Shown in pieces: positions 1 to 64,000 of a DNA stretch of 64,000 nucleotides; the stretch's first letter is position 1, and every line of letters begins with the position of its first letter. The position numbers and the translations under genes are program-made. The stretch covers positions 3,782,001-3,846,000 of the forward strand of contig NC_003552.1 in assembly GCF_000007345.1 (NCBI RefSeq), in the 5' to 3' direction. The notes under the pieces are model-generated. The model saw only the letters and a program-made list of their open reading frames with translations. It was not told where the DNA came from and did no database searches. The DNA comes from Methanosarcina acetivorans C2A. GTDB taxonomy: Archaea > Halobacteriota > Methanosarcinia > Methanosarcinales > Methanosarcinaceae.

Positions 1-415
1 GGGCGTGACAGCAGACGACCAGATCGTAATTCTTCGCATATGCTGCCGCATCCACCTCCTGCCAAGTCTGCGGGATTACATCGATGTTAGAAAGTCCCCT
101 TTCCTGTGCAGATGACATAAGTGCTGCTGCCATCCTCTCTGCAGGTTCGACCGCAGTCACCCTGCTCACCCTCTCTGCAAAAGGGATCGTTATTGCACCC
201 GGCCCGGATGCAATATCAAGAACATGCCAATCTTTTTTCAGCAACCCTTCCCGTTCAAACAGGCCGAGGATATTCCGGCCGTGATTACAATCACTTGCCA
301 GAACCATATCTGAATAATCCTCCGCCCGCCGGTTCCAGTAACTCGTATTGGAAAGCCGATTCATCTCACCGATGCCTTCAGCCCAGACTGTCTCCCAGTC
401 GATCCGTAAAGTCAT
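1..415 (-). CDS. SAM-dependent methyltransferase, class I (3' part off the window)
   Basis: The frame reads leftward from an ATG at 415-413 and is open to the window edge, giving 138 codons of the N-terminal part. A ribosome binding site (GGATGAGGT) precedes the ATG. The sequence VLDIASGPGAIT near residue 70 is motif I of class I (Rossmann) S-adenosylmethionine methyltransferases; VTAVEPAERM about 20 residues later fits motif II with the acidic residue that binds the ribose. The substrate cannot be told. It is divergent from the ABC importer at 562, so the two may share control, but a functional link is only inference. The rest of the gene lies outside the window. Confidence 0.8.
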   Translation of the reverse strand, partial: MTLRIDWETVWAEGIGEMNRLSNTSYWNRRAEDYSDMVLASDCNHGRNILGLFEREGLLKKDWHVLDIASGPGAITIPFAERVSRVTAVEPAERMAAALMSSAQERGLSNIDVIPQTWQEVDAAAYAKNYDLVVCCHA

Positions 416-502
416 AATACCTCATCCGGTTTCACATATAGCCATATATTTGTGTTAATATGTAGCAATTTATTTTTCAATTGTCTTAGAATATATGAAA
501 AC

Positions 503-513
503 AAATATAAATA
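503..513 (+). promoter_or_regulatory. TATA box of the importer operon in a divergent intergenic region
   Basis: AAATATAAATA lies about 50 bp upstream of the ATG at 562, with a start of transcription expected near 535. On the opposite strand TATA-like stretches at 487-497 and 444-451 could serve the methyltransferase. Sequence match only. Confidence 0.5.
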
Positions 514-561
514 GTAATATCATACACTCCGTGATTTTCGTAATACAAGTTAAGCAAAAGT

Positions 562-1515
562 ATGGAAAAAATAGTCATGCACACCATTCTTGAGGTCAAA
601 CAGCTTCATGTACACTTCCCAACATCAGGTAAAGTCGTCCGAGCTGTGGATGGGGTGGATATCAGCATCACACAGTCCGAGACACTTGCCATCATCGGAG
701 AAAGCGGGAGTGGAAAATCAGTATTGGGACTTGCCCTTCTCGGACTGCTACCTGCAAACTGCACCGCTACCGGAACTGTAAGATATCGCGGTGCAGACCT
801 CCTGAGACTCTCTGAAAGCGAACTTGAAATGATCCGAGGCAGCAAGATCGCCTGGGTTCCGCAGAACCCCGCAGGAGCAATGAATCCTTCAATGACCATA
901 GGAGCCCAGATCGGAGAGCCTATTTCTCTTCATGTGGAAAAGAACAGGTCTATAGTCAGAAAAAAGGTTCTTGAACTCCTTCAATTCATCCGAATAACAC
1001 CTCCCGAAGAGCGGATCGACTCATACCCTTATTCTTTCAGCGGTGGAATGCTCCAGCGGTCCCTTGTTGCTATGGGAATTGCAGGCCTCCCGGAACTGCT
1101 CATCGCTGACGAACCGACCAAAGGGATAGACATAATGAACAGGCAGGCAGTCTCTTCTCTTCTTCGGATAGTACGCGAAAAAGGAATCACCCTGCTTGTT
1201 ATCACTCACGACCTCTCATTTGCCCGAAATCTTGCTGACAGGATTGCGGTCATGTATTCCGGACGGATCATGGAGATCAGGGAAAAAAAGAGCTTTTTTA
1301 AAGGGGCTCTTCACCCCTATGCCAGAGGAATGCTCCGCTCACTCCCGGAAAACGGCCTCCACCCTATAGCAGGCAGGACAAGAGAGACGGACAAATATGA
1401 CGGAGGCTGTAGATTCCGATTCCGCTGCACATATGCAGGAGAAAAATGTAGGGTCGAACCGCCTCTCATCCCTCTTCCGGACGGGGCGGCTGTCAGGTGC
1501 TGGTTGTATGATTGA
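562..1515 (+). CDS. Peptide/nickel ABC importer ATPase, OppD/DppD type
   Basis: This is a cytoplasmic ATPase energising uptake through the two permeases downstream. Walker A is GESGSGKS (residues 46-53), the ABC signature is FSGGMLQR, and Walker B runs into LLIADEPTKGID. The C-terminus (last ~40 residues) has the oligopeptide-transporter tail with four cysteines; equivalent tails in E. coli DppD/DppF have been reported to hold an iron-sulfur cluster. Length (317 aa) is normal. An alternative start is the ATG at 577; neither has a strong ribosome binding site. The stop overlaps the start of the next ATPase gene by 8 bp, so translation is probably coupled. The order D-F-A-B-C is seen in peptide and nickel systems. 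Confidence 0.9.
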   Translation: MEKIVMHTILEVKQLHVHFPTSGKVVRAVDGVDISITQSETLAIIGESGSGKSVLGLALLGLLPANCTATGTVRYRGADLLRLSESELEMIRGSKIAWVPQNPAGAMNPSMTIGAQIGEPISLHVEKNRSIVRKKVLELLQFIRITPPEERIDSYPYSFSGGMLQRSLVAMGIAGLPELLIADEPTKGIDIMNRQAVSSLLRIVREKGITLLVITHDLSFARNLADRIAVMYSGRIMEIREKKSFFKGALHPYARGMLRSLPENGLHPIAGRTRETDKYDGGCRFRFRCTYAGEKCRVEPPLIPLPDGAAVRCWLYD

Positions 1516-2419
1516 AGGAAGAGGACTGACGAAAATATTCACCCCGAGAGGACAGAACAGGATTACGGCTGTTGACGGGGTGGACATACGGATCAATTCC
1601 GGAGAAACACTTGCTCTTGTAGGAGAAAGCGGGTGCGGTAAATCCACCCTCTCCAGACTGCTCCTCCTGCTTATTCCTCCTACCCAGGGCGAGGTTTTCT
1701 TTGAGGGACAGGCCCTGACAGGGTTGAAACAAAAAGAACTCCGCCTGATCCGGAGAAAAATCCAGATTGTGCCACAACAACCGGAAAGCGCACTGAACCC
1801 CCGCTGGAAGATAGCTGACTCCATCTGCGAACCCTTCCGCATCCATCCCGATGTATTACCTCCCGGGAAGCTGCCGGAAGAAGAGCTTGAAAAACTTCTC
1901 GAGCTTGTCGGGCTTGAGCCTGAGCAGGCCGCCCGATACCCCCACCAACTCAGCGGCGGAGAATTGCAGCGAGCCGTTATTGCCCGGGCTATCGCGCTGG
2001 AACCGGCCCTTATCATATGTGATGAACCTACATCAATGCTGGACGTGTCCACACAGGCGGCTATTGTCCGCCTCCTTCAGGCCCTTCAGCACAGGCTGGG
2101 ATGCGCTCTCCTCTTTATCACCCACGACCAGGGGCTCGCTCATGCGATAGGAGACCGGACCGCTGTAATGTTTGGCGGACAGATCGTTGAAGAAGGACAG
2201 GATGTTCTGGACAGACCGCTTCACCCATTCACCCGGAAGCTCACATCAATCCCTGATTCGGCTTCCCTGCAATGTCCGGAACTGCAGGGGAACAGGATTC
2301 CGGGATCATGCGTATACTACCGGTTCTGCCCGGAAAAGACAAAAAACTGCCTTCACAGCCCTGAACTGAAGAAATATGATGATCGGAAAGTGCGATGTCA
2401 TAACATTTCATACGTTTAA
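1508..2419 (+). CDS. Peptide/nickel ABC importer ATPase, OppF/DppF type
   Basis: Second ATPase of the importer. From the ATG at 1508 it has Walker A GESGCGKS near residue 40, signature LSGGELQR and Walker B LIICDEPTSMLD. A four-cysteine C-terminal tail (C-x5-C-x7-C then C near the end) mirrors that of its partner. The frame is open further upstream to 1397, but that extension lies entirely inside oppD and lacks family similarity, so 1508, overlapping the oppD stop, is chosen. It heterodimerises with the 562-1515 product in related systems. Confidence 0.9.
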   Translation: MIEGRGLTKIFTPRGQNRITAVDGVDIRINSGETLALVGESGCGKSTLSRLLLLLIPPTQGEVFFEGQALTGLKQKELRLIRRKIQIVPQQPESALNPRWKIADSICEPFRIHPDVLPPGKLPEEELEKLLELVGLEPEQAARYPHQLSGGELQRAVIARAIALEPALIICDEPTSMLDVSTQAAIVRLLQALQHRLGCALLFITHDQGLAHAIGDRTAVMFGGQIVEEGQDVLDRPLHPFTRKLTSIPDSASLQCPELQGNRIPGSCVYYRFCPEKTKNCLHSPELKKYDDRKVRCHNISYV

Positions 2420-2609
2420 CGGGCATGCAGGTCTGCCAGATCTACGGGGAGGAAGGTTGGAGACATGAGACAGAAATTACAGGAAAATCACGGAATTACC
2501 ATATGCATTTCCTCATTCGGTTACTACATGCATTTGCACAAAGATTATAGACAAGTGAATTTTTGCGGCACTTGAAGCTGATACATAATTATTGGATGTG
2601 ATGAATTAA

Positions 2610-4160
2610 ATGAAAAAAAAAGAGGGATTTCTCTTTATTCTGCTGGCTTTCGTGGTCATGGGAGCAGGCTGTACGGAACAGGAACAACAAGAAGAACTTC
2701 AGACACTTTCGATTTCGGGCCAATGGAGTCCAAATACAATCGACCCTCACCAGTCAGGTTACATCGCCCAGAGACTCGGATATGCCGAAACCCTTGTAGG
2801 AGTCAATTATGAGGGAAAGATCGCCCCAAACCTTGCCAAATCATGGGAGGTCTCTGATGACGGGAAAAACTGGACCTTCATTTTGAGAGAAGACGTCCTC
2901 TTCCATGACGGAACACCCTTTACAGCCGGGATCATGAAAAACTCTCTCGAAAGGTCCCTTGTCCGGTCAGAGTCAATCTTTGAAAAAATTCCCATATCAG
3001 CCATTGAGGCTCCGGACGACCGGACTCTGGTAATCCGCCTCGAATCCCCCTTCCCCGCACTGCCGGCCTATTTCTCCAAAGCAGAAAGTGTTGCCCTTGC
3101 CCCCGGATCTTATGATGAAGATGGAAATGTGCTAAAGCCCATAGGGACCGGACCTTTCAGCTTTGAATCCTGGAAACCGGAAGAAGAAGTCGTTGTCGTC
3201 AAAAACCCCGATTACTGGGGGCAGACTGCTTCAGTTGATAAGGTGATATATCGGATAATGCCTGAGGCACTTACGAGAAAAATGCTCCTTGACAGTAAGG
3301 AAATTAAGATAGCAATGATCCTTTCACCTGAGATTGCTGAAGAATATACGGAAAAGGATGGATATACCGTCCTGCAGCAGCCGATTGCCCGGGTAAGAAT
3401 GCTTGGGTTCAACACGGAAAGGGAGCCTTTTGACGATAAGAGAGTGCGGCAGGCTGTTAATTACGCAATAGATCGAGAAGCTATAGTGACATATGTCCTT
3501 CACGGATACGGAACCACCGCAGCAGGACTCTTCCCAACGGGCTTTTACTGGGCTAACAAGGAAATTGCTCCATACACGTATGATACGGAGAAGGCGAAGT
3601 CGCTTCTTGAAGAAGCCGGGTGGACCGATACGAACGGAGACGGAACCCTTGATAAAAACGGAAATCCCCTGAAAATTACACTTATCACATACCCTGAGCG
3701 TGCAGAACTGCCTTCGATCGCCGAAGTAATCCAGCAACAGCTAAAGAACGTGGGGATTGATACCGAACTTCAGGTCCTCAATGTCGACGCTGCGAACTCT
3801 CTCCGAAATCAGGGAGACTTTGATATCTTCCTCGTTGGGAGGGGACTGCTCTTTGTACCGGATCCTGACGAAATCATGATGACCGATTACCACTCGAGCG
3901 GTACATCAACAGACGGCTGGGGAGCGTACCGCTGGTACAACGAAAGTGTGGATGGACTGCTCGAAGAAGCCAGAACGACTTCCGACATGGCTGTCAGAAA
4001 AGAACTCTATGACGAAGCCCAGGCAATTATTGTCGAAGAAGCTCCGGTTGCATATCTCAACTATTACGTCAATATCGACGTCACAACCTCGGATATAGAA
4101 GGATACCGGCTCCATCCGACAGAGTACTCGCTTTATCTTGAGAATGTATCGATTGTCTGA
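2610..4160 (+). CDS. Substrate-binding lipoprotein, family 5 (NikA/OppA/DppA type)
   Basis: This extracellular binding protein feeds the importer. The first 21 residues are a lipoprotein signal: KKK, a hydrophobic stretch, then a lipobox ending GAGC with Cys21 as the lipidated residue. The SBP family 5 body follows: PNTIDPH, SWEVSDDGKNWTF, IGTGPF and a C-terminal lobe with repeated AKSLLEEAGW-type motifs. Overall pattern resembles NikA as much as OppA, so the substrate could be nickel (or a nickel chelate) or a peptide; the sequence does not decide. A 190-bp gap with a possible TATA element near 2541 separates it from the ATPase genes. The next gene begins right after the stop. Confidence 0.88.
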   Translation: MKKKEGFLFILLAFVVMGAGCTEQEQQEELQTLSISGQWSPNTIDPHQSGYIAQRLGYAETLVGVNYEGKIAPNLAKSWEVSDDGKNWTFILREDVLFHDGTPFTAGIMKNSLERSLVRSESIFEKIPISAIEAPDDRTLVIRLESPFPALPAYFSKAESVALAPGSYDEDGNVLKPIGTGPFSFESWKPEEEVVVVKNPDYWGQTASVDKVIYRIMPEALTRKMLLDSKEIKIAMILSPEIAEEYTEKDGYTVLQQPIARVRMLGFNTEREPFDDKRVRQAVNYAIDREAIVTYVLHGYGTTAAGLFPTGFYWANKEIAPYTYDTEKAKSLLEEAGWTDTNGDGTLDKNGNPLKITLITYPERAELPSIAEVIQQQLKNVGIDTELQVLNVDAANSLRNQGDFDIFLVGRGLLFVPDPDEIMMTDYHSSGTSTDGWGAYRWYNESVDGLLEEARTTSDMAVRKELYDEAQAIIVEEAPVAYLNYYVNIDVTTSDIEGYRLHPTEYSLYLENVSIV

Positions 4161-4203
4161 GGGGGTATTCCATGCCCTCTCCCATATACAGAGTTTGAGC
4201 AAG

Positions 4204-5148
4204 ATGATGCATACAATCATATTGAACCGGCTGCTTCAAATGGTCCCGGTGATGATTGGAATCTCCCTCATCACCTTTGCAGTAATCTCCCTTTCTCCCG
4301 GAGACCCGGCCGAGATAACGCTCAGAGCAACCCTTGGTACCGAAAGTCCTCCGAAAGAGGCGATAGCCCGACTTCATGAGGAGATGGGCCTTGACGACCC
4401 CTGGTATATAAGTTATATGAAATGGGCTTCAAGGGTCCTGCATGGCAACCTGGGGTATTCCTACCAGACAAAAAGGAGCACCATAGAAGAAATCGCATAC
4501 GCCTTACCAACAACCTTCGAGCTTGCCTTTCTGTCAATAATCTTCTCAGCTGCCACAGCAATTCCACTCGGAATCCTTGCAGCACTGAGACAAAACGGAC
4601 CTCTGGACCACCTCTGCAGGCTTAGTTCAATCATCAGCCTCTCCAGTCCCGAATATTTCGTTGCGATAGTCTTTATGCTCGTGGGGGGCATTTATCTGGG
4701 GATTTTTCCGGTTGCAGGAACGGGAGGAATAGAATACTTTATCCTCCCCGCCCTTACCCTCTCAATCGGCCTTTCCGCCGTAACAATGCGTATCATGCGG
4801 ACGAGTATGATTGAAACGCTAGAGCAGGATTATATCAGGACAGCGCGTGCAAAAGGGCTTAGCCGCAGAATCGTGATTCAACGGCATGCGCTCAAGAACG
4901 CGTTGATCCCGGTTCTAATATATATGGGTACCCAGTTTGGATGGCTCTTTGGTGGGGCTGTTATTATCGAAAGTATGTTTGCGCTGCCAGGACTGGGAAG
5001 GCTTCTCGTGGAATCCGTTTCCTCGATGGATATCATGGTGGTCCAGGGCTGTATACTCACCTTCGCTGCAATTATCGTCCTGATCAATCTCGGTGTTGAC
5101 CTCGCCCAGCTGTATCTTGATCCGTCAATCAGGGATCAGGGGGAATAA
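4204..5148 (+). CDS. ABC importer permease, DppB/NikB type
   Basis: Inner-membrane permease with a first membrane helix right after the start (ILNRLLQMVPVMIGISLITF), an extracytoplasmic loop and five further helices. The cytoplasmic EAA-type loop DYIRTARAKGLSRR followed by HALKNALIPVL contacts the ATPases. The reading frame extends back to 4138 across the lipoprotein stop codon, but the family N-terminus fits the ATG at 4204 (or 4207). Length of about 315 aa is normal. It pairs with the permease at 5150. Confidence 0.88.
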   Translation: MMHTIILNRLLQMVPVMIGISLITFAVISLSPGDPAEITLRATLGTESPPKEAIARLHEEMGLDDPWYISYMKWASRVLHGNLGYSYQTKRSTIEEIAYALPTTFELAFLSIIFSAATAIPLGILAALRQNGPLDHLCRLSSIISLSSPEYFVAIVFMLVGGIYLGIFPVAGTGGIEYFILPALTLSIGLSAVTMRIMRTSMIETLEQDYIRTARAKGLSRRIVIQRHALKNALIPVLIYMGTQFGWLFGGAVIIESMFALPGLGRLLVESVSSMDIMVVQGCILTFAAIIVLINLGVDLAQLYLDPSIRDQGE

Positions 5149-5149
5149 C

Positions 5150-6028
5150 ATGGAGTATTCGTACGTGGACAAAAAATGGGCAGTTTCCGGCATGAGCCGG
5201 ACATTGGTGCTTCTGCGAAAGAACGCAACGCTTACAACCGGGATTCTGCTTTTTACTCTCATCACCATGCTGGCTGTAACGGCTTCGACTATTTCACCAA
5301 ATGACCCTGCAGAAATGCATTTTGAAGAGCGATTATCTTCCCCTTCGGCATCTTTTCCCCTCGGAACCGACCAGTTTGGCAGATGCATCTTCAGCCGCAT
5401 ATTATACGGGGCCCAGACCTCGCTCTCAATCGCAATTATTTCAACTCTGATCGTTGCTACCATAGGGATTATCGTAGGTATGTATGCAGGTTATTTCAGC
5501 AGATACGATGCATTCCTGATGCGAGTAACCGACATTCTGCTCGCTTTTCCCAATATAGTCCTTGCAATTGCTATTGTTGGGGTTGTGGGCCCCAGTCCTG
5601 CAGGTATTATCCTTTCCTTTTCCATTTCAGGCTGGGCAAAGTACGCGCGAATGATCCGGGGTTCTACCCTCTCGCTAAAAAATAGCGGATTCGTCGAGGC
5701 GGCCAGAGCACTTGGGGCATCTGATAAATACATTCTCTTCCGCCATATCCTCCCCAACAGTTGCGGACCCATCATTGAGATAGCAACACTCGGACTGGGA
5801 TCCAGGATTGTTGCAATCTCCGGGCTTGGATTCCTGGGACTTGGGATTCAGCCCCCCACACCGGAACTGGGAGCAATCCTGAAAGACGGAGTGGTGTATC
5901 TTCAGACCGCCCCAATGATGGCCTTATCTGCAGGCGGGATGATCATGCTCTTCGTCCTTGCAACAAATCTCATAGGTTCCGAACTGAGGTCAATCGCCGA
6001 TCCCAGGTCTGATACTATCGAGCTTTAA
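5150..6028 (+). CDS. ABC importer permease, DppC/NikC type
   Basis: Second permease. Start at 5150 is chosen because GGGGG lies just upstream and the family N-terminus fits; the frame is open to 5093 inside the previous gene. It contains the typical N-terminal helix, the loop LSSPSASFPLGTDQFGR (the HPLGTD-type motif of DppC proteins), and the EAA loop GFVEAARALGASDKYI followed by RHILPNSCGPII. It ends the five-gene transporter; a 270-bp gap follows. Confidence 0.88.
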   Translation: MEYSYVDKKWAVSGMSRTLVLLRKNATLTTGILLFTLITMLAVTASTISPNDPAEMHFEERLSSPSASFPLGTDQFGRCIFSRILYGAQTSLSIAIISTLIVATIGIIVGMYAGYFSRYDAFLMRVTDILLAFPNIVLAIAIVGVVGPSPAGIILSFSISGWAKYARMIRGSTLSLKNSGFVEAARALGASDKYILFRHILPNSCGPIIEIATLGLGSRIVAISGLGFLGLGIQPPTPELGAILKDGVVYLQTAPMMALSAGGMIMLFVLATNLIGSELRSIADPRSDTIEL

Positions 6029-6301
6029 CTGGAAGGAATACACTTTACGAGCAATTTTTCTATTACTTTTTTCGCCAGAAAGCCAGAGTACCTTCGGAAT
6101 TGTGAAACCTATCATTTTCAAGAATTTAGCCCTGAGTATAGACCTGAAGCAAAATATATAGATATAGAGAAATACCTTCAAAAAATTGAATCTAATAGGA
6201 GTATTTGCGAAATGAATATATATTTGAAGAATAGTATTTAGATTGTGAGAAGAAAGAGATAGAAAAATTGAAAATACCAAAAAAATACACGGAGAATCCC
6301 T

Positions 6302-6955
6302 ATGCTCCAGAACGGAAAAATTAAGGGTTTAATCTTTGACTGTTATAAAACTCTCGTCGATATCAAAACAGATGAAGGAGGCCGGGAAACAAACGAAAGG
6401 GTAAGCAAATGGTTGCTCTATCAGGGGGTGAGGATAGAACCCGACCGGCTCCGGGAAGAATACAGATGGAAAGTTATAGGCAGGCTTGGAAACTCAGGTC
6501 AGCAGCACCCTGATATCCGCATAGAAGAGATTTTTGCCGAGATCTGTGCCGAAAATGCCTTCAGGGAAATCGATCCCTTCTGGCTTGGAATTGAAACGGC
6601 CAAGGTTTTCAGAACGGCGTCTTTAAAGAAACTGGAAGCTTATCCTCAGAGCCTGCGACTGCTTGAGAAATACAGAAACATACCCAAATGTATTGTTTCC
6701 AATGCCCAGAGGGTTTTTACGGAACAGGAGCTTCGCTTCCTGGGCCTGTACGACCGCTTTAATTTTGTAATCATGTCTTCGGACCACCGCATCAAGAAAC
6801 CTGACACCCGGCTTTTCAGGATGGCTCTCGACGGCCTCGGGCTTGAACCCTGGGAAGTGCTCTCTATCGGAGACACCCCGGAAAACGATATATATCCACC
6901 TCAAAGCCTCGGAATGAATGCCATGCATATCCGGGATGCCTGGAGATATGCATAA
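6302..6955 (+). CDS. HAD-superfamily hydrolase (haloacid dehalogenase-like)
   Basis: The four HAD motifs are in order: FDCYKT (nucleophile Asp, DxYxT variant), CIVSNAQ, KKPDTRLF with the conserved Lys, and IGDTPENDI. The cap is inserted between motifs I and II (C1 type). A ribosome binding site GGAGAA lies 6-10 bp before the ATG. The DxYxT form is used by haloacid dehalogenases and by some phosphatases; the substrate is unknown. It follows the transporter in the same direction after a 273-bp gap in which no other gene is visible, so co-transcription is possible but not shown. Confidence 0.82.
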   Translation: MLQNGKIKGLIFDCYKTLVDIKTDEGGRETNERVSKWLLYQGVRIEPDRLREEYRWKVIGRLGNSGQQHPDIRIEEIFAEICAENAFREIDPFWLGIETAKVFRTASLKKLEAYPQSLRLLEKYRNIPKCIVSNAQRVFTEQELRFLGLYDRFNFVIMSSDHRIKKPDTRLFRMALDGLGLEPWEVLSIGDTPENDIYPPQSLGMNAMHIRDAWRYA

Positions 6956-7464
6956 AAAAAGATCATAGAAAAAGACGAAAGAAGTTTTTTCAAACCGAAC
7001 TTAATTTATCTTAACCCTACTTTACTTTTTATATTATCCTTTCAGGCCTGGACTATTTTTAAGATCTTCAACAACTCTTTTACAATTTTACTCTTCAATT
7101 CTTCTCCACTACATCAAATTCTCTTCTTTATGAGTTGAAGGCCGCTCTCCTGAATCAAACGGGATAGGCTTCATTTTCGAAAATTACCTTATCCTGTACG
7201 GCTGAAATATTTGCTTCTATCCGTTCGAAATGAGGGGACCAGGCCGGGACAGGAGCAGGACAAAAAAGCAGATAAATACAGACCTTGCGCCGAACAATGT
7301 TAAGGGATATTCCGGGGATCGCCGGCTATTTGCTTTCAGGACAAAAGATTCCTCGGTGCAGATCGGATGCAGATAGGATATAGATCAAAAGTGATCGGAT
7401 GTAGCTCGAATATATAATCCTGAGAGCTGCCCGGCAGAAGAGATTTCCATCATCCAAAACCAGA
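6956..7464. other. Intergenic stretch between HAD gene and valS
   Basis: About 500 bp without a convincing gene on either strand. T-rich runs at 6985-7090 could end transcription of the HAD gene. Nothing resembling a tRNA was seen. Confidence 0.5.
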
Positions 7465-7476
7465 TATATTTAAATA
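7465..7476 (+). promoter_or_regulatory. TATA box of valS
   Basis: TATATTTAAATA preceded by an A-rich stretch (a plausible BRE) lies about 65 bp upstream of the valS ATG, giving an expected leader of about 40 nt. Confidence 0.6.
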
Positions 7477-7538
7477 ATCGCAAGCACTCTAAAACCCAAG
7501 AAATTCTTACACTTATTTCTCAATCATGGAGTGTCTTT

Positions 7539-10148
7539 ATGACAGAATCGGAAATTCCAAAAGAATATAATGCTAACGAGGTTGAGGAAAAGTGGATGGA
7601 GAAGTGGAACCTCTCCATGTACCACTTCAACTGGGGAGAAGACCCCCGCCCTCAGTATATTATTGATACCCCACCTCCCTATCCTACAGGCAATTTCCAC
7701 ATCGGAAACGCGCTCAACTGGTGTTACATCGACTATATAGCCAGATACAAACGCATGCGCGGATATAATGTGATGTTCCCCCAGGGCTGGGACTGCCACG
7801 GCCTGCCAACGGAAGTCAAGGTTGAAGAAATCCACGGAATTACGAAAAACCAGGTTCCCAGAGCCGAGTTCCGCAAGATGTGCAGGGAGCTTACTGCAGG
7901 AAACATCGAAAAGATGCGCAAAACAATGCTGCGTCTGGGCTTTTCCGTGGACTGGAGCAACGAATTCGTTACCATGGAGCCTTCATACTTCGTAAAGACA
8001 CAGAAATCCTTTGTCAGGATGTACAACGACGGGCACATCTATCACGAAGACCATCCGGTCAACTGGTGTCCCCGCTGTGAAACTGCCATCGCTTTTGCAG
8101 AAGTCGAGTATGAGTCCAGGCAGACCAAACTTAACTTTGTCCACTTTGATAAAGTAGACATTGCGACTACCAGGCCTGAATTGATGGCTGCATGTGTTGC
8201 AGTTGCGGTTAACCCCAAAGACGAGCGCTACAGCCAGCACATTGGCAAAGAAATCACAGTGCCCATTTTCGGACAGAAAGTGACCCTGATTGCTGACGAA
8301 GCTGTTGAGCCCGAATTCGGGACAGGCGCTGTGATGATCTGTACCTTCGGGGACAAGCAGGACGTGCGCTGGTGGGTAAAATACGGACTGCCTCTGGTAA
8401 AAGCCCTTGACAAACAGGGCAGGATGACAAAAGCCGCAGGCAAATACGAAGGAATGACCCTTGCCGAATGCAGAGAAGCTGTAATTGCCGACCTGAAAGC
8501 TGCAGGTTTCCTCTATGACCAGAAGTCCCTTGAACAGAATGTAGGGCTCTGCTGGCGCTGCGACACCCCCATAGAAATCCTGTCCGAACCCCAGTGGTTC
8601 GTGAAAATCAATCACGAAGGCATTCTGAAAGCTGCAGATGAGATTAAATGGTACCCCGAATACATGAAGGTCAGGCTCCAGAACTGGACAGGCACGATGG
8701 AATGGGACTGGTGCATCTCGAGGCAGAGGATCTTTGCAACCCCGATCCCGATCTGGTACTGTAAAAAGTGCGGGGAAGTCATGATTGCCGAAGAGAGCTG
8801 GCTCCCGATTGACCCTAACGAAAATACGCCAAAGAAAGCCTGTGCCTGTGGCTCAACCGAATTTGAACCCGAAACCGATGTGCTGGATACCTGGATGGAC
8901 TCCTCGATTACTGCCCTCCACGTTTCAGGATGGGAAAGCGAGCATGAGATGCGCCTTCCTACACAGATCCGTCCCCAGGGACATGACATCATCAGGACCT
9001 GGGCTTTCTATACAATCCTTAGGAGTCTGGCCCTTGAAGGCAAGAGACCCTGGGACTCCATAGTGATCAACGGGATGGTGCTCGGACCTGACGGGCATAA
9101 GATGAGCAAGTCCCTCGGAAATGTAATCTCCCCCGAAGAGGTAACAACCCAGTATAGTGCCGATGCTTTCAGGCAGTGGGGTGCTGTCGGAGGTTCCACA
9201 GGCTCGGACGTAATGTTCCGCTGGAAAGATGTGGTCTCAGCCTCTCGCTTCCTGCAGAAAATGTGGAGTATCTATCGATTCTCAATGTCCCATTTAAAGG
9301 ACTTCGAGCCTGCAGATGCGGAAAACTTCCCTCCGGACGCTCTCCTTACAATTGACAGGTGGCTCCTGAGCAAACTTAACAAACTTGTGGACACTGCCAC
9401 AAAGGAGCTTGACGGATACCAGTTTGATTCCACGTTCAAAGCCATCAGGGGCTTTGCCTGGGAAGTCCTTGCAGATAACTACCTGGAGCTTGTGAAAGGC
9501 AGGCTTTACGGAGAAGACCCTGAAGGCAGGAAAGCCGCCCAGTATGTGCTTTACACCACAACCCGGACCCTCTCCCTCCTGCTTGCTCCATTCATACCCT
9601 TCTTTGCAGAAGAGATGTATTCCAGGTTCAGCGAGGAAAGTGTGCACACTCAGACCTGGCCTGCAGTCAATGAAAAACTGATCAGCGAAGAAGCGGAAGC
9701 CGCAGGTGAAATGATCAAAGAGATCACAGGTGAAGTCCGCAGATACAAGTCCGACCTGGGAATGGCTCTCAATGCTCCGCTGAAGAAAATAGAGATCTAC
9801 AATGCAGAGATCGATACAGGGGATATTGCAGGAGCCACAAACTCTGAAGTTGAGCTAATGGCAGGGGCTCCCTCATTTGAGTATGTGCCCGTGGAAGTAA
9901 AGCCCAACATGGGCTTCCTTGGCCCGCGCTTCAGGAAAGAGGCCGGAGCCGTTGTAAAAGCCCTCCAGGCAGAAGACCCTGCTGCAATTGAAGCCCAGGC
10001 GGCTTCAGGAAAAATAACCATTACCGTAAACGGCGAAGCAGTAAAACTCGAACCCGAGGCAGTCGAAATCCGAAAAGAGGTAATCTCCGGAGGCCGTGAG
10101 GTAGACGTTCTTGATGTAAAAGGCGCAGTCGTCGTAATTGTCAGGTAA
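7539..10148 (+). CDS. valS: Valyl-tRNA synthetase
   Basis: Class Ia aminoacyl-tRNA synthetase of 869 aa that charges tRNA-Val. The HIGH motif is present as [12 protein letters not shown] near residue 46 and the KMSKS motif as HKMSKSLGN near residue 520. Between them lie the editing (CP1) domain and two zinc-type clusters, CPRCE near residue 175 and CKKCG with CACGS around 410-430. The C-terminal anticodon-binding domain begins with [16 protein letters not shown]. It is a single gene with its own promoter; the 3' flank is directly followed by a dispersed repeat. Confidence 0.96.
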
Positions 10149-10149
10149 G

Positions 10150-10500
10150 CAAAAATCGGAGATTTCCCGGGAGTTGCGATTACATCGCAACATCCCGTCG
10201 TCCGTTTCGGCAGAGTTGTTTCGGCAGAGTTGTTTCGGCAGAGTTGTGGCTCTGCAGCCCGAATTGCGCCTCGGGAGTACGCGGTCTGTTTCGCTCCGCT
10301 CAAGCAGACTACTTTATAGGTAAAAATCACTGGAGTTTCGCCCAAGCGGACTACTTGGTGAGTTTTTATAGTTAGTACCGCCCAAGCGGACTAAATAATG
10401 GGTCTGTCCGAGCCTTACAACCATACTCGCTATATTGAGTCTGTCTTATCCCGCTCGACGCAGGAGAGCGGTCTTTCTCAAGATGACAAAAAATAAGAAA
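10150..10500. repeat. Long flanking repeat, copy 1, block A
   Basis: This non-coding block matches 20290-20540 in the same orientation, with divergence. Shared elements in order are GAGATTT, GGGAGTTG, the CCGTCGTCC segment, several copies of a motif near CGCTCAAGnGGACTA (about 10292, 10335 and 10370 here), and GGAGAGCGGTCTTTC against GGAGAACGGCCTTTC. It starts within a few bases of the valS stop codon. No start-to-stop protein reading was found. Confidence 0.7.
10204..10245. repeat. Three tandem copies of a 14-bp unit
   Basis: GTTTCGGCAGAGTT occurs three times without spacers inside repeat block A. Only one related segment (CCGGCAGAG) is visible in the other copy. Confidence 0.85.
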
Positions 10501-10554
10501 AAGAAAACAGTAGATCAAAAGGTAGAAATTTTGGTCTTATTTTTCTTTAATCTC

Positions 10555-10790
10555 TGCTTTTTCTGCTTTTTCTGCATTTTGTGAAGGGCCCCCAGACAAG
10601 CTGGCGGAGGCGCTGATCTGTATCTGTTAATTTTAATGAGGGCTCCCAGGGCAAGATATGAATTCTCTAGTTCCTTTTTTGCGTTGTAGAAGAGAAAAAT
10701 TCAGCTCTGTAAGGAGTAGAAATCAAAAAACAAAAGAGCCCGGTTTCGGATATCTGGATATATCAACTGATTAATACGGAACCACCTTTT
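10555..10790. repeat. Long flanking repeat, copy 1, block B
   Basis: About 220 bp aligning with 20705-20935 in the same orientation at clearly above-chance identity. Shared parts include CCAGACAAGCTGGCGGAGGC, TCCTTTTTTGCGT, AGAAGAGAAAA, AAAAAACAAAAG and CAACTGATTAATACG. The first part can fold as a hairpin around ACAAG. The 300 bp after it (10800-11121) hold no convincing gene. Confidence 0.8.
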
Positions 10791-11121
10791 TAATACGTCT
10801 CGGAAAAACTGCGGAAAGGTTGGGTTATATCTGCTGGAATTTAAAAAGCAGGTGCCGACGTTAAGAATTTTATTTATCTGGCTGGCTGGCCGGATTCATT
10901 CCGGTGTGGCGCGGAAAGAAAAAAACTGAAAGATTCTTCCCTGGACCCCGGGAAAGATCAACAATTAATCAGGAACCAACTGTGGGAAAGGATTTCAAGT
11001 AACCTTAAGTTCCACCAGATTCCGGTTGGAATTTACACGGAGGGCGGAATTTACAAACGGATTCCGGATTTACAGGTCTTTTGAAACCCTCGGGATATAT
11101 TTTGAATTTGTTTGCGAGTTT

Positions 11122-11292
11122 TTATCTCTTTACCAGCATAAGGGAAAAAGAGAGGATAAGAAGCGCTGCATAGAACATTACACTTGGATCAAATCTGTCA
11201 TACAAAGACAACCAGGTGTATACCAGCATTGATCCTGAAAACACTGCTAAAACTATAAGTCCGACATATTTTGCGTCTACCATTTTTTTCAT
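11122..11292 (-). CDS. Small two-helix membrane protein, 56 aa, unknown
   Basis: Not a recognised family. The reading starts at ATG 11292-11290 (an alternative ATG three codons later is at 11283) and ends with TAA at 11122-11124. It has two hydrophobic segments, YVGLIVLAVFSGSMLVYTWL and VMFYAALLILSFSLMLV, separated by SLYDRFDPS, and a basic KR end. GTGAGTGATG upstream can act as ribosome binding site. It lies 161 bp downstream of the last gene of archaellum cluster 1 on the same strand, so it may be read from the same transcript or have its own promoter. Coding nature rests on the clean start, hydrophobic pattern and codon use. Confidence 0.6.
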   Translation of the reverse strand: MKKMVDAKYVGLIVLAVFSGSMLVYTWLSLYDRFDPSVMFYAALLILSFSLMLVKR

Positions 11293-11434
11293 CACTCACT
11301 TTGCATGTTGTTGCACAATTTATGTTTGTTTTTTAGGTTTGGTTTCTGTTTCAGGTTAGATATCAATCGGATCAATCAAATCAGTCCGATTAATTAATTA
11401 GAGTACTGTAAATTCAGCTCCGGTTCACCTCATG

Positions 11435-11454
11435 AACGGTTTTTATAAACCGTT
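11435..11454 (-). terminator. Hairpin at the end of archaellum cluster 1
   Basis: AACGGTTT-TTAT-AAACCGTT is a perfect 8-bp inverted repeat that touches the stop codon of the last cluster gene. No long T run follows on the minus strand, so it may be a processing or attenuation structure rather than a terminator. Confidence 0.35.
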
Positions 11455-12449
11455 TATAAGTTATGACCCGTAAATTGCCTGTATTTTTTCAGATCTTTGA
11501 GCACCCCCTCAAGGTCGGATTTCATCAACTTCAAATCCAGATTTTCGCCCTGCATACCATCCATGAAATTGATCTTTTTCTCATTCGAAACTATGATATC
11601 GTTCTTGAGTGAATTTAAGAAGCTGTCACTTTCGTCCTCGAACTTTATCTCGGCAGGGTTGTCGTTAAAAGTAAAGGCATTTTCGGCAAGTTCACCGTCC
11701 GATCCTTCGACTTTAATCGCAAATTCACTCCCGTCGAAATTAAAATCATTATCGAAAGATGAATCGAGTTCAGAAGACATCTCCCCGAAGAATTGCTCTG
11801 TCGTATCTGCTTCAAGACCATTGCTTACAGGATTATTGCTCATTAAAGTGCCAGTATTGGACATTTTAGTTAGGAGGTCGTCATCAAAATTTAACTCCTC
11901 TCTTTTGGATTCTACCACTTTATCAAGCAGGTTAACTTTTTCAGCTTCGCTTAACTTTTCATCTGCATCTTCAGAATCAGATAAGGAAGCGGGCTTTTCT
12001 TCATCTTTTTTATTCCTGTGAAGCAGGGCGGAGAAAAGCAGAGAAATTTTACTGTTCAAGCTCGCAAAAAGCCTCTGGAGAGCACCTTTTGCTTTCAGGA
12101 ATACTGTTCCCACTTTGGGAAAAGGATTTTTTCCGGAAGCTTTTTTGACCGAACCTGACTTTTTCCTTCCCGAACCTGACTTTTTCCGGCCTGAACCGGA
12201 GCTCTTCGGGATTAAACTTATAATTTTTTTGACAGAGTAGGGGAAAAGCTTCAGGCCCCCGAAGCTGAAAGTTTTTCTTTTCGGGCTCAGGTTAGGAAAG
12301 AGTTTAGACTCATCGGGATTTACTGAAGTTCCGTCTTTACTTTTATATCTGTCATATAGAGTTGCTGTTCCCATTATGACCAGAGTTACGAAAATACCTA
12401 CAAAGATAGTGAAATTCGTTTCATATATGGTTACCAAGTCCAGATTCAT
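11454..12449 (-). CDS. Unknown archaellum-cluster protein after ArlJ, membrane-anchored, 331 aa
   Basis: No known family recognised. The N-terminus has one membrane helix (FTIFVGIFVTLVIMGTATLY, about residues 13-32) followed by a very basic stretch with repeated SGRKKSG units (about residues 84-105), then a long acidic, probably disordered tail. The last 30 residues contain a hydrophobic-charged segment, DLEGVLKDLKKYRQ. Its ATG overlaps the arlJ stop by 4 bp (ATGA), so it belongs to the operon and is likely co-translated. Cluster 2 also has an unrelated-looking protein at the same place (45038-45919) whose end, ELIIDLKNVKALL, is comparable. A role beside the ArlI/ArlJ motor is inference from position. 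Confidence 0.75.
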   Translation of the reverse strand: MNLDLVTIYETNFTIFVGIFVTLVIMGTATLYDRYKSKDGTSVNPDESKLFPNLSPKRKTFSFGGLKLFPYSVKKIISLIPKSSGSGRKKSGSGRKKSGSVKKASGKNPFPKVGTVFLKAKGALQRLFASLNSKISLLFSALLHRNKKDEEKPASLSDSEDADEKLSEAEKVNLLDKVVESKREELNFDDDLLTKMSNTGTLMSNNPVSNGLEADTTEQFFGEMSSELDSSFDNDFNFDGSEFAIKVEGSDGELAENAFTFNDNPAEIKFEDESDSFLNSLKNDIIVSNEKKINFMDGMQGENLDLKLMKSDLEGVLKDLKKYRQFTGHNL

Positions 12450-14068
12450 ACACCTCCTGCGAGACTATCAAGTACTCCATCAAAGGAGAAGGCCATTTTC
12501 ACCAGTGGAGGAATTATAATCATCAGTATCCCTGAAAGGGTAAACATAAACATGCCATAATAGATTGCCAGATACATCGGCCCCCCCTTCACCGCAACAA
12601 TTGCAAATATATTTGCAAGGGTCAGGATAATGGTCACAATCACAACGAATTGGCCCAGCAATTCGATCGGGACCCCGCCAAATATCCCCAGATTCATGCC
12701 CCCCATGCCTCCGGGTATACCTTCAAGTTCGGACCCGGTGATGTCAAACTGGGTAAAAAGGGAAGTTATGATAGTAGAAAAGATCGTCAGGATCTGGCCT
12801 ATGAATAGAAGAAGGGCAACCATCGCCACATGCAGGGGGATGACGAGGCTGGAAAATCCTTTGGCTATGCGCTCCCTTTTCATTCTCAAAAGAACCAGTT
12901 CAAGATTGGACGAGCTCACAAGCTCGCCTACTACTTCCGCATTGCCCCCTAAATTTACTGCATCTACAAACACACTTGTCAATTTGTAGATCAAGTAGCT
13001 GCCCGTCTCTCCTACAAACCTTCCCCAGCACAGCGCAGGGTCCAGCCCGGATGCCAGTTTCTTGTAAAGCTCCTGGCTCATATCTCTAAGCTCCCCAAGG
13101 TTTTTGGGATCGATCTTCAGGAGGGCTTTTGGTACCGTTAGCCCGGACCCGCTTACAATGGACCCGAGGCTCCGGATAAAGGTTGTAAAGCATTCATCCC
13201 TTTTGTTAATTTTATCGATATCTTTATTTGCCGCCATTCCGACAGGCATCAGAATAACTCCTGCCAGAACCATTCCGACTCCTTTAATGTCAATGAAAAA
13301 ATCGACTGAACCGATAAAAGCCGGTATAACAGTGAGCAATATAACAGCCAGGGCAGACAGGGCAATGGAAAGAGGAGCCCACTTGTAGATGTAGACCTGC
13401 TCCTGTGATTTTATGCTTAAGCTGTGGACTTTTGAATCTTTCGGAGAAGCTTTAAAAAGTAGACCTACCCCAAAAAATGCCATGAAAAATATGATGAACA
13501 TAGTGGAATAAAGCGTATCTGCCGGATCCCCCATATTATATAAAATTACTGAAAGTAAGATAATAATAGCTACGAGAGATGTGGAGACAAGCAGAGCTGT
13601 GTAAGCGTTTGACCATTCTTTGGTGGTTTCGAGGTCTCTTTCGAACTCGTCTTTTCTTTTTGTCTTAAATAATTTCCATTCCTTCGTGAGGAATTCGCTA
13701 TCAGGTTCTCCTGCCGCTATGGCGTTTGATAACCTGTTAAGAAGTTCCCGCATTCTCTCATGCGTTACTTTTGTGGATATGAGCTCGCAGGCATTAGCGT
13801 AATCATAGTGCCAGTGCTGGGCCAGCTCTTTAATCATATTGAAATATTTACTCGGGCAGTATTCCTTCTTGTCCGAGATGCTCGTGAATATTTTGTCCCT
13901 TGTCAGATTAGCAGTTGAGATTGACGCCATATAAGTAAGAGAAAACAGCATATCGTTACTCATATAGAGTTCTTTCTGGTAATGTTTGAATCTAAGAGCA
14001 AGCTGGTCTAAAAGGGGCTGTGATCCGGACTTTTTGTTGAAAAGGTTTTTTATCGCAGAGCTTTCCAT
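12446..14068 (-). CDS. arlJ: Archaellum membrane platform protein ArlJ (FlaJ), cluster 1
   Basis: Polytopic membrane protein on which the ArlI ATPase acts to assemble and rotate the archaellum. It has a cytoplasmic N-terminal part, helices around residues 165-215, a second group near 240-290 and a C-terminal group in the last 130 residues, with the two cytoplasmic TadC-like domains between them. The start is placed at the ATG at 14068 with GAGGT 8 bp upstream; an in-frame TTG at 14077 is also possible. It lies just 11 bp after the arlI stop and overlaps the next gene by 4 bp. Length of about 540 aa fits the family. Confidence 0.92.
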   Translation of the reverse strand: MESSAIKNLFNKKSGSQPLLDQLALRFKHYQKELYMSNDMLFSLTYMASISTANLTRDKIFTSISDKKEYCPSKYFNMIKELAQHWHYDYANACELISTKVTHERMRELLNRLSNAIAAGEPDSEFLTKEWKLFKTKRKDEFERDLETTKEWSNAYTALLVSTSLVAIIILLSVILYNMGDPADTLYSTMFIIFFMAFFGVGLLFKASPKDSKVHSLSIKSQEQVYIYKWAPLSIALSALAVILLTVIPAFIGSVDFFIDIKGVGMVLAGVILMPVGMAANKDIDKINKRDECFTTFIRSLGSIVSGSGLTVPKALLKIDPKNLGELRDMSQELYKKLASGLDPALCWGRFVGETGSYLIYKLTSVFVDAVNLGGNAEVVGELVSSSNLELVLLRMKRERIAKGFSSLVIPLHVAMVALLLFIGQILTIFSTIITSLFTQFDITGSELEGIPGGMGGMNLGIFGGVPIELLGQFVVIVTIILTLANIFAIVAVKGGPMYLAIYYGMFMFTLSGILMIIIPPLVKMAFSFDGVLDSLAGGV

Positions 14069-14079
14069 CCAAACCAACC

Positions 14080-15933
14080 TCAGAACTGAATCCTCAGCAT
14101 CCCGGCCTTTGTAATCTTTGCGACCGTGTTAAAAAAGTCCCAGTAATTTACAATTCCTTCACTGTCCAATCTCTCCAGAATTCTTGCCCTTTTTTCAATT
14201 TCATCGTAAATTACCTTCTTTTTCTTGCCAGGGATTCCGAGCCTCGTGGCGATTTTGTTTTCAAGGATGTACGAACTTCCCATAGCACTGAAAACATGCG
14301 TATCAGTAACAGGATCCCAGGAAAAGGCTTCAATAAAGGAAATTCCGCCTTTATCCGGGTTGTATCCGAGAACCTCGTTTATACTGAGGACTCTTCTCAC
14401 AAGCTTGCCGTCCGGTCTCCGTACTGCAGATTGGATGATGACAAAGTTGAGGTTGTCCACATACGTTTTAGGAATGTTTATAGGATCGGCAGTAAGCCTC
14501 TGGATCAGTTTCTCAACGGTTGCAGCATGGAACGTTGACATGACGGGGTGTCCGGTCTGCATAGCCTGGAATGCGACATTACCTTCAACTCCTCGGATTT
14601 CTCCTACAAGGATATAGTTTGGCCTCTGCCTCAATGCCGCTTTGAGAAGGTCGAACATCGTAACGTCCGATCCGCTGCCTTCTCCTATCCCCCCGCCCCT
14701 TGTACTGCCTCTTGTTGTTTCCCGGGTCCAGTTTTTGTGCGGGATCTGCAGTTCAGGCGTATCTTCGATTGAAACCAGTTTTGACTCGGGATTTACAAAC
14801 GCTGTAATCCCGTTCAATGTGGTCGTCTTACCACTTGCGGTTTCTCCGCATATGAAACCGCTCATTCCTTCCCCGATCAGGATCCACAGGTAAGCTGCCA
14901 TCCTGTAATCCAAGGTTCCGCCTTTTATGACCTGAAGAATACTGAACGGAATGTCAGCAAACTTTCTTATGGTAAAATTACTCCCGTTTTTACTGATATC
15001 ATCCCCGAAAACAATGTTAATTCTTGACCCGTCCGGAAGTGTGGAGTCCACTATGGGGTTTTTGAAAGTGATGGGCTTTCCGATCCTTTCTGCGAGCCTG
15101 ACGATGTACTGATTGAGAGCGTCATTATCGTTGAATTCTATTACGCTCCTGAGACCCTTGAACACCTTATGTTCAATGAAGATGGGCCCGAGACCATTGC
15201 AGGTAATATCTTCAATTTTGTTGTCATTTATGTAAGGGTCAAGGAAACCCACACCGATTTTATCCCTTATAATCGAGTACTTCAGCGCTTCGTACTGTTC
15301 TTTTTTTACATAAATGTGATTCTTCCCGGGATCTTCCTTTGATGGAAAAAATTTTGCCCCCAGTTTTTTGATCCCGGAATCAACCCCTGCAGCAGAAATA
15401 TCAACCTGTTTTTTATTTCCTATTACGCAAATGTCATCGAGAGCTTCTTTAAGTATCCTTTCTTTTTCTTCCAGATTTTCAGGGTCGAACTCTATTCCTG
15501 TAAGGTGGTCTACAAGTCTGGCTTCCAGCTCTTTGATGAGACTCCCGACTCCGGTAAGCAGTATGGGCTCAATCGGGATATAGAAGTTCCTCACATCGTT
15601 TTTGTTCGGGTAAATGTGCACATATATCTGGTCATTGACCTTGTATATGAGATTTGGATTCTCTATTTCACCATGTTTTGACTCAATCCCGGAGACATAT
15701 CTGGGTATACCCATCGTATCTATGGGCAGGATATGGAGATACTCCAGGAGATGCAGGTTTTTTTCAACCTCCGCTTTCATTTCCGGAGGGAGGAGCTTGT
15801 AAAGGTTGCACGTTTTCAGGTTTGAGTGGTCATGCCCGTCATACTTTTTCGGTTTAAACGGAAAATTAGTATATATTCCTGCGTTAAGTGCACAACCGTG
15901 CTCAGTACTCAGCTTTTCCTCAATACTATCCAT
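14080..15933 (-). CDS. arlI: Archaellum motor and assembly ATPase ArlI (FlaI), cluster 1
   Basis: Hexameric secretion-type ATPase (GspE/VirB11 superfamily) driving archaellin export and rotation. Walker A is GETASGKTTT at about residues 362-371; the Asp box follows as SIEDTPELQIPHKNW; Walker B is YILVGEIRGVEG, and the His box is GHPVMSTFHAA. A long N-terminal domain binds the membrane side. At 617 aa it is slightly longer than typical. It is close in pattern to the cluster 2 copy at 41526 and less so to the ATPase at 62209. Confidence 0.95.
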   Translation of the reverse strand: MDSIEEKLSTEHGCALNAGIYTNFPFKPKKYDGHDHSNLKTCNLYKLLPPEMKAEVEKNLHLLEYLHILPIDTMGIPRYVSGIESKHGEIENPNLIYKVNDQIYVHIYPNKNDVRNFYIPIEPILLTGVGSLIKELEARLVDHLTGIEFDPENLEEKERILKEALDDICVIGNKKQVDISAAGVDSGIKKLGAKFFPSKEDPGKNHIYVKKEQYEALKYSIIRDKIGVGFLDPYINDNKIEDITCNGLGPIFIEHKVFKGLRSVIEFNDNDALNQYIVRLAERIGKPITFKNPIVDSTLPDGSRINIVFGDDISKNGSNFTIRKFADIPFSILQVIKGGTLDYRMAAYLWILIGEGMSGFICGETASGKTTTLNGITAFVNPESKLVSIEDTPELQIPHKNWTRETTRGSTRGGGIGEGSGSDVTMFDLLKAALRQRPNYILVGEIRGVEGNVAFQAMQTGHPVMSTFHAATVEKLIQRLTADPINIPKTYVDNLNFVIIQSAVRRPDGKLVRRVLSINEVLGYNPDKGGISFIEAFSWDPVTDTHVFSAMGSSYILENKIATRLGIPGKKKKVIYDEIEKRARILERLDSEGIVNYWDFFNTVAKITKAGMLRIQF

Positions 15934-15966
15934 GTATACCCCATGCGTGACCGGCTACAGTTTTCT

Positions 15967-16683
15967 TTATACCTTTGCCTGTGAGATTGGAATAATCTTT
16001 AAACCGAAACCGGGCTGAACTTCAAAACTCACTATATTGCCCGTGCTTTTCTTTGCGCCTCTTATTTTCGAGACTTCCATAACGCTGATATAGCGGTCGG
16101 TGAGCTGTTCCTTTCTTAAAAACAGGTGACAATCGCATGCTGACCGTATTCTGACTAGAGTGTCTTCCCTGAAAGCATGCTGGTGCAGAGTGATAAAGAT
16201 TGTATACCCTTTATCACATAAATTTTTCAAATTTGTAAGGAATTCAAGGATGTTGTCCTCATCGGAATAAGTAGTAAACATCGTGAGAGAGTCAATAATG
16301 ATAACTGTTTCTCTGATATTTTTAATGTGAGTTGTAACGAGATGCAGAGTGCCTTTCATTTGCTCGGAAGTCCATTCCACACCTTCGAGATGGACAGGAA
16401 AAATCCTGAAATAACCCCAGCTGTAAAAGTCCGAGATATCGAGGCTCAGGCTGTCCATCTGAGCCAGCATACTTTTAATAGTATTCTCGGTTGAATAGTA
16501 GGCAATTCTGTGAAGCTGGTTCAGGCCTCCATACACCATTTGTTGGCAGAGTACACTCTTTCCGGTATCGTTTTCGCCTTCGATGAGCACAAGAGAACCG
16601 AGAGGGATTCCCTCACCCAGTTTTTTATCAATTTCGTCATTGCCGCTTGAAATAATCTTATTTTTATCTTCACTTGCTCCCAT
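15967..16683 (-). CDS. arlH: Archaellum KaiC-like ATPase ArlH (FlaH), cluster 1
   Basis: RecA/KaiC-like protein that binds ATP and docks on the motor with ArlI and ArlJ. Walker A is GENDTGKS; the Walker B-like segment is TVIIIDSLTMF; the C-terminus ends in the family pattern PGFGLKIIPIS. The ATG at 16683 has AGGTG 6-7 bp upstream and follows the arlF stop by one base; an upstream in-frame GTG at 16692 would overlap arlF and is less likely. As in other ArlH proteins the second catalytic features of true KaiC are reduced. Confidence 0.92.
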   Translation of the reverse strand: MGASEDKNKIISSGNDEIDKKLGEGIPLGSLVLIEGENDTGKSVLCQQMVYGGLNQLHRIAYYSTENTIKSMLAQMDSLSLDISDFYSWGYFRIFPVHLEGVEWTSEQMKGTLHLVTTHIKNIRETVIIIDSLTMFTTYSDEDNILEFLTNLKNLCDKGYTIFITLHQHAFREDTLVRIRSACDCHLFLRKEQLTDRYISVMEVSKIRGAKKSTGNIVSFEVQPGFGLKIIPISQAKV

Positions 16684-16684
16684 T

Positions 16685-17158
16685 TTATACACCTGCCTCG
16701 TGCTCTGCGGAAGAGACGATACCGTTTTCAGTGATAATTTTTACAATGAAACTGTCATTGGAGTCGATGTCGATTAATAGTTCGATGTTAATACTTTCAT
16801 GCGGGTCCAGAATCCCCGGATTCAGGAGATCTGTATCAGGTGTTATACTGTACTGAGATTCGTTCAAATACGACACTTTACCGTCTTTGACCAGGAGAAC
16901 ATCCCAGAGATCGAAGTTGCTTAATTTGGTCTCACCGGTATTTGCAACAGTGAAACTGGTATGATTTGTTGAAACGTTGAAGACTATATTCTGGACTTCG
17001 ATACGGGTCTGAAGCCTGTCCATCATTGTCTGATGAGCTGAAACGTATCCGTGATAGGAAGACTCAACAAGAGTATTGGTCCCCATTGTCAGAGTACCTG
17101 CAACAACCAGAATCGTTCCGACTACAAAGAACGCTACGATTATTGTATCGAGGCCCAT
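16685..17158 (-). CDS. arlF: Archaellum stator-type protein ArlF (FlaF), cluster 1
   Basis: One N-terminal membrane helix (TIIVAFFVVGTILVVAGTL) followed by an extracytoplasmic beta domain with the FNVSTNHTSFTVANTGETKL segment typical of ArlF/ArlG. In other archaea ArlF binds the S-layer and ArlG. The frame is open to 17245, but the ATG at 17158, four bases after the arlG stop, gives the correct family N-terminus. Confidence 0.87.
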   Translation of the reverse strand: MGLDTIIVAFFVVGTILVVAGTLTMGTNTLVESSYHGYVSAHQTMMDRLQTRIEVQNIVFNVSTNHTSFTVANTGETKLSNFDLWDVLLVKDGKVSYLNESQYSITPDTDLLNPGILDPHESINIELLIDIDSNDSFIVKIITENGIVSSAEHEAGV

Positions 17159-17162
17159 GATA

Positions 17163-17636
17163 TCACGTTGAGAAGGTATCTGATGTTGATACCCCATTGT
17201 ACAGGAAAAAGGTAAGTTTATAAATGTCACTTGGAAGGGCATCAAGCGCTATTGTTACTTTGATAGTTTCTCCGCGATTCCAGGTGTCTCCGTCTCCGTT
17301 TTCGAGAGTGTAATCCCAGGACGGAGCTGAAGCAGCTTCAAGTCCGGGGTTCCAGTAGCCTGAGGAAGATACAATAAAGACGTCACAGTACTGCAGCTGT
17401 GAAAGGGGTATATCTGAAGACCCTACGTTTTTTATCCAGACATAAACGTCATTCCCATCGGGATAAATGAAGATGATATCGATATCGGTTTTAAACTGGT
17501 CTTCCATGCTACGGGCAACGGAGCTATAAGATTCGGACAGACCATATACGGAAGGAAGGACGGCATTTACAAAAGCCACTGCAGCTATAACACTCACAAT
17601 TACGAGTATTGCTGAAGTTATCACTTCCTTTGACAT
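17163..17636 (-). CDS. arlG: Archaellum stator-type protein ArlG (FlaG), cluster 1
   Basis: N-terminal pilin-like membrane helix (VITSAILVIVSVIAAVAFVN) and an extracytoplasmic beta-sandwich containing VYVWIKNVGSSDIPL, the family hallmark. In Sulfolobus, ArlG forms a filament capped by ArlF that anchors the motor to the S-layer. It is immediately upstream of arlF. An 84-bp gap separates it from the ArlD/E-like gene. Confidence 0.87.
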   Translation of the reverse strand: MSKEVITSAILVIVSVIAAVAFVNAVLPSVYGLSESYSSVARSMEDQFKTDIDIIFIYPDGNDVYVWIKNVGSSDIPLSQLQYCDVFIVSSSGYWNPGLEAASAPSWDYTLENGDGDTWNRGETIKVTIALDALPSDIYKLTFFLYNGVSTSDTFST

Positions 17637-17720
17637 TTGTTTTTCACCAGATCGTTTTCGTTGAGAAAGTAACGCAGTATTAAAGAATCAGGCGACAGAC
17701 CTTCTGCCCCTCCAACCACC

Positions 17721-18392
17721 TTATTTGCCATCGAGGAGATGCCCCAGTACCTTGGAGTCAAGAGACTGGTCTTCCGGGTAAAGAATATGATAAAGCCTGT
17801 ACAGATCTATCACTGCATCATCAAGGTTGTTGTTTTTGTTCAGGATCTCAATGATTTTGATAATGATTTCTTTAATCTCCCCGGGAATATAGCCCAGAAG
17901 GGAGAAGACATCAATTAATTCCGTTATAGCTTCATGGTCATATTTCTCGACCATGTCCTTGCTCCAGACGATAGTCCTGTAGAAGGAAATAGGATCGATA
18001 AATTTGGAATCACCCTTTTTAGACTGTTTTTTAGCAGCCTTTCTCAGATCCTCAAAGAGATTTTTTGGAACCTGCTCCATTTCCAGGCCAACTTCATCAG
18101 TCTCCTCCTCTCCTTCAATTTCTTCATATTTATGAGGCGGGGGATGATCTTCTATTGATTTGGGATTTACTATGGCACCGGAAATGTTAGCAATACCCTG
18201 AATATTCTGGAAAGGATTTTCAAGCACCCCCATCGTTTCCCTTATGTCCATGAGAAGAGTCTTTATGGAGCCTTTGATCTCGGTCACCTCTTCTTCAAGG
18301 CTTGCAACCCTGGACTCTATAGTGTCGCTCTCAGCTGAAGCTACAATACTATCAATCATGGACTGGTCAAAGGATTCCCCACTATTCATCAT
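17721..18392 (-). CDS. ArlD/E-like archaellum adaptor protein, cluster 1
   Basis: Cytoplasmic protein with an N-terminal coiled-coil segment (IESRVASLEEEVTEIKGSIK), a variable middle and a C-terminal domain of about 90 residues of the FlaD/E type (HEAITELIDVFSLLGYIPGE). In euryarchaea ArlC/D/E form the switch ring that receives the chemotaxis signal through CheF. Only one such protein is encoded here; no separate ArlC was found. Start is at the double ATG at 18392 with GGGTGAT before it; the frame reaches back to 18431. Confidence 0.82.
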   Translation of the reverse strand: MMNSGESFDQSMIDSIVASAESDTIESRVASLEEEVTEIKGSIKTLLMDIRETMGVLENPFQNIQGIANISGAIVNPKSIEDHPPPHKYEEIEGEEETDEVGLEMEQVPKNLFEDLRKAAKKQSKKGDSKFIDPISFYRTIVWSKDMVEKYDHEAITELIDVFSLLGYIPGEIKEIIIKIIEILNKNNNLDDAVIDLYRLYHILYPEDQSLDSKVLGHLLDGK

Positions 18393-18465
18393 ATCACCCA
18401 ACTGTAGCGTTAAAAAATGAAATAATGGCACTCAAAGGAGTGTCATTATTGCTTGAATTTTAGTT

Positions 18466-19038
18466 TTAGACGAGAGTCATTATTGCACTGATTGATCCGG
18501 GTGCAGTCCTGTGAATGGTGTAGGAAGCCCCCTGAGGTGGTTTGATTTCAAGCTGGAACTCGTTGTAAGGTCCTATCCCGTAACTACTCGTATCAATGCT
18601 TACATCAAATTTCTCAGCTCTGTCTATAAGATTGTCTGTGTTAGCGTTATACTTGGTGGATATCGTGAATCCATCGTCAAGTGTCAATTCAGTTGGTGCT
18701 GTATCTGGATCTGAATAAACTATGAGAGTTTTGTCCATATCAACTGATGAACCGCCTGAAGTCAGCTGCAAGCATAGAGTAATACTATCAATTGAATAAT
18801 CTGCAGGGTTAGCTGCAGTAGTGTTACCTCTGGCAATTACATCTCCACTTAATTCGACACTGCTGCTTGCCTGCTGTACACCCGTGTGCACGACTTCCTG
18901 ACTTTTCTGGGTAGTATAAAAGCCCGCCCCGAGCATAACGTAGCTGAAAACCGCAGCCACGACTACAAAAGCTACAAGAACAATTGCTGCTTCAAGTCCA
19001 GTGAATCCTTTTTCATCTTTTGAAAATGTGTTCCACAT
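18466..19038 (-). CDS. Archaellin 2 of cluster 1
   Basis: Archaellum filament subunit of 190 aa. Class III leader MWNTFSKDEKG followed by the mature start FTGLEAAIVLVAF; processing by the prepilin peptidase is expected after Gly11. The first 65 residues are nearly the same as in the neighbouring archaellin, as in the Methanospirillum type, with Glu at mature position 5 as in type IV pilins. It has a possible N-glycosylation site (NTT). It lies 11 bp after archaellin 1. Confidence 0.93.
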   Translation of the reverse strand: MWNTFSKDEKGFTGLEAAIVLVAFVVVAAVFSYVMLGAGFYTTQKSQEVVHTGVQQASSSVELSGDVIARGNTTAANPADYSIDSITLCLQLTSGGSSVDMDKTLIVYSDPDTAPTELTLDDGFTISTKYNANTDNLIDRAEKFDVSIDTSSYGIGPYNEFQLEIKPPQGASYTIHRTAPGSISAIMTLV

Positions 19039-19049
19039 TACAGATCACC

Positions 19050-19697
19050 TCAGTAAACCGGATAATAGTTGTCCGTGACAAGTGCAGCAGGCAATGTCCT
19101 TGAAATTGTAAGAACTGCACCCTCTGGGGGTTTTACCTCAATTTTGAATTTTTCATTCACAGTAGGTAAAGTACCAGTCCCAAGAAATGTATCTAAATCA
19201 ATTACGACTTTATACTTTTCACCTTTTTCAAGTAGGTTGTCATCATTGGTGACAATTGTACCGTTATACACCCATCCGTATGTGTCACCCCAGGCACCAT
19301 CATCAGGAATGGCAGCCGGCCCTTTAGTAACAGGAGTTGCAGTTGTGTCAACAGCATATTCCTGTGTTACAAAATCATCGTCATCCGTGTAGGAAACAAT
19401 TGTCTTATCCAGATCTACAGATGTTCCGCCTGCAGTATTCGTTACATAAAATGTAATCTGACTTGCATTGCCTCCATAAGCGTCTCCTCTAACAATTACA
19501 TCACCGGAAGGTGCAATGCTACTGCTTGCCTGGGTCACACCCGTGTGCACGACTTCCTGGCTTTTCTGGGTTGTATAGAACCCCGCTCCCAACATGACGT
19601 AGCTAAAAACTGCTGCTACGACGACAAAGGCTATCAGCACAATTGCAGCTTCAAGCCCTGTAAACCCTCTTTCATTTTTGATTAATCGGTTCCACAT
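19050..19697 (-). CDS. Archaellin 1 of cluster 1
   Basis: First gene of archaellum cluster 1; filament subunit of 215 aa. The leader MWNRLIKNERG is cut after Gly11 to give FTGLEAAIVLIAF. The hydrophobic helix continues through FSYVMLGAGFYTTQKSQE. The outer domain differs from archaellin 2 by insertions and has sequons NAS and NGT. AGGTGATTC precedes the ATG, and a TATA box lies about 60 bp upstream. Confidence 0.94.
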   Translation of the reverse strand: MWNRLIKNERGFTGLEAAIVLIAFVVVAAVFSYVMLGAGFYTTQKSQEVVHTGVTQASSSIAPSGDVIVRGDAYGGNASQITFYVTNTAGGTSVDLDKTIVSYTDDDDFVTQEYAVDTTATPVTKGPAAIPDDGAWGDTYGWVYNGTIVTNDDNLLEKGEKYKVVIDLDTFLGTGTLPTVNEKFKIEVKPPEGAVLTISRTLPAALVTDNYYPVY

Positions 19698-19752
19698 AAT
19701 GAATCACCTCAATATTGTGTGATTATTATAACAGCAAATATAATATCAGGAA

Positions 19753-19762
19753 TTATTATAAA
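19753..19762 (-). promoter_or_regulatory. TATA box of archaellum cluster 1
   Basis: On the minus strand TTTATAATAA lies about 60 bp before the archaellin 1 ATG, which would give a leader near 30 nt carrying AGGTGAT. A second AT-rich element (ATATTATATTT) is just downstream. Confidence 0.5.
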
Positions 19763-19769
19763 TCTTTCG

Positions 19770-20149
19770 GCAGTTAAAGAGTTTACTTTGTATTAAATTT
19801 TATACATTTAGAGGAGAGTTTGGAAGGATTTGAGTATAAAAGAAGACAACTTATGGAAAATATTATTGAGAAAAATCCGAGGGTTTTTAGTGCTATTGAT
19901 ACTTTTTTAAGAATAATAATGATATGAATGAAGAAAAAAATATATCGTTAGTTAGTATTAGCATGAACGGAAAAATCCGAAAAATATTAATATATTATTT
20001 AGTAAGTGATAAATTAAAAAAATACAAAAGTTTACTGCAAAAAATCAACTGATGTATATAAACTTCCCCTAGTTCGGTCATTCAGAGAAGCATCAAATTC
20101 ATCAGAAAGGCATATATTTTTAACCCACAAAGAGGGATCTAATTCATTT
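19770..20149. other. AT-rich intergenic region upstream of archaellum cluster 1
   Basis: Very AT-rich; no gene supported. A 26-codon reading from a TTG near 19831 was seen but is too short to call. Confidence 0.4.
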
Positions 20150-20285
20150 TTATATTAATGTCGCAACATATCGTCCAAAATACTGGTCATCCACCTTTAC
20201 ATGGTTGATATTTTTGAAGAAAAACAAGTCTGACTCAACCTCCTGAATTCTGCCCAGTACAGCCTTATTCACTATACCGTGTCGT
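20150..20285 (-). pseudogene. Possible 3' gene remnant at the edge of the flanking repeat
   Basis: On the minus strand a reading ending in TAA at 20152-20150 gives about 44 codons that look like protein, e.g. LGRIQEVESDLFFFKN then VKVDDQYFGRYVATLI. It has no proper start: upstream it runs into the repeat block, and a stop appears about 88 codons before the end. It may be the tail of a gene cut by the event that placed the repeat. The family was not recognised and the call is weak. Confidence 0.3.
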
Positions 20286-20289
20286 TCCT

Positions 20290-20540
20290 GTCCGGCAGAG
20301 TCGCACCACCCAAATTGCGATTCGTGATCACATGAAATCGAAGATTTCGTGGGAGTTGAGACGTAATTGCAACAGCCCGCCGTCCTTTTCGTTCCACTTT
20401 GTTTCGCTCAAGAGGACTAACTTGTGGCCAAGAAGTGAAATTCGCTCAAGGGGACAACTGATTGCAGTAGCGAGCTTCGCTCAAGAGGACTAACTCAAAA
20501 TCAATTATAAAGTAAATAGATACAGGAGAACGGCCTTTCC
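20290..20540. repeat. Long flanking repeat, copy 2, block A
   Basis: Counterpart of 10150-10500 in the same orientation. It contains three copies of TTCGCTCAAGAGGACTAAC or close variants beginning near 20403, 20443 and 20476, with non-identical spacing of roughly 33-40 bp. Non-coding as far as can be seen. Confidence 0.7.
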
Positions 20541-20704
20541 AAAAACACACATGATATTCTTCGAATAACAGGCAGAAATAACGAAAGTAATTGAAAGTAT
20601 TTTCATGCCAGATGAGATAAAAGAAGCCGCATAAGCCTGCAAGTAAAATAGACCTTTAATATCTTCAAGGAACTAACATGTAAAAGTGACAGGAAAAAAT
20701 GATA

Positions 20705-20935
20705 ACTTGCTGCGTCTTTTGCTTTTTGTGAAAGGCCGCCAGACAAGCTGGCGGAGGCGCTTATATTTACCTATGAATTTTAGTGAGGTCACCCAGGTCA
20801 AGACATAAATTCGCTTGTTCCTTTTTTGCGTAAAAGAAGAGAAAAGTTCAGCCCTGCAAGGAGCAGAAGCAAAAAACAAAAGGTCCCAGTTTCGGATAGC
20901 TGAATAAGATCAACTGATTAATACGAGACCATCAA
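20705..20935. repeat. Long flanking repeat, copy 2, block B
   Basis: Counterpart of 10555-10790 in the same orientation, about 10.15 kb away. Its hairpin is perfect here: CCGCCAG-ACAAG-CTGGCGG. A 68-codon reading on the minus strand across it is not conserved in copy 1 and is not called. Confidence 0.8.
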
Positions 20936-21097
20936 AATACCATGATTTAAGGAAAAATTAAAAGAACAGGATGGACACGACACCGGAGAAAACTTCAAAA
21001 TCTCCTTAAATCAGAGAAAAAAGAGATATGAGGAATCCTGTGAAATTAAGGATATCCAGAGCCCTGAAGGTAAGGAACCGGCTTGATCAACAGATAA

Positions 21098-21910
21098 TTA
21101 TATTTTTTTGAAAACCTTTTCTTTTACGCTTACAGGAGTAAACAGTTCCCTTATTTCAGCTGGTAAAGTTTCGGACTTTCCGATAACCAGATATCCTCCG
21201 TCTGAAAGGGAATTATAGAAATCAGTTAACATTTTTATTTTCTGATTCTCATTAAAATAGATCATTACATTTCTGCAGAATACTGTATCAAAATACTTTG
21301 AAATCGGAGCTTCGCTGGTCAGGTCATGTTTCTGGAAGCGGATCGAGAGTTTCGGAATGCTTCTTACTTTGAAGCTCTCTCCGAAAGGTTCAAAATACTT
21401 ACGCACAATGGAAGGTTCAAGGTTTTTCAATTGCTCTTTACGGTATATTCCCTGAGAAGCATCCTTCAGGCATTTTTCGTCAATGTCGGTTGCATAGATG
21501 GAGACGCTCCAGTCTTCCGGCAGAACTTCTCTGGAGCAGATGCCGATTGAATACGGTTCCTCCCCATAGGAACAGGCTGCACTCCAGAACCTGACTATGT
21601 TGCTTCTGGACTTATTTTTTCGCTCCATTATTTCGGGAAGGATTTCTTTCCGGAAAAACAGGAAAGGGGTTTTGTCCCGCATAAACTCGGTAACGTTTAC
21701 CGTAAGGGCATTTATAACTTCCTTCATTTCGTTTTGATTTCTTTCCAGAAGCCCCTTGTACGTTGCATAGTTATCCGCACCTACGGCTTTCATCCTCAGG
21801 TCGATTCTTCTCCTGAGATAACTATCCCTGTACCCGGTAAGAACAATCCCCGACGATTTCGAAATTTTTCGTATAAGAAATTTAAAGTCTTCATCAAAAT
21901 TTACAACCAC
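21098..21910 (-). CDS. cheR: Chemotaxis receptor methyltransferase CheR
   Basis: SAM-dependent glutamate O-methyltransferase acting on the chemoreceptor. It has the all-alpha N-terminal domain (residues 1-75), then the SAM-binding domain with RFWSAACSYGEEPYSIGI and later FDTVFCRNVMIYF. The start is the GTG at 21910 with GGGGAAG upstream, overlapping the cheD stop; this gives the usual family N-terminus and 270 aa. Last gene of the chemotaxis operon. Confidence 0.94.
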   Translation of the reverse strand: MVVNFDEDFKFLIRKISKSSGIVLTGYRDSYLRRRIDLRMKAVGADNYATYKGLLERNQNEMKEVINALTVNVTEFMRDKTPFLFFRKEILPEIMERKNKSRSNIVRFWSAACSYGEEPYSIGICSREVLPEDWSVSIYATDIDEKCLKDASQGIYRKEQLKNLEPSIVRKYFEPFGESFKVRSIPKLSIRFQKHDLTSEAPISKYFDTVFCRNVMIYFNENQKIKMLTDFYNSLSDGGYLVIGKSETLPAEIRELFTPVSVKEKVFKKI

Positions 21911-22563
21911 AGTACTTCCCCTTTGGTATATTTGACAATCATGCTCCCGTCCACAGGATTGAAGATAACATTTCTGCCGACTTCCCCACCCACATCCTTT
22001 GCCAGAATCGGGATATTTCTTTTAACCAGAGTTTCCTCAACGGATATGGCGTTTCGGTCCCCGATTTTGAGGATATCCAGGCTCATGTGCTTAAAGACCT
22101 GGGCTCCACCTGCAAACTTTGCAGTAATTCGGTTTTTTCTTGCTCCCATCCTGATCATATCTTCAAACATATTTTCTATGGCTGTCTCGGCATACTTGGC
22201 TTCCCCGCTATTCGAAGCTCCCGGGAGCAGCACATGGGCAATCCCGCATATACCTGTCGAAACGTCAGAAAGAATAACACCAATACAGGAGCCCAGGCCC
22301 ATCACTTTCAAGAGGACGTTTTTCCCGATTTTGTATTCACCTATCCCGGCAGAGAGTTCTCCGTCCAGACTTTTGACGTTCAAATCTGATTTCTTGCCCA
22401 TCAGGTAGCTTTTTGCAGCATCAACGATCTCACATGACTGGCAAGAATCCTTAAATGAGCAGGTTTTCGAAAGCGAACAAAAAGACTTAACCAGCACAGC
22501 CCTGCTGGTTAAGAAAATAGCTTTCCCATTTCCATTCGAGACGAATAAAATGTCGTCACTCAT
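21901..22563 (-). CDS. cheD: Chemoreceptor glutamine deamidase CheD with Cys-rich N-terminal extension
   Basis: CheD deamidates receptor glutamines and is regulated by CheC. The catalytic Cys93 (GLGSCIGV) and His110 (GIAHVLLPG) are present. The canonical domain begins near residue 73, so this protein has an unusual extension of about 70 residues containing Cys29, Cys35, Cys41 and Cys44 (C-x5-C-x5-C-x2-C). The ATG overlaps the cheC stop by 4 bp (ATGA), which supports the long form. A start at Met55 would give a canonical length but leave about 160 bp uncovered inside a tightly packed operon. Confidence 0.92.
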   Translation of the reverse strand: MSDDILFVSNGNGKAIFLTSRAVLVKSFCSLSKTCSFKDSCQSCEIVDAAKSYLMGKKSDLNVKSLDGELSAGIGEYKIGKNVLLKVMGLGSCIGVILSDVSTGICGIAHVLLPGASNSGEAKYAETAIENMFEDMIRMGARKNRITAKFAGGAQVFKHMSLDILKIGDRNAISVEETLVKRNIPILAKDVGGEVGRNVIFNPVDGSMIVKYTKGEVLWL

Positions 22564-23162
22564 AATTGTCCCATAATTTTCATCATATCATCAAGCAGAC
22601 AGGCTTCCGGAAGCAGGGCTAAATAAATCTCAATATCCGACTCAGAGCTGAGAGAGGTCTCAAATAAGATAATATGATTGCTATTCTTAGCCATCTGCGA
22701 AACGACAGAATCGATAACTGCCGCAGGTACATCTTCTGCGAAACTTGGAGGAGACGGGAGTAATATTATGTCCATAAAATCAGCCGTTGCATCACAAAAA
22801 GACGAGGACAGGATGTTTCCGACCTCCATAATTGTGGAAGCATACATTTCCTCATCCAGCTCTTCCATATCGAATAAATCGCCTGCAATTTTTCTTGCCG
22901 ACTTTTCAGGAAACATAATGTACAGATACCCGGATTTTTTTTCTTCGAGGTCCTGCAGGGCTATTATCACGCCTGCAACAATCTCACCAATGAATTCGCT
23001 TGAAATATTTTTTATTTCTCCCACCTTGACCTCCGGAACTGAGAGGTAGACATCTTTATTCAGTAGTTTAGATAGAGACGTGGCAGCATGCCCTGCCCCT
23101 ATATTTCCGAGTTCCTTCAAAACATCCAGTTCCACCTCACTGAGATTACCTAAATCAGTCAT
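22560..23162 (-). CDS. cheC: CheY-P phosphatase CheC
   Basis: CheC removes phosphate from CheY-P and binds CheD. Two copies of the active-site pattern are visible, ELGNIGAGHAATSLS near residue 16 and EVGNILSSSFCDA in the middle, both with the key Glu and Asn. Start at the ATG at 23162 with GGGTGAT upstream; a GTG at 23171 is less likely. It overlaps the end of cheA by 8 bp. Confidence 0.93.
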   Translation of the reverse strand: MTDLGNLSEVELDVLKELGNIGAGHAATSLSKLLNKDVYLSVPEVKVGEIKNISSEFIGEIVAGVIIALQDLEEKKSGYLYIMFPEKSARKIAGDLFDMEELDEEMYASTIMEVGNILSSSFCDATADFMDIILLPSPPSFAEDVPAAVIDSVVSQMAKNSNHIILFETSLSSESDIEIYLALLPEACLLDDMMKIMGQL

Positions 23163-25803
23163 CAGTATCACCCATTATAAGCATTGAAACATCTATAATC
23201 GGAATTACACGCCCGTCCCCCAGTATTGTGGCTCCGATAAATCCTTTTGAATTTGAGAAAATGTTTCCAAGCGGTTTAATAACGATTTCCTGCTGGTCTA
23301 TAATCGAATCGACTATAAGGCCAACTTCTTCATTTTCTTTTTCAACAATTATGGCAATTTCTTTATTCGATTTTTCACATTCAACATGGAAAATTTCTTT
23401 TAGTTCGGCAGTTGGTATCAGCTTATCCCTTATGTAAAGCACAGGGGTTTCTTTAACAAGCTTATAATCACTGCTGTCAACACTCAGAGCTTTCACAACG
23501 TTGGAAATCGGGATAGCATATGTCTCCGGCCCGACCTCCACCAGGAGGGATTTGATAATGGCAACAGTAGGAGGCAGATCAATTCTGATTCGGGTAAACT
23601 CTCCCTTCTTTGAATAAACCCTGACCTTTCCTCCCAGTTTTTCAACAGCAGTTTTCACCGCATCCATACCCACACCTCTTCCGGAGATCTCTGTAGGGGA
23701 TTCCTTTGTCGAAAAGCCCAGGGAGAAAATTATCATCCGAATTTCTTCTTCACTGAGATTTTCCACATCAAATGCCGAGAATATGCCTTTTTCAACGGCT
23801 TTCTTTTTCAAGACTTCAACATCTATACCTTTTCCGTCATCCTCGATCTCAATTATTACGTTGTTTTTCTCTCTTCTGGCAGAGAGTTTTATGTTTCCGA
23901 CTTCGTTCTTCCCGGCTTTTTCCCGTGCTTCGGGATATTCTATACCGTGATCAACGGCATTTCTGACAAGGTGGACCAGAGGATCGCTAATTTCGTCCAG
24001 GATCGTCCTGTCCAGTTCCGTATCCTGACCTTCAATTTCAAACTCGATATTTTTGTCGAATTTTCTGCTCAGGTCCCTTACCATACGCGGAAACTTGCTG
24101 AATACTCTCTCAATTTTCACCATCCGTATCAACATCACTTCGTCCTGCAAGCTTGAGATGGACTTATCCAGAGCCCCGGTCGCTTCCTCCAGTTCGGGCA
24201 GGTTATACTCCTGGGAGATCTGAAGCAAACGCCCCTTGTTTATAACAAGCTCCCCGACAAGGTTCATTATATTATCAAGATTGGAGGTCCTGACCCGGAT
24301 AGTTTCCTGCCTCTGTGTTTCCAGTGGGGTTTTTGCGGATGCTGCCGATTCGGAGAAGTGATGACTTGATCCGGCTTCCGGCTCTTTGCTTTCCCGAGAC
24401 TCCTGTAGCTCCGACCCAGGGATATGGGTAGCTTCAGATTTCTCTACAGAGGGCCGGGCTTTGTCAAGCAGCAGCTCCTGATCTAAAATTCCCCTCTCAG
24501 AAAGACCCGCGTCAGAAATACTTTTGTCAGAAATTTCCATATCAGGAACAGGCTCATCAAAAGCCTGATAAGGAACAGGCCCGTCAAAGGCCGGTTTGGA
24601 AATTTGCTCGGAAATCCTGGCTTCTTCAGGCTGCAACTCCTGACCATGAACCGCATAACTCGCTTCCGGATCATTTTCCGGAACCCGGAATTCCCAGGAC
24701 TTCGGAACCTCAGGGGAAGATTCTTTACGTTTTTTCTTTGTAAGTATCCCTGCGGATTCGGTTATTTTGAAACAATTTATTGATCTGCTTATTCTGTCCG
24801 GAATGCAGCGCAGTCTTGCTGCCAGACTGTAAATACAGGAGTGAAGCGAATTTGATTTTTCTGTGGTTGGGACAGCCGGCTCTTCATTCACAGGGAATAA
24901 AGTTGAAGGGGTATCGGAGAGCTTTTCTTCCGCTACAGGACGATTAGATGCAGGACCATGAACTTTAATTTCTTCATCACAGACAATACCGGGCGGCTTA
25001 ATTTCGGAAATATCAAACTGTTCAATCTCCGAAATTCTGTCCATCAACCCTTCAACTGTATAGCTGTCTCCTGAAAGATATACTGTTAAGTGACCGTCAA
25101 AAGTCTTATCCATCTCACTTTCATCGGGGTCCGTGCGGACTATGTTGCAAACATCCCTGAGGGATTCCATAACCAGTGCTGCCCTCAAATCCTTCATAAC
25201 ACAGTCTTTAGTGAGGGTCAGGTCCAGAACGAGATTGCAGGCATCCTGATTGCAGGCATCCTGATTGCAGGCATCCTGATTGAAGGCAATTCCACTTTCC
25301 CCGTTATCAGTGTATTCGGAATATGGAGCGATAATTTCCTCTGCCTGCAGCACGGATGTAGTTATCGTAACCGTGTTTTTCTTTTCAAAGGAGAGAGGAC
25401 AAAGTGGCTCCCACTCATCATCCTTCATTTTTTCGTAGTTTTCGAAAGCTTTCAGGAGATCGTCTATTTTGACAGAATCGTTATCTGAGCTTTCTATTTG
25501 TTTGACGATCTCTATGATTCGGTCAACTGTCGAAAGCAGGATGTCAACCAGTTCCCCGTCTATCTTTATGTCTCCGTTTTTTATGCCACAAAGGACCTCT
25601 TCCATACTGTGGCACAGATGTTCAAGGAACGAATACCCGAGAAAACCGGCCATTCCTTTTATCGTATGGGTTATCCTGAAGATTTCATCAATTGCGCCAG
25701 TTTCTCCATTTTCCAGATCCACAAAAGATTGATTGAATACATCGAGACATTCGTAAACTTCCTGAAGGAAATCGCTTTTATAAGCTGCCATGTCACTTTC
25801 CAT
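23155..25803 (-). CDS. cheA: Chemotaxis histidine kinase CheA
   Basis: Signal-transducing kinase, 882 aa, longer than usual. HPt domain at residues 1-110 with His46 (RITHTIKG); a CheY-binding P2-like domain around 195-275; a long, acidic, Pro-rich linker of about 220 residues; dimerisation and ATPase domains from about residue 510 with HLVRNAVDHGIE and GRGVGMDAV; and a C-terminal CheW-like domain. A 15-bp unit is repeated three times in frame (25234-25278). GGAGG lies 9-10 bp before the ATG, which overlaps the end of cheB; Met5 is an alternative start. Confidence 0.95.
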   Translation of the reverse strand: MESDMAAYKSDFLQEVYECLDVFNQSFVDLENGETGAIDEIFRITHTIKGMAGFLGYSFLEHLCHSMEEVLCGIKNGDIKIDGELVDILLSTVDRIIEIVKQIESSDNDSVKIDDLLKAFENYEKMKDDEWEPLCPLSFEKKNTVTITTSVLQAEEIIAPYSEYTDNGESGIAFNQDACNQDACNQDACNLVLDLTLTKDCVMKDLRAALVMESLRDVCNIVRTDPDESEMDKTFDGHLTVYLSGDSYTVEGLMDRISEIEQFDISEIKPPGIVCDEEIKVHGPASNRPVAEEKLSDTPSTLFPVNEEPAVPTTEKSNSLHSCIYSLAARLRCIPDRISRSINCFKITESAGILTKKKRKESSPEVPKSWEFRVPENDPEASYAVHGQELQPEEARISEQISKPAFDGPVPYQAFDEPVPDMEISDKSISDAGLSERGILDQELLLDKARPSVEKSEATHIPGSELQESRESKEPEAGSSHHFSESAASAKTPLETQRQETIRVRTSNLDNIMNLVGELVINKGRLLQISQEYNLPELEEATGALDKSISSLQDEVMLIRMVKIERVFSKFPRMVRDLSRKFDKNIEFEIEGQDTELDRTILDEISDPLVHLVRNAVDHGIEYPEAREKAGKNEVGNIKLSARREKNNVIIEIEDDGKGIDVEVLKKKAVEKGIFSAFDVENLSEEEIRMIIFSLGFSTKESPTEISGRGVGMDAVKTAVEKLGGKVRVYSKKGEFTRIRIDLPPTVAIIKSLLVEVGPETYAIPISNVVKALSVDSSDYKLVKETPVLYIRDKLIPTAELKEIFHVECEKSNKEIAIIVEKENEEVGLIVDSIIDQQEIVIKPLGNIFSNSKGFIGATILGDGRVIPIIDVSMLIMGDTDD
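25234..25278. repeat. Three in-frame tandem copies of a 15-bp unit inside cheA
   Basis: The unit ATTGCAGGCATCCTG (plus strand) repeats three times and encodes NQDAC three times in the linker between the HPt and P2 domains. A recent slippage product that keeps the frame. Confidence 0.9.
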
Positions 25804-26845
25804 TGCACTTCGCCTCCAGTCTCTTCACAATTTCTTCGGGGATCTCAAAAATGGGTTTAACAACATCAATAGCTCCGGCCTCTATTGCAGCCTTTGGCAT
25901 CCCGAAAATAACACAGGTATCTTCGCTGCACGCAATAGTGGAACCGCCTGCATCCCGTATCGTTTTAAACCCTGAAGCCCCGTCAAACCCCATACCCGTA
26001 AGAATAGAGGCAACTATGTTCTTTCCATATACTGCAAGCATACTTTCGGCAGTTACATCAACCGCAGGCATTACGGCATGGACCGGCTGGCTTTTTATGA
26101 GTTTGATCCTGGTGACATCCAGAGCCTTTCTAACGGTCATGTGGTAGCCCCCTGGTGCTACATAAACAATACCTGCCGTTACTTTTTCATTATTCCGGGC
26201 TTCCTTTACTTCCAGCTCTGACAGAAAATTCAGCCTTTCTGCCATCTGCCTGCAAAAACCCCCTTCAGGCATATGCTGGACAACGAAAACCGGAGCAGGC
26301 AAATCGCCGGGGAGCCTTGGAATCACCTGTTCAAGCGATGAAGGGCCGCCCGTAGAAGACCCTATGAGAATTCCAAAGTCACCGGCACATCTCCATTTCC
26401 CCCTGACTACCTCCCCTTTGAATTTCCTCATATTTATTAATCTTAAGAGGTTAGGATTTGAACTGTGAATATTTCTTATTTTATCAACAAGCTCTTTTTC
26501 GGCCTTATTCACATCATGGTGAGACTCGGATTTTGCAGTAAAATCTATGGCTCCGAGATGTAAAGCCTCCAGAGCCTCTTTTGAACCCTCTGTTGTCAGG
26601 GTGCTGAACATGATGATGGGAACGGGGGACGTATTCATAATGGTTTTAACAGCCGTCAGCCCGTCCATGACCGGCATGTTAACGTCCATTATAACTACGT
26701 CAGGGTGTAAGGATTTTGCCTTTTCTACAGCTTCTTTTCCATTACACGCATCTCCGACTATCTTTATGTCCGGGCTGCTTGCAAGCATGCTTCTTATTGC
26801 CATCCGCATGAAGGCAGAATCGTCAACAATAAGAGTGCGAATCAT
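25793..26845 (-). CDS. cheB: Chemoreceptor methylesterase/deamidase CheB
   Basis: Two-domain response regulator. Receiver domain at residues 1-120 with VDDSAF, phospho-acceptor MDVNMPVMDG and the conserved Lys region; C-terminal methylesterase with the serine motif GSSTGGPSS near residue 165, VQHMPEGG and LTGMGFDGASG. Removes receptor methyl groups opposite to CheR. Its 350 aa is normal. Overlaps cheA by 11 bp. Confidence 0.95.
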   Translation of the reverse strand: MIRTLIVDDSAFMRMAIRSMLASSPDIKIVGDACNGKEAVEKAKSLHPDVVIMDVNMPVMDGLTAVKTIMNTSPVPIIMFSTLTTEGSKEALEALHLGAIDFTAKSESHHDVNKAEKELVDKIRNIHSSNPNLLRLINMRKFKGEVVRGKWRCAGDFGILIGSSTGGPSSLEQVIPRLPGDLPAPVFVVQHMPEGGFCRQMAERLNFLSELEVKEARNNEKVTAGIVYVAPGGYHMTVRKALDVTRIKLIKSQPVHAVMPAVDVTAESMLAVYGKNIVASILTGMGFDGASGFKTIRDAGGSTIACSEDTCVIFGMPKAAIEAGAIDVVKPIFEIPEEIVKRLEAKCNGK

Positions 26846-26861
26846 GCTCTATCCCCAAAAT

Positions 26862-27224
26862 TTATGCACCGATTACTTTCTTTATCTCTTCAATGACTTT
26901 GGGAGCCTGGAAAGGTTTTATAATGTATCCTCTTGCCCCCAGTTTTATAGCTGTTTTTACTATATTCTCCTGCCCGATTGCAGTGCACATTACAATTTTA
27001 GCGTCTTTGTCAAGGGCCTTTATTTGCTTCAAGGCATCAATTCCTGTCATTTCAGGCATGACGACGTCCATCGTCACGACATCCGGCTTGAGCCCTTTGT
27101 ACATTTCCACTGCTTGCTTTCCGTTTTCAGCTTCCCCTGCAATATCAAATCCGGCGCCGAAAAGAATATTTTTAAGAAGTTTTCTCATAAAAGCTGTATC
27201 ATCAACAATCAAGACTTTTGCCAT
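26862..27224 (-). CDS. cheY: Chemotaxis response regulator CheY
   Basis: Single receiver domain of 120 aa with VDDTAFMR, the phospho-acceptor Asp in MDVVMPEMTG, Thr in MCTAIG, and Lys in GYIIKPF. In archaea CheY-P acts on the motor through CheF and the ArlC/D/E ring. It is placed between cheF and cheB, 16 bp upstream of cheB. Confidence 0.95.
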   Translation of the reverse strand: MAKVLIVDDTAFMRKLLKNILFGAGFDIAGEAENGKQAVEMYKGLKPDVVTMDVVMPEMTGIDALKQIKALDKDAKIVMCTAIGQENIVKTAIKLGARGYIIKPFQAPKVIEEIKKVIGA

Positions 27225-27242
27225 ATGTATCCCCCAGAAAAA

Positions 27243-28043
27243 TTATCTCTTGGATATTTTATCAACCATACTTACCCCATAAGGGGTCAATTCGATTTCT
27301 TTTCTGATTTTCACAACCTTAGCCAGGCCGGAATCAACAAGGCGGTCATAATAAGTATTCAGCTCATCCGTTGACATCCCGACAATGTTTTCAATTGATG
27401 CGAAGTCCAATCCGGAATAGATCAGAGTGAGAATCTGCATTTCATCTTCAGACAGGGTAATTGCAGGTTTATGTTTTTCAAAAAGTCTTTGCAGATAACC
27501 TTCAAGCATTTCCAGCGTACTTTCCGGGCAGAAGACAAGGCTTGTCACTACACTACTTTTTTCAACATGAGACAGGACAAGAACTTTTCTCTGTTTCCCG
27601 CCGACATTTCTGAGATCGGTTTTAACGGACCCGAGATTTTCAATCGGAATCCTCTTCTGGTTTTTGGAAGACAAAAACCAGAATCCTTCATCGGTTACAC
27701 TGAAATACCCTTTTTCCCACCTGGCACTCGAGGAAACAACACCACCTACAGTAGCAGATTCCAAAAAAAACACTGCAAACTTATCTGCTTTGAGGTTGAA
27801 TGCAATGAATTTGAAAACCTGTTGATGAAGATTAGGAGGAAATCTAAGGATTACTTTGTCCTCTTTTTTAATTTGAACGCAACTAATGCCCTCCACTTCA
27901 ACTTCTTCAAGGTCCTCTATCTCCTTGAGGGGGATGTTCCTTTTGCCTATAACAAGGTTGTTATCGGTAACCACCAGTTCTACATCCACCCATCCACCAT
28001 CATAAGTTTTGATAGAAGCTCGAAGGTGGACTTTTTCGGTCAT
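27243..28043 (-). CDS. cheF: Archaeal taxis adaptor CheF (DUF439)
   Basis: Links CheY to the archaellum switch complex. The two-part beta-rich body (ASIKTYDGGWVDVELVV at the start, then RIPIENLGSVKTD) and the C-terminal winged-helix-like part (ITLSEDEMQILTLIYSGLD) match the CheF family, known from Halobacterium to bind CheY and the ArlCE proteins. The ATG overlaps the cheW stop by 4 bp. Its presence argues that the che operon controls an archaellum rather than some other output. Confidence 0.87.
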   Translation of the reverse strand: MTEKVHLRASIKTYDGGWVDVELVVTDNNLVIGKRNIPLKEIEDLEEVEVEGISCVQIKKEDKVILRFPPNLHQQVFKFIAFNLKADKFAVFFLESATVGGVVSSSARWEKGYFSVTDEGFWFLSSKNQKRIPIENLGSVKTDLRNVGGKQRKVLVLSHVEKSSVVTSLVFCPESTLEMLEGYLQRLFEKHKPAITLSEDEMQILTLIYSGLDFASIENIVGMSTDELNTYYDRLVDSGLAKVVKIRKEIELTPYGVSMVDKISKR

Positions 28044-28519
28044 CCCCTGATCTCCTTCAGCTCGTCTTCGCTGAACAACTCCTTAAGATCCATCAGGGTG
28101 AGAAGCCCGTCTTCAAGTTTTCCCACACCTTTTAAAAACCTGGAATCGGCTCTCAAAGCCAAAAACCTGGGGATTTCTTCGATATTCTGGGAAGAGAGAT
28201 ATCTGACTTCGCTAACGCTGTCAACCATCATCCCAATGGTTGCATTATTGTATTCAACAACAATAATCCGGGTATTTTCATCGTTTTTCTTCGGTTCCTT
28301 ACCAAGTCTGTTCCTGAGATTGATAATGGCTGCGATTTGCCCCCTGAGGTTCAGGACTCCTTCTACAAAGTCAGGCATGTTCGGAATTCTGGTAATTTGA
28401 GTTGGCAGGATAATTTCCTTTACCTGGGAAATTTCAACTCCATATCTTTCTTCACCAAGATTGAAAACAATCACCTGAATAGTATTATCCACATTTACAA
28501 TCTGACTATGATAGCTCAT
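28040..28519 (-). CDS. cheW: Chemotaxis coupling protein CheW
   Basis: SH3-like adaptor that joins receptor and CheA. Sequence VIVFNLGEERYGVEISQVKEI and FVEGVLNLRGQIAAIINLR are family hallmarks. The start is the ATG at 28519 (protein MSYHSQ...) with AGGTG 6 bp upstream; the frame is open to 28588. About 160 aa, normal. It lies 88 bp downstream of the receptor gene. Confidence 0.93.
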   Translation of the reverse strand: MSYHSQIVNVDNTIQVIVFNLGEERYGVEISQVKEIILPTQITRIPNMPDFVEGVLNLRGQIAAIINLRNRLGKEPKKNDENTRIIVVEYNNATIGMMVDSVSEVRYLSSQNIEEIPRFLALRADSRFLKGVGKLEDGLLTLMDLKELFSEDELKEIRG

Positions 28520-28607
28520 TTTCATCACCTGAAAGGGGTTAAGGAATTGCAGAGTACAGACTGCTGCACCCGTTATCCCCGAATTCAAACAACTCCGGAT
28601 TCAACAC

Positions 28608-30605
28608 TCAGTACATTCTCGTACTCTTCTTCCTGTCAAAATGCTGTGGCTTTCCAAAAGAAGGTTGATTGTTTGTCTGCTCCCCCGACACCTTGAAGTT
28701 TTCAATGAGAGCATCGACGGTTTTCTGGGCAAGCTCGCTCACGTTCTGTACCGAAGTGCTTACCTGTTGCATGGCAGCGGTCTGTTCCTCGATAGCTGCA
28801 GAGGTTTCTTCACTGCTCGCTGCATTTTCCTCAGCAGTGGATGCCGCTTCACTGATGCTCTTCTCAATGTTATCAATCTTGTTCAGACCGTCATCTGCAA
28901 GCTTATCCAGTTCAAGAAGCATGGAGTTTATAGTGGCAACTGCAGCGGCAATCTCATGGCTCTTATTCAAAGCCTGTTTAATGTTCTTACTTCCGGTTTT
29001 AGCCTGGATGTCGGCAGCATTTATAGCTTCAGTCACTTTCTTGGTCTCTTTCTGGACGTTTGTGACGATTTCATTTATCTCGTCAGTGCTCTTCCTCGAA
29101 TCGGCAGCAAGTTTCCGAACCTCATCGGCAACAACTGCAAAACCCCTGCCGTATTCCCCGGCTCTTGCTGCTTCAATGGCTGCATTCAGAGCAAGGAGGT
29201 TAGTCTGGTCAGCAATAGATTTGATTTTTCCGGTAACGGCTCCGATGTTGTTAACGGCATCATCAAGGGAATGGACAATGTTTCCGAGTTTGAAGATCTC
29301 TGCAACAAACTGCTCCACGCCTTCCAGAGCCATGTTGTTGAGCTCCTGGGCTTCTTCACTGGTCTTCCCTGCCTGGGAGGCATAGCTGGAAGATTTGGTA
29401 GAGGATTCGCTGAGCTTTCTGAAAATATCCTGAGAAGCCTTTACATCAGTTGCTGCCGTGCCGGCATGCCTGGAGAGGTTCTCCGAACCGGTTGCAATCT
29501 GCTCGGCTGCAGTTGAAATCTGCTGCATACCCGTGTTCATCTGGCTGACAGCCTCTTCGGACTGCCGGGCTTCTTCAAGGGTCGTGAGCATGTCTGCCAG
29601 GATGATTTCAATAACCGATTTCAGATTGGCGACCAGTTGATTGAACTCCTCAAAGGTTTTGCCGAAATCATCGTCCTTGATCTTCTCCAGATGAACTTCA
29701 AGGTCCCCCTCACCAATCCTTCTAATTCCCTCACCAAGGTCCTTCAGACAGCTGTTAGTATAATGCAAAAGTTCCGCAATTTCCTTTTCTTTCTCTTTCA
29801 TCTCGGTCATATCAGTTATGATCGTGAGATTTCCGATAATGGCTCCGGAATCGTCTTTTATCGGGACTGAAGAGGTCACGGTGTGCAGAGGTTTATCCAG
29901 AGCCCGGAGTTTAAGAGGACGTTCAAGGTTGTATACAGCTTCTCCGGATTCCAGCACTTTTTCAGCAAGGGATTTTTTATCACCGCTCTCCATCAGATCG
30001 GTAGGAGAGACCCCTATTGCATCTTCTGCTTTCTTAAACTTGCAAACTTTCACAAAATAATCGTTAATATACTTTATTTTTCCGGAAGCATCTACGTAAA
30101 GTGCAAGAGACGGCTGGGGGATGCTGCTAACAATGGCCCTCTGGGATTCTTCCCTCCGCAGGATCTGTGGAGTTACATCCAGAAATACCCCGTCAATATA
30201 AGCCAGGTTTCCGGCATCATCGTTCACAAGATGAGCCAGTTCCTGAATGAACACTGTACTGCCATCTGTTTTTTTGATTCGGTATTCGACCTGGTAGGCA
30301 GTCCTATTTTTCATAGCTTTCTGCACGATTTCCTCTATCAGTGGAGCATCTTCCGGATAAACAATATCAGACCAGGATATTTTTTGTGAAATGAAATCCA
30401 TCTTGGTATGTCCTGTTAACACATCTACATTTTTACTTATGTACCTGACCGCCCAGGATGAATCGACAGATGTCCTGAAAACAGTAATGGGAAGGTTATC
30501 TATAAGTGAGCTTACCTCTTTTGCTTCAGGACCCCTATCATTAACTAAATTTTTGGATAAGTTCCTTTGACCTGTAGTTTCTAAATCAGTTGCAATTGAA
30601 GACAT
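28608..30605 (-). CDS. Cytoplasmic methyl-accepting chemotaxis protein with two PAS domains
   Basis: Receptor of 665 aa with no membrane helix. PAS 1 (about 30-145) includes [19 protein letters not shown] and its PAC end; PAS 2 (about 150-270) includes [17 protein letters not shown]; a HAMP-like segment follows ([16 protein letters not shown]); the coiled-coil signalling domain has the hairpin tip [19 protein letters not shown]. It probably senses an internal redox or metabolic cue. ATG at 30605 is chosen over an upstream TTG. No C-terminal CheR-tethering pentapeptide is seen. First gene of the operon. Confidence 0.93.
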
Positions 30606-30660
30606 TTGCAATCAACCCTCTAATTATTTATATAATAACTCTATGTATAATTAGAAGAAG

Positions 30661-30668
30661 TATATAAG
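30661..30668 (-). promoter_or_regulatory. TATA box of the chemotaxis operon
   Basis: CTTATATA on the minus strand lies about 55 bp before the mcp ATG. A second element, TTATATAAAT at 30627-30636, would predict a nearly leaderless transcript. Both are only sequence matches. Confidence 0.45.
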
Positions 30669-30874
30669 ATTATAGGTCAAAAAAGCCGACTTTTTTCCAG
30701 CCAAAATCCCACATACTGTATAAATAAATATATACATAAAAGAATGGAAAAAGACCTGTAAGCCCGGTTGAAAAACTTAGAAATCATACACAGGAGTAAG
30801 TTCAGGGAAAGGCAAGATAAAGCTAGAAAAAAAGATACCTGCAGAGATTTTCGGAAACAAAAAAGAGTGCTAAT

Positions 30875-30987
30875 CAGATAGCCATAATTCAGTGTTTATC
30901 AAATAGCCATAATTCAGTGTTTATCAGATAGCCATAATTCAGTGTTTATCAGATAGCCATAATTCAGTGTTTATCAGATAGCCATAA
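30875..30987. repeat. 25-bp tandem repeat, about 4.5 copies
   Basis: The unit CAGATAGCCATAATTCAGTG plus TTTAT begins at 30875, 30900, 30925, 30950 and 30975; the last copy is partial and copy 2 has one change. There are no spacers, so it is not a CRISPR array. It lies in an otherwise gene-free stretch of 800 bp between mcp and the DsrE-like gene. Confidence 0.95.
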
Positions 30988-31362
30988 GTTCTGTTTTATG
31001 CATACTTAAAGTCCTTTCTGTTGTTTTTACTTTTCTATTCAAGGACTGATTCCTCCGGTATGAAACATTAACCATGCAAAAACAGATAATCAGCCTGTAT
31101 AAGCCCTGCTAATCATCCAAATAGAACTTTAAAAATTTGAATTCTATAATCGTGTTTTGACTTTATATTTGACTTTATAGATTTTTTGAGTGGGCCTATT
31201 TCAGACCCCTTGAGAATTAAAATGCAACTGCATATTTTAAAACTGCAATAAAATTAGCTAAATTATGTATAAGTGTATGGATTTTTTCAAGTTTCTGAGG
31301 GAGTTGGCAAATTTATATAAATACAGGGGAAAATGAATATAACCGCAGTATCAATGTGAAAC

Positions 31363-31371
31363 TTTATATAC
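31363..31371 (+). promoter_or_regulatory. TATA box of the DsrE-like gene
   Basis: TTTATATAC lies 55 bp before the ATG at 31420, predicting a leader of about 25 nt. Confidence 0.5.
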
Positions 31372-31419
31372 ATCCAGGTAATCTGTTTCAGAAAAGTATT
31401 GTTCAGACCTGGGGTTCTT

Positions 31420-31788
31420 ATGACAAAAGTCGAAAAGGTATTACTGCTGCTCAAAAACATGGTGTACGAAAGCACCAGCCCGCAGGAAACTCTCAAGTTC
31501 GCGAAGTATTATAGAAGTAAAGGGCTCGACGTTCTGGTTATTCTGTGGGGACCTATGGGAGTGTTGCTTGCAAAGAAAGATAAAACGAGAGGGTCACCCA
31601 AGTACGATGCTTCAGTCCAGGAATGCATAGAAATGGGAGTAGAATTCCGATGCTGTCAGCTTGCCTCAGATATGATCGGCCTTAAGAAGGAAGAATTAAT
31701 CCCGGGGATTGAGTTTATCTGCTCAAAAGATGTGGCTGAACTTTTTCTGACGTACAGAGAGGAAAACCAGTTGATTATAAACTTCTGA
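31420..31788 (+). CDS. DsrE/DsrF-like family protein
   Basis: Small cytoplasmic alpha/beta protein (122 aa from the ATG at 31420; a TTG at 31399 is also in frame). The pattern, an N-terminal strand KVLLLLKN, TLKFAKYYRSKGLDVLVIL, then GPMGVLLA, fits DsrE-like proteins, some of which carry sulfur on a cysteine. Cys residues occur in the segment ECIEMGVEFRCCQLASDMIG, close to where the active cysteine sits in that family. The sulfur role is inference. It stands alone between che and hmgA. Confidence 0.68.
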   Translation: MTKVEKVLLLLKNMVYESTSPQETLKFAKYYRSKGLDVLVILWGPMGVLLAKKDKTRGSPKYDASVQECIEMGVEFRCCQLASDMIGLKKEELIPGIEFICSKDVAELFLTYREENQLIINF

Positions 31789-32372
31789 ATCTGATAATTG
31801 AACCAATTGAGCCAAAAATCAACTTAAAGGGAGAGGCAAATTCCTTAAAATACCATAAAATTCATTCAAAATTCCCTTAAATTCCCTTAAAATACAATAA
31901 AATCCTTAAATTCCCTTAAAATACCCGGAAATTTCAGAAACTTCATTTAAAATTTATTCAAATTTTATCAAAATTTTTTTTAAATAATCATTTAAAATAG
32001 CTTTTAATGACTATTTTTCAAAGACCTTCCTTTAAAACCATATTTTTAAAAATAATTTGGAATTATTCTTAAAGCTATATTCTATTGGAAGGGTATTTCT
32101 GCTGACGATTAAGAAACTATTTTTGGAAACTACTGCTTCAAAACAGGCAACAATTTTTATGCTTTCCGGGATATCTTGATGGACTATGTGAGGTAGTCTG
32201 AAAACTGTTTTTGAGGAATGAATTATATGCTAAAATGGAGATATTTAGGATAAAAATGGATCTTAATACAAAGGCGCCGTATTCAAGCGTTAAAATATTC
32301 GAATTAGCTTTCTTACTGTAATATGGGACATTAATTTTGAGGAAGAGAATAAAAAGATCAACCGGTGATTTC
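31789..32372. other. AT-rich intergenic stretch with degenerate short repeats
   Basis: 31838-31930 holds several imperfect copies of a TTCCCTTAAAATA-like unit. No gene is supported on either strand. Confidence 0.5.
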
Positions 32373-33629
32373 ATGTTTTTAAATGATTATGAACTTGGTG
32401 AGGAAGAAAAGCTTCTTTTACAGAAGGTTCTTGATGGAGATATAGCCTTTCGTAAGATCGAAGAGTTTGCAGAGCCGCTAACAGCCGTAAAAATTCGGAG
32501 ACTTGCTATTCAGGAGTACGCAAAACTCGAATTTGAACACATCCAGAACTTCTCTTTAGATGTAGAAATTGTGACAAAGAGAAACATTGAAAACATGATA
32601 GGAGCAGTTCAGATCCCTCTGGGGACTGCCGGCCTTCTGAAAGTAAACGGGGAATATGCAGACGCCGAATACTATATCCCTCTGGCTACAACGGAAGGAG
32701 CCCTTGTTGCCAGTGTAAACCGCGGATGTTCGGTCATCACAAAGTCAGGCGGGGCAAATGTCAGAGTGTTTGAAGATGAAATGACCAGAGCTCCGGTCTT
32801 CAAGCTTGAAAGCCTTGACAGAGCCAAGAAATTTTATGAATGGGTAAAGCGTCCCGAGATTTTCGAGCAGATGAAAGAGGTTGCTGAAAAGACGACCAGG
32901 TTTGGCAAGCTGGTTTCGGTAAAGCCTTTCGTTACCGGGACGTATGTCTATCTCCGGTTTTCCTATGACACAAAAGATGCGATGGGCATGAATATGGTGA
33001 CCATAGCCACTGATGCGGTGATGCACCTCATAGAAGACGAATTTGGCGCGCATCCCATTACCCTTTCGAGCAATATGTGCACAGACAAAAAACCTGCGTC
33101 CATAAGTACCATTCTCGGGAGAGGAAAGACCGTGGTTGCCGAAGTAACTATCCCTGAAGAGATAGTCAAGGAGACTCTCAAGTGTACCCCTGAGTCAATG
33201 TTTGAAGTGAATTACAGTAAAAACCTGCTTGGTTCGGCAAGAGCCGGAGCCATGGGATTTAATGCCCATGCTGCAAACGTCATCGCTGCTCTTTACCTTG
33301 CCTGCGGGCAGGACGCTGCCCACGTCGTTGAAGGCAGCACCGCAATTACGAGTATGGAACTTACAAAATACGGGGAGATACACTGCTCGGTCACCCTGCC
33401 AGCTCTTCCTGTCGGCACGGTGGGCGGAGGCACCGGCCTTGGAACCCAGAGGGATTGCCTCAATATCCTTGGGGTGGCAGGAGCAGGAGACGAGCCCGGC
33501 ATAAACTCGCTAAAGTTTGCAGAAATCGTGGCCTCTGCAGTACTTGCAGGGGAGATTTCCCTTATAGGGGCACAGGCAGCCGGACACCTGGCACGCGCAC
33601 ATGCACAACTCGGACGCGGAAAGTTCTGA
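32373..33629 (+). CDS. hmgA: 3-hydroxy-3-methylglutaryl-CoA reductase
   Basis: NADPH-dependent enzyme making mevalonate for archaeal isoprenoid lipids. Class I pattern: ENMIGAVQIPLGTAG, TTEGALVASVNRGC (catalytic Glu), DAMGMNMV, CTDKKPASI (catalytic Lys), TVGGGTGLGTQ and a C-terminal HLARAHAQLGRG that includes the catalytic His region. From the ATG at 32373, with GGTGAT 4 bp before it, the protein has 418 aa; an upstream TTG at 32337 is unlikely. No N-terminal membrane domain, as expected in archaea. Confidence 0.95.
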   Translation: MFLNDYELGEEEKLLLQKVLDGDIAFRKIEEFAEPLTAVKIRRLAIQEYAKLEFEHIQNFSLDVEIVTKRNIENMIGAVQIPLGTAGLLKVNGEYADAEYYIPLATTEGALVASVNRGCSVITKSGGANVRVFEDEMTRAPVFKLESLDRAKKFYEWVKRPEIFEQMKEVAEKTTRFGKLVSVKPFVTGTYVYLRFSYDTKDAMGMNMVTIATDAVMHLIEDEFGAHPITLSSNMCTDKKPASISTILGRGKTVVAEVTIPEEIVKETLKCTPESMFEVNYSKNLLGSARAGAMGFNAHAANVIAALYLACGQDAAHVVEGSTAITSMELTKYGEIHCSVTLPALPVGTVGGGTGLGTQRDCLNILGVAGAGDEPGINSLKFAEIVASAVLAGEISLIGAQAAGHLARAHAQLGRGKF

Positions 33630-33754
33630 AGCTCCGGAATGAAAGACAAAGGGAAAAATTCAACCCATGCCATTCAGAAAAATAAAAACCTACCTTGAAT
33701 CTCACCGAAGCCAGAAATCCCCTCCTTTAATGAAAACAGCAGGGTGAGGACACA

Positions 33755-33795
33755 TTTTTCTTTTTTCTTTTTTCTTTTTTCTTTGCCTTTTTCTT
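33755..33795 (+). terminator. T-rich hexamer run after hmgA
   Basis: A run of TTTTTC-like hexamers (pyrimidine only) lies 125 bp after the hmgA stop; T-rich tracts end transcription in archaea. It also is a simple-sequence repeat. The flanking 33630-33978 has no other gene. Confidence 0.5.
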
Positions 33796-33978
33796 ACGTC
33801 GTTTATACTGATTCCGATTTTCAATGATCATTTGGCAATTAAGCCGCAATCAGCACTTTTACTGCCTATTGATAACGAGTTATTCATAGAATATTATACA
33901 TCAGGTTATTATTAAATTTTTAGCAAAAGTAGAAATGCTTATCATAAGGGGATTTTTAAAATAAGAATGGAGGCAGGC

Positions 33979-34128
33979 ATGAACAATCCTGTGGACATTC
34001 TGGCCTGTGCGGTCACTTCAATAATTTGTTTTTTGATATTATACGCTTTACTCCAGGCGGAGATATTGATACTGGGAATCGCTTTAATAGGCTGTATTCT
34101 CGTTGGGAAGATCTTTTATTTGTTTTGA
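33979..34128 (+). CDS. Small two-helix membrane protein, 49 aa, unknown
   Basis: ATG at 33979 with GGAGG 5-6 bp upstream and TGA at 34126-34128. Two hydrophobic segments, ILACAVTSIICFLILYALL and ILILGIALIGCILVGKIFYL, are joined by QAE. No family recognised. A clean ribosome binding site and strong hydrophobic pattern support coding. It is convergent with the next small membrane gene. Confidence 0.62.
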   Translation: MNNPVDILACAVTSIICFLILYALLQAEILILGIALIGCILVGKIFYLF

Positions 34129-34151
34129 AATTCGAAGATTTCAGATCCATC

Positions 34152-34373
34152 CTATTCATTCTCATCCTCAGTTATCCTATCCCATTCTGATGTCTCCCCA
34201 CTTTCACCAATATAGTCACTCAGTGCGAGGAGAATGATTCCTATGAGAACCAGGAATGAAGCAATTATTTTATTAACCGTAATCAGTAGAGCTCCAAGAA
34301 GTATGAGGGAAAAACCCAGCAAAACACCCCGGCCTTTAGCAAAGAAGTCTTTTATCGCATCATTTGACAACAC
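34152..34373 (-). CDS. Small two-helix membrane protein, 73 aa, unknown
   Basis: Two adjoining helices (VLLGFSLILLGALLITV and IIASFLVLIGIILLALSDYI) followed by an acidic tail ending DENE. The start is placed at a GTG at 34373 because AAGGAG lies 5 bp before it; the following TTG at 34370 is an alternative, and the frame is open to 34412 without a ribosome binding site. Family not recognised. Confidence 0.55.
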   Translation of the reverse strand: MLSNDAIKDFFAKGRGVLLGFSLILLGALLITVNKIIASFLVLIGIILLALSDYIGESGETSEWDRITEDENE

Positions 34374-34412
34374 TTTAGCTCCTTCTCCTGTGCAAATATT
34401 CTTCAAAAACAC

Positions 34413-34807
34413 TTTATTCTTAAAGACTTCATTTCAGATCAGCAGAAAATTCTCAGAAAATCGATTTGAGAGACATCGGACATGGAACCTGATTCTCTCA
34501 TTATGTTCATTTACTCATATGTGAACTTATTTTACTAATACTTTAATATCACGTTTTAGTACAGATTTTTCACCGAATTTCAGGATCAGGCCAGGAAGCA
34601 AGATTATTTAAGGTTTAATATTAATACTTCTAAGGGGCTGAAGAGAGTGAAAGCCTGAAAAAGGCAGGGGAGAATAGGAAAAGAAAGAAAACAAAATCAA
34701 AGGAATTTCTGTTTTACCGTAATTATTTCGGAGAGGTTGCAAGCTCTGTTTTTTGTACACTCTCATGATTCTTAGAGAATCCTAAACTTACATTAGAAAT
34801 ATGGGAA
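34413..34807. other. Intergenic region before the oxidoreductase genes
   Basis: No gene seen. A TATA-like GATTATTTAA near 34603 may start transcription of the oxidoreductase operon. Confidence 0.4.
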
Positions 34808-36577
34808 TTGACTGGAACTCTAAAACACAAAGGAAGTTTGGAGGTAAAGTTTCTGGACTATACACTTCGAATAGGGGGAGAGGCAGGACAGGGGCTGCAG
34901 ACAATAGGAGGAGCCCTTGCAAAAATCTTTTCCCGAAAAGGATACTATGTATTTACACACCAGGATTACATGTCCAGGGTGCGCGGCGGACATAATTTCT
35001 ACCAGATTCGCTTTTCCGATCGGAAGGTATCGGCCTCCAGGGATATGGTCGACATTCTTCTCGCCCTGGACCTGAACACGATCGAAATTCACAAAGAAAG
35101 TGTAAGAAATGACGGATTTATCCTGTATGACTCCGAGACCATAAAGAAGAAGTTTGAAAGGCCTGAGTTTATAGATGTTCCCTTCAAGAAAATAGCCCTG
35201 GATGTCGGGAAAAGCAGTATCATGGCAAATACCGTGGCAACCGGGGCAGTACTTGGCCTGCTTGACCTGGGGCTTGAGAACCTGAATGAAATCCTGAAAA
35301 GCACTTTCAAGAAAAAAGGAGAAGAAGTAATTGGGAAAAACCTAGCCTGTGCCGAGGCAGGCTACAATTACTCACTCTCAAACTGCCCCCGCTGCGAGGG
35401 CGTTGAAATCATGGAGCCGGAAGAAAAAAAACTCATGCTCATAGATGGGGTTCAGGCTATAGGGCTGGGAGCTCTCATGTCCGGCTGCAAATTCTATTCT
35501 GCCTATCCCATGACGCCTTCAACAGGGATTCTGAATTACCTTGCTTCAAAAGCTGAAGAACACGGCCTTGTCGTAGAACAGGCTGAAGACGAAATTTCAG
35601 CCGTTAACATGGCAATAGGAGCCTCTTTTACAGGCGTAAGGGCAATGACCGGAAGTTCGGGAGGGGGGTTTGCCCTGATGGTGGAAGGGCTCTCCCTGGC
35701 AGGGATGACCGAAACACCTCTCGTGATTGCCGAAATACAGCGCCCGGGACCTGCTACGGGTTTACCCACCCGCACCGAGCAGGCAGATTTGCTTTTCATC
35801 CTGTACGCAGGGCACGGCGAGTTCCCAAAGGTTATCTTTGAGCCGGGGACTCCAAAACAGGCTTTCTATCTCACGAACAGGGCTTTCGAACTTGCTGAAA
35901 AGTACCAGATTCCGGTATTTATCCAGTCCGACCAGTATCTTGGAGACTCGGAGTGGACTTTTGAAAACTTCGATTTCGAGCACCTGATCTATAATGATTA
36001 CCGGTTGAGAAAAAAAGATCTGGAAGGGGTAGAGGAGTACAAACGCTACAAATATTCGGATACAGGTATCTCCCTGCTTGCAGTCCCCGGAGAAGCAGGG
36101 AAACATCTGGTAGTGGCAGACAGTGACGAACATGATGAAGAAGGGCACATCATAGAAGACGACGAAACCCGCATTAAAATGGTCCGGAAAAGGCTGCTGA
36201 AAAAACTGCCACTGATAAAAAAAGAAATCGAAGCCCCGCTTCTGTACGGAGACCCCTCTCCGGAAATAGTGCTTGTGGGACACGGCTCGACATACGGGGT
36301 GATAAAAGAGGTGGTGGACATCCTCTCCAGAGACAGGAAAATTGCCATGATGCACTTCAGCCAGGTCTACCCGCTCCCCGAACGGGACAGATCGGATTAC
36401 ATCGAGCTTCTTGAAAAGGCAAAGCTTACCATCTCCATCGAAAATAACGCCACAGGACAGTTTTCAAAACTCGTAAGGGCCGAAACAGGCTTTGATTTTA
36501 CCCATCAGATCTTAAAGTACGATGGAAGACCTTTTAGTATTGAAAACCTGAAGGAGGAAGTAGATGCCTACCTCTGA
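34808..36577 (+). CDS. 2-oxoacid:ferredoxin oxidoreductase, fused gamma-alpha subunit
   Basis: Subunit of a CoA-dependent 2-oxoacid oxidoreductase that reduces ferredoxin. The gamma domain is at about residues 15-195 ([31 protein letters not shown]) and the pyrimidine-binding alpha domain at about 215-585 ([34 protein letters not shown]). The true start is uncertain: the frame opens at a TTG at 34808, another TTG is at 34838, and homology begins only near residue 17; GGAGG lies inside at about 34842. The substrate cannot be fixed from sequence. The beta gene overlaps its end by 14 bp. Confidence 0.88.
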
Positions 36578-37415
36578 AGACTATAAAGGCCAGGTCCCTG
36601 CCTGGTGCCCTGGGTGCGGAAACTTCCAGATCCTCTCGGCCGTCAAACAGGCACTTGTCGAACTTGGCATAGAGCCTTGGGAAGTCCTCGCGGTTTCGGG
36701 AATCGGACAGAGTGGAAAACTACCCCACTACATGAAGTGCCACACCTTCAACGGGCTGCATGGAAGGACTCTTCCTGTTGCCACGGCTGCAAAACTTGCC
36801 AACCATTCCCTGCACGTAATTGCAGTTGCCGGGGACGGGGACTGTTACGGGGAAGGGGGAAACCACTTCCTGCATGCTATCCGCCGAAACCCGAACATTA
36901 CCCTTATAGTGCATGACAACCAGATCTACGGGCTTACCAAGGGACAGGCTTCGCCTACAACAGCCAAAGGAACCCGCACAAAAGTCCAGCCTTCAGGTGT
37001 CCCTGCCGAGCCTATGAACCCCCTTGCTCTGGCAATTTCACAGGACTGCAGTTTCGTAGCCAGGGGATTTGCAGGAGACCCGGAGTATCTCAAAGAGCTG
37101 ATGAAGGCTGCCATAACGCACAAGGGCTTTTCCCTTCTGGACATTCTTCAGCCCTGTGTCACTTTTAACAAGGTGAATACTTTCAAGTGGTATCGGGAGA
37201 GAGTTTACAAACTCGAAGCCGAATACGACCCTTACGACCGCATGAAAGCCTTCGAAAGGGTTCTTGAATGGGGAGAAAAGATTCCAAACGGCATCTTTTA
37301 CAAAAAAGATAAAGATACCCTGGAGGAAATGTTCCCGACAATTCGTGAAGAACCTCTTGTGAGGCAAAAGTTTTCAATCGAAGACGTAAAGTCCGAGATT
37401 GAGAAATTTTATTAA
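36564..37415 (+). CDS. 2-oxoacid:ferredoxin oxidoreductase, beta subunit
   Basis: Thiamine diphosphate-binding subunit, 283 aa. WCPGCGNF near residue 14, [19 protein letters not shown], and the ThDP motif [13 protein letters not shown] are present. The ATG has GGAGGAAG upstream and overlaps the alpha gene. With only two subunits and no separate ferredoxin-like delta subunit, the enzyme resembles the two-subunit archaeal type, different from the four-subunit pyruvate enzyme of methanogens. Confidence 0.9.
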
Positions 37416-37861
37416 ACCTCACTTAATTTTTGTTTTGTACTCTCTTTTTTATTTATCCAACAAAAGTACAAAATTTTTTCATGTTTAATATTTAAATTCG
37501 GGCTGAGAATCTTTTTATTAGCTTATAAACTAAGTTATGGATTCTGATTTTTCCTCAAAGTTTTCCGCCCGAGACCTTTGCAGTTTAAATTATGGCTAAA
37601 TTTTAAATAAATACTAATATATTGACTTTAAAATTTTTTGGTAAAAGTTAATAAATTAGAAGAGTGTAGTATCTGTTGTAAAATTGTTTGTATGTATATA
37701 GGGGGGTCATTACACTAGGAACCAAAAGCAACAGCTCCTGAACAGATATCTCCTATAACAAACTACAACCCAGAAACATAGAAAATCAGGCGCTGGGGAA
37801 TGGAGCCTTTTGACTTTTCTATATGCTTTCATTCGAAAGTAAAAGATGGAGTGAAAACAGA
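37416..37861. promoter_or_regulatory. Intergenic region with likely promoter of archaellum cluster 2
   Basis: AT-rich, no gene. TATGTATATA near 37690 is the best TATA candidate and would give a leader of about 140 nt before the archaellin ATG. T-rich stretches after 37425 may end the oxidoreductase transcript. Confidence 0.4.
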
Positions 37862-38461
37862 ATGAAAGGGATTTTTAGCATCTTTAGAAAAGACGATAAA
37901 GCCTTTACAGGGCTAGAATCCGCAATAGTGCTGACAGCTTTTGTAGTGGTGGCAGCAGTTTTCTCCTATGTAGTTCTTGGAGCTGGGTTTACTACCTCTG
38001 ATACCGCCAAGAAAACCATTGATGAAGGTGTCAAACAGACAACTTCTTCGATTGGACTTGCAGGGGATGTGATTGTAAAAGGTACTCCTGGAGATACCCC
38101 TAGTGTAGATAATATAACTATTACCCTTCAATTAACAGCAGGTCAGTCTCCGATAGATATAGGAGCTAACAGTACTGCAGGAATGATGGTCATTGCTTAT
38201 TCCGACAGCGCTCTCTATAGCCCGGAAACAGTCTGGACTCAGACTTTTGTAGGAGATAATGATGAGGATGATGTACTGGAACAGCACGAAAAAGTTCAAA
38301 TCACCATCGAGATCCCCGAGGGATCAAAGCTGCAGAGCGGAACCGTAAGTGATGTAGTCAACACAGAATTCAGAATTGAGGTAAAACCGAAGGTCGGTGC
38401 AATAGTGCCCATTACCAGAGTTACTCCTCCGCAGATAGATGCTGTAATGAACCTGAAGTAA
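37862..38461 (+). CDS. Archaellin of cluster 2
   Basis: Filament subunit, 199 aa from the ATG at 37862 with GGAGTGA 8 bp upstream; the frame is open to 37823. The leader ends RKDDKA, so processing would occur after Ala14 (not Gly) to give FTGLESAIVLTAFVV. The helix and C-terminal IEVKPKVGAIVPITRV follow the same plan as the cluster 1 archaellins, but the outer domain is different. Sole archaellin here. Confidence 0.92.
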   Translation: MKGIFSIFRKDDKAFTGLESAIVLTAFVVVAAVFSYVVLGAGFTTSDTAKKTIDEGVKQTTSSIGLAGDVIVKGTPGDTPSVDNITITLQLTAGQSPIDIGANSTAGMMVIAYSDSALYSPETVWTQTFVGDNDEDDVLEQHEKVQITIEIPEGSKLQSGTVSDVVNTEFRIEVKPKVGAIVPITRVTPPQIDAVMNLK

Positions 38462-38530
38462 TCCCTAATCCAAGGGGATATTTCCTCCTTCTTTTAGTGG
38501 AAAAAGTAATATTCGGATTCAGGTGGTTGA

Positions 38531-39238
38531 ATGGAGCTGGACAAAAGAGTAAACGAAATCGAAACCGAACTGAAAATAATGAAAGGGGAGATTAAGGAGT
38601 TACTCACGGACATAAGGGACCTGGTGAATAAAAATGAGAATCCTTTTTGCAACATCCAGAGCATTGAAGCATTGAAGCTTAAGGTACCGGAAAAAGAAGA
38701 ATGCGTAGATAAGCAGCCAGATGTGACCTGCAATGGAGAAAGCGGACTGAAGCCTGCGGCAGGAATTTCGGAGGCAGGGGATCAAAATGTAAAAAACAGT
38801 GAAAATTCTCCAAAATTGGCCAGTTCCGGTCAGGAAAATCCCGTACAGGATGTCCAGAAACAGGAAATGAACAGGCCTGAGACGGAAAATTCCCAACAAA
38901 TTGACACATTCACGCTGGTTGAACTTATGCGCTGGGTGGATTATGCTGTCAGAACAATAGGACACAACAACCTCGAAGAACTGCTGAACCTCTATACTCT
39001 TACCGGACATCTTCCTGAAGAAATTAAAGTTATTATAAAAAATATTGCAAACCTTTCGATTGAAGAGCCCGTAGGAGAAGACGGGGTCAGTATGAAGGAC
39101 AACATCATGGTGCTTTCGCAGTTGAGTGCGATCCTGAACCCAGAGGACTTCAAAAAGAATATTCAGCCATTTTACGAAGCCTCTTCAGGTTGGAAAGGGA
39201 AAGAAAAAGAGAAGAAAGCAGGGCTTGTCTTCAACTGA
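38531..39238 (+). CDS. ArlD/E-like archaellum adaptor protein, cluster 2
   Basis: Counterpart of 17721-18392. Coiled-coil N-terminus (DKRVNEIETELKIMKGEIKE), a low-complexity middle, and the C-terminal FlaD/E-type domain (WVDYAVRTIGHNNLEELLNL then GHLPEEIKVIIK). It probably forms the switch part of the second motor. No ArlC gene is found next to it. Confidence 0.82.
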   Translation: MELDKRVNEIETELKIMKGEIKELLTDIRDLVNKNENPFCNIQSIEALKLKVPEKEECVDKQPDVTCNGESGLKPAAGISEAGDQNVKNSENSPKLASSGQENPVQDVQKQEMNRPETENSQQIDTFTLVELMRWVDYAVRTIGHNNLEELLNLYTLTGHLPEEIKVIIKNIANLSIEEPVGEDGVSMKDNIMVLSQLSAILNPEDFKKNIQPFYEASSGWKGKEKEKKAGLVFN

Positions 39239-39548
39239 GTTTGAAGCGGGAAAAATGAGAAAAACTGAAAAATCAAAACTTGCCGCCTCCAGTCATCTGG
39301 AGTTAAGCGGAAAAAATAGTTGGCGCATTCAAGAGAAATCACTATCATCCTCATAAATACAGATCGTATACATAAGGAAATATCATCTTTATCAGAGTAT
39401 CATCTGACTTATTTCATTTGATTCAACTTAAGATCATAATAAGATCATAAAAAATCGTACATTAACCAATTTGATAAACTATTTAATCAGAAATCAGCAG
39501 CGATTAATCCGGTTTGAAAGAACCTGGAAGTAAAGAGGGGGTCGAAAT
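39239..39548 (+). promoter_or_regulatory. Gap inside cluster 2 with a stem-loop
   Basis: A 310-bp gap divides the archaellin/ArlD part from the motor genes. CTCCAG-TCAT-CTGGAG (39287-39302), extended by CCGC/GCGG, can form a stem-loop that may trim or attenuate the transcript. AACTATTTAATC near 39478 could be a second promoter. A 33-codon reading from 39255 is not called. Confidence 0.4.
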
Positions 39549-40043
39549 TTGAGTGGGGAATCGATAAGCTCTGCGATCCTTACAACAGCATCCGTCATCT
39601 GTGCATTTGCATTTATTTCAGCGGTGTACCCCTCGGTAATCTCGGCAGGAGACCCGATAATGAGCCGATCGGACGCTATGGGAGACCAGATCCTGACAGA
39701 TATGGAAATCCTGCATGAAACAACCGGAGCTGAAGGTACCGAGATTCATGTCTGGATAAAAAATGTGGGGTGCAAGGAAATATCTTCAGGCATGATCCCT
39801 GAATCCGACCTATTTTTCGGGGAGGTAGGAAACTTTGAACGCATACCCTACGACGAAAATGGAAATTCAGTTCCTGGCTGGAGCTACCTTATAGAACAGA
39901 ACGGAGATGAGGACTGGGATAAAGGAGAGACCCTGCTTATAAAAATCAAACCTGCAGACCTGCCTGTGAGCGGAGAGAAATACTTTATCAAATTCAGTAC
40001 GTACAACGGGGTTTCCGAAGAGACCTATTTCACGGTGTCATAA
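39549..40043 (+). CDS. arlG: Archaellum stator-type protein ArlG (FlaG), cluster 2
   Basis: Starts with TTG at 39549, supported by GGGGGT 7 bp upstream and the family N-terminus with a membrane helix (SAILTTASVICAFAFISAV). The outer domain has IHVWIKNVGCKEISSG, matching the VWIKNVG hallmark seen in cluster 1. Ends with TAATG overlapping the next start. Confidence 0.87.
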   Translation: MSGESISSAILTTASVICAFAFISAVYPSVISAGDPIMSRSDAMGDQILTDMEILHETTGAEGTEIHVWIKNVGCKEISSGMIPESDLFFGEVGNFERIPYDENGNSVPGWSYLIEQNGDEDWDKGETLLIKIKPADLPVSGEKYFIKFSTYNGVSEETYFTVS

Positions 40044-40558
40044 TGGGTTTCGGGTCAATAATTGCAGCAATGATCTCGGTCGCAACCATCCTCCTGGCAT
40101 CGTATGTCTGCTCGAAAGGAGGGTTCTACATGGCAGATGTGCTTGCAGATTCAGTCATTGAGATGCAGGAAAACAAAAATGAGATGGTAAAAACGGAAAT
40201 AGAGATCACAGGCATCTCTACTGACAGTGTGGATATTCTGGTCTCCCTGCAGAACATAGGCTCAACAAAAATAGGGGAATTCACTTACATGGATGTAATC
40301 GTTACCTACCAGAGTGAATCGGGAAGCATAAAAACAGTCTGGGTACCTTACCAGGAAAGCGAAATTCTTGCTAAGAACAGGTGGACAAAAGTGGATATTT
40401 TTCCGGACCTTATAAACCCGGGAGTTTTTGACCCGGGAGAGGAAATGGAGGTACAGGTCAGGCTGGATTCCTCAGATCCGATTGGAAACTCCAGTGTAAA
40501 CTGGCTTATGGTAACTGCTCCCAACGGAGCAAAGGCTTCACGGTATTTCGGTGGATAA
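40043..40558 (+). CDS. arlF: Archaellum stator-type protein ArlF (FlaF), cluster 2
   Basis: Begins with MGFGSIIAAMISVATILLAS, a single membrane helix, followed by an outer beta domain (DILVSLQNIGSTKIGEF, FDPGEEMEVQVRL) comparable to the cluster 1 ArlF. 171 aa. Overlaps arlG by one base. Confidence 0.87.
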   Translation: MGFGSIIAAMISVATILLASYVCSKGGFYMADVLADSVIEMQENKNEMVKTEIEITGISTDSVDILVSLQNIGSTKIGEFTYMDVIVTYQSESGSIKTVWVPYQESEILAKNRWTKVDIFPDLINPGVFDPGEEMEVQVRLDSSDPIGNSSVNWLMVTAPNGAKASRYFGG

Positions 40559-40683
40559 TTGCTTTGGTGGATAATTAGGAATCAAAGAAAAGCCTGAGAG
40601 GCCGGTAAACGGAACAGAGGGGGCCGGCTGCTAAAAAATTATGGGAATTTACTGGGGACTCCCGGAGAAGGGCGGAGAGAGAA

Positions 40684-41472
40684 ATGGAAGGAAGGACGGG
40701 CGAAGGAGCACTGTTTAAGAATGAGTTGTTCTACGAAGAAGTATTCAGCGACCTGAAAGAGGAAGAAAAAGCATTACTGGAGTTCATATCTTCCGGAAAT
40801 CTGGAAATAGACAGGAAACTGGAAGGGGGAGTGCCCGTAGGTTCGCTCTGCCTGCTAGAAGGTGGAAACGACAGTGGGAAGTCTATTTTTCTGCAGCAGA
40901 TAATGTGGGGAGCTTTGAACCAGGATAAAAGAGTCCTTGCTTTAGCAACGGAAAAGACCTCAAAAGAACTTCTAAACCAGATGGAGAGCCTGAAACATGG
41001 GATTTCGGACTACTTCATAATAGGCAGGGCAAAAATCTTTGAAATTAATGCAGGCTATGTCGAGGAAAATCCCCAGCTGAGTGAGAGCCTGCTTCAGGTG
41101 TTGCTGGAATGCATTAAAAGATGTAAAGAAGAATTGATTCTTATAGATTCCCTGACGATCTTTGCAGTGAATGCTTCGGAAAACGCAGTATTAAACTTCT
41201 TTACCGAATGCGTAAAGCTGTGCGATAATGGAAAGACCATTCTTATCAGCGTGCACGGGTATGCATTTTCCCAGTCCGTGCTTTACAGGCTGAGGTCAGT
41301 TTGCAGTGTCTGCCTTGAACTTCGGATAGAGCAGGTGGGGGACCAGTGGATAAAGACTATGGAAATTCAGAAACTGAGAGGTGCCAGGAAAACTAGAGGA
41401 AATTTGCTGAGTTTTGATGTGGACAGTAAGTTCGGACTGAAGATCATTCCTGTTTCAAAGGTAAAAGCCTGA
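40684..41472 (+). CDS. arlH: Archaellum KaiC-like ATPase ArlH (FlaH), cluster 2
   Basis: Walker A GGNDSGKS, Walker B-like ELILIDSLTIF and C-terminal FGLKIIPVSKVKA, which match the ArlH of cluster 1 (FGLKIIPISQAKV). It has about 20 extra residues at the N-terminus. GGAGAG precedes the ATG. A 125-bp gap separates it from arlF. Confidence 0.92.
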   Translation: MEGRTGEGALFKNELFYEEVFSDLKEEEKALLEFISSGNLEIDRKLEGGVPVGSLCLLEGGNDSGKSIFLQQIMWGALNQDKRVLALATEKTSKELLNQMESLKHGISDYFIIGRAKIFEINAGYVEENPQLSESLLQVLLECIKRCKEELILIDSLTIFAVNASENAVLNFFTECVKLCDNGKTILISVHGYAFSQSVLYRLRSVCSVCLELRIEQVGDQWIKTMEIQKLRGARKTRGNLLSFDVDSKFGLKIIPVSKVKA

Positions 41473-41525
41473 GAAAAAATCCGGAAAGATGGCAATTGGA
41501 GAAAAAAACCGAATGAGGAGTTGAG

Positions 41526-43361
41526 ATGGAAGCTCTGCCTTTTGACCCATTGCCTGCACCGGAGGATGGAGGACGTTCCAGAGAAGAAATTTACTCCAGC
41601 CTTTCTTCGGAAATGCAGGAGTTTGTCAGCAGGGAAGAAAACCATCATATCCTTGATTATATCTGCAGGCTTCCGACGGATGAGATCGGGTTTCCGGAAT
41701 TCTATCCGAGAATTTCGAGAACCATTAAAAGCATCAAACACCCCAACCTGATTTATCCTGCCGGGAAAGGGCTTGCAGTCCACATATATCCTGATAAGGA
41801 AGACGTAAGAAACTATTACATTCCCATAGAACCCTGTCTTTTCCAGAAACTGGATATTAAATTTGAGGAAGTAGAGAAGTTACTCATCGACGTGATATAT
41901 GACAAGGATATTCCCACAAAAGACCCTGAAGAAAAAAAGAGGTTCCTCGAAAAAGTTCTTGAAAAGACCTGCGAAGTGAGAAAAGAACTAAAGAAAAATT
42001 CCGAGACCTCGGAAGGAAAACGAAAGGAAAAGAAAAACGCTTCAGGGAAAGAAAAAAATTCCCCAGGAGAGGAGACCTACAGCGAAAAAAACGGAATCTT
42101 CGGGAGCCTGAGGGAAGCCGGCAAAATCTTCAAAACGAGAAAACTGCAGAAAATTCCCGTGACGTCTGAGGAATTCGATGCGATCAAATACATGATGATA
42201 AGGGACAAGGTGGGAATGGGAGTGCTCGAACCTTTACTGCTTGACTCGAATATAGAGGATATCAGCTGCAGTGGGCTTGGCAGGATCTTTGTTGAACATA
42301 AGGTATTCTCCTCCCTTAAAACAACAATCTCTTTTGAGGAAATCGAGGAACTCAATTCTTTTGTCATACAGATGTCCGAAAAAGTAGGAAAACCGATCAC
42401 CTATAGGGACCCGATAGTTGATACCGCGCTTCCGGACGGCTCAAGGATTAATATCGTATTCGGAGAAGACGTATCAAAGCGAGGGAGTAATTTTACCATA
42501 AGGAAATTTATGGGAGTCCCTATTTCAATCCTCGAACTTGTTGAGTTTGGAACAATCGACTACACAATGGCTGCATACATGTGGATGATGCTCAGGGCAG
42601 GAATGAACTGCTTCATTTCAGGAGGAACTGCTTCCGGAAAGACCACAATGATGAATGCAGCGACTACTTTTCTTCCTCCGGAATCCAAAATAGTCTCCAT
42701 TGAAGATACCCCGGAACTGCAGGTGCCCCATAAGAACTGGACCCGGGAGGTTACAAGGACTACAAGGGACGACAGCGGCTCGGATGTCTCCATGTTTGAT
42801 CTGTTAAAGGCCGCCCTGCGCCAGCGCCCGAATGAGATTATGATCGGAGAGATCCGGGGGGTTGAAGGAAACATTGCTTTTCAGGCAATGCAAACAGGAC
42901 ACTCTGTAATGTCCACCTTCCATGCCGCCTCGGTTGAGAAACTCATCCAGAGGTTGACAGGAGACTCCATAAATGTCCCCAGAAGTTATGTGGACAATCT
43001 GAATGTGGTTCTGATCCAGAGTGCCGTAAACATCCCGGGAAAAGGGCTTGAAAGAAGAGTCCTGAGCATAAACGAAATCGTAGGCTACGATTCCGAGAGC
43101 CAGGCTTTTAACTTCATGGACATTTTCAAATGGGACCCTGCTACGGATACCTTCAAGTTTACCGGGAAAAACAACTCTTACCTGCTGGAGCATAAAATTG
43201 CTCCTCGTATGGGGATTCCTGAAAACCAGGTCCGAAAAATTTACTCCGAACTTGACAGAAGAGCAAAAATCCTCCGGAAGATCCACCAGGCAAACATTAC
43301 AAATTTTTATGACATTTTCGATACCCTGATCCGACTTGAGGAGGCAGGACTGATATCATGA
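41526..43361 (+). CDS. arlI: Archaellum motor and assembly ATPase ArlI (FlaI), cluster 2
   Basis: Secretion-superfamily ATPase, 611 aa. Walker A GGTASGKTTM at about residue 366; SIEDTPELQVPHKNW; Walker B MIGEIRGVEG; His box GHSVMSTFHAA. A Lys-rich linker (about residues 155-190) is absent from the cluster 1 copy. GAGGAG precedes the ATG. It overlaps arlJ by 4 bp. Confidence 0.95.
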   Translation: MEALPFDPLPAPEDGGRSREEIYSSLSSEMQEFVSREENHHILDYICRLPTDEIGFPEFYPRISRTIKSIKHPNLIYPAGKGLAVHIYPDKEDVRNYYIPIEPCLFQKLDIKFEEVEKLLIDVIYDKDIPTKDPEEKKRFLEKVLEKTCEVRKELKKNSETSEGKRKEKKNASGKEKNSPGEETYSEKNGIFGSLREAGKIFKTRKLQKIPVTSEEFDAIKYMMIRDKVGMGVLEPLLLDSNIEDISCSGLGRIFVEHKVFSSLKTTISFEEIEELNSFVIQMSEKVGKPITYRDPIVDTALPDGSRINIVFGEDVSKRGSNFTIRKFMGVPISILELVEFGTIDYTMAAYMWMMLRAGMNCFISGGTASGKTTMMNAATTFLPPESKIVSIEDTPELQVPHKNWTREVTRTTRDDSGSDVSMFDLLKAALRQRPNEIMIGEIRGVEGNIAFQAMQTGHSVMSTFHAASVEKLIQRLTGDSINVPRSYVDNLNVVLIQSAVNIPGKGLERRVLSINEIVGYDSESQAFNFMDIFKWDPATDTFKFTGKNNSYLLEHKIAPRMGIPENQVRKIYSELDRRAKILRKIHQANITNFYDIFDTLIRLEEAGLIS

Positions 43362-44920
43362 CTTTTGTGCAAACAGTTCCGAACTTAAGCCTGAATGCAG
43401 CAAAACAGGGAGCCGAAAGCTACTTTAACATTGCCAGAAAGCTGAAAAATACCAGAGTTGTTGAAAGAGTCAATGACGATATGCTCTTCCTGCTGATATA
43501 CATGGCTGCGATTTCAACTGCGGATATAGAAAGGGACAGGATCTTCTATTATGCAGGTCGCCAGAAAGAGTACGAAGCTTCGAAATATTTCAGGCAGATC
43601 CATATCCTCGCCTCGAAATGGGGGTACGAATATTCAAAAGCCTGTCAGTACATTTCTCAGAAATTAAAGGACGTTTATCTTTCAAAATTTTTGGTAAGAA
43701 TGGCAAATATCCTTTCTTCCGGAGAGCAGGAAAAAAATTTCCTGAAGCAGGAGAAAATCATAAGGGAAGAGATCTACTCCAATGAGTACGAACGAAGTGT
43801 CGAATCTCTGAAAAAATGGACCGACGGCTATAATGCCCTGATGGTATCCGTAACCCTCGTTGTTACCATAATTCTGGTTTCAGTCATGATCTATAATGTC
43901 ACGAATATAGAAGCAATTGCTTTTCTACTACAGGTTCTAATTTTTTTCATAAGCGGGCTTGCCCTTTACATAATATATAAGGCAGCTCCTGCCGAAAAAA
44001 AGGTACATGCGCTCCGCTTCAAATCAAAGGAACAGGAGCAAATAAGGCTATTGAGTCGGGTTCTGCTCCCTATCGGAGCGATTGTTCTCATTGCCCTCAT
44101 TTTGCGCGGAACTGAACTGAAATTTATTCTGCTCGGAGTGACCGTTTTTACACTTCCTATAGGCATTATTGCTATGGAAGACGATCGAAAAATCAATGAA
44201 AGGGACAGTAGTTTTCCGACTTTTATAAAGACCCTCGGAACTCTTGCCGGAACCACCGGAATCACTATCCGGAGTGCAATGGAAAAACTTGATAGGGAAA
44301 ACATAGGCTGTCTTAAGCCAGGAGTTGAAGAGCTGCATTCCGGCCTTTCCATGGGGTTTAAGTCAAAGCTCTGTTGGGAAAAATTCATAGGAGAAACAGG
44401 CTCCGAACTGATCAACAGGTGCTCAAGGATCTTTACCGATGCAGTAGAACTTGGAGGGGACCCTGCGGAGATAGGGAACATAGTCTCGAATTCAAGCCTG
44501 GCAATCGTCCTCCTAAGGATGAAACGGCAGATGGTCAGTTCAGGCTTCAGGGGGCTTGCCATAGCCCTGCATGCTGTTATGGTAGGGCTCTTGGTCTTTG
44601 TATTGGAGATGATTTCCAAATTCAGCTGGCTTGTCTCCAAGATGAACGAATCATATATATCCATGGAAGGAGGAACAGGAGGAATTTCTGCGATGGGGAT
44701 GAGCATGTTCGACGTAGCCGAAAGCATACCCATGCTGTACAGGTTAACCTTCTCAGTGATAATTATCCTCACCGTTTCAAACACGCTTGTGGTGAAGATC
44801 GTGGAAGGCGGAGGGGATTACAAACTCTTTTTCTATGGGGGCCTGATGTCCGGAATTTCAGGACTCTGTATGATCCTTATTCCTCCGGTTGTATCGAGTG
44901 TATTCACATTCCAGATATGA
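43358..44920 (+). CDS. arlJ: Archaellum membrane platform protein ArlJ (FlaJ), cluster 2
   Basis: Polytopic partner of ArlI, 520 aa, with the same helix layout as the cluster 1 protein and matching segments (DRKINERDSSFPTFIKTLG against DIDKINKRDECFTTFIRSLG). Its ATG overlaps the arlI stop (ATGA). Confidence 0.93.
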   Translation: MTFVQTVPNLSLNAAKQGAESYFNIARKLKNTRVVERVNDDMLFLLIYMAAISTADIERDRIFYYAGRQKEYEASKYFRQIHILASKWGYEYSKACQYISQKLKDVYLSKFLVRMANILSSGEQEKNFLKQEKIIREEIYSNEYERSVESLKKWTDGYNALMVSVTLVVTIILVSVMIYNVTNIEAIAFLLQVLIFFISGLALYIIYKAAPAEKKVHALRFKSKEQEQIRLLSRVLLPIGAIVLIALILRGTELKFILLGVTVFTLPIGIIAMEDDRKINERDSSFPTFIKTLGTLAGTTGITIRSAMEKLDRENIGCLKPGVEELHSGLSMGFKSKLCWEKFIGETGSELINRCSRIFTDAVELGGDPAEIGNIVSNSSLAIVLLRMKRQMVSSGFRGLAIALHAVMVGLLVFVLEMISKFSWLVSKMNESYISMEGGTGGISAMGMSMFDVAESIPMLYRLTFSVIIILTVSNTLVVKIVEGGGDYKLFFYGGLMSGISGLCMILIPPVVSSVFTFQI

Positions 44921-45037
44921 AATGTTTTCATTTGAGGCAGAAAGAAAAATTTCTGAAAAATTTCCAAAAAAATTTGTGAAAAGGTTTCTGAAAAAGAATT
45001 GAAGTTGGAACAATTAAACTTTGTGGGAGGTAATTGG

Positions 45038-45919
45038 ATGAACAGTTTGAAGGAACTGGGATTTAAGGGGTTAAAAGAACTAAGGGATAGCGGATTAAAG
45101 AACCTGAAAGCGAGCGAGTTGAAGGATTTAATACTCAAGCCGAAAACAGCTGACGTAAATATCGAGGATATGGAGGATTTGACAAAAAGTAGAAAAGAAG
45201 TTAAGAAAAAAATCAAAAGACTTTTGAAAGAAAAAAAGGAGATCGAAGCCCGTATTGAGAGGGCCCAGCAATTAGAAACTGAAAAAATAGAAGAAATATC
45301 AGAATTCCCCTGGAGGGAAGAAATTTTCCCTCCGCTTCCCAGAAAAGTATATGTAAAAATGTCCAGACCTCTTGAAGTCAACAATGATTCTTTTCATGCG
45401 GCAGAGCCCGGAGTTTCAGAGGTAAAAGCCGGGGGACTGGAGATAGTAGTCAAGGGAATAGTCGAAAAACCTGAATATAAAAACTCTGAAGATAAAAAAT
45501 CCGGAGATATAATAGAGAAAACAGACAATACTAAAGAAACTACCATAATAAGCGAAACAGGAGAAGCTGACCCGAAAAACAGAGCAGGAGAACAAGGTAA
45601 AGATAAGACTTTTCCGGAGAAGAAAGAAAAAAGAAAAAATGTTTATCCTTTCTCAGCGGCAAAACTGAATGAAAATATAATTTCCAGCGGGGATTCCAGC
45701 CCTATTTCCAGGGACAAAAAAAAGCCTGAAAGCAAAAATAACACCTCAGAGAGTCTTCTTGAAAATGATCTGATTGAAGAGCTGTTGAATAGTGATGACC
45801 TAAACCCTGAAGGGGAACAAAGTTTTATGAGATATCTGGATGAACCGGAAGTAGAAGAGCTGATCATTGATTTAAAAAATGTAAAGGCTCTGCTGACCCG
45901 GGAGGAACGTGCAGGGTAA
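45038..45919 (+). CDS. Unknown archaellum-cluster protein after ArlJ, cluster 2
   Basis: Start at the ATG at 45038 with GGGAGG 6-9 bp upstream; an in-frame TTG at 44999 is rejected. The 293-aa protein has no membrane helix. The N-terminal part has a leucine-rich repeat-like rhythm (LKELGFKGLKELRDSGLKNL), then a basic coiled coil (KKKIKRLLKEKKEIEARIE), an acidic disordered middle and a short hydrophobic C-terminal segment (EVEELIIDLKNVKALL). It occupies the place of the 331-aa protein of cluster 1 and shares mainly that last segment. No function known. Confidence 0.75.
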   Translation: MNSLKELGFKGLKELRDSGLKNLKASELKDLILKPKTADVNIEDMEDLTKSRKEVKKKIKRLLKEKKEIEARIERAQQLETEKIEEISEFPWREEIFPPLPRKVYVKMSRPLEVNNDSFHAAEPGVSEVKAGGLEIVVKGIVEKPEYKNSEDKKSGDIIEKTDNTKETTIISETGEADPKNRAGEQGKDKTFPEKKEKRKNVYPFSAAKLNENIISSGDSSPISRDKKKPESKNNTSESLLENDLIEELLNSDDLNPEGEQSFMRYLDEPEVEELIIDLKNVKALLTREERAG

Positions 45920-46046
45920 AATCTTCCGGAGATAAAGCAGGTCAGGAAGAGGCAAACAAAAAACAAAAGCAAAAGAGAAAAGGTGGCGGGCACATGCCCG
46001 GCACATAAATAATTAAGAAAAAGTTATGGACATTTAGCCATTACAG

Positions 46047-46274
46047 TCATTCGTGGCTGTGGATATGGAAAAGCCCTTCTTTTGCTTTGCTAAGGAGCTC
46101 GTTTGCTTCCTCAACTTTGCTGGCAGCCTCAAGGATATCTTCGGAGGCTTCGAGAAAACCGTCTTTTTTGGCTTTCTGAGCCCATTCTTTAAAACTCTGT
46201 ATGTGACTTTCGTTATGTTCGATCCAGTGCTCAATTAGATGGGAAAGGTTGTCGTGACTAAGCTCTTCAGTTAT
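46047..46274 (-). CDS. Small His-rich helical protein, 75 aa, apparent AUA start
   Basis: On the minus strand GGAGG (46287-46283) is followed 8 bases later by ATA at 46274, from which the frame reads ITEELSHDNLSHLIEHWIEH onward to TGA at 46049-46047. No ATG, GTG or TTG lies in frame between the upstream stop and this point. The product looks like two amphipathic helices, with His12, His16, His20 and His24 spaced by four and a C-terminal HIHSHE. It may bind metal. Either AUA starts translation, or the normal start was lost. Family not recognised. Confidence 0.62.
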   Translation of the reverse strand: MTEELSHDNLSHLIEHWIEHNESHIQSFKEWAQKAKKDGFLEASEDILEAASKVEEANELLSKAKEGLFHIHSHE

Positions 46275-46365
46275 AGTTATTCCCTCCTGCTTTAGAATAT
46301 AGAATTCATGGTATAAATTTTAGCTGGATTTAAGATGAATTTTCATATTGTTGATACGGAAAAGG

Positions 46366-46445
46366 AGACGGAAAATAAAGAGAAAGAAAATAAAAAATAA
46401 AAAATAAAAAAGAAGAGAAGGGAAATAAAAATATAAGAGGAAAGG
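46366..46445 (-). terminator. T-rich tract after the aconitase-family gene
   Basis: Read on the minus strand, a stretch with several T5-T6 runs follows the stop of the 46455-47696 gene and could end its transcript. Confidence 0.45.
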
Positions 46446-46454
46446 ACTGAATAT

Positions 46455-47696
46455 TCAAACTGTCCTCGGATCGGTGATTTCTCCTGTCAGGGCCGAGGCT
46501 GCTGCAGTTGCTGGAGATGCAAGATAAATAAAACCGCCTTTTCCCATCCTGCCTTTGAAGTTCCTGTTTGCGGTTGAAACGCAGACCTCGCCTTCTCCGA
46601 GCACCCCCTGATGGGCACCGAGGCAGGGTCCGCAGCCCGGGGTTGCAAGGGTTACCCCGGCTTTCAGCAGAGTTTCCATTGTCCCGTTTTCGATTGCTGC
46701 AAGGAGGGTGGTGCGAGAGGCAGGGATCACAATTGTCCTGACTGCAACCTGTTTTCCTTTCAGGACTGCTGCTGCGACCTCGAGGTCTTCAAGCCTGCCG
46801 TTCGTGCACGTCCCGATAAAGACCTGGTCTACATGAGTGCCTTCAACCTCTCCTACGGGCTTTACATTATCCACCTGATGCGGGCAGGCAACCTGGGGTT
46901 CGATATCGTCGGCATCATAAGTGAACTCTTCCAGATAAACAGCATCCGGGTCGGCATAGACAGGTTCATAAGTAGCTGCTGCCCTGTTTTTCAGGAACTC
47001 GAAGGTCTTTTCGTCCGGAGGGACGATCCCGGTCTTTGCGCCCATCTCAATTGCCATATTGCAGAGCGTCATCCTGCCAGCAACCGTAAGTTCGCGGATT
47101 GCCTGCCCGTAAAACTCAACTGCTTTATAGGTCGCCCCGGCAATTCCGGTCTTTCCGATCAGGTAAAGAGTCAGATCCTTTGCATAGACCCCTTTCCGAA
47201 GGCTCCCTTCAACCGTCATCCTGAAGCTTTCCGGAACCTTAAACCAGAGTTTTCCCGTAGCAAAGATTTCAGCCATATCGGTAGCCCCTACCCCTGTTGC
47301 AAAAGCTCCAAAAGCCCCGTACGTGCAGGAATGCGAATCAGCCCCAACAACCAGCTTTCCGGGCAATGCAAAACCGTTTTCCGGAAGGACCTGGTGACAG
47401 ATCCCTTCCCCGACCTCATAGAAGTTAGGGATCCCCTGCTCCTTTACCCATTCCCTGATCTCTCTCTGCAGGGTGGCTGAGGTCTCATTATTCGCAGGCG
47501 CGATGTGGTCAAAGGGGACTACGATCCTTGAAGGGTCCCAGACCTTTTCCATCTCCATTTCCTTAAAAGCATTCACGGCAAGTACCGATGTGCCGTCATG
47601 CGCCATTGCATAGTCCACATCTGCCAGCACAAAATCGTTAGCTTTTGCCTCTGTTCCCGCTGCCCGGGAAAAGATTTTCTCGCTGATTGTTCCCAG
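46455..47696 (-). CDS. 3-isopropylmalate dehydratase / homoaconitase large subunit (LeuC family)
   Basis: Aconitase-superfamily large subunit holding a [4Fe-4S] cluster. Cluster cysteines are visible in [12 protein letters not shown] and [33 protein letters not shown] is the catalytic region. About 414 aa, as in archaeal LeuC/HacA proteins acting in leucine synthesis or the coenzyme B 2-oxosuberate pathway; the sequence does not choose. AGGAGG is followed 7 bases later by CTG at 47696, giving [14 protein letters not shown], the family N-terminus; the only other start is a TTG at 47729 without a ribosome binding site. The small subunit is not in the window. Confidence 0.9.
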
Positions 47697-47765
47697 AAAT
47701 AAGCCTCCTTTCCGATAATCAAATAACAACGAATAGGTATGATGAAGAAATTAGGGTTTCAGAAC

Positions 47766-47787
47766 TCACTATAGTGAAATATATTTT
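47766..47787 (-). promoter_or_regulatory. TATA box next to a perfect palindrome upstream of the LeuC-family gene
   Basis: On the minus strand AAAATATAT (47787-47779) is followed directly by the 12-bp palindrome TCACTATAGTGA (47777-47766), between the TATA box and the expected transcription start. This is where archaeal repressors bind. A degenerate second site (CCACTATAAAG) is near 47802. Confidence 0.5.
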
Positions 47788-47973
47788 ATGCCTGAAAGAA
47801 CCCACTATAAAGAAATATGTTATCACTTATGTCAATTCAAAATATATAGAGAACGTCTATTCCGTATCACAAAAGGTCTTTCTTATAAAAGGTCTTTCTT
47901 ATAAAAGTAATTTCAGGAGGTTTCAGGAGGCAAATACCGTGGTTTTTGCAGTAATCCGCCTTAAAGTCTCTTT

Positions 47974-48987
47974 TCATCGGATTTTATTAGCATCTTTTAG
48001 CAATATTTCAATTATAACATACACAAAAAAGCCTGCAATCATGAAAATAATGAAAGCTTTTATGTGAAGAGCAGTTATCAAAGGTTTTTTCCTGTCATCC
48101 GAAGGCTGAATTTTCACTAAAGGCTGGTAAACCGTCGTGGTTTGTCCGGCAAAGACGTCTACTTTTGTCTCAAGTGCTTCGTACCCGTCCAGCTCAAGTA
48201 TCAGCGAATAGTTTCCGACCGGAAGGTCGTCGATGGTAAGAGGGGTTCTTCCTATATCGTGTTCGTTCAGGTAGATCGTGCTCCCTACAGGGATTGAGTT
48301 GATATAAAGACTGCTGAGTCCCTTAGCTGGCGTTGAATTATTTTTTGCTGGTAACACTGATTCATTTCCCAGTAGTGCCAGTCTGTTATTTTCCGGAAGT
48401 TCAAAACTTGCAGGTTCGATCTCTTTGGTCAGGGTTCCAGAAACTGAAGATTTATTTACGGTACAAATGGAAAGATTATGTCCGGGACCTGCAGATTCTG
48501 AAAGTCTTTCTTGCCTCTTACTCAGGTCTTCTATCCAGAGAGCGGCCCTGTAGGACTTATTTTCATTCTTGTTGAAAAGTCCAAACAATTCCACATCGTA
48601 CTGTCCGAACTCTCTTACCTCAACCTCAGAAGTAACAGTCCAGACTCCCAGATTACTTTGCCTGACAGGTTTCAGACTCCTGAAAACTAATTCCCCCTCG
48701 GGGGAATAAACCTTCAACTCATAAAGACCGGGAGAATGGGTAAAAACGTTAAATTTTAAAGGTACCATTTCTCCACTGTGCACATAGCTCGTAAGAGGGT
48801 GGATACTTCGTAAATTAAAATCTGCCCCGCCTCTGGCTTCCATAGGCAGAATGTAATATGCTGTTGCTGCCACCAGCATTAGAAAAAGGAATAAGGCAGC
48901 AGAACAACACAATAAAACCTTTTTTGAGGGTGTTAATTCCTTTTTTGTGTATGTAAAAACATTTTTGATTGTATCGTAAATACTCAT
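47974..48987 (-). CDS. PEGA-domain membrane protein
   Basis: Membrane-anchored protein with an N-terminal helix (VLLCCSAALFLFLMLVAATA), a large outer part with a beta domain, a PEGA domain (LYINSIPVGSTIYLNEHDIG to QTTTVYQPL) and a C-terminal helix (FIIFMIAGFFVYVIIEILL). Several NxS/T sites suggest glycosylation. PEGA domains are common in archaeal surface proteins and may bind sugars or other proteins. ATG at 48987 has GAGGGAG just before it; the frame reaches 49038. Function unknown. Confidence 0.78.
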   Translation of the reverse strand: MSIYDTIKNVFTYTKKELTPSKKVLLCCSAALFLFLMLVAATAYYILPMEARGGADFNLRSIHPLTSYVHSGEMVPLKFNVFTHSPGLYELKVYSPEGELVFRSLKPVRQSNLGVWTVTSEVEVREFGQYDVELFGLFNKNENKSYRAALWIEDLSKRQERLSESAGPGHNLSICTVNKSSVSGTLTKEIEPASFELPENNRLALLGNESVLPAKNNSTPAKGLSSLYINSIPVGSTIYLNEHDIGRTPLTIDDLPVGNYSLILELDGYEALETKVDVFAGQTTTVYQPLVKIQPSDDRKKPLITALHIKAFIIFMIAGFFVYVIIEILLKDANKIR

Positions 48988-49309
48988 TTCTCCCTCAGGG
49001 ATTATTTTCAGATGCCAGAACTTTCTGGCTGTGCTCAAATCTGCCTGCAGCGCAGGCCGACTGGGTATAAGATATAAGTAAGTAAATATAAAATTTTGGG
49101 TACGAATAGGTGAAAAATGTGTCTATTGATGCCTATTTCCCTTTATAGAATGTATAGAACTCAGTAGAATATTGTTTGACACTATCAAATGAAAAAAATC
49201 ATTCCAGATTACCTGTAAATTATTTAAAACCATCATCACAAAAATTTAACGTAGAGTGAAAATTTCTTTCACCCTTCTGTTCACGGAAATCATTTATTGT
49301 TCCTTCATC
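48988..49309. other. Intergenic region between two surface-protein genes
   Basis: No gene. On the minus strand AATTTTATATTTAC near 49085-49097 is a likely TATA box for the PEGA-domain gene. Confidence 0.4.
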
Positions 49310-51994
49310 TCATTTAACTGTACCATTAACTGTACCATTAACTGTACCATTAACTGTACCATTTGTACAGATACTTAACGTTAGTTGCTGTTTTCCATCT
49401 CCACCATCGTTATTGTAAAAGGCTACATAGTCATTGCTTTCATTGTGAGTTTTGATGAGGAAACCAGTATTTTCGTGTTTCCCACTGACATATTCTTTCA
49501 CGAGGTCAGTTATGTTGAGCTCGAAGTAGCTGTTATCTGATAAGTCGCTAGCTCTCAGAGTAAATGTAGCGTATGGAGTGCTGCCCTGTAGTATACCATT
49601 TTTATCATACCAGTCTCCCCCAGGGTTTTTCCATGAAGTGCATCTATCCTTTCCATTCCAGCTTACATAGCTTGGGTCCCAAGCGGAAGCAGGCCTGTAA
49701 ATCTCAATAACAGTATCTTCTTCGGGCCTTGAGCTTTCAGGATAGAACAGGTAAAGAGAAAGGGTAGCATTATCGATCTCTGCCGGACCTGTATATTCAC
49801 TCATGTTAAACCACATTATATCCCTGTACCTGCCTCCAGTACTCATAGCTCCCACACCGATAAACTGCTTGTTCTGGATGTTTTTAGGGTGGCATTCATT
49901 TAGGCTGCCGCCCTTTGCAGCGGTAATAATTACTTCTAAAGCTGGGTTTTCAACCGGGCTTTCAGCTAATTTTTTGGTTACGTTGAGCCTGGGTCTCTGG
50001 GACTCGTTCCCTCCCTCGTTACTGTAGAATGCTATGTAATCCGCATCTTCTGTACGGGTTTTTACCAGGAACCCTGTGTTTTCGTACTTGCCGCTGGCGT
50101 ACTCTTTTACGAGCTCAGTTACGTTTATCTCATAGTACCTGTTATCCGGCAGGCTGCATCCTTTCAGGGTTATAGTGGCATACGGATCGTCTCCTTGAAG
50201 AATTCCGTCTTTATCGAACCAGTCTCCTCCGGGATATGTCCAGGGCACACAATCACCCCTGCTGTTCCAGGTCACACTTTGCGGGTCCCAGGCTGCAGCT
50301 GGCCTATATATCTCTACAATCGCATCTTCCGGTCTTGCCCGTCCGTCAGGATAATACCAGTATAGGGAAAGGGTTGCACTGGTAATATTCTCTGCATCGT
50401 CGTATTTGCTCAGGTCAAAAAGGATCAGGTCTCTATATCTTCCTACTCCGGGCCTGCCTCCTATATCAATATACGCCTTTTCCTGGTAGGTAATATAAGG
50501 AGATGCTTCCCTGAGGCGGTTGTCCGCAATAATGCCTGTTGCGTTCTCCTCAGTAAACGATACGTTTTCCTCAGTCTCTGTAACAGGAGTTTCGTTAACT
50601 GTGTTCTTAATGTCGGTCACGGTCGAGGCCCCGGCATATACGCCCATGCCAGCTGCCGGAGAAGTTGACTTCAGGTGATAATCATGGTTTTTCTGATCTA
50701 CAAAGAGAGGATCTACATAGATGTCGCTGTCTGAGTCAGCATTCTTGTAGGCCCCACCTGCATTGTTATATATGCAGTTATTTTGTAATATGAACTTATG
50801 AGTTTCCGGATAATAGTTTACAACTCCTTTACCTGTCCCCTCCGAGCTATACTTACGTTTTAAAGTATTTACAATGATGTTATTACGAACAATTGTTGTA
50901 TAATCATCACTCATACCATTTGGCTCAAGCCCGCTGAACTGGGGGGCAGACGGATACATGTACATGATAGCAGCATTGTAATTCCCATCAAAAACGTTGT
51001 TTTCTATAAGGGTATCATAAAACCCGCTTGTTTCTATACCACACACCCAATTGTAGTTCTGATTTGTACCGCAGCCATAGAATATGTTGTGGTGTATGTG
51101 GACATTTGCTGCCTCAGTTTTTGCGTATGACTTACCATAAGCTATAAGCCAGATCCCTGGACCGTATGTATCATAAATAATGTTGTTATATACCTCTATA
51201 TCATTCATCGGCTGAGCTACATCTTTTCTAGTATACTGTATCTGAATTCCAGGACCTCCTGCGTCCGACTCAAACTCAGTATAAATTATATTGTCATGTA
51301 TTTTTGCGTGATTGGAATTGTAAAGGCGACAAGCGGAATTTGTTTTAGTCCTGCACGTATTGTTGTAATACTCAATGTTCTCACATTCGATTGCATAAAA
51401 GCCGTCATGCCCAAGCTTGTAAATCCTGTTATCATGGAACTTGACAGAGTTACTCTCTTTAATTTTGAGTCCGTCATTATGACTATCATGTAAATACATA
51501 TTGTAAACTTCAACATCATCATAATAGAACCACATTAAAGTGTGATAACTGCTCCCGCGTGGTTTGTCAGTGTTTCCTTCATAGTTACCGTCGATTTCAA
51601 AGCCTCGAATGATTATTTTACCGGGGTTGGTTTTACTAGGGGAAGCCTGTTTTATTAGAGGGATATCCTTCCCCCATGAATTATCATCTTCGATTGTGAT
51701 AACAGCATTGGAATCTCCTTCCAGGATAGTATTGCTATACATAAGAAGAGGGCTGTCAATGACGTATGTAAATGGCCCTTTAAGGTAAACAGTTGTATAT
51801 GCAGAATTATCTTTGACATATTTGAGAGCCTGGTTTATCTGCACATGGTCGTCCTTCCCATCGCAGTTGAAGTCTCCGCTTCCGTCTCCAGAAACATATA
51901 CAACCGGCGCACTCGGGCTGCCTAAAACAGCCGGCACGCCAAGTATAATAAGGCATGTTACCAGGAATAGGGTTCCTAGTTTCCGTTTCAGCAT
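49310..51994 (-). CDS. Secreted beta-helix surface protein with two disaggregatase-type repeats
   Basis: From the ATG at 51994 (GGTGAG upstream) the 894-aa product starts with a signal peptide (LFLVTCLIILGVPAVLG). Residues about 30-430 form a right-handed parallel beta-helix with many short N-rich turns. Two repeats of about 165 residues follow, each with GRYRDI/L, IEIYRPA.AWDP, PGGDW and DLVKEY..GK.ENTGF; these are the 'disaggregatase-related' repeats of Methanosarcina. Family members act on or sit in the methanochondroitin cell matrix. The C-terminus is four NGTV units, each a glycosylation site. The frame runs on to 52120 but that part lacks a signal pattern. Confidence 0.85.
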   Translation of the reverse strand: MLKRKLGTLFLVTCLIILGVPAVLGSPSAPVVYVSGDGSGDFNCDGKDDHVQINQALKYVKDNSAYTTVYLKGPFTYVIDSPLLMYSNTILEGDSNAVITIEDDNSWGKDIPLIKQASPSKTNPGKIIIRGFEIDGNYEGNTDKPRGSSYHTLMWFYYDDVEVYNMYLHDSHNDGLKIKESNSVKFHDNRIYKLGHDGFYAIECENIEYYNNTCRTKTNSACRLYNSNHAKIHDNIIYTEFESDAGGPGIQIQYTRKDVAQPMNDIEVYNNIIYDTYGPGIWLIAYGKSYAKTEAANVHIHHNIFYGCGTNQNYNWVCGIETSGFYDTLIENNVFDGNYNAAIMYMYPSAPQFSGLEPNGMSDDYTTIVRNNIIVNTLKRKYSSEGTGKGVVNYYPETHKFILQNNCIYNNAGGAYKNADSDSDIYVDPLFVDQKNHDYHLKSTSPAAGMGVYAGASTVTDIKNTVNETPVTETEENVSFTEENATGIIADNRLREASPYITYQEKAYIDIGGRPGVGRYRDLILFDLSKYDDAENITSATLSLYWYYPDGRARPEDAIVEIYRPAAAWDPQSVTWNSRGDCVPWTYPGGDWFDKDGILQGDDPYATITLKGCSLPDNRYYEINVTELVKEYASGKYENTGFLVKTRTEDADYIAFYSNEGGNESQRPRLNVTKKLAESPVENPALEVIITAAKGGSLNECHPKNIQNKQFIGVGAMSTGGRYRDIMWFNMSEYTGPAEIDNATLSLYLFYPESSRPEEDTVIEIYRPASAWDPSYVSWNGKDRCTSWKNPGGDWYDKNGILQGSTPYATFTLRASDLSDNSYFELNITDLVKEYVSGKHENTGFLIKTHNESNDYVAFYNNDGGDGKQQLTLSICTNGTVNGTVNGTVNGTVK
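49316..49363. repeat. Four tandem copies of a 12-bp unit at the gene end
   Basis: AACTGTACCATT (plus strand) repeats four times and encodes NGTV on the minus strand at the extreme C-terminus of the surface protein. Confidence 0.92.
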
Positions 51995-53343
51995 CGCTCT
52001 CACCGGGGTTAAAATGATCTGATTTTTGGTTATGTATCTGTAATGAAATTCATTTGTGGGTACAAGGTTGTTCCAGGAAGTCTCTGAACGAAAAACAGGT
52101 AAAAATCCTGTTTCTTTCAAAGCCAGGGCGGTCTTTCTTTTTTGTCATCAAAATTTTAAATAAGTCATTCCGTAAGTAAAGTTCTCTTCAATCAAGCGCA
52201 GGACTTTCATCTACAGTGTGTCTCCCATACACAGTGTATCTCCCATAATCTCTATCTGAGGTTGGGGGACTTTCAAACTCCAGAATTCCACTTTTACTTA
52301 ATCCGAGTTCAGCACAACTCATTTAAACAAAACATCTGGGAAAAGTTGAGATTAACCTCCTTGAAATCTGTTACTCTCTTTCCTGCCGGGCTACATAAAA
52401 TTCACCTATTCTTGGGGGAAATAGCAAAGAATAATAGTCTTGTGCTTAAAATATTAATTTAAGTATTTTCTATTTAAATCTTTTTCAAATACCTTTATTA
52501 AAAAATTGTATATAGATTAAAGTATTTCTTAGTACCTCCTACTAACTCAATAACCGGTTATGAAGTCAAGACATAGCAGGAGATATTTTTAGGATGTAGC
52601 GAAAAAAAATCTTAGTTGTGCATCTACCAAAACTCAGAAGAATTGAAACAGAAGTGGGAGTATATGGAGTAAAGCTTTGCTTCACTACAAAACATCAAAG
52701 AGAAACTTTTTCAGGATTGAGAAAGGTGAATTACAGATTTTTTTTGAGGCATTGCTATTGAAAAAGAGGTAACAACCACAGCCAGCAGAAAGAAATAAAT
52801 TTTGATTCATGGGATAAGCCCAATAAATAACTGTTTGGATGAAAGGTTTATGGTTCCCGATCACATGTTACAACATTGAATGCCTTGAAAACGAAGAGAT
52901 TTGCTGCGAACTCTGAATTAAAAAACCATCCTAATCGGTTTTTGCATTAAAAATTACTTGTCTGGTGTTGTGGGTAAATTCAGCTTACCAGACAAATAAA
53001 GTATATATAAATTACTGATAATAACAATTTCCGCCCGATATTACCAGTAATTGCCGATAATACCTGTTATGTTCAGATACTACCAACTATTTAATAATAC
53101 GACATCGTTTTATATAAAGATGTTCTTTATATATGTATTTCATCAGTTCTATATAGTATTTTGTGATAAGAAAGCTGAATTAAGAATATTCTTGCAAAAT
53201 TTACTCAGGAATCTGGAAGGTAAATTTATACCGATAAGAGAAAATCAAATGAAATTAAGAGGAATCCACATGTTAATTTTTTATTAGTTAATACAATTAA
53301 TATGACAGTTTCTATGTAAAAAATTTGAGGATAGGGGTAGGAC
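51995..53343. other. Long AT-rich intergenic region
   Basis: About 1.3 kb with no convincing gene. Short readings at 52262-52462 and 53051-53287 lack ribosome binding sites and protein-like composition. An imperfect duplicate (CAGTGTGTCTCCCATA / CAGTGTATCTCCCATA) is at 52214-52247. Confidence 0.5.
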
Positions 53344-54306
53344 ATGGAAACAAGAAAAGTTCAGGTCACAGGGAAGTCTACGTATATTTTGACACTCCCG
53401 AAGAAATGGGTAACGAAATCAGCTCTCGGAGCCGGTTCATCAGTTAACCTCTCGTACCAGGAGGACGGCTCTCTCGTGATTTCCCCTCTCACAATAAGAA
53501 AACCGACAGCCTCCAGAAGATTGGTGATGAAAGAAAGTGGGGATGAACTTAAAAGAAACATAATAGGTACCTACATTATGGGGAATTGCCAGTTCCTTGA
53601 GATAAGTGGAATTGGAGATCAACAGGAAATCAAGAATGAAATCAAGGAGCTCTGCAAGGTACTTATAGGGTTTGAGATTATTGAGATCGATGGTTCCAGA
53701 GTCCTGATTCAGGATATCCTTGATACGGACGAATTTACAATTGAAGCCGGGTTTAAGAGGATGTCTTCCCTTGTGTTCCTGATGTTCAATGACCTCATGG
53801 AGATACAGCGAACCAGAACCCCCGAAAATATCAGGGATATCATAGCAAGGGATGAAGACGTAGACAAAATATTCTTTTTGCTCTCAAAACTCTTCATTTC
53901 CAGGCTTAACCTCAGGAAGACATCGAAAAAAGACCGCCTCAGGCTTATTGAAGCTTTCTACTACAGGCTTGCAGCAGGCGAGCTGGAAAGAATAGGGAAC
54001 CTTATAGTAAAAATTGTGCACGACCTTGAACGAGCCAGTTTTTCGGGGGAAGAAAAAGAAAAACTTTTAGAGTTCGGGCTTTTCACCCGGTTGTTTGTCC
54101 AGGACAGTGTGAATTCTCTCCGCCTTCTGGATATTGAACTTGCAAATAATTTATTACAGGAAAAGGAAAATTTTAGAGCTGAGTTGCTTGAACTGACCGG
54201 ACCTGCAACCGATCCAGCGCTTGAAATTATTACCGACAGCTTTGGCAGGGTAAAAGACTATGCAAGAAATATCGCAAAACTTACAATCGATCTATCACAA
54301 TTATAA
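53344..54306 (+). CDS. AbrB/SpoVT-PhoU domain regulator
   Basis: N-terminal AbrB-like DNA-binding domain (VQVTGKSTYILTLPKKWV, residues 5-50) fused to a helical PhoU-like domain pair (about 110-320; DEDVDKIFFLLSKLF and RLAAGELERIGNLIVKI carry the acidic metal-binding pattern). Such archaeal fusions are thought to regulate phosphate uptake. It stands about 5 kb before pstSCA on the same strand. GGTAGGAC precedes the ATG. 320 aa. Confidence 0.85.
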   Translation: METRKVQVTGKSTYILTLPKKWVTKSALGAGSSVNLSYQEDGSLVISPLTIRKPTASRRLVMKESGDELKRNIIGTYIMGNCQFLEISGIGDQQEIKNEIKELCKVLIGFEIIEIDGSRVLIQDILDTDEFTIEAGFKRMSSLVFLMFNDLMEIQRTRTPENIRDIIARDEDVDKIFFLLSKLFISRLNLRKTSKKDRLRLIEAFYYRLAAGELERIGNLIVKIVHDLERASFSGEEKEKLLEFGLFTRLFVQDSVNSLRLLDIELANNLLQEKENFRAELLELTGPATDPALEIITDSFGRVKDYARNIAKLTIDLSQL

Positions 54307-54697
54307 GCTGATCCCCCTCTGTCTCTGTATAGCCGTGCTTACGGACTATTTACTAACTTTTCATTTTGCGGGAAGTACAGAGTTAATCCTCAAGTATGAA
54401 TTCAGCCCGACTCTGCGTTTTGCTGTCGAGCACGGAATTGTCGTCCCTTACATGGGAGCAATGGTCCTTTTCTACTATGCTGCCGGGTATTTTGTGTTGA
54501 GGCTCCTGATAGACTCCGAGATTTACTTTGTGGGAGTTGCCGTAGTGCTGCTGATTAGCATAACCCACGTCCTCGGCGGGCTCTCCTGGTATGTACAGAA
54601 CCCCTGGTATTCCAACAGCGTGATTTCCCTTTCCATGATCTCGGTCCTGACAACTCTCCTGGCTTTCGGATACGAAGTCCTCAAAAAAGCGAATTGA
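54260..54697 (+). CDS. Polytopic membrane protein, 145 aa, unknown
   Basis: Starts inside the end of the PhoU-like gene (47-bp overlap) with AGGGT upstream of the ATG. Four hydrophobic segments are visible, beginning LIPLCLCIAVLTDYLLTF. The DYLLTF and HGIVVPYMG features recall small DUF5658-like proteins, but this is not certain. The overlap suggests co-expression with the regulator. Confidence 0.7.
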   Translation: MQEISQNLQSIYHNYKLIPLCLCIAVLTDYLLTFHFAGSTELILKYEFSPTLRFAVEHGIVVPYMGAMVLFYYAAGYFVLRLLIDSEIYFVGVAVVLLISITHVLGGLSWYVQNPWYSNSVISLSMISVLTTLLAFGYEVLKKAN

Positions 54698-54701
54698 ACT
54701 G

Positions 54702-54783
54702 AATGGAGAAAGTGCTGCATAAAAATTAAATCAAGCCCTGGGAATGGAGAAAGTGCTACATAAAACTAAATCAAGCTTGGGGG
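54702..54783. repeat. 41-bp tandem duplication
   Basis: AATGGAGAAAGTGCTGCATA and its continuation to 54742 are repeated directly at 54743-54783 with a few changes. Non-coding. Confidence 0.9.
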
Positions 54784-54835
54784 AGACAGAGTGAAAATAA
54801 AGAGGTCTATATAGCCATAATTAACCAATTATGCA

Positions 54836-54843
54836 CTATAAAA
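54836..54843 (+). promoter_or_regulatory. TATA box before the 73-aa membrane protein
   Basis: CTATAAAA lies about 40-50 bp before the next start, predicting transcription from near 54866. Confidence 0.45.
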
Positions 54844-54877
54844 TTCATTTGTGCAAAGTTTATAGCTTCCTGAGAAT

Positions 54878-55099
54878 ATGTTTCAAGTGATGAACAAAAT
54901 CCTAAGTCTGCTAGCTGCAACAATACTTGCATTATGCTCTTTCTACTCTACCTGCTGGTATGCACCCTATTCAGGTTATTCATACGTCCTGCTTCTGGTG
55001 TTTGTGGGGCTTTTCATGTACATGCTTTTAGTCTTCGTGCTGTACAGGGCTCGTTCCAACAGAGTTCAGAGAAAAGAGACTATGGAAACCGTATCTTAA
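54878..55099 (+). CDS. Small membrane protein, 73 aa, unknown
   Basis: Two helices (ILSLLAATILALCSFYSTCW and YVLLLVFVGLFMYMLLVFVL) and a basic tail (RARSNRVQRKE). A second ATG at 54890 has AGTG just before it and may be the real start. A TATA box lies upstream. No family recognised. Confidence 0.5.
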   Translation: MFQVMNKILSLLAATILALCSFYSTCWYAPYSGYSYVLLLVFVGLFMYMLLVFVLYRARSNRVQRKETMETVS

Positions 55100-55171
55100 G
55101 TATAGTTGCTAATTATAGTTGTGCTCTGAATTAATTCTGCATTAACTCACACTTTTGTTGAGTTTGGTCTT

Positions 55172-57439
55172 ATGAGTTATTGTATACCAAAGGTTGCTTC
55201 AGCCCTTCCTGTTCTAATATTTGTGGCTGTTTTGCTGGCACAATCGGTCTCGGCCTACGAAACTCACGCCCCGGCTGACACAGTGAAAGATTCCGGGGCC
55301 GATGACGTAGAATGGGTGGAATTCGGAAGCGGGGAAGTTGCCTGGAAGACGACTACCGAATTCGTCCAGTACTCAGGAACCAGGCTTGAGGTTCAGGTCC
55401 TTAACGAGTCAGGGGAATATGAGACTGTCCCTTATGTCCTTAAGGTCAACGATTTTAACTTCGGGCGTACAATGGCTGATATCTCCATAGCACAGGCTGA
55501 GGAAGGAGCCAAACCGGTGCATAAGATCCTTTTTCTGGACGGAACAGGTGAATATGAAAACTGGTGCCAGATTGACCATGAGCTGAAGATCGAACTGACC
55601 GACATAACCGAAGACAGCCAGAGTACTCCTTATGCCAAATTAAAATACTATAAACGGGGAAACCCCGAGATGGAAATCGAGATCAAATCAAGCACCGAGA
55701 CTTATGACGGCGTATCTGTCGGGGAGGCGGATTATTTCCCGGAAAGAAAAAAGGAAATTGTTGTCAAGGTCAAAAACAGCGGAGATGCCTGGATTGAACG
55801 CATTAAACTTGATGTGAACCTTACAAACTTCGACCTTGCGGACAGCAGGAAGAACCTTTCGGAAAGGGACATCCAGAGTAAAGGTGACCACCTCTATGCA
55901 GACCTTGGGTGGCTGGCAAAAGGCGAGGAGCGTTCAATCAACTTTACAGTGAGAGCTCCTTCCTGGGAAGAGATTAATTCTCACTTAGAAATGGAGCCCT
56001 GTAACATTACTGCAATTGCTACGGGTGATGATATTCTCGGGTATGAATATGAGGGAAATAAAACCCATTCTTTCAGTTCTCCAGATCCGGACATTAACGT
56101 CGTCCGGAAGCTCTACACATATTCTTTCACTCTAGAGGACGTCGCCCAGGTCAACGAGGAGGAATCGAAATCTGATTCCACCGAAAAAACCGTTCATTTC
56201 TCCGAAGATAAGGAAATTTTCATGAGTTCCTGGTATATAAAGGACTCCGAGGTTCGCGGGCTCAAGGGCTATTGCGTGCTCAGAGAAGCACTCTATAATC
56301 TCCAGGGCTATCCCCTGGAGAACCTGAGTTTCGTACTCCCTCCGGTACCGGAGGGCCTGCTAATTGCCGAGGCTTACAGGAACGGGAAACCTGCCAGAAT
56401 TTCAGGGGATAAACCAAGCTCCATGGGCAGGGTATCTTTCCATATCCCTGAAGACACAGACTCCGTTACGCTCGTAGATATCCTCCCCGACTCCATCCCG
56501 GGCAAAGAGTCTTACAATGTATACTATATCCTAGTCCCAACCCGGCCCGGCACCTATAAGATCGAGGGTTTATCCGTCAGTGCCGAATGTTATGGGTACA
56601 ACCTTTCTGAAAAATCGGAGGCAATCTCCCTTACGGTACACGGCCCCCGTATCGTTGTTACCAAATCTATGAAAACGGACGGGGAAGATAAAGTGGATGT
56701 CGCTGTCACGGTTAAGAATGACGGGGACAGGGTTGCCTCCGCCAGCCTGACCGACAGGGTCCCCATGGAAGCCGGATTAGTCCGGGACAGTGTTAGTTTA
56801 TGGCGTAAGGAGACGTTGCAGGACTCTCCTCTTTCTCTGAAAGAGTATAAACTTGAAGTCGATGATGAGAACAAATCTACCTCCGTTCTGACAACTTTTC
56901 CCCTGCAGCCCGGGGAATCTTATGACCTGAAATACTCCCTCCGGCCCGAAAACCTCAGCAACATGGACCTCCCGTATGCAGAGGTGGACTTCAAGGACCG
57001 CAATAACTACAAAGGGACTGTCTTCTCCTCTTTCTTCAAGTCCGGAGCCGAGGTCACACAGGAATGGAACTACTACGAAAACAGCTGGGAAGTAACCTCC
57101 GAAAACTGGGACGCTTCAGCCGAAAACTGGGAAGAATACTGGGACCCCATAGCAAAGCGCTGGGCAAGTGAGATAGAGCCCGAACCTGTCGGGACGCTTG
57201 AAGACTACCCGGCAGAACTTCCCGAAGCTCCCAAATCAACTCTTGATAAAATCAAGGACTTCCTTACAGGGATTCTGTCCGACGGGGATGAAAATTCCGA
57301 ATCTGCAGACTTCATCGAGGAAACCGAGGATATTTCCGAGCATGAACCCCTCATCATTAAAATCAGGAATTTCGTTACAGGGCTTCTACCTAGTGGAGGG
57401 AAAGACACAGGGACAGATGCTGAAGGGGAAACCCAGTAA
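55172..57439 (+). CDS. Secreted surface protein with beta-sandwich repeats, 755 aa
   Basis: N-terminal signal peptide (VLIFVAVLLAQSVSA). The body has CARDB/DUF11-like beta domains (KVKNSGDAWIERIKLDVNL, VTVKNDGDRVASASLTDRV) and an N-terminal domain resembling Methanosarcina S-layer-related proteins. Near the C-terminus is a Trp-rich stretch (NSWEVTSENWDASAENW) followed by two similar amphipathic helices (IKDFLTGILSDG and IRNFVTGLLPSG). No transmembrane anchor is seen at the C-terminus, so it may be held by those helices or by other proteins. Exact role unknown. Confidence 0.75.
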   Translation: MSYCIPKVASALPVLIFVAVLLAQSVSAYETHAPADTVKDSGADDVEWVEFGSGEVAWKTTTEFVQYSGTRLEVQVLNESGEYETVPYVLKVNDFNFGRTMADISIAQAEEGAKPVHKILFLDGTGEYENWCQIDHELKIELTDITEDSQSTPYAKLKYYKRGNPEMEIEIKSSTETYDGVSVGEADYFPERKKEIVVKVKNSGDAWIERIKLDVNLTNFDLADSRKNLSERDIQSKGDHLYADLGWLAKGEERSINFTVRAPSWEEINSHLEMEPCNITAIATGDDILGYEYEGNKTHSFSSPDPDINVVRKLYTYSFTLEDVAQVNEEESKSDSTEKTVHFSEDKEIFMSSWYIKDSEVRGLKGYCVLREALYNLQGYPLENLSFVLPPVPEGLLIAEAYRNGKPARISGDKPSSMGRVSFHIPEDTDSVTLVDILPDSIPGKESYNVYYILVPTRPGTYKIEGLSVSAECYGYNLSEKSEAISLTVHGPRIVVTKSMKTDGEDKVDVAVTVKNDGDRVASASLTDRVPMEAGLVRDSVSLWRKETLQDSPLSLKEYKLEVDDENKSTSVLTTFPLQPGESYDLKYSLRPENLSNMDLPYAEVDFKDRNNYKGTVFSSFFKSGAEVTQEWNYYENSWEVTSENWDASAENWEEYWDPIAKRWASEIEPEPVGTLEDYPAELPEAPKSTLDKIKDFLTGILSDGDENSESADFIEETEDISEHEPLIIKIRNFVTGLLPSGGKDTGTDAEGETQ

Positions 57440-57855
57440 CCCTCAGGGAGCGGAACCTGGGACTGGAGCAGAAGGTATACTTTCCCATACCTTCCTTCCC
57501 TTATTTTTTCCTTTTTCAAGAAATTTATGCCGAAAAATTATATGTATGAAACCTTTCCGCGTCAGAATTTTCTATACAATTGATAAAAAAGTATATAATA
57601 CCTGATACTTTTAAATACTTTTAAATTTTATAAATAGCAGAGAGTCCAGATACATATGAGTTTTGGATTCGATGAGTTTCGGATTTAATTAGTTTGTATT
57701 CAACTGATTTGTTTTTGGATCCATGTCCCTGAAGCTTCCGTAGACCTCTTATTCGGGCTCTCTACGCCTCTGGAGACGGTTAAGGAGTCATGACGTTAAC
57801 AGGTGCCTGTATATGGGTCCTGCAAAATAATAGCAACAGAAAAGGTGTTGAAGCA
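57440..57855. other. Intergenic region
   Basis: T-rich runs at 57500-57520 may end the previous transcript. AAGTATATAATACC near 57591 could be a promoter for the next gene. No gene seen. Confidence 0.4.
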
Positions 57856-58665
57856 ATGTCTTTATCCCCAAAACGAAAGTTATTGAGGTTAATTCCGGTT
57901 TTCCTTCTTTTCGTTTGTATTGTGGGCTTTTCGGGTTGTATCGATAATGAACCCCAGGAGCTTCCGAAAAACTATACCAATTCTCTCGGCATGGAATTTG
58001 TACTTATCCCGGCAGGAGAGTTCCGGATGGGATCTCCTTCATATGAGGGAAAAATGTTTGATTTCGATTCCCCTGTCCACAACGTGACCATACGGGAGCC
58101 GTTTTACATGTCAAAGTATGAGGTCACCCAGAAAGAATGGACTGAGGTCATGGGCTACAACCCCTCATATTTCAAGGGCGAAGACCTGCCCGTGGACAGC
58201 GTGCTCTGGTCCGAAGCACAGCAGTTTATCCTCAAGTTAAACCTCAAAGAAGGCTCGAATACATACCGCCTCCCGACTGAAGCCGAATGGGAATACGCCT
58301 GCAGGGCAGGGACTACCACACGCTTCTCTTTCGGGGACGAAAATGAAGACCTCATCGAATACGGCTGGTCAGGCTATGATGCTAACGGGACCTCACACCC
58401 TGTAGGGCAGAAGCTCCCGAACCCCTGGGGACTCTACGACATGCACGGCAACCTCTGGGAGCTGACCCAGGACAGCTGGCACAGCAATTATGAAGGTGCT
58501 CCCTCCGACGGCAGCGCCTGGTCAGACAAAAACCAAACAGCTTTTGTGGGGAGAGGAGGCAGCTGGCTTGACGGTCCCAACCTCTGTACAAGCAGTTTCC
58601 GCGGGAGCAACTCTGTAGATGCAAAGGTTAGCTGCCTCGGTTTCCGCCTGGTAAAAAACGCATGA
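57856..58665 (+). CDS. Lipoprotein of the formylglycine-generating enzyme (SUMF1/EgtB) fold
   Basis: From the ATG at 57856 the product has a lipoprotein signal ending FSGC (Cys28). The FGE-sulfatase domain follows: GMEFVLIPAGEFRMGSP, YEVTQKEWTEVMGYNPS, RLPTEAEWEYACRAGT, GLYDMHGNLWELTQD, GRGGSWLDG and LGFRLV. Members range from sulfatase-activating enzymes to structural or sugar-binding proteins; the double catalytic Cys cannot be assigned with confidence here. The frame opens at 57790 but that extension lacks a signal. Confidence 0.85.
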   Translation: MSLSPKRKLLRLIPVFLLFVCIVGFSGCIDNEPQELPKNYTNSLGMEFVLIPAGEFRMGSPSYEGKMFDFDSPVHNVTIREPFYMSKYEVTQKEWTEVMGYNPSYFKGEDLPVDSVLWSEAQQFILKLNLKEGSNTYRLPTEAEWEYACRAGTTTRFSFGDENEDLIEYGWSGYDANGTSHPVGQKLPNPWGLYDMHGNLWELTQDSWHSNYEGAPSDGSAWSDKNQTAFVGRGGSWLDGPNLCTSSFRGSNSVDAKVSCLGFRLVKNA

Positions 58666-59260
58666 AAAATATCTGAAAAGATGTTTCTCTCATTTTTCAA
58701 CTTCTTTTACTTGTGGAGTGGGTTGAAGGGCTATTTCATGCCTTTTTCCCGCATCCCCTCTCCACTGAATTTTAACAGAGTTTCCCGTATTTCCCCAGGA
58801 ATTTCCTATATGAAACACACAAATTTTTTCCTGCCTTTAAACCCTTTTTCCCAAAGATGATCTATTCTTTTGATGTTGATTTTGCCTCTGGATTCTTGTT
58901 TTACATATCTAATTCCTTCCTATACACACCTATATAGAAATCAGTGTGTTCTATATCAAAAATGCGTTTATGTATACCCTTTGTGCAAACGTTATATAGA
59001 CCCAATAAAATTATAGGACTGAGCAAAAAATTTAGCTCCCTAAGTGGGGGGTCAGCAACCTCCAGTTGTTAACTCGACACTTACGGAACCTTCAGGACTA
59101 TGCAGTTGAACTGAGAACTCAATGCATTAAACCCTCAATTTACGTAAACCAAACCAGATCAATTTACCATATCTCGAAAACTCACAGGTGCTTGGTTTAG
59201 GTCTCAAGTGCATAAGTCCTAAAAATTATATCAAAAAATAGGACCCATAGGTAATAAATT
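58666..59260 (+). promoter_or_regulatory. Regulatory region before pstS
   Basis: About 600 bp without a gene. GTTATATAGA at 58991-59000 and AAAATTATA near 59222-59230 are TATA candidates; the first would leave a leader of about 240 nt, the second almost none. An imperfect inverted repeat (ACACACC...AGTGTGT) lies near 58925-58950. Confidence 0.45.
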
Positions 59261-60259
59261 ATGGTATTTAAGAACGATAAAGCAGTATCTCCAGTCGTAG
59301 CAACACTCGTACTGGTTGTTGTCGCAATCATCGGCGCAGCAGCAGTCGGTGCATTACTCGGTGCATTCAGCAGCGATGTCTCGGATGAAGCAAGCGCAGG
59401 CGAAACTTCCGGTGCTTCTTCGACAGAACTTTTAATTGGTGGTTCTACCACTGTCCAGCCAGTCTCTGAGGTTCTCGCAGATGCTTACATGGAAGAACAC
59501 AAGGGAATAAAAGTCAATGTTCAGGGCGGCGGTTCCGGTGCTGGAGTTTCCGGTGCAGAGAAAGGAGTGCTGGATATTGGTTCTTCCTCTAGCGCAATTG
59601 CAAAAGCAGACCACCCAGATTTACAGGTCTTTGAGATTGGTGGTAGTGCAGTGGTGCTTATTGGTAGTAACGAAGTGACCGCAATTGAAGTACCCGGCGC
59701 TGACGCGGCTGCTCAGCAGGCAAATATGAAAGCAATTTACACCGCTGCTGTTGAGGGTGTAGCTGAATATGACGATACCCTTACAGCCTCAACTGGTGCC
59801 GCATTGACAGTCTTACAGAGATCTTCTGCAAGCGGCACTGAGGAAACTTTCTCAGAATACATTGGTGACGGTAGCAAAACATTCATAGACGGTACAGAAG
59901 CACTCGGCAAAGCTTCAAATGGTGATGTGTATAGCGCGGTTAAGTCAGCTTCAACACCTACAATCGGTTTCGTAGACTACGGATTTTATAACTCCGACGA
60001 CTCTACAGAGCTTCACTTAATTGGTCTTGGCTGCACACAGGCTGAAATAACCCCAACGAATATCAAAGCTGCATTAAAAGTAAAATCAACCGGAACAGGT
60101 ACAGCAGACTTCCCAACCGGTCTTTGCAGAAACCTGTACTACTGTACTCTTGGAAGCCCATCTTCAACCGAGCAGAGCTTTATCAACTTCGCCATGAGCC
60201 CTGGAGCGATTGACTTCTTCCACGAAGCAGGGACATTCAGCGCATACGATTACCAGTAA
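59261..60259 (+). CDS. pstS: Phosphate-binding protein PstS with a type IV pilin-like leader
   Basis: The PstS fold is clear: GGSTTVQPVSEVLADAYM with the phosphate-binding loop, GGGSGAGVSGAEKGVLDIG, and RSSASGTEETF. The N-terminus is not a lipobox or Sec/SPI signal: KNDKA then VSPVVATLVLVVVAIIGAAA matches archaeal type IV pilin (DUF1628) leaders, with expected cleavage after Ala8. A low-complexity linker joins the pilin helix to the binding domain. The protein could therefore be assembled by a pilus machine or stay anchored by the helix. First gene of the pst operon. Confidence 0.92.
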   Translation: MVFKNDKAVSPVVATLVLVVVAIIGAAAVGALLGAFSSDVSDEASAGETSGASSTELLIGGSTTVQPVSEVLADAYMEEHKGIKVNVQGGGSGAGVSGAEKGVLDIGSSSSAIAKADHPDLQVFEIGGSAVVLIGSNEVTAIEVPGADAAAQQANMKAIYTAAVEGVAEYDDTLTASTGAALTVLQRSSASGTEETFSEYIGDGSKTFIDGTEALGKASNGDVYSAVKSASTPTIGFVDYGFYNSDDSTELHLIGLGCTQAEITPTNIKAALKVKSTGTGTADFPTGLCRNLYYCTLGSPSSTEQSFINFAMSPGAIDFFHEAGTFSAYDYQ

Positions 60260-60273
60260 ATTTGTTAAACCAC

Positions 60274-60313
60274 TGGTTTGTGTTACTGAACACAAACCAT
60301 TTTTTTTCTTTTC
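60274..60313 (+). terminator. Hairpin with T run between pstS and pstC
   Basis: TGGTTTGTGTT-ACTG-AACACAAACCA is a perfect 11-bp stem with a 4-base loop followed by eight Ts. It would reduce read-through or protect the pstS mRNA end, giving more PstS than permease. Confidence 0.8.
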
Positions 60314-60336
60314 CGAAAACTTGTTTGAGGTTTCTA

Positions 60337-61317
60337 ATGGTTAAATTTGAGAAAAAAACAAAATATACGGAAAATAGCTTTCCCGTAAAATTTGAGAAAA
60401 AAATAAAATATACTGGAAACAAAATTCCTGATGAACTGCCTCATGCTTTTTTTCTTGGAATCGTCCTCCTGACAGCGGTCTTTATCCTGTATTTTGTTGG
60501 TTTCATATTTTACTCTGCAATTCCTGTTTTTGAAAGCCAGGGGATAATCAATTTTATTACCGGAGACTCCTGGAACAATGGAAATTTCGGGATTCGAAAT
60601 TTTATTGTGGGGACTCTCATTATAACTGCAGTTACCATCATCCTTGCTGTGCCCCCCAGCATCTTTACTGCCATATTCCTCTCAGAGTTTGCATCTCCGA
60701 AAGTAGTTTCGGTTTTTCGTCCTCTTATAGAGCTGCTCGTGGGGATTCCCTCAGTGGTCTACGGGATATTCGGGCTTTATGTCCTTGCAGACATCCTGAA
60801 GCATGTAGACCCCATAATCAGCAGCATTTTTTATTTCATCCCTTTTATGAGAGATACGACCCCTGGGCAGGGCGATGGGGTCTTTTTATCCTCTGTCGTA
60901 CTCTCCATAATGATATTGCCCACTATCATTACAATTTCGGAAGACTCTATCCGGGCAGTCCCTGGAGTATATAGGGAAGCCTCCTTTGCCCTAGGGGCAA
61001 CGAAGTGGGAGACTATTAGGCACGTGGTACTGCCTGCAGCTTCCGGAGGCATACTTTCTGCGGTCGTGCTCGGAATAATGAGAGCTATGGGAGAAACGAT
61101 GGCTGTAGTTATGCTAATTGGGAATATAAACCGAATCCCGTCCTCAATATTTGGCTACACCCTCCCCATGACTACCAAAATTGTAACAAGTGTAGGGGAG
61201 AATATAGGAAATCCAGACGTCCTGAGTGCCCTTTTCGGGATTGCAGCGGTCCTTTTTGCGCTTGAAATCCTCCTTGCAGGATTTGCAAAATTACTTGTGA
61301 GGAGGTGTAAGTATTGA
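60337..61317 (+). CDS. pstC: Phosphate ABC permease PstC
   Basis: Integral membrane permease with six helices; the EAA loop reads EASFALGATKWETIRHVVLP. Start at the ATG at 60337 with GAGGT 7 bp upstream; the frame reaches 60262. The N-terminus carries a duplicated 15-residue unit (VKFEKKTKYTENSFP, VKFEKKIKYTGNKIP) not typical of PstC. It overlaps pstA by 4 bp. Confidence 0.92.
   Translation: MVKFEKKTKYTENSFPVKFEKKIKYTGNKIPDELPHAFFLGIVLLTAVFILYFVGFIFYSAIPVFESQGIINFITGDSWNNGNFGIRNFIVGTLIITAVTIILAVPPSIFTAIFLSEFASPKVVSVFRPLIELLVGIPSVVYGIFGLYVLADILKHVDPIISSIFYFIPFMRDTTPGQGDGVFLSSVVLSIMILPTIITISEDSIRAVPGVYREASFALGATKWETIRHVVLPAASGGILSAVVLGIMRAMGETMAVVMLIGNINRIPSSIFGYTLPMTTKIVTSVGENIGNPDVLSALFGIAAVLFALEILLAGFAKLLVRRCKY
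60340..60429. repeat. 45-bp in-frame duplication at the start of pstC
   Basis: Two adjacent 45-bp units beginning GTTAAATTTGAGAAAAAA and GTAAAATTTGAGAAAAAA encode the duplicated basic N-terminus. Confidence 0.85.
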
Positions 61318-62216
61318 ACAGCACGAATTTTAGAATTCTGAAGGGCAATATCTTCATGGGGATATCCTACTTTTCAGCAGCAACCGTAGTCTTGGTCCTT
61401 TTATTCATAATCGGGATAATAGCAATCAAAGGAATTCCTTCGCTAACTCCCGAGTTTGTATTTTCTTCCGAGTCCCAAGTCTTTGGCTTTGGAGGAGCCA
61501 TAGGGAATGCCATTGTAGGGACTATCCTGCTATCAACCCTTTCTCCCCTGCTTGCCATCCCTTTTGCAATAGGGACTGCAATTTACCTGAAAAGGTACGC
61601 AAAGGAAGGGTTTTTTACCAGTTCACTGAGCTTTTTGCTTGAGGTTCTTTCAGGCACTCCTTCCATTGTGCTCGGGCTTTTCGGGTTTCTTTTCCTTGCC
61701 ATCCAGATGAAGTACTTTACAGGGGGATTTTCTTTAATCTCAGGGACAATAGCCCTTGCAATACTTGTCCTGCCTGTCATGGAAAAAGCAACTGAAAATG
61801 CCCTTGACAGCGTCCCGCTGGAACTTGAAGATGCAAGCTATGCCCTTGGAGCGACCAAGTGGGAGACCATCAGTAAAATTTCTCTTCCTTACGCTATCCT
61901 AGGGATTATTACAGGTATATTGCTAAGCATCGGGAGGGCTGCCGAAGAGTCCGCAGTGGTTGTGCTGACAGCCGGCTACTCTCAGTTTTTCCCGGAATGG
62001 AAAGTTGTCCCCAATGATAAGTTCATCTTCGGGGTAAAAATTTATCCTTTCCAGGACCTTGTGGCGGCTCTCCCGATAACGGTTTATCACGGGTTTGAGT
62101 TCCCGAATATGGTATCGCCTTCCGAAAGTTTCGGGGCTGCCTTCGTATTGATCCTTATAGTCATGCTGATCAATTTCACGACGCGCATGTTTCTGAGGAG
62201 GAGAAAGATTGGCTGA
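61314..62216 (+). CDS. pstA: Phosphate ABC permease PstA
   Basis: Six-helix permease with the loop DASYALGATKWETISKISLP. Starts with TTG at 61314 (GGAGGTG 7 bp upstream), overlapping the pstC stop. 300 aa. Instead of pstB, the gene that follows and overlaps its end is a pilus-type ATPase. Confidence 0.92.
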   Translation: MNSTNFRILKGNIFMGISYFSAATVVLVLLFIIGIIAIKGIPSLTPEFVFSSESQVFGFGGAIGNAIVGTILLSTLSPLLAIPFAIGTAIYLKRYAKEGFFTSSLSFLLEVLSGTPSIVLGLFGFLFLAIQMKYFTGGFSLISGTIALAILVLPVMEKATENALDSVPLELEDASYALGATKWETISKISLPYAILGIITGILLSIGRAAEESAVVVLTAGYSQFFPEWKVVPNDKFIFGVKIYPFQDLVAALPITVYHGFEFPNMVSPSESFGAAFVLILIVMLINFTTRMFLRRRKIG

Positions 62217-64000
62217 TTTCGGGGCCGGCGCAGGAAAATTCTTCAAAAAAAAGGTGCCTGCTGCCCAGGAAGTTTCAACCTCCTCGGATGTAGCCGAGGC
62301 TGTGGACTCTTCGGAAAACGGCCTTATGAAGCCTGTTGAGCCGGAAGCTTCCGAAAAAATCATTAAGCCCGGTATCCCTTCGCAGAAGAAAAAGCCGAAG
62401 TTCAGTCTGAAAAACCTGTTTAAAAAAAAAGGGTCTAAGAAGGGCAAGTCCTCCGAGACTGAGAGTGTCGTGCTTGATACGGATGTTGGGGAGGTAGAGG
62501 TCAACCTTAAGAAGGGTGCCGGGAAGCTTTTGAATCCCGGATTCGAGGACTCAGAAGACCCTGGCTTTGATCCGGGAGAAATTTCGACCCCGAAATACGG
62601 GATCCCTCTCAGGGAAATTGATGTGACTTACGAGGTAAAGGCGCCTTTCCAGTATGCTCGGGTCTATTTTAATGGAGAGGAGCTCGTCCATGAAGGGATC
62701 GAACCCCCTATGAATAAAGGAGAAAAGGAATATCTGGACATCATCGAAAAGGCCTTTGAGAGGATGAGTTCTTCGGAAATTCTGATTGTGGATGAAAAAA
62801 AGAGGATGAAGGCGTTAGAGGACCGTTTTTTGCTGATTCTCAGGATCTACAGGCTTGACCTTACTCAGTTCCAGAAGGATAAGATGTTCTACTACCTTAT
62901 GAAAAAATACATGGGGTACGGGAAAATTGACATCCTTATGAATGAGCCCTATGTGGAAGATATCACCTGCAACGGGCCCGGTACTTATGTTTATATCAAC
63001 CACAGGTTCTACGGGTCCATCAAGTCCGATGTTACTTTTGAGGAAGTAGAGCTCAATAATTTTGTCATGAAGATCGCCCAGATTTCGGGAAGGCACATCT
63101 CTCTCCTCCAGCCGATCAGGGACGCAACCCTTCCTGACGGGAGCCGTGCAAACCTGACCCTTGGGCGGGAGGTCACAAAGAAAGGCTCGACTTTTACAAT
63201 AAGGCGTTTTAAGTCCAACCCTATTTCCTGTGTCGACCTTATGAAGTACAAAACCTTTGACTCCCTCATGCTCGCCTACCTCTGGGTAATTATCGAACGC
63301 AAGCGTTCAATCCTTGCAGCAGGGGGGACGGCTTCGGGAAAGACCACCACCCTCAATGCGCTTGGCATTTTCATTCCCCATGAGTACAAGATAGTATCCA
63401 TAGAAGATACTGCAGAACTGAACCTCATGCACCCTAACTGGACGCAGTCCGTTACCAGGATCGGATTCGGAGGAAATGAAGGAGGGGGCAAGGCTAAAGG
63501 GGACATCGAACTTTATGACCTCCTGAAAGCCGCCCTCAGGCAGCGTCCCGAATACATCTTCGTGGGTGAAGTCCGGGGAGAGGAAGCAAGTACCCTTTTC
63601 CAGGCAATCTCGGTTGGGCACCCCTGCATGGGGACAATCCACGCAGGGAGCATTCATGAACTGCTCTCAAGGGTGGAGTCCGAGCCAATGAACGTGCCCA
63701 GAAACCTTTTTGCAAGTCTGGACGTCGTGATCTTCAATGCCATGGTCAAGCACGGGGAGCACTTCATAAGAAGAGTTATGCGCATCGTAGAAATCGTGGA
63801 GCTTGACCCCGAAAAAGGCGACCTGGTAACGAACCCGGTCTTCAAGTGGAATGCTGCGGACGATACGTACGAGTTCGGCGGGAGCAGCGCGATGTTTGCG
63901 GACATCGAGGAAGAGTTCGGGATCCCTGAAGAGGAGCTTGTCGAGGAAATGTACACCCGTGCCAGAGTGCTTGAATGGCTCCACGAGAACGACATCGTAG
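62209..64000 (+). CDS. Type IV pilus/secretion ATPase (GspE/PilB family), truncated by window end
   Basis: Start is TTG at 62209, with GGAGGAG upstream, overlapping the pstA stop by 8 bp. The 597 codons seen run open to the window edge. A charged N-terminal extension of about 130 residues contains Lys-rich clusters (FKKKVP, KKKPKFSLKNLFKKKGSKKG). The ATPase core has Walker A GGTASGKTTT near residue 372, SIEDTAELNLMHPNW, Walker B YIFVGEVRGEEA and GHPCMGTIHAG. It differs from both ArlI proteins (EDTPEL, GEIRGVEG) and belongs rather to the archaeal pilus/TadA-like group. A TadC/PilC membrane partner would be expected downstream, outside the window. Confidence 0.9.
   Translation, partial: MADFGAGAGKFFKKKVPAAQEVSTSSDVAEAVDSSENGLMKPVEPEASEKIIKPGIPSQKKKPKFSLKNLFKKKGSKKGKSSETESVVLDTDVGEVEVNLKKGAGKLLNPGFEDSEDPGFDPGEISTPKYGIPLREIDVTYEVKAPFQYARVYFNGEELVHEGIEPPMNKGEKEYLDIIEKAFERMSSSEILIVDEKKRMKALEDRFLLILRIYRLDLTQFQKDKMFYYLMKKYMGYGKIDILMNEPYVEDITCNGPGTYVYINHRFYGSIKSDVTFEEVELNNFVMKIAQISGRHISLLQPIRDATLPDGSRANLTLGREVTKKGSTFTIRRFKSNPISCVDLMKYKTFDSLMLAYLWVIIERKRSILAAGGTASGKTTTLNALGIFIPHEYKIVSIEDTAELNLMHPNWTQSVTRIGFGGNEGGGKAKGDIELYDLLKAALRQRPEYIFVGEVRGEEASTLFQAISVGHPCMGTIHAGSIHELLSRVESEPMNVPRNLFASLDVVIFNAMVKHGEHFIRRVMRIVEIVELDPEKGDLVTNPVFKWNAADDTYEFGGSSAMFADIEEEFGIPEEELVEEMYTRARVLEWLHENDIV

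Follow-up and report, generated by a model that had tools for sequence, protein, structure and literature searches.

A candidate membrane tether encoded beside arlJ in arl2-type archaellum clusters

We analyzed a 64,000-nucleotide stretch of the Methanosarcina acetivorans C2A genome (hereafter the window), which carries two archaellum loci with a che region between them (Table 1). Locus 1 encodes, in order, two archaellins, an ArlCDE-like protein, arlG, arlF, arlH, arlI and arlJ, followed by a gene for a 331-aa protein. This arrangement has the archaellin-hyp-G-F-H-I-J order of arl2/fla2 clusters, which are defined by G preceding F in the text of PMC1914349. The product at the hyp position of locus 1 (hyp1) and its second-locus counterpart (hyp2) are related to each other by sequence comparison, and among 11 members of the hyp1/hyp2 family three match Arch_fla_DE (best 5.7e-5), three match FlaC (best 0.006) and one matches ArlX weakly (0.073), at a level that unrelated coiled-coil models also reach. 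These weak model matches, together with the position described in PMC1914349, support a weak assignment of hyp1 as ArlCDE-like.

Table 1. Archaellum-related features of the window
Feature	Positions	Strand	Basis
Candidate arlJ-linked membrane tether, 331 aa	11454..12449	-	ORF; orthologs; profile matches
Single predicted membrane helix, residues ~12-32, N-outside/C-inside	12354..12416	-	Hydropathy; conserved columns; family flank charges
21-bp tandem repeat, 2.3 copies, coding SGRKKSG	12149..12197	-	Variable among orthologs
Conserved middle box, residues ~180-199	11853..11912	-	Ortholog alignment; A1-A3 profile alignment
Family-wide C-terminal box	11481..11645	-	Box profile match E 2.3e-16; helical in tail fold
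arlJ, locus 1	12446..14077	-	NF004703, 807 bits
arlI, locus 1	14080..15933	-	NF058587
arlH, locus 1	15967..16692	-	NF052589
arlF-like, locus 1	16685..17245	-	Best model NF052590 ArlF, E 1.8e-9, under its cut-off
arlG-like, locus 1	17163..17636	-	Best model NF052591 ArlG, E 2.8e-11, under its cut-off
ArlCDE-like soluble protein ("hyp1" of Desmond 2007)	17721..18431	-	Weak model matches; position per PMC1914349
Two archaellin genes	18466..19697	-	18466-19038 Pfam; 19050-19697 sequence likeness
cheF-like gene, che region separating the archaellum loci	27243..28043	-	cheF-like ORF
Second-locus ArlCDE-like protein ("hyp2")	38531..39238	+	Related to hyp1
arlJ, second archaellum locus	43358..44920	+	arlJ model match, 642 bits
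Second-locus protein, 306 aa, without predicted membrane helix	44999..45919	+	Possible relative via C-terminal box only

The start of the 331-aa gene sits in CGCAGGAGGTGTATGAATCTG, where a ribosome-binding-site-like AGGAGG lies directly before the ATG within the end of arlJ and the ATG overlaps the arlJ TGA by 4 nt (gap -4). The features that the initial annotation had read from the letters alone are confirmed: an open frame of 331 codons, an ATG overlapping arlJ, one N-terminal hydrophobic segment by hydropathy and an acidic tail, with a net charge of +22 over residues 33-150 and -25 over residues 151-331. The SGRKKSG repeats to which it also drew attention are present as a short tandem and are not conserved. 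In an alignment of 12 Methanosarcinaceae orthologs (A1), the N-terminal membrane segment, the middle box and the final ~55 residues are conserved, while the SGRKKSG stretch is variable or absent and the linker is for the most part variable, so the repeat is not a defining feature of the protein. The AlphaFold model of the full-length protein was unusable (mean pLDDT 32), and the last 70 residues, folded alone from the single sequence, are modelled as a single long helix (pLDDT 81 in the best model, 42-68 in the other four). No Pfam, NCBIfam or PDB entry is a credible relative of the protein.

A single-sequence search found the 331-aa gene in 12 of 59 genomes, the M. acetivorans genome included, and every one of the 12 arlJ loci of the same subtype as locus 1 in those genomes (L021-L032) has the gene as its next ORF; absence beside arlJ in close relatives, which the initial annotation had named as refuting its reading, did not occur for arlJ of the NF004703 type. 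Of 392 genomes sampled across the phylum, 131 contain a match to the NF004703 model at E<=1e-100, and ORFs after these arlJ genes encode N-terminal membrane segments, an acidic linker and a similar box at the end. Two further protein sets were aligned from such ORFs, A3 (ten proteins of 209-292 aa, one segment each) and A4 (proteins of 355-386 aa, two segments each), and hhalign comparison gave P values of 3.6e-21 for A1-A3, 8.4e-8 for A3-A4 and 0.0021 for A1-A4. In the least biased test, the A3 profile, built without any Methanosarcinaceae member, was run over six frames of the M. acetivorans genome (5,751,492 bases) and returned the 331-aa gene as its sole match at E<=10 (6.8e-11). Across the order, A3 matches 17 of 185 genomes, identical to the 17 that A1 finds among the 111 genomes of the family. 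The 331-aa protein is not a Methanosarcina orphan and belongs to a phylum-wide family tied to NF004703-type arlJ. Although its low-complexity sequence and lack of a database family might suggest a spurious or neutral ORF, that reading is refuted by conservation, with many genera keeping an open frame, a fixed place and conserved ends, and retains practically no probability. Weak, scattered hits on unrelated models were taken as chance, for example a fucosyltransferase model (two of the 12 A1 members, best 0.0029) and a NirdL-like HTH (seven of the ten A3 members, best E 0.015). The PDB matches were taken as compositional: A1 gave three (best 0.02), and A3 gave 332 sequences at E<=1 (best 0.0036), among which cytochrome b562 fusions aligned with the acidic linker predominate.

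We measured linkage to arlJ type with a box-only profile made from 30 of 32 seed proteins (two lay outside the seed pattern and two of the 30 were shortened), used in place of an iterated profile that spread into the low-complexity linker. The 610 downstream ORFs searched came from 125 loci with NF004703-type arlJ, a set that leaves out the second-locus loci L051-L057, the long loci L100-L105 and several other arlJ places, and from 10 control loci taken as arl1, in which arlJ fits NF004704 better and exceeds its cut-off in all 10. A C-terminal box was found in a downstream ORF at 99 of the 125 NF004703-type loci, which are called arl2 by their ArlJ model rather than by checked gene order, versus 0 of the 10 NF004704-type loci, which cover just 1245-1497 nt after arlJ (best reversed decoy E 0.81). 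The statement in the initial annotation that standard euryarchaeal archaellum sets lack the protein is upheld for the 10 NF004704-type loci and falls for NF004703-type clusters, of which it is a regular part across the phylum. Among the 80 loci outside the seed set the box recurs in 62, and in 95 of the 99 positive loci the box ORF starts within -187 to +36 nt of the arlJ stop. The 26 loci without a box comprise seven of the second-locus Methanosarcina type, three of genus g21, L040 with short ORFs only, 14 of families f10/f28 and L137, where the gene lies ~2 kb before arlJ.

Searched over 392 whole genomes, a 32-box profile matched 108 times in 105 genomes. Of these matches, 102 share the strand of arlJ and lie no more than 3.1 kb downstream of it; the boxes were drawn from arlJ loci, so this count shows specificity relative to the rest of the genomes and is not an independent discovery. 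Two of the other six matches are in genomes with no arlJ on record (G405, where the match stands at the start of a contig, and G213), and the remainder are G472 with arlJ on another contig, a second short copy in G416, a box gene upstream of arlJ in G319 and a weak match in G266 (E 7e-4). The family is very probably a component of arl2-type archaella. The short copy in G416 (G416:C8:14209-14346) lies in a 110-aa frame ~12 kb from the arlJ-linked copy of that genome.

Across the 99 box proteins, membrane segments are predicted once in 43 and twice in 53, and the three proteins without a segment are those of L110 (frameshifted-looking), L164 (split by insertion) and L198 (f10-type). The helical box of ~50 residues stops 1-32 residues short of the C-terminus in 99/99, and the linkers, with a median of 24% D+E and 10% K+R, are probably flexible. 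Charges flanking the segments were first counted over unequal stretches, agreeing with a cytosolic tail in 40/43 one-helix and 49/53 two-helix proteins. A short N-terminal flank set against 20 residues after the helix favours that result, and the count was therefore repeated with equal lengths: K+R after the helix exceeded K+R before it in 30 of the 33 one-helix proteins with at least three residues before the helix. Two-helix proteins carry K/R before the first helix in 47 of 53 cases and have a median of 0 and a maximum of 1 such residue within the hydrophobic pair. These flank charges suggest that one-helix proteins are N-out and two-helix proteins N-in, so the tail should be cytosolic in both forms. 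The initial picture of a membrane-anchored protein of no known family, coupled to arlJ and with a probably cytosolic tail, is supported.

By prediction, the 331-aa protein has the layout of ArlX (FlaX) of Crenarchaeota/Thermoproteota, an ArlJ-linked protein of the archaellum cluster with one N-terminal helix and a cytosolic remainder; many of its relatives have two helices. It differs from ArlX in possessing one short conserved box where ArlX has a ring-forming domain, and in a gene position after arlJ and beside an ArlCDE-like gene, whereas the ArlX gene stands before arlG. ArlCDE (FlaC/D/E) and the hyp1/hyp2 proteins of fla2 clusters are likewise accessory parts of the same cluster, but ArlCDE are soluble whereas 96 of the 99 box proteins have one or two membrane segments, and hyp1/hyp2 sit between archaellin and arlG. 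Pfam and NCBIfam scans returned no match to ArlX or ArlC/D/E, the families that the initial annotation had proposed as targets of a sensitive profile search. Pfam ArlX (PF24151) and NCBIfam FlaX (NF058591) are unmatched by the window protein and A1 (E<=1) and by A3 members (E<=0.1 in Pfam, E<=1 in NCBIfam), the A4 members, scanned in NCBIfam, gave no FlaX match (E<=0.1), and FlaC (PF05377) and Arch_fla_DE (PF04659) are unmatched by the window protein and A1 (E<=1) and by A3 (E<=0.1). On these scans homology of the family to ArlX and to ArlCDE was rejected, and hhalign comparison of the hyp1/hyp2 family with the box-protein families was not significant (P 0.068 to 0.82).

The shared gross layout of an N-terminal helix and cytosolic remainder, and the mutual stabilization of ArlX and ArlJ in Sulfolobus described in PMC8978795, would suit a functional and possibly diverged homologous ArlX counterpart that self-oligomerises into a cytosolic ring around ArlI/ArlH. 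This reading is improbable in view of the unmatched ArlX and FlaX models and of a chain that is mostly low-complexity linker with a conserved C-terminal box of just ~50 residues, and the cluster already has an ArlCDE-like protein, FlaX itself being counted among diverged FlaC/D/E in the text of PMC4858521. ArlCDE are thought to replace ArlX while being without its membrane helix (PMC8978795), and as locus 1 also encodes an ArlCDE-like protein, the 331-aa protein is not simply "the ArlX". What survives of the initial proposal, a scaffold around the ArlI/J motor like ArlX, is the scaffold or tether role, which is our best reading, and not a model-level match to ArlX or FlaX.

We consider the best explanation of the family to be a hitherto undescribed arl2 component that acts as a membrane tether beside ArlJ, to which we give a probability of roughly 0.45. 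Such a tether would be made together with ArlJ and fixed in the membrane by a single helix at its N-terminus (many relatives have two), its flexible charged linker would extend into the cytosol, and the ~50-residue helical box near its C-terminus would bind a soluble component of the motor, with the ArlCDE-like ring/switch protein of locus 1 or ArlH as the most probable partner. It would thereby supply the membrane anchor that ArlCDE proteins are without, and soluble ArlCDE and tether together would do the job of the single-helix ArlX of Crenarchaeota. In its way of working only, the putative tether may be likened to PilN-type anchors of type IV pili. PilN is anchored in the membrane and docks a soluble component of the motor through a short cytosolic peptide; this peptide is N-terminal, and PilN has an extracytoplasmic domain. 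We infer both the anchoring role and the partner. Gene order cannot separate the ArlCDE-like protein, ArlH, ArlI, ArlJ and CheF as partners, and a tether running to ArlCDE or ArlH in this manner is tentative, at somewhat less than even odds.

In the account of PMC8978795, ArlCDE seem to bind the core motor by way of ArlH, and a polar cap is proposed to serve as anchor in place of one in the membrane, which is lacking. A membrane-fixed, box-ended protein produced along with ArlJ from the same clusters fits the role of this missing anchor. That the family is the anchor of an ArlCDE-type switch/stator complex, with the job of ArlX split over a soluble ring and a flexible, possibly multivalent tether carrying chemotaxis input and torque reaction, is a bolder extension and on balance unlikely.

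CheF (DUF439), a distinct protein with its own Pfam model PF04283, is frequently encoded next after the box protein: the next ORF is cheF-like in 51 of the 71 box loci whose retrieved sequence shows another ORF of at least 90 aa after the box gene, and PF04283 matches in 3/3 scanned. This neighborhood keeps alive the alternative that the protein is a chemotaxis adaptor holding CheF or CheY at the motor, as do D-D-x-L-[LI] acidic peptides in the linkers (43 matches in 97 linkers versus a shuffled mean of 14.4 and maximum of 30 in 300 shuffles, from sequences that are not independent). In the window, however, cheF lies ~15 kb from the 331-aa gene, and the second Methanosarcina che region is without CheF as described in PMC2666748, yet the second-locus protein keeps a possible box; we regard an adaptor as a low-probability reading. 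Equally low is the chance of an assembly or stability factor for ArlJ, a co-translational partner outside the working motor. The gap to arlJ of -44 to +36 nt in 89 of 99 loci would agree with this, and an acidic linker could cover the loops of ArlJ that are basic according to PMC8978795, but the part common to all groups is the far C-terminal box and the G319 gene lies upstream of arlJ.

The archaellum parts published in the texts of PMC8978795 and PMC4858521 are archaellins, ArlC/D/E or ArlX, F, G, H, I and J. Passages of these two papers and of PMC1914349, figures and supplements excluded, name no gene after arlJ and describe no mutant in one, and no post-arlJ gene is named in passages of PMC12488501, PMC11607397, PMC2666748, PMC8546582, PMC12369344 or PMC3942078; figure 2 of Desmond 2007 may show such a gene as an unnamed hypothetical. 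An additional component, encoded next to arlJ in the majority of clusters with one ArlJ type throughout the phylum, would change this parts list, and a tether would make testable what anchors the helix-less ArlCDE. M. acetivorans has been manipulated genetically, and its archaella have been linked to interspecies electron transfer (PMC8546582).

Some arlJ loci carry divergent proteins in the same place. The second-locus protein of the window has a charged, coiled-coil-like N-terminal half and is kept after arlJ in the second Methanosarcina locus. The f10/f28 loci (L191-L207) have mostly short acidic proteins after arlJ, in several followed by a response-regulator-like gene, and in g21 a 78-aa box-like ORF follows one arlJ (iE 0.009). 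In second-locus-type proteins a degenerate C-terminal box is suggestive of that of the family (hhalign P 9e-4, with 1/200 column shuffles as good), and the f10/f28 box is likewise degenerate (P 8e-4, 0/200 shuffles as good, 14/15 proteins used), both stretches having been chosen after looking. The full-length second-locus profile is not significant against A1, A3 or A4 (P 0.29, 0.16 and 0.25), and neither A3 nor the 32-box profile matches the second-locus gene in its own genome. On this sequence evidence the second-locus, f10/f28 and g21 forms are probable to possible relatives of the family. A membrane helix is predicted in 0/17 second-locus-type and 0/15 f10/f28-type following proteins, so membrane anchoring is not universal. 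The idea that an amphipathic membrane-binding N-terminus replaces the helix in second-locus or f10/g21 proteins was dropped, because just L210 (0/200 shuffles as good) and L191 (4/200) stood out among 15 proteins, with L037 at 13/200.

A 57-aa hydrophobic ORF at 11122-11295(-), ~160 nt past the stop of the 331-aa gene, has no Pfam match; it was not found in L100 or L125 (genus g24) and recurs in most of the searched Methanosarcinaceae loci of the NF004703 arlJ type. A lipoprotein-like gene stands directly after arlJ in L116, L128 and L137 (part-length in L137), displacing the gene for the box protein. In L164 (G265:C1:2380310-2383900), that gene is split by an insertion with a minus-strand ORF that reads as transposase-like, and in the congener L168 it is intact, making L164 a possible natural knockout.

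Follow-up and report, generated by a model that had tools for sequence, protein, structure and literature searches.

Start codons of the AUU, AUC and AUA type are used in bacteria, the textbook example being infC, which encodes translation factor IF3. In 2010, Baudet et al. reportedly detected non-canonical start codons by proteogenomics in Deinococcus deserti. For the archaea, a review of translation initiation gives the start codons as AUG, GUG and UUG (PMC7531240), and the discrimination between start codons, a task of IF3 in bacteria, is expected to be performed by aIF1 (PMC6237735). A ribosome profiling study of Methanosarcina mazei reported starts of sORFs at ATG, GTG, TTG and CTG only, a result that speaks neither for nor against AUH starts (PMC11456600).

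Here we describe a gene of Methanosarcina acetivorans C2A, located in a stretch of 64,000 nucleotides (the window), that very probably is translated from a near-cognate start codon, as judged from comparative sequence data. The gene resembles infC in having a start codon with a third-base mismatch behind a strong Shine-Dalgarno (SD) sequence, an arrangement conserved across relatives. It differs from infC in being archaeal, in being one of several unrelated genes of the same apparent kind in its genome and in the interchange of AUA and AUU between species. No direct autoregulation is evident, since the gene does not encode an initiation factor. The likeness to Deinococcus deserti is that several genes of one prokaryote appear to start at codons other than ATG, GTG or TTG; that case is bacterial and proteogenomic, whereas the evidence presented here is comparative.

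Organization of the locus

The annotated features are listed in Table 1. A sequence-only reading of this DNA had noted a GGAGG at the proper distance before an ATA, and both elements were found in that arrangement on the minus strand, with a gap of 8 nt between the GGAGG and the ATA. Translation from the ATA gives the 75-residue protein that it had described, with histidines at positions 12, 16, 20 and 24 and the tail HIHSHE; with methionine initiation at this codon the predicted N-terminus is (M)TEELSHDNLSHLIEHWIEHNESHIQSFK. Its statement that a standard start codon is absent also holds, as there is no in-frame ATG, GTG or TTG from the upstream in-frame stop to the end of the gene. From the usual archaeal distance between TATA box and transcript start, the leader would be about 15 nt long.

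Table 1. Features of the ATA-initiated gene and its upstream neighbour (window coordinates).
Feature	Position	Strand	Remarks
Aconitase-family (hacA/leuC-type) gene, upstream neighbour	46455..47696	-	PF00330; context only
TATA box TTTATA	46312..46317	-	5' end at -43/-42/-41 from the start codon in 27/29 distinct Methanosarcina sequences
Predicted transcript start	near 46290	-	About 26 nt downstream of the TATA box, the usual archaeal TATA-TSS distance
Shine-Dalgarno GGAGGG	46282..46287	-	GGAGG 7 or 8 nt from the start codon in 27/29 sequences
ATA, near-cognate start codon (predicted)	46272..46274	-	ATT/ATA/ATC/ATG/GTG/ACG in the genus alignment; coding constraint begins here
75-aa CDS including stop	46047..46274	-	Predicted helical hairpin, helices 7-37 and 41-73
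Signature HWIEHNESH, residues 16-24	46203..46229	-	H16, W17, H20 and H24 invariant; proposed metal site
His-rich tail HIHSHE, residues 70-75	46050..46067	-	Length differs among species
Stop codon TGA	46049-46047	-	

A AATCCAGCGGGA-like block lies immediately 5' of the TATA box (46318-46332, minus strand) and is kept genus-wide; it is possibly a BRE or the site of a regulator. No tRNA was found within the 64-kb window, and an Rfam search returned a single match that was sub-threshold and irrelevant. A sigma-70 promoter scan was discarded as inapplicable to archaea.

The upstream neighbour hacA starts with TTG in 35 of 36 related loci, so start codons near the gene under study do not drift freely. 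The exception is the window genome, in which hacA opens with CTG (47694-47696, minus strand; AAAGGAGG-7 nt-CTG). As a functional partner hacA was rejected, the pairing being confined to Methanosarcinaceae: the neighbours vary by lineage, and other genes occupy this place in Methanothrix and Deltaproteobacteria.

Conservation of the start codon

The sequence-only reading had proposed a search for homologues in other Methanosarcina, and the gene was found in 30 of the 31 genomes of the genus as well as in other Methanosarcinaceae, Methanothrix and Deltaproteobacteria. None of the homologues pointed to an opening elsewhere in a different frame; the start site is the same throughout. Among the 29 distinct genus sequences, the aligned first codon is ATT in thirteen, ATA in nine, ATG in four and ATC, GTG and ACG in one each, all 29 being AUG or one base away from it. 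The positions of the TATA box and the SD sequence are likewise fixed across the genus. Most Methanosarcinaceae outside Methanosarcina have ATG or TTG at this same site. In-frame ATG, GTG and TTG are absent altogether from the window genome and six close relatives, and a seventh close relative has no canonical start before residue 75. The locus thus combines a conserved coding frame lacking a usable canonical start with a codon one base from AUG that stands at an SD-appropriate distance and is conserved in relatives.

On a tree of hacA, the basal clade carries ATG and the other 26 sampled rows are mostly near-cognate, ATG or GTG having been regained three times; the distribution can be explained by no more than four changes between the canonical and near-cognate states. 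Because it is spread on this tree over the genus apart from the basal clade, the near-cognate start is old. The alternative suggestion of a recent ATG-to-ATA loss is therefore refuted; ATG, for which the reading had proposed to check the relatives, is present in the basal clade and lacking in most of the remaining genus. We also give next to no credence to a decaying gene that has lost its ATG. The window genome alone, with no canonical start, would fit such decay, but the frame is intact at every genus locus examined, pN/pS across the genus is about 0.15, and the deepest divisions of the genus, its basal clade aside, are spanned by near-cognate codons.

The position of the start can be narrowed by the pattern of substitution. 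Over all pairs, pN/pS was 0.18 for codons 2-12 and 0.14 for codons 13-71, as against 0.87 for the 12 in-frame codons upstream of the ATN, and the upstream frame is interrupted by stops or frame-shifting indels in many species. By this measure the coding constraint begins exactly at the ATN codon. An internal start at codon 13, which would turn the first 12 codons into a leader, has in its favour a TTG at that codon in 20 of the 29 sequences. It is nevertheless very unlikely, as in-frame ATG, GTG and TTG are missing altogether from seven genomes, that of the window included, codons 2-12 are as protein-constrained as the rest, and the SD sequence sits ahead of codon 1.

A further alternative is that the frame is entered by reinitiation or frameshifting from an upstream ATG, which opens a short ORF (ATGAAT...) between the TATA box and the SD sequence, the ATA being only a second element. 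Most species do have an ATG in another frame 35 nt upstream, and in some of them the ORF that it opens stops immediately ahead of the ATN. However, this ATG lies 2 nt past the TATA box and should therefore precede the transcript start; it is replaced by TTG in two species (L027 and L028), and the stop of its ORF varies from before the SD sequence to beyond the ATN. A reinitiating ribosome would moreover still need a start codon, which would be the ATN again, and we consider this route quite unlikely. Initiation at the near-cognate codon itself is the reading that we retain. The rare AUA start that had been proposed is strongly supported by the conserved near-cognate codons, the SD spacing and the coding boundary at the ATN, and it is from this comparison that we infer actual initiation at the ATA.

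Near-cognate starts elsewhere in the genome

Within the surrounding 400 kb, no other ORF of at least 60 codons has GGAGG-(5..8)-ATH and lacks an in-frame canonical start, and ten Markov simulations with the same criteria gave 0.1 such ORFs on average. A comparison of this 400 kb with a close relative yielded 223 conserved ORFs once overlaps had been removed; among those flagged, the gene was the only clear case in which both species lack a canonical start and have an SD sequence with a near-cognate codon.

A total of 2.0 Mb of the genome was then scanned in stretches for coding-like ORFs behind GGAGG at 7 or 8 nt that have no in-frame canonical start upstream or within the next 11 codons. Matches with poor coding scores were set aside; a match at 3852287 is doubtful. 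Eight ORFs were found and all eight have a near-cognate codon at the start position (three ATT, two ATA and one each of ATC, CTG and ACG), compared with 96 ORFs that have ATG, GTG or TTG in the same SD context. Near-cognates make up 13% of the eligible triplets, which puts the chance of eight out of eight at 9e-8, rising to 7e-7 when the window gene is left out. The set includes Cas1b, a MazE/PhoU-domain protein, an M28 peptidase and a NosD/PKD surface protein.

The Cas1b ORF (G000:C1:4527129, minus strand; L312:6131-7129) has ATC 7 nt past the GGAGG, and positions 2-324 of the Cas1b profile align to residues 4-333 of the ORF read from this ATC. In the MazE/AbrB-PhoU domain protein (G000:C1:3859133, plus strand; L119:11133-12134) the codon at 7 nt is ATT, and in the M28 peptidase ORF (G000:C1:3979957, plus strand; L125:11957-13216), which has no in-frame ATG, GTG or TTG ahead of codon 100, it is ACG. 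Two coding-like ORFs of no clear family, at G000:C1:4586995 (minus strand) and 611696 (plus strand), have ATA and CTG respectively, again 7 nt past the GGAGG. The NosD/PKD surface proteins (G000:C1:396260, minus strand; L232-L239) show ATT at 7-8 nt and a signal-peptide-like N-terminus; an in-frame ATG upstream in some of the paralogues makes this case less clean.

A second genus-wide case was found in a gene of the DUF2111 family (PF09884; G000:C1:5476097, minus strand), where GGGGGTGAAAAC is followed by ATT. The two genes encode unrelated proteins and share a genus-conserved near-cognate start, which in this gene is ATT behind GGGGGTGA. Of the 30 genus loci (L202-L231), 29 have the ATT at the aligned start, in two cases with a TAA immediately before it, and the remaining locus has ATT as the next codon. 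All four loci of the sister genus (L262-L265) also have ATT, and several other Methanosarcinaceae genera have ATG at this site. Since the window gene begins at AUA or AUU in most species of the genus, archaeal ribosomes appear to start at these codons on purpose.

The encoded protein and its likeness to CooJ

Neither Pfam nor NCBIfam has a family for the protein or its relatives. AlphaFold predicts a helical hairpin with a mean pLDDT of 90.9, and the only PDB matches that Foldseek returned are helical hairpins of a generic kind, rubrerythrin halves among them. In 44 diverse relatives, residues H16, W17, I18, E19, H20, N21, S23 and H24 are invariant (HWIEHN-x-SH). Of the His ladder, only H16, H20 and H24 are invariant in the family; H12 is common in Methanosarcinaceae and not elsewhere. 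Metal binding, which had been suggested from the ladder, is well motivated as a candidate function by three invariant histidines at i, i+4 and i+8, which share one face of helix 1, together with the invariant tryptophan. Some genomes have more than one member of the family, either two or three, of which one is divergent (L160 in G314:C164, and G060, G072, G118, G432 and G481).

The same spacing is seen in HWXXHXXXH, which we take to be the Ni site of CooJ. CooJ is a nickel accessory protein of the CO dehydrogenase (CODH) of Rhodospirillum rubrum (PDB 6hk5; PMC6006190). Both proteins are small and have H-[WF]-x2-H-x3-H with identical spacing in the N-terminal helix and an association with Ni-CODH. 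A profile search of the PDB listed CooJ (6hk5_B) with AHFLDHVEGH under KHWIEHNESH at E 0.4-0.9, which is not significant (0.89 and 0.42, and absent with profile A2). More histidines follow towards the C-terminus, 16 in the His-rich region of CooJ and three in the tail HIHSHE, which is absent or shorter in many relatives. The family also differs in its distribution, which is archaeal and deltaproteobacterial, and in not lying in a coo operon, with hacA and others as neighbours and the CODH matches elsewhere. As significant homology and operon linkage were both tested and not found, we did not file the family as a member of CooJ.

Co-occurrence with CO dehydrogenase

The family is present in 117 of the 296 archaeal genomes of the phylum, and all 117 have cdhA, whereas it is found in none of the 133 archaeal genomes that are cdhA-negative (these counts ignore kinship). 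Genomes with MCR and without CODH lack it entirely (0/55), as opposed to 39 of 51 with CODH and without MCR; MCR/F430 is ruled out as partner by this phyletic pattern. In one bacterial phylum, bacterial-type CODH was found in 58 of the 76 family positives and archaeal-type CdhA in 10 of the other 18, making the association weaker there at 68 of 76, with eight positives that showed no CODH.

From this co-occurrence the candidate metal can be narrowed to nickel and its candidate user to CODH. We rate a CooJ-like nickel/CODH role of the protein at roughly even odds. A little short of even stand the other functions taken together, namely a metal for non-CODH use, or a structural or interaction hairpin whose His cluster has another role. 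They would fit the fact that family genes do not adjoin CODH genes and have different neighbours in different lineages, as well as the 46 archaeal CODH-positive genomes without the family and the eight bacterial positives without CODH. The absence of the family from CODH-negative archaea and its contrasting distribution over the MCR and CODH classes argue against them.

Discussion

In the mechanism that we propose, the TATA promoter would make a transcript with a short leader, on which the strong SD sequence would bring the AUA into the ribosomal P site. The initiator tRNA would be accepted despite the mismatch at the third position. The codon would be AUA in the window genome, with AUU in its place in the second main branch of the genus, and AUU, AUA, AUC, CUG and ACG are apparently used behind a strong SD sequence in several other genes of this genome. 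It is plausible that the near-cognate codon keeps the putative expression low, as had been suggested for AUA. The product would be a short antiparallel helical hairpin carrying H-W-x2-H-x3-H on helix 1. With a CooJ-like role it would most likely bind Ni(II) and serve CO dehydrogenase/acetyl-CoA synthase, both the nickel binding and the part in CODH being inferred.

A wider proposal can be made only tentatively, and we hold it to be rather less than probable. Routine initiation in Methanosarcinaceae may extend to AUU, AUA, AUC, CUG and ACG where a strong SD sequence precedes them, each genome having tens of such genes. These starts would form a conserved class, low in expression or controlled by a factor (aIF1), that annotation misses or truncates; the window gene would in addition be the archaeal counterpart of CooJ.

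Two or more unrelated genes with an AUH start conserved genus-wide, together with the eight near-cognates out of eight in a blind scan, would extend the set of archaeal start codons. Near-cognate starts would also account for the failure of gene finders to detect such genes or to give them their full length. The window gene and its kin may serve as natural reporters for start-codon discrimination by aIF1 in a genetically tractable methanogen. Should the protein truly be a nickel chaperone, it would be a candidate for a missing accessory factor of archaeal CODH/ACS, the enzyme of acetate-based methane formation.
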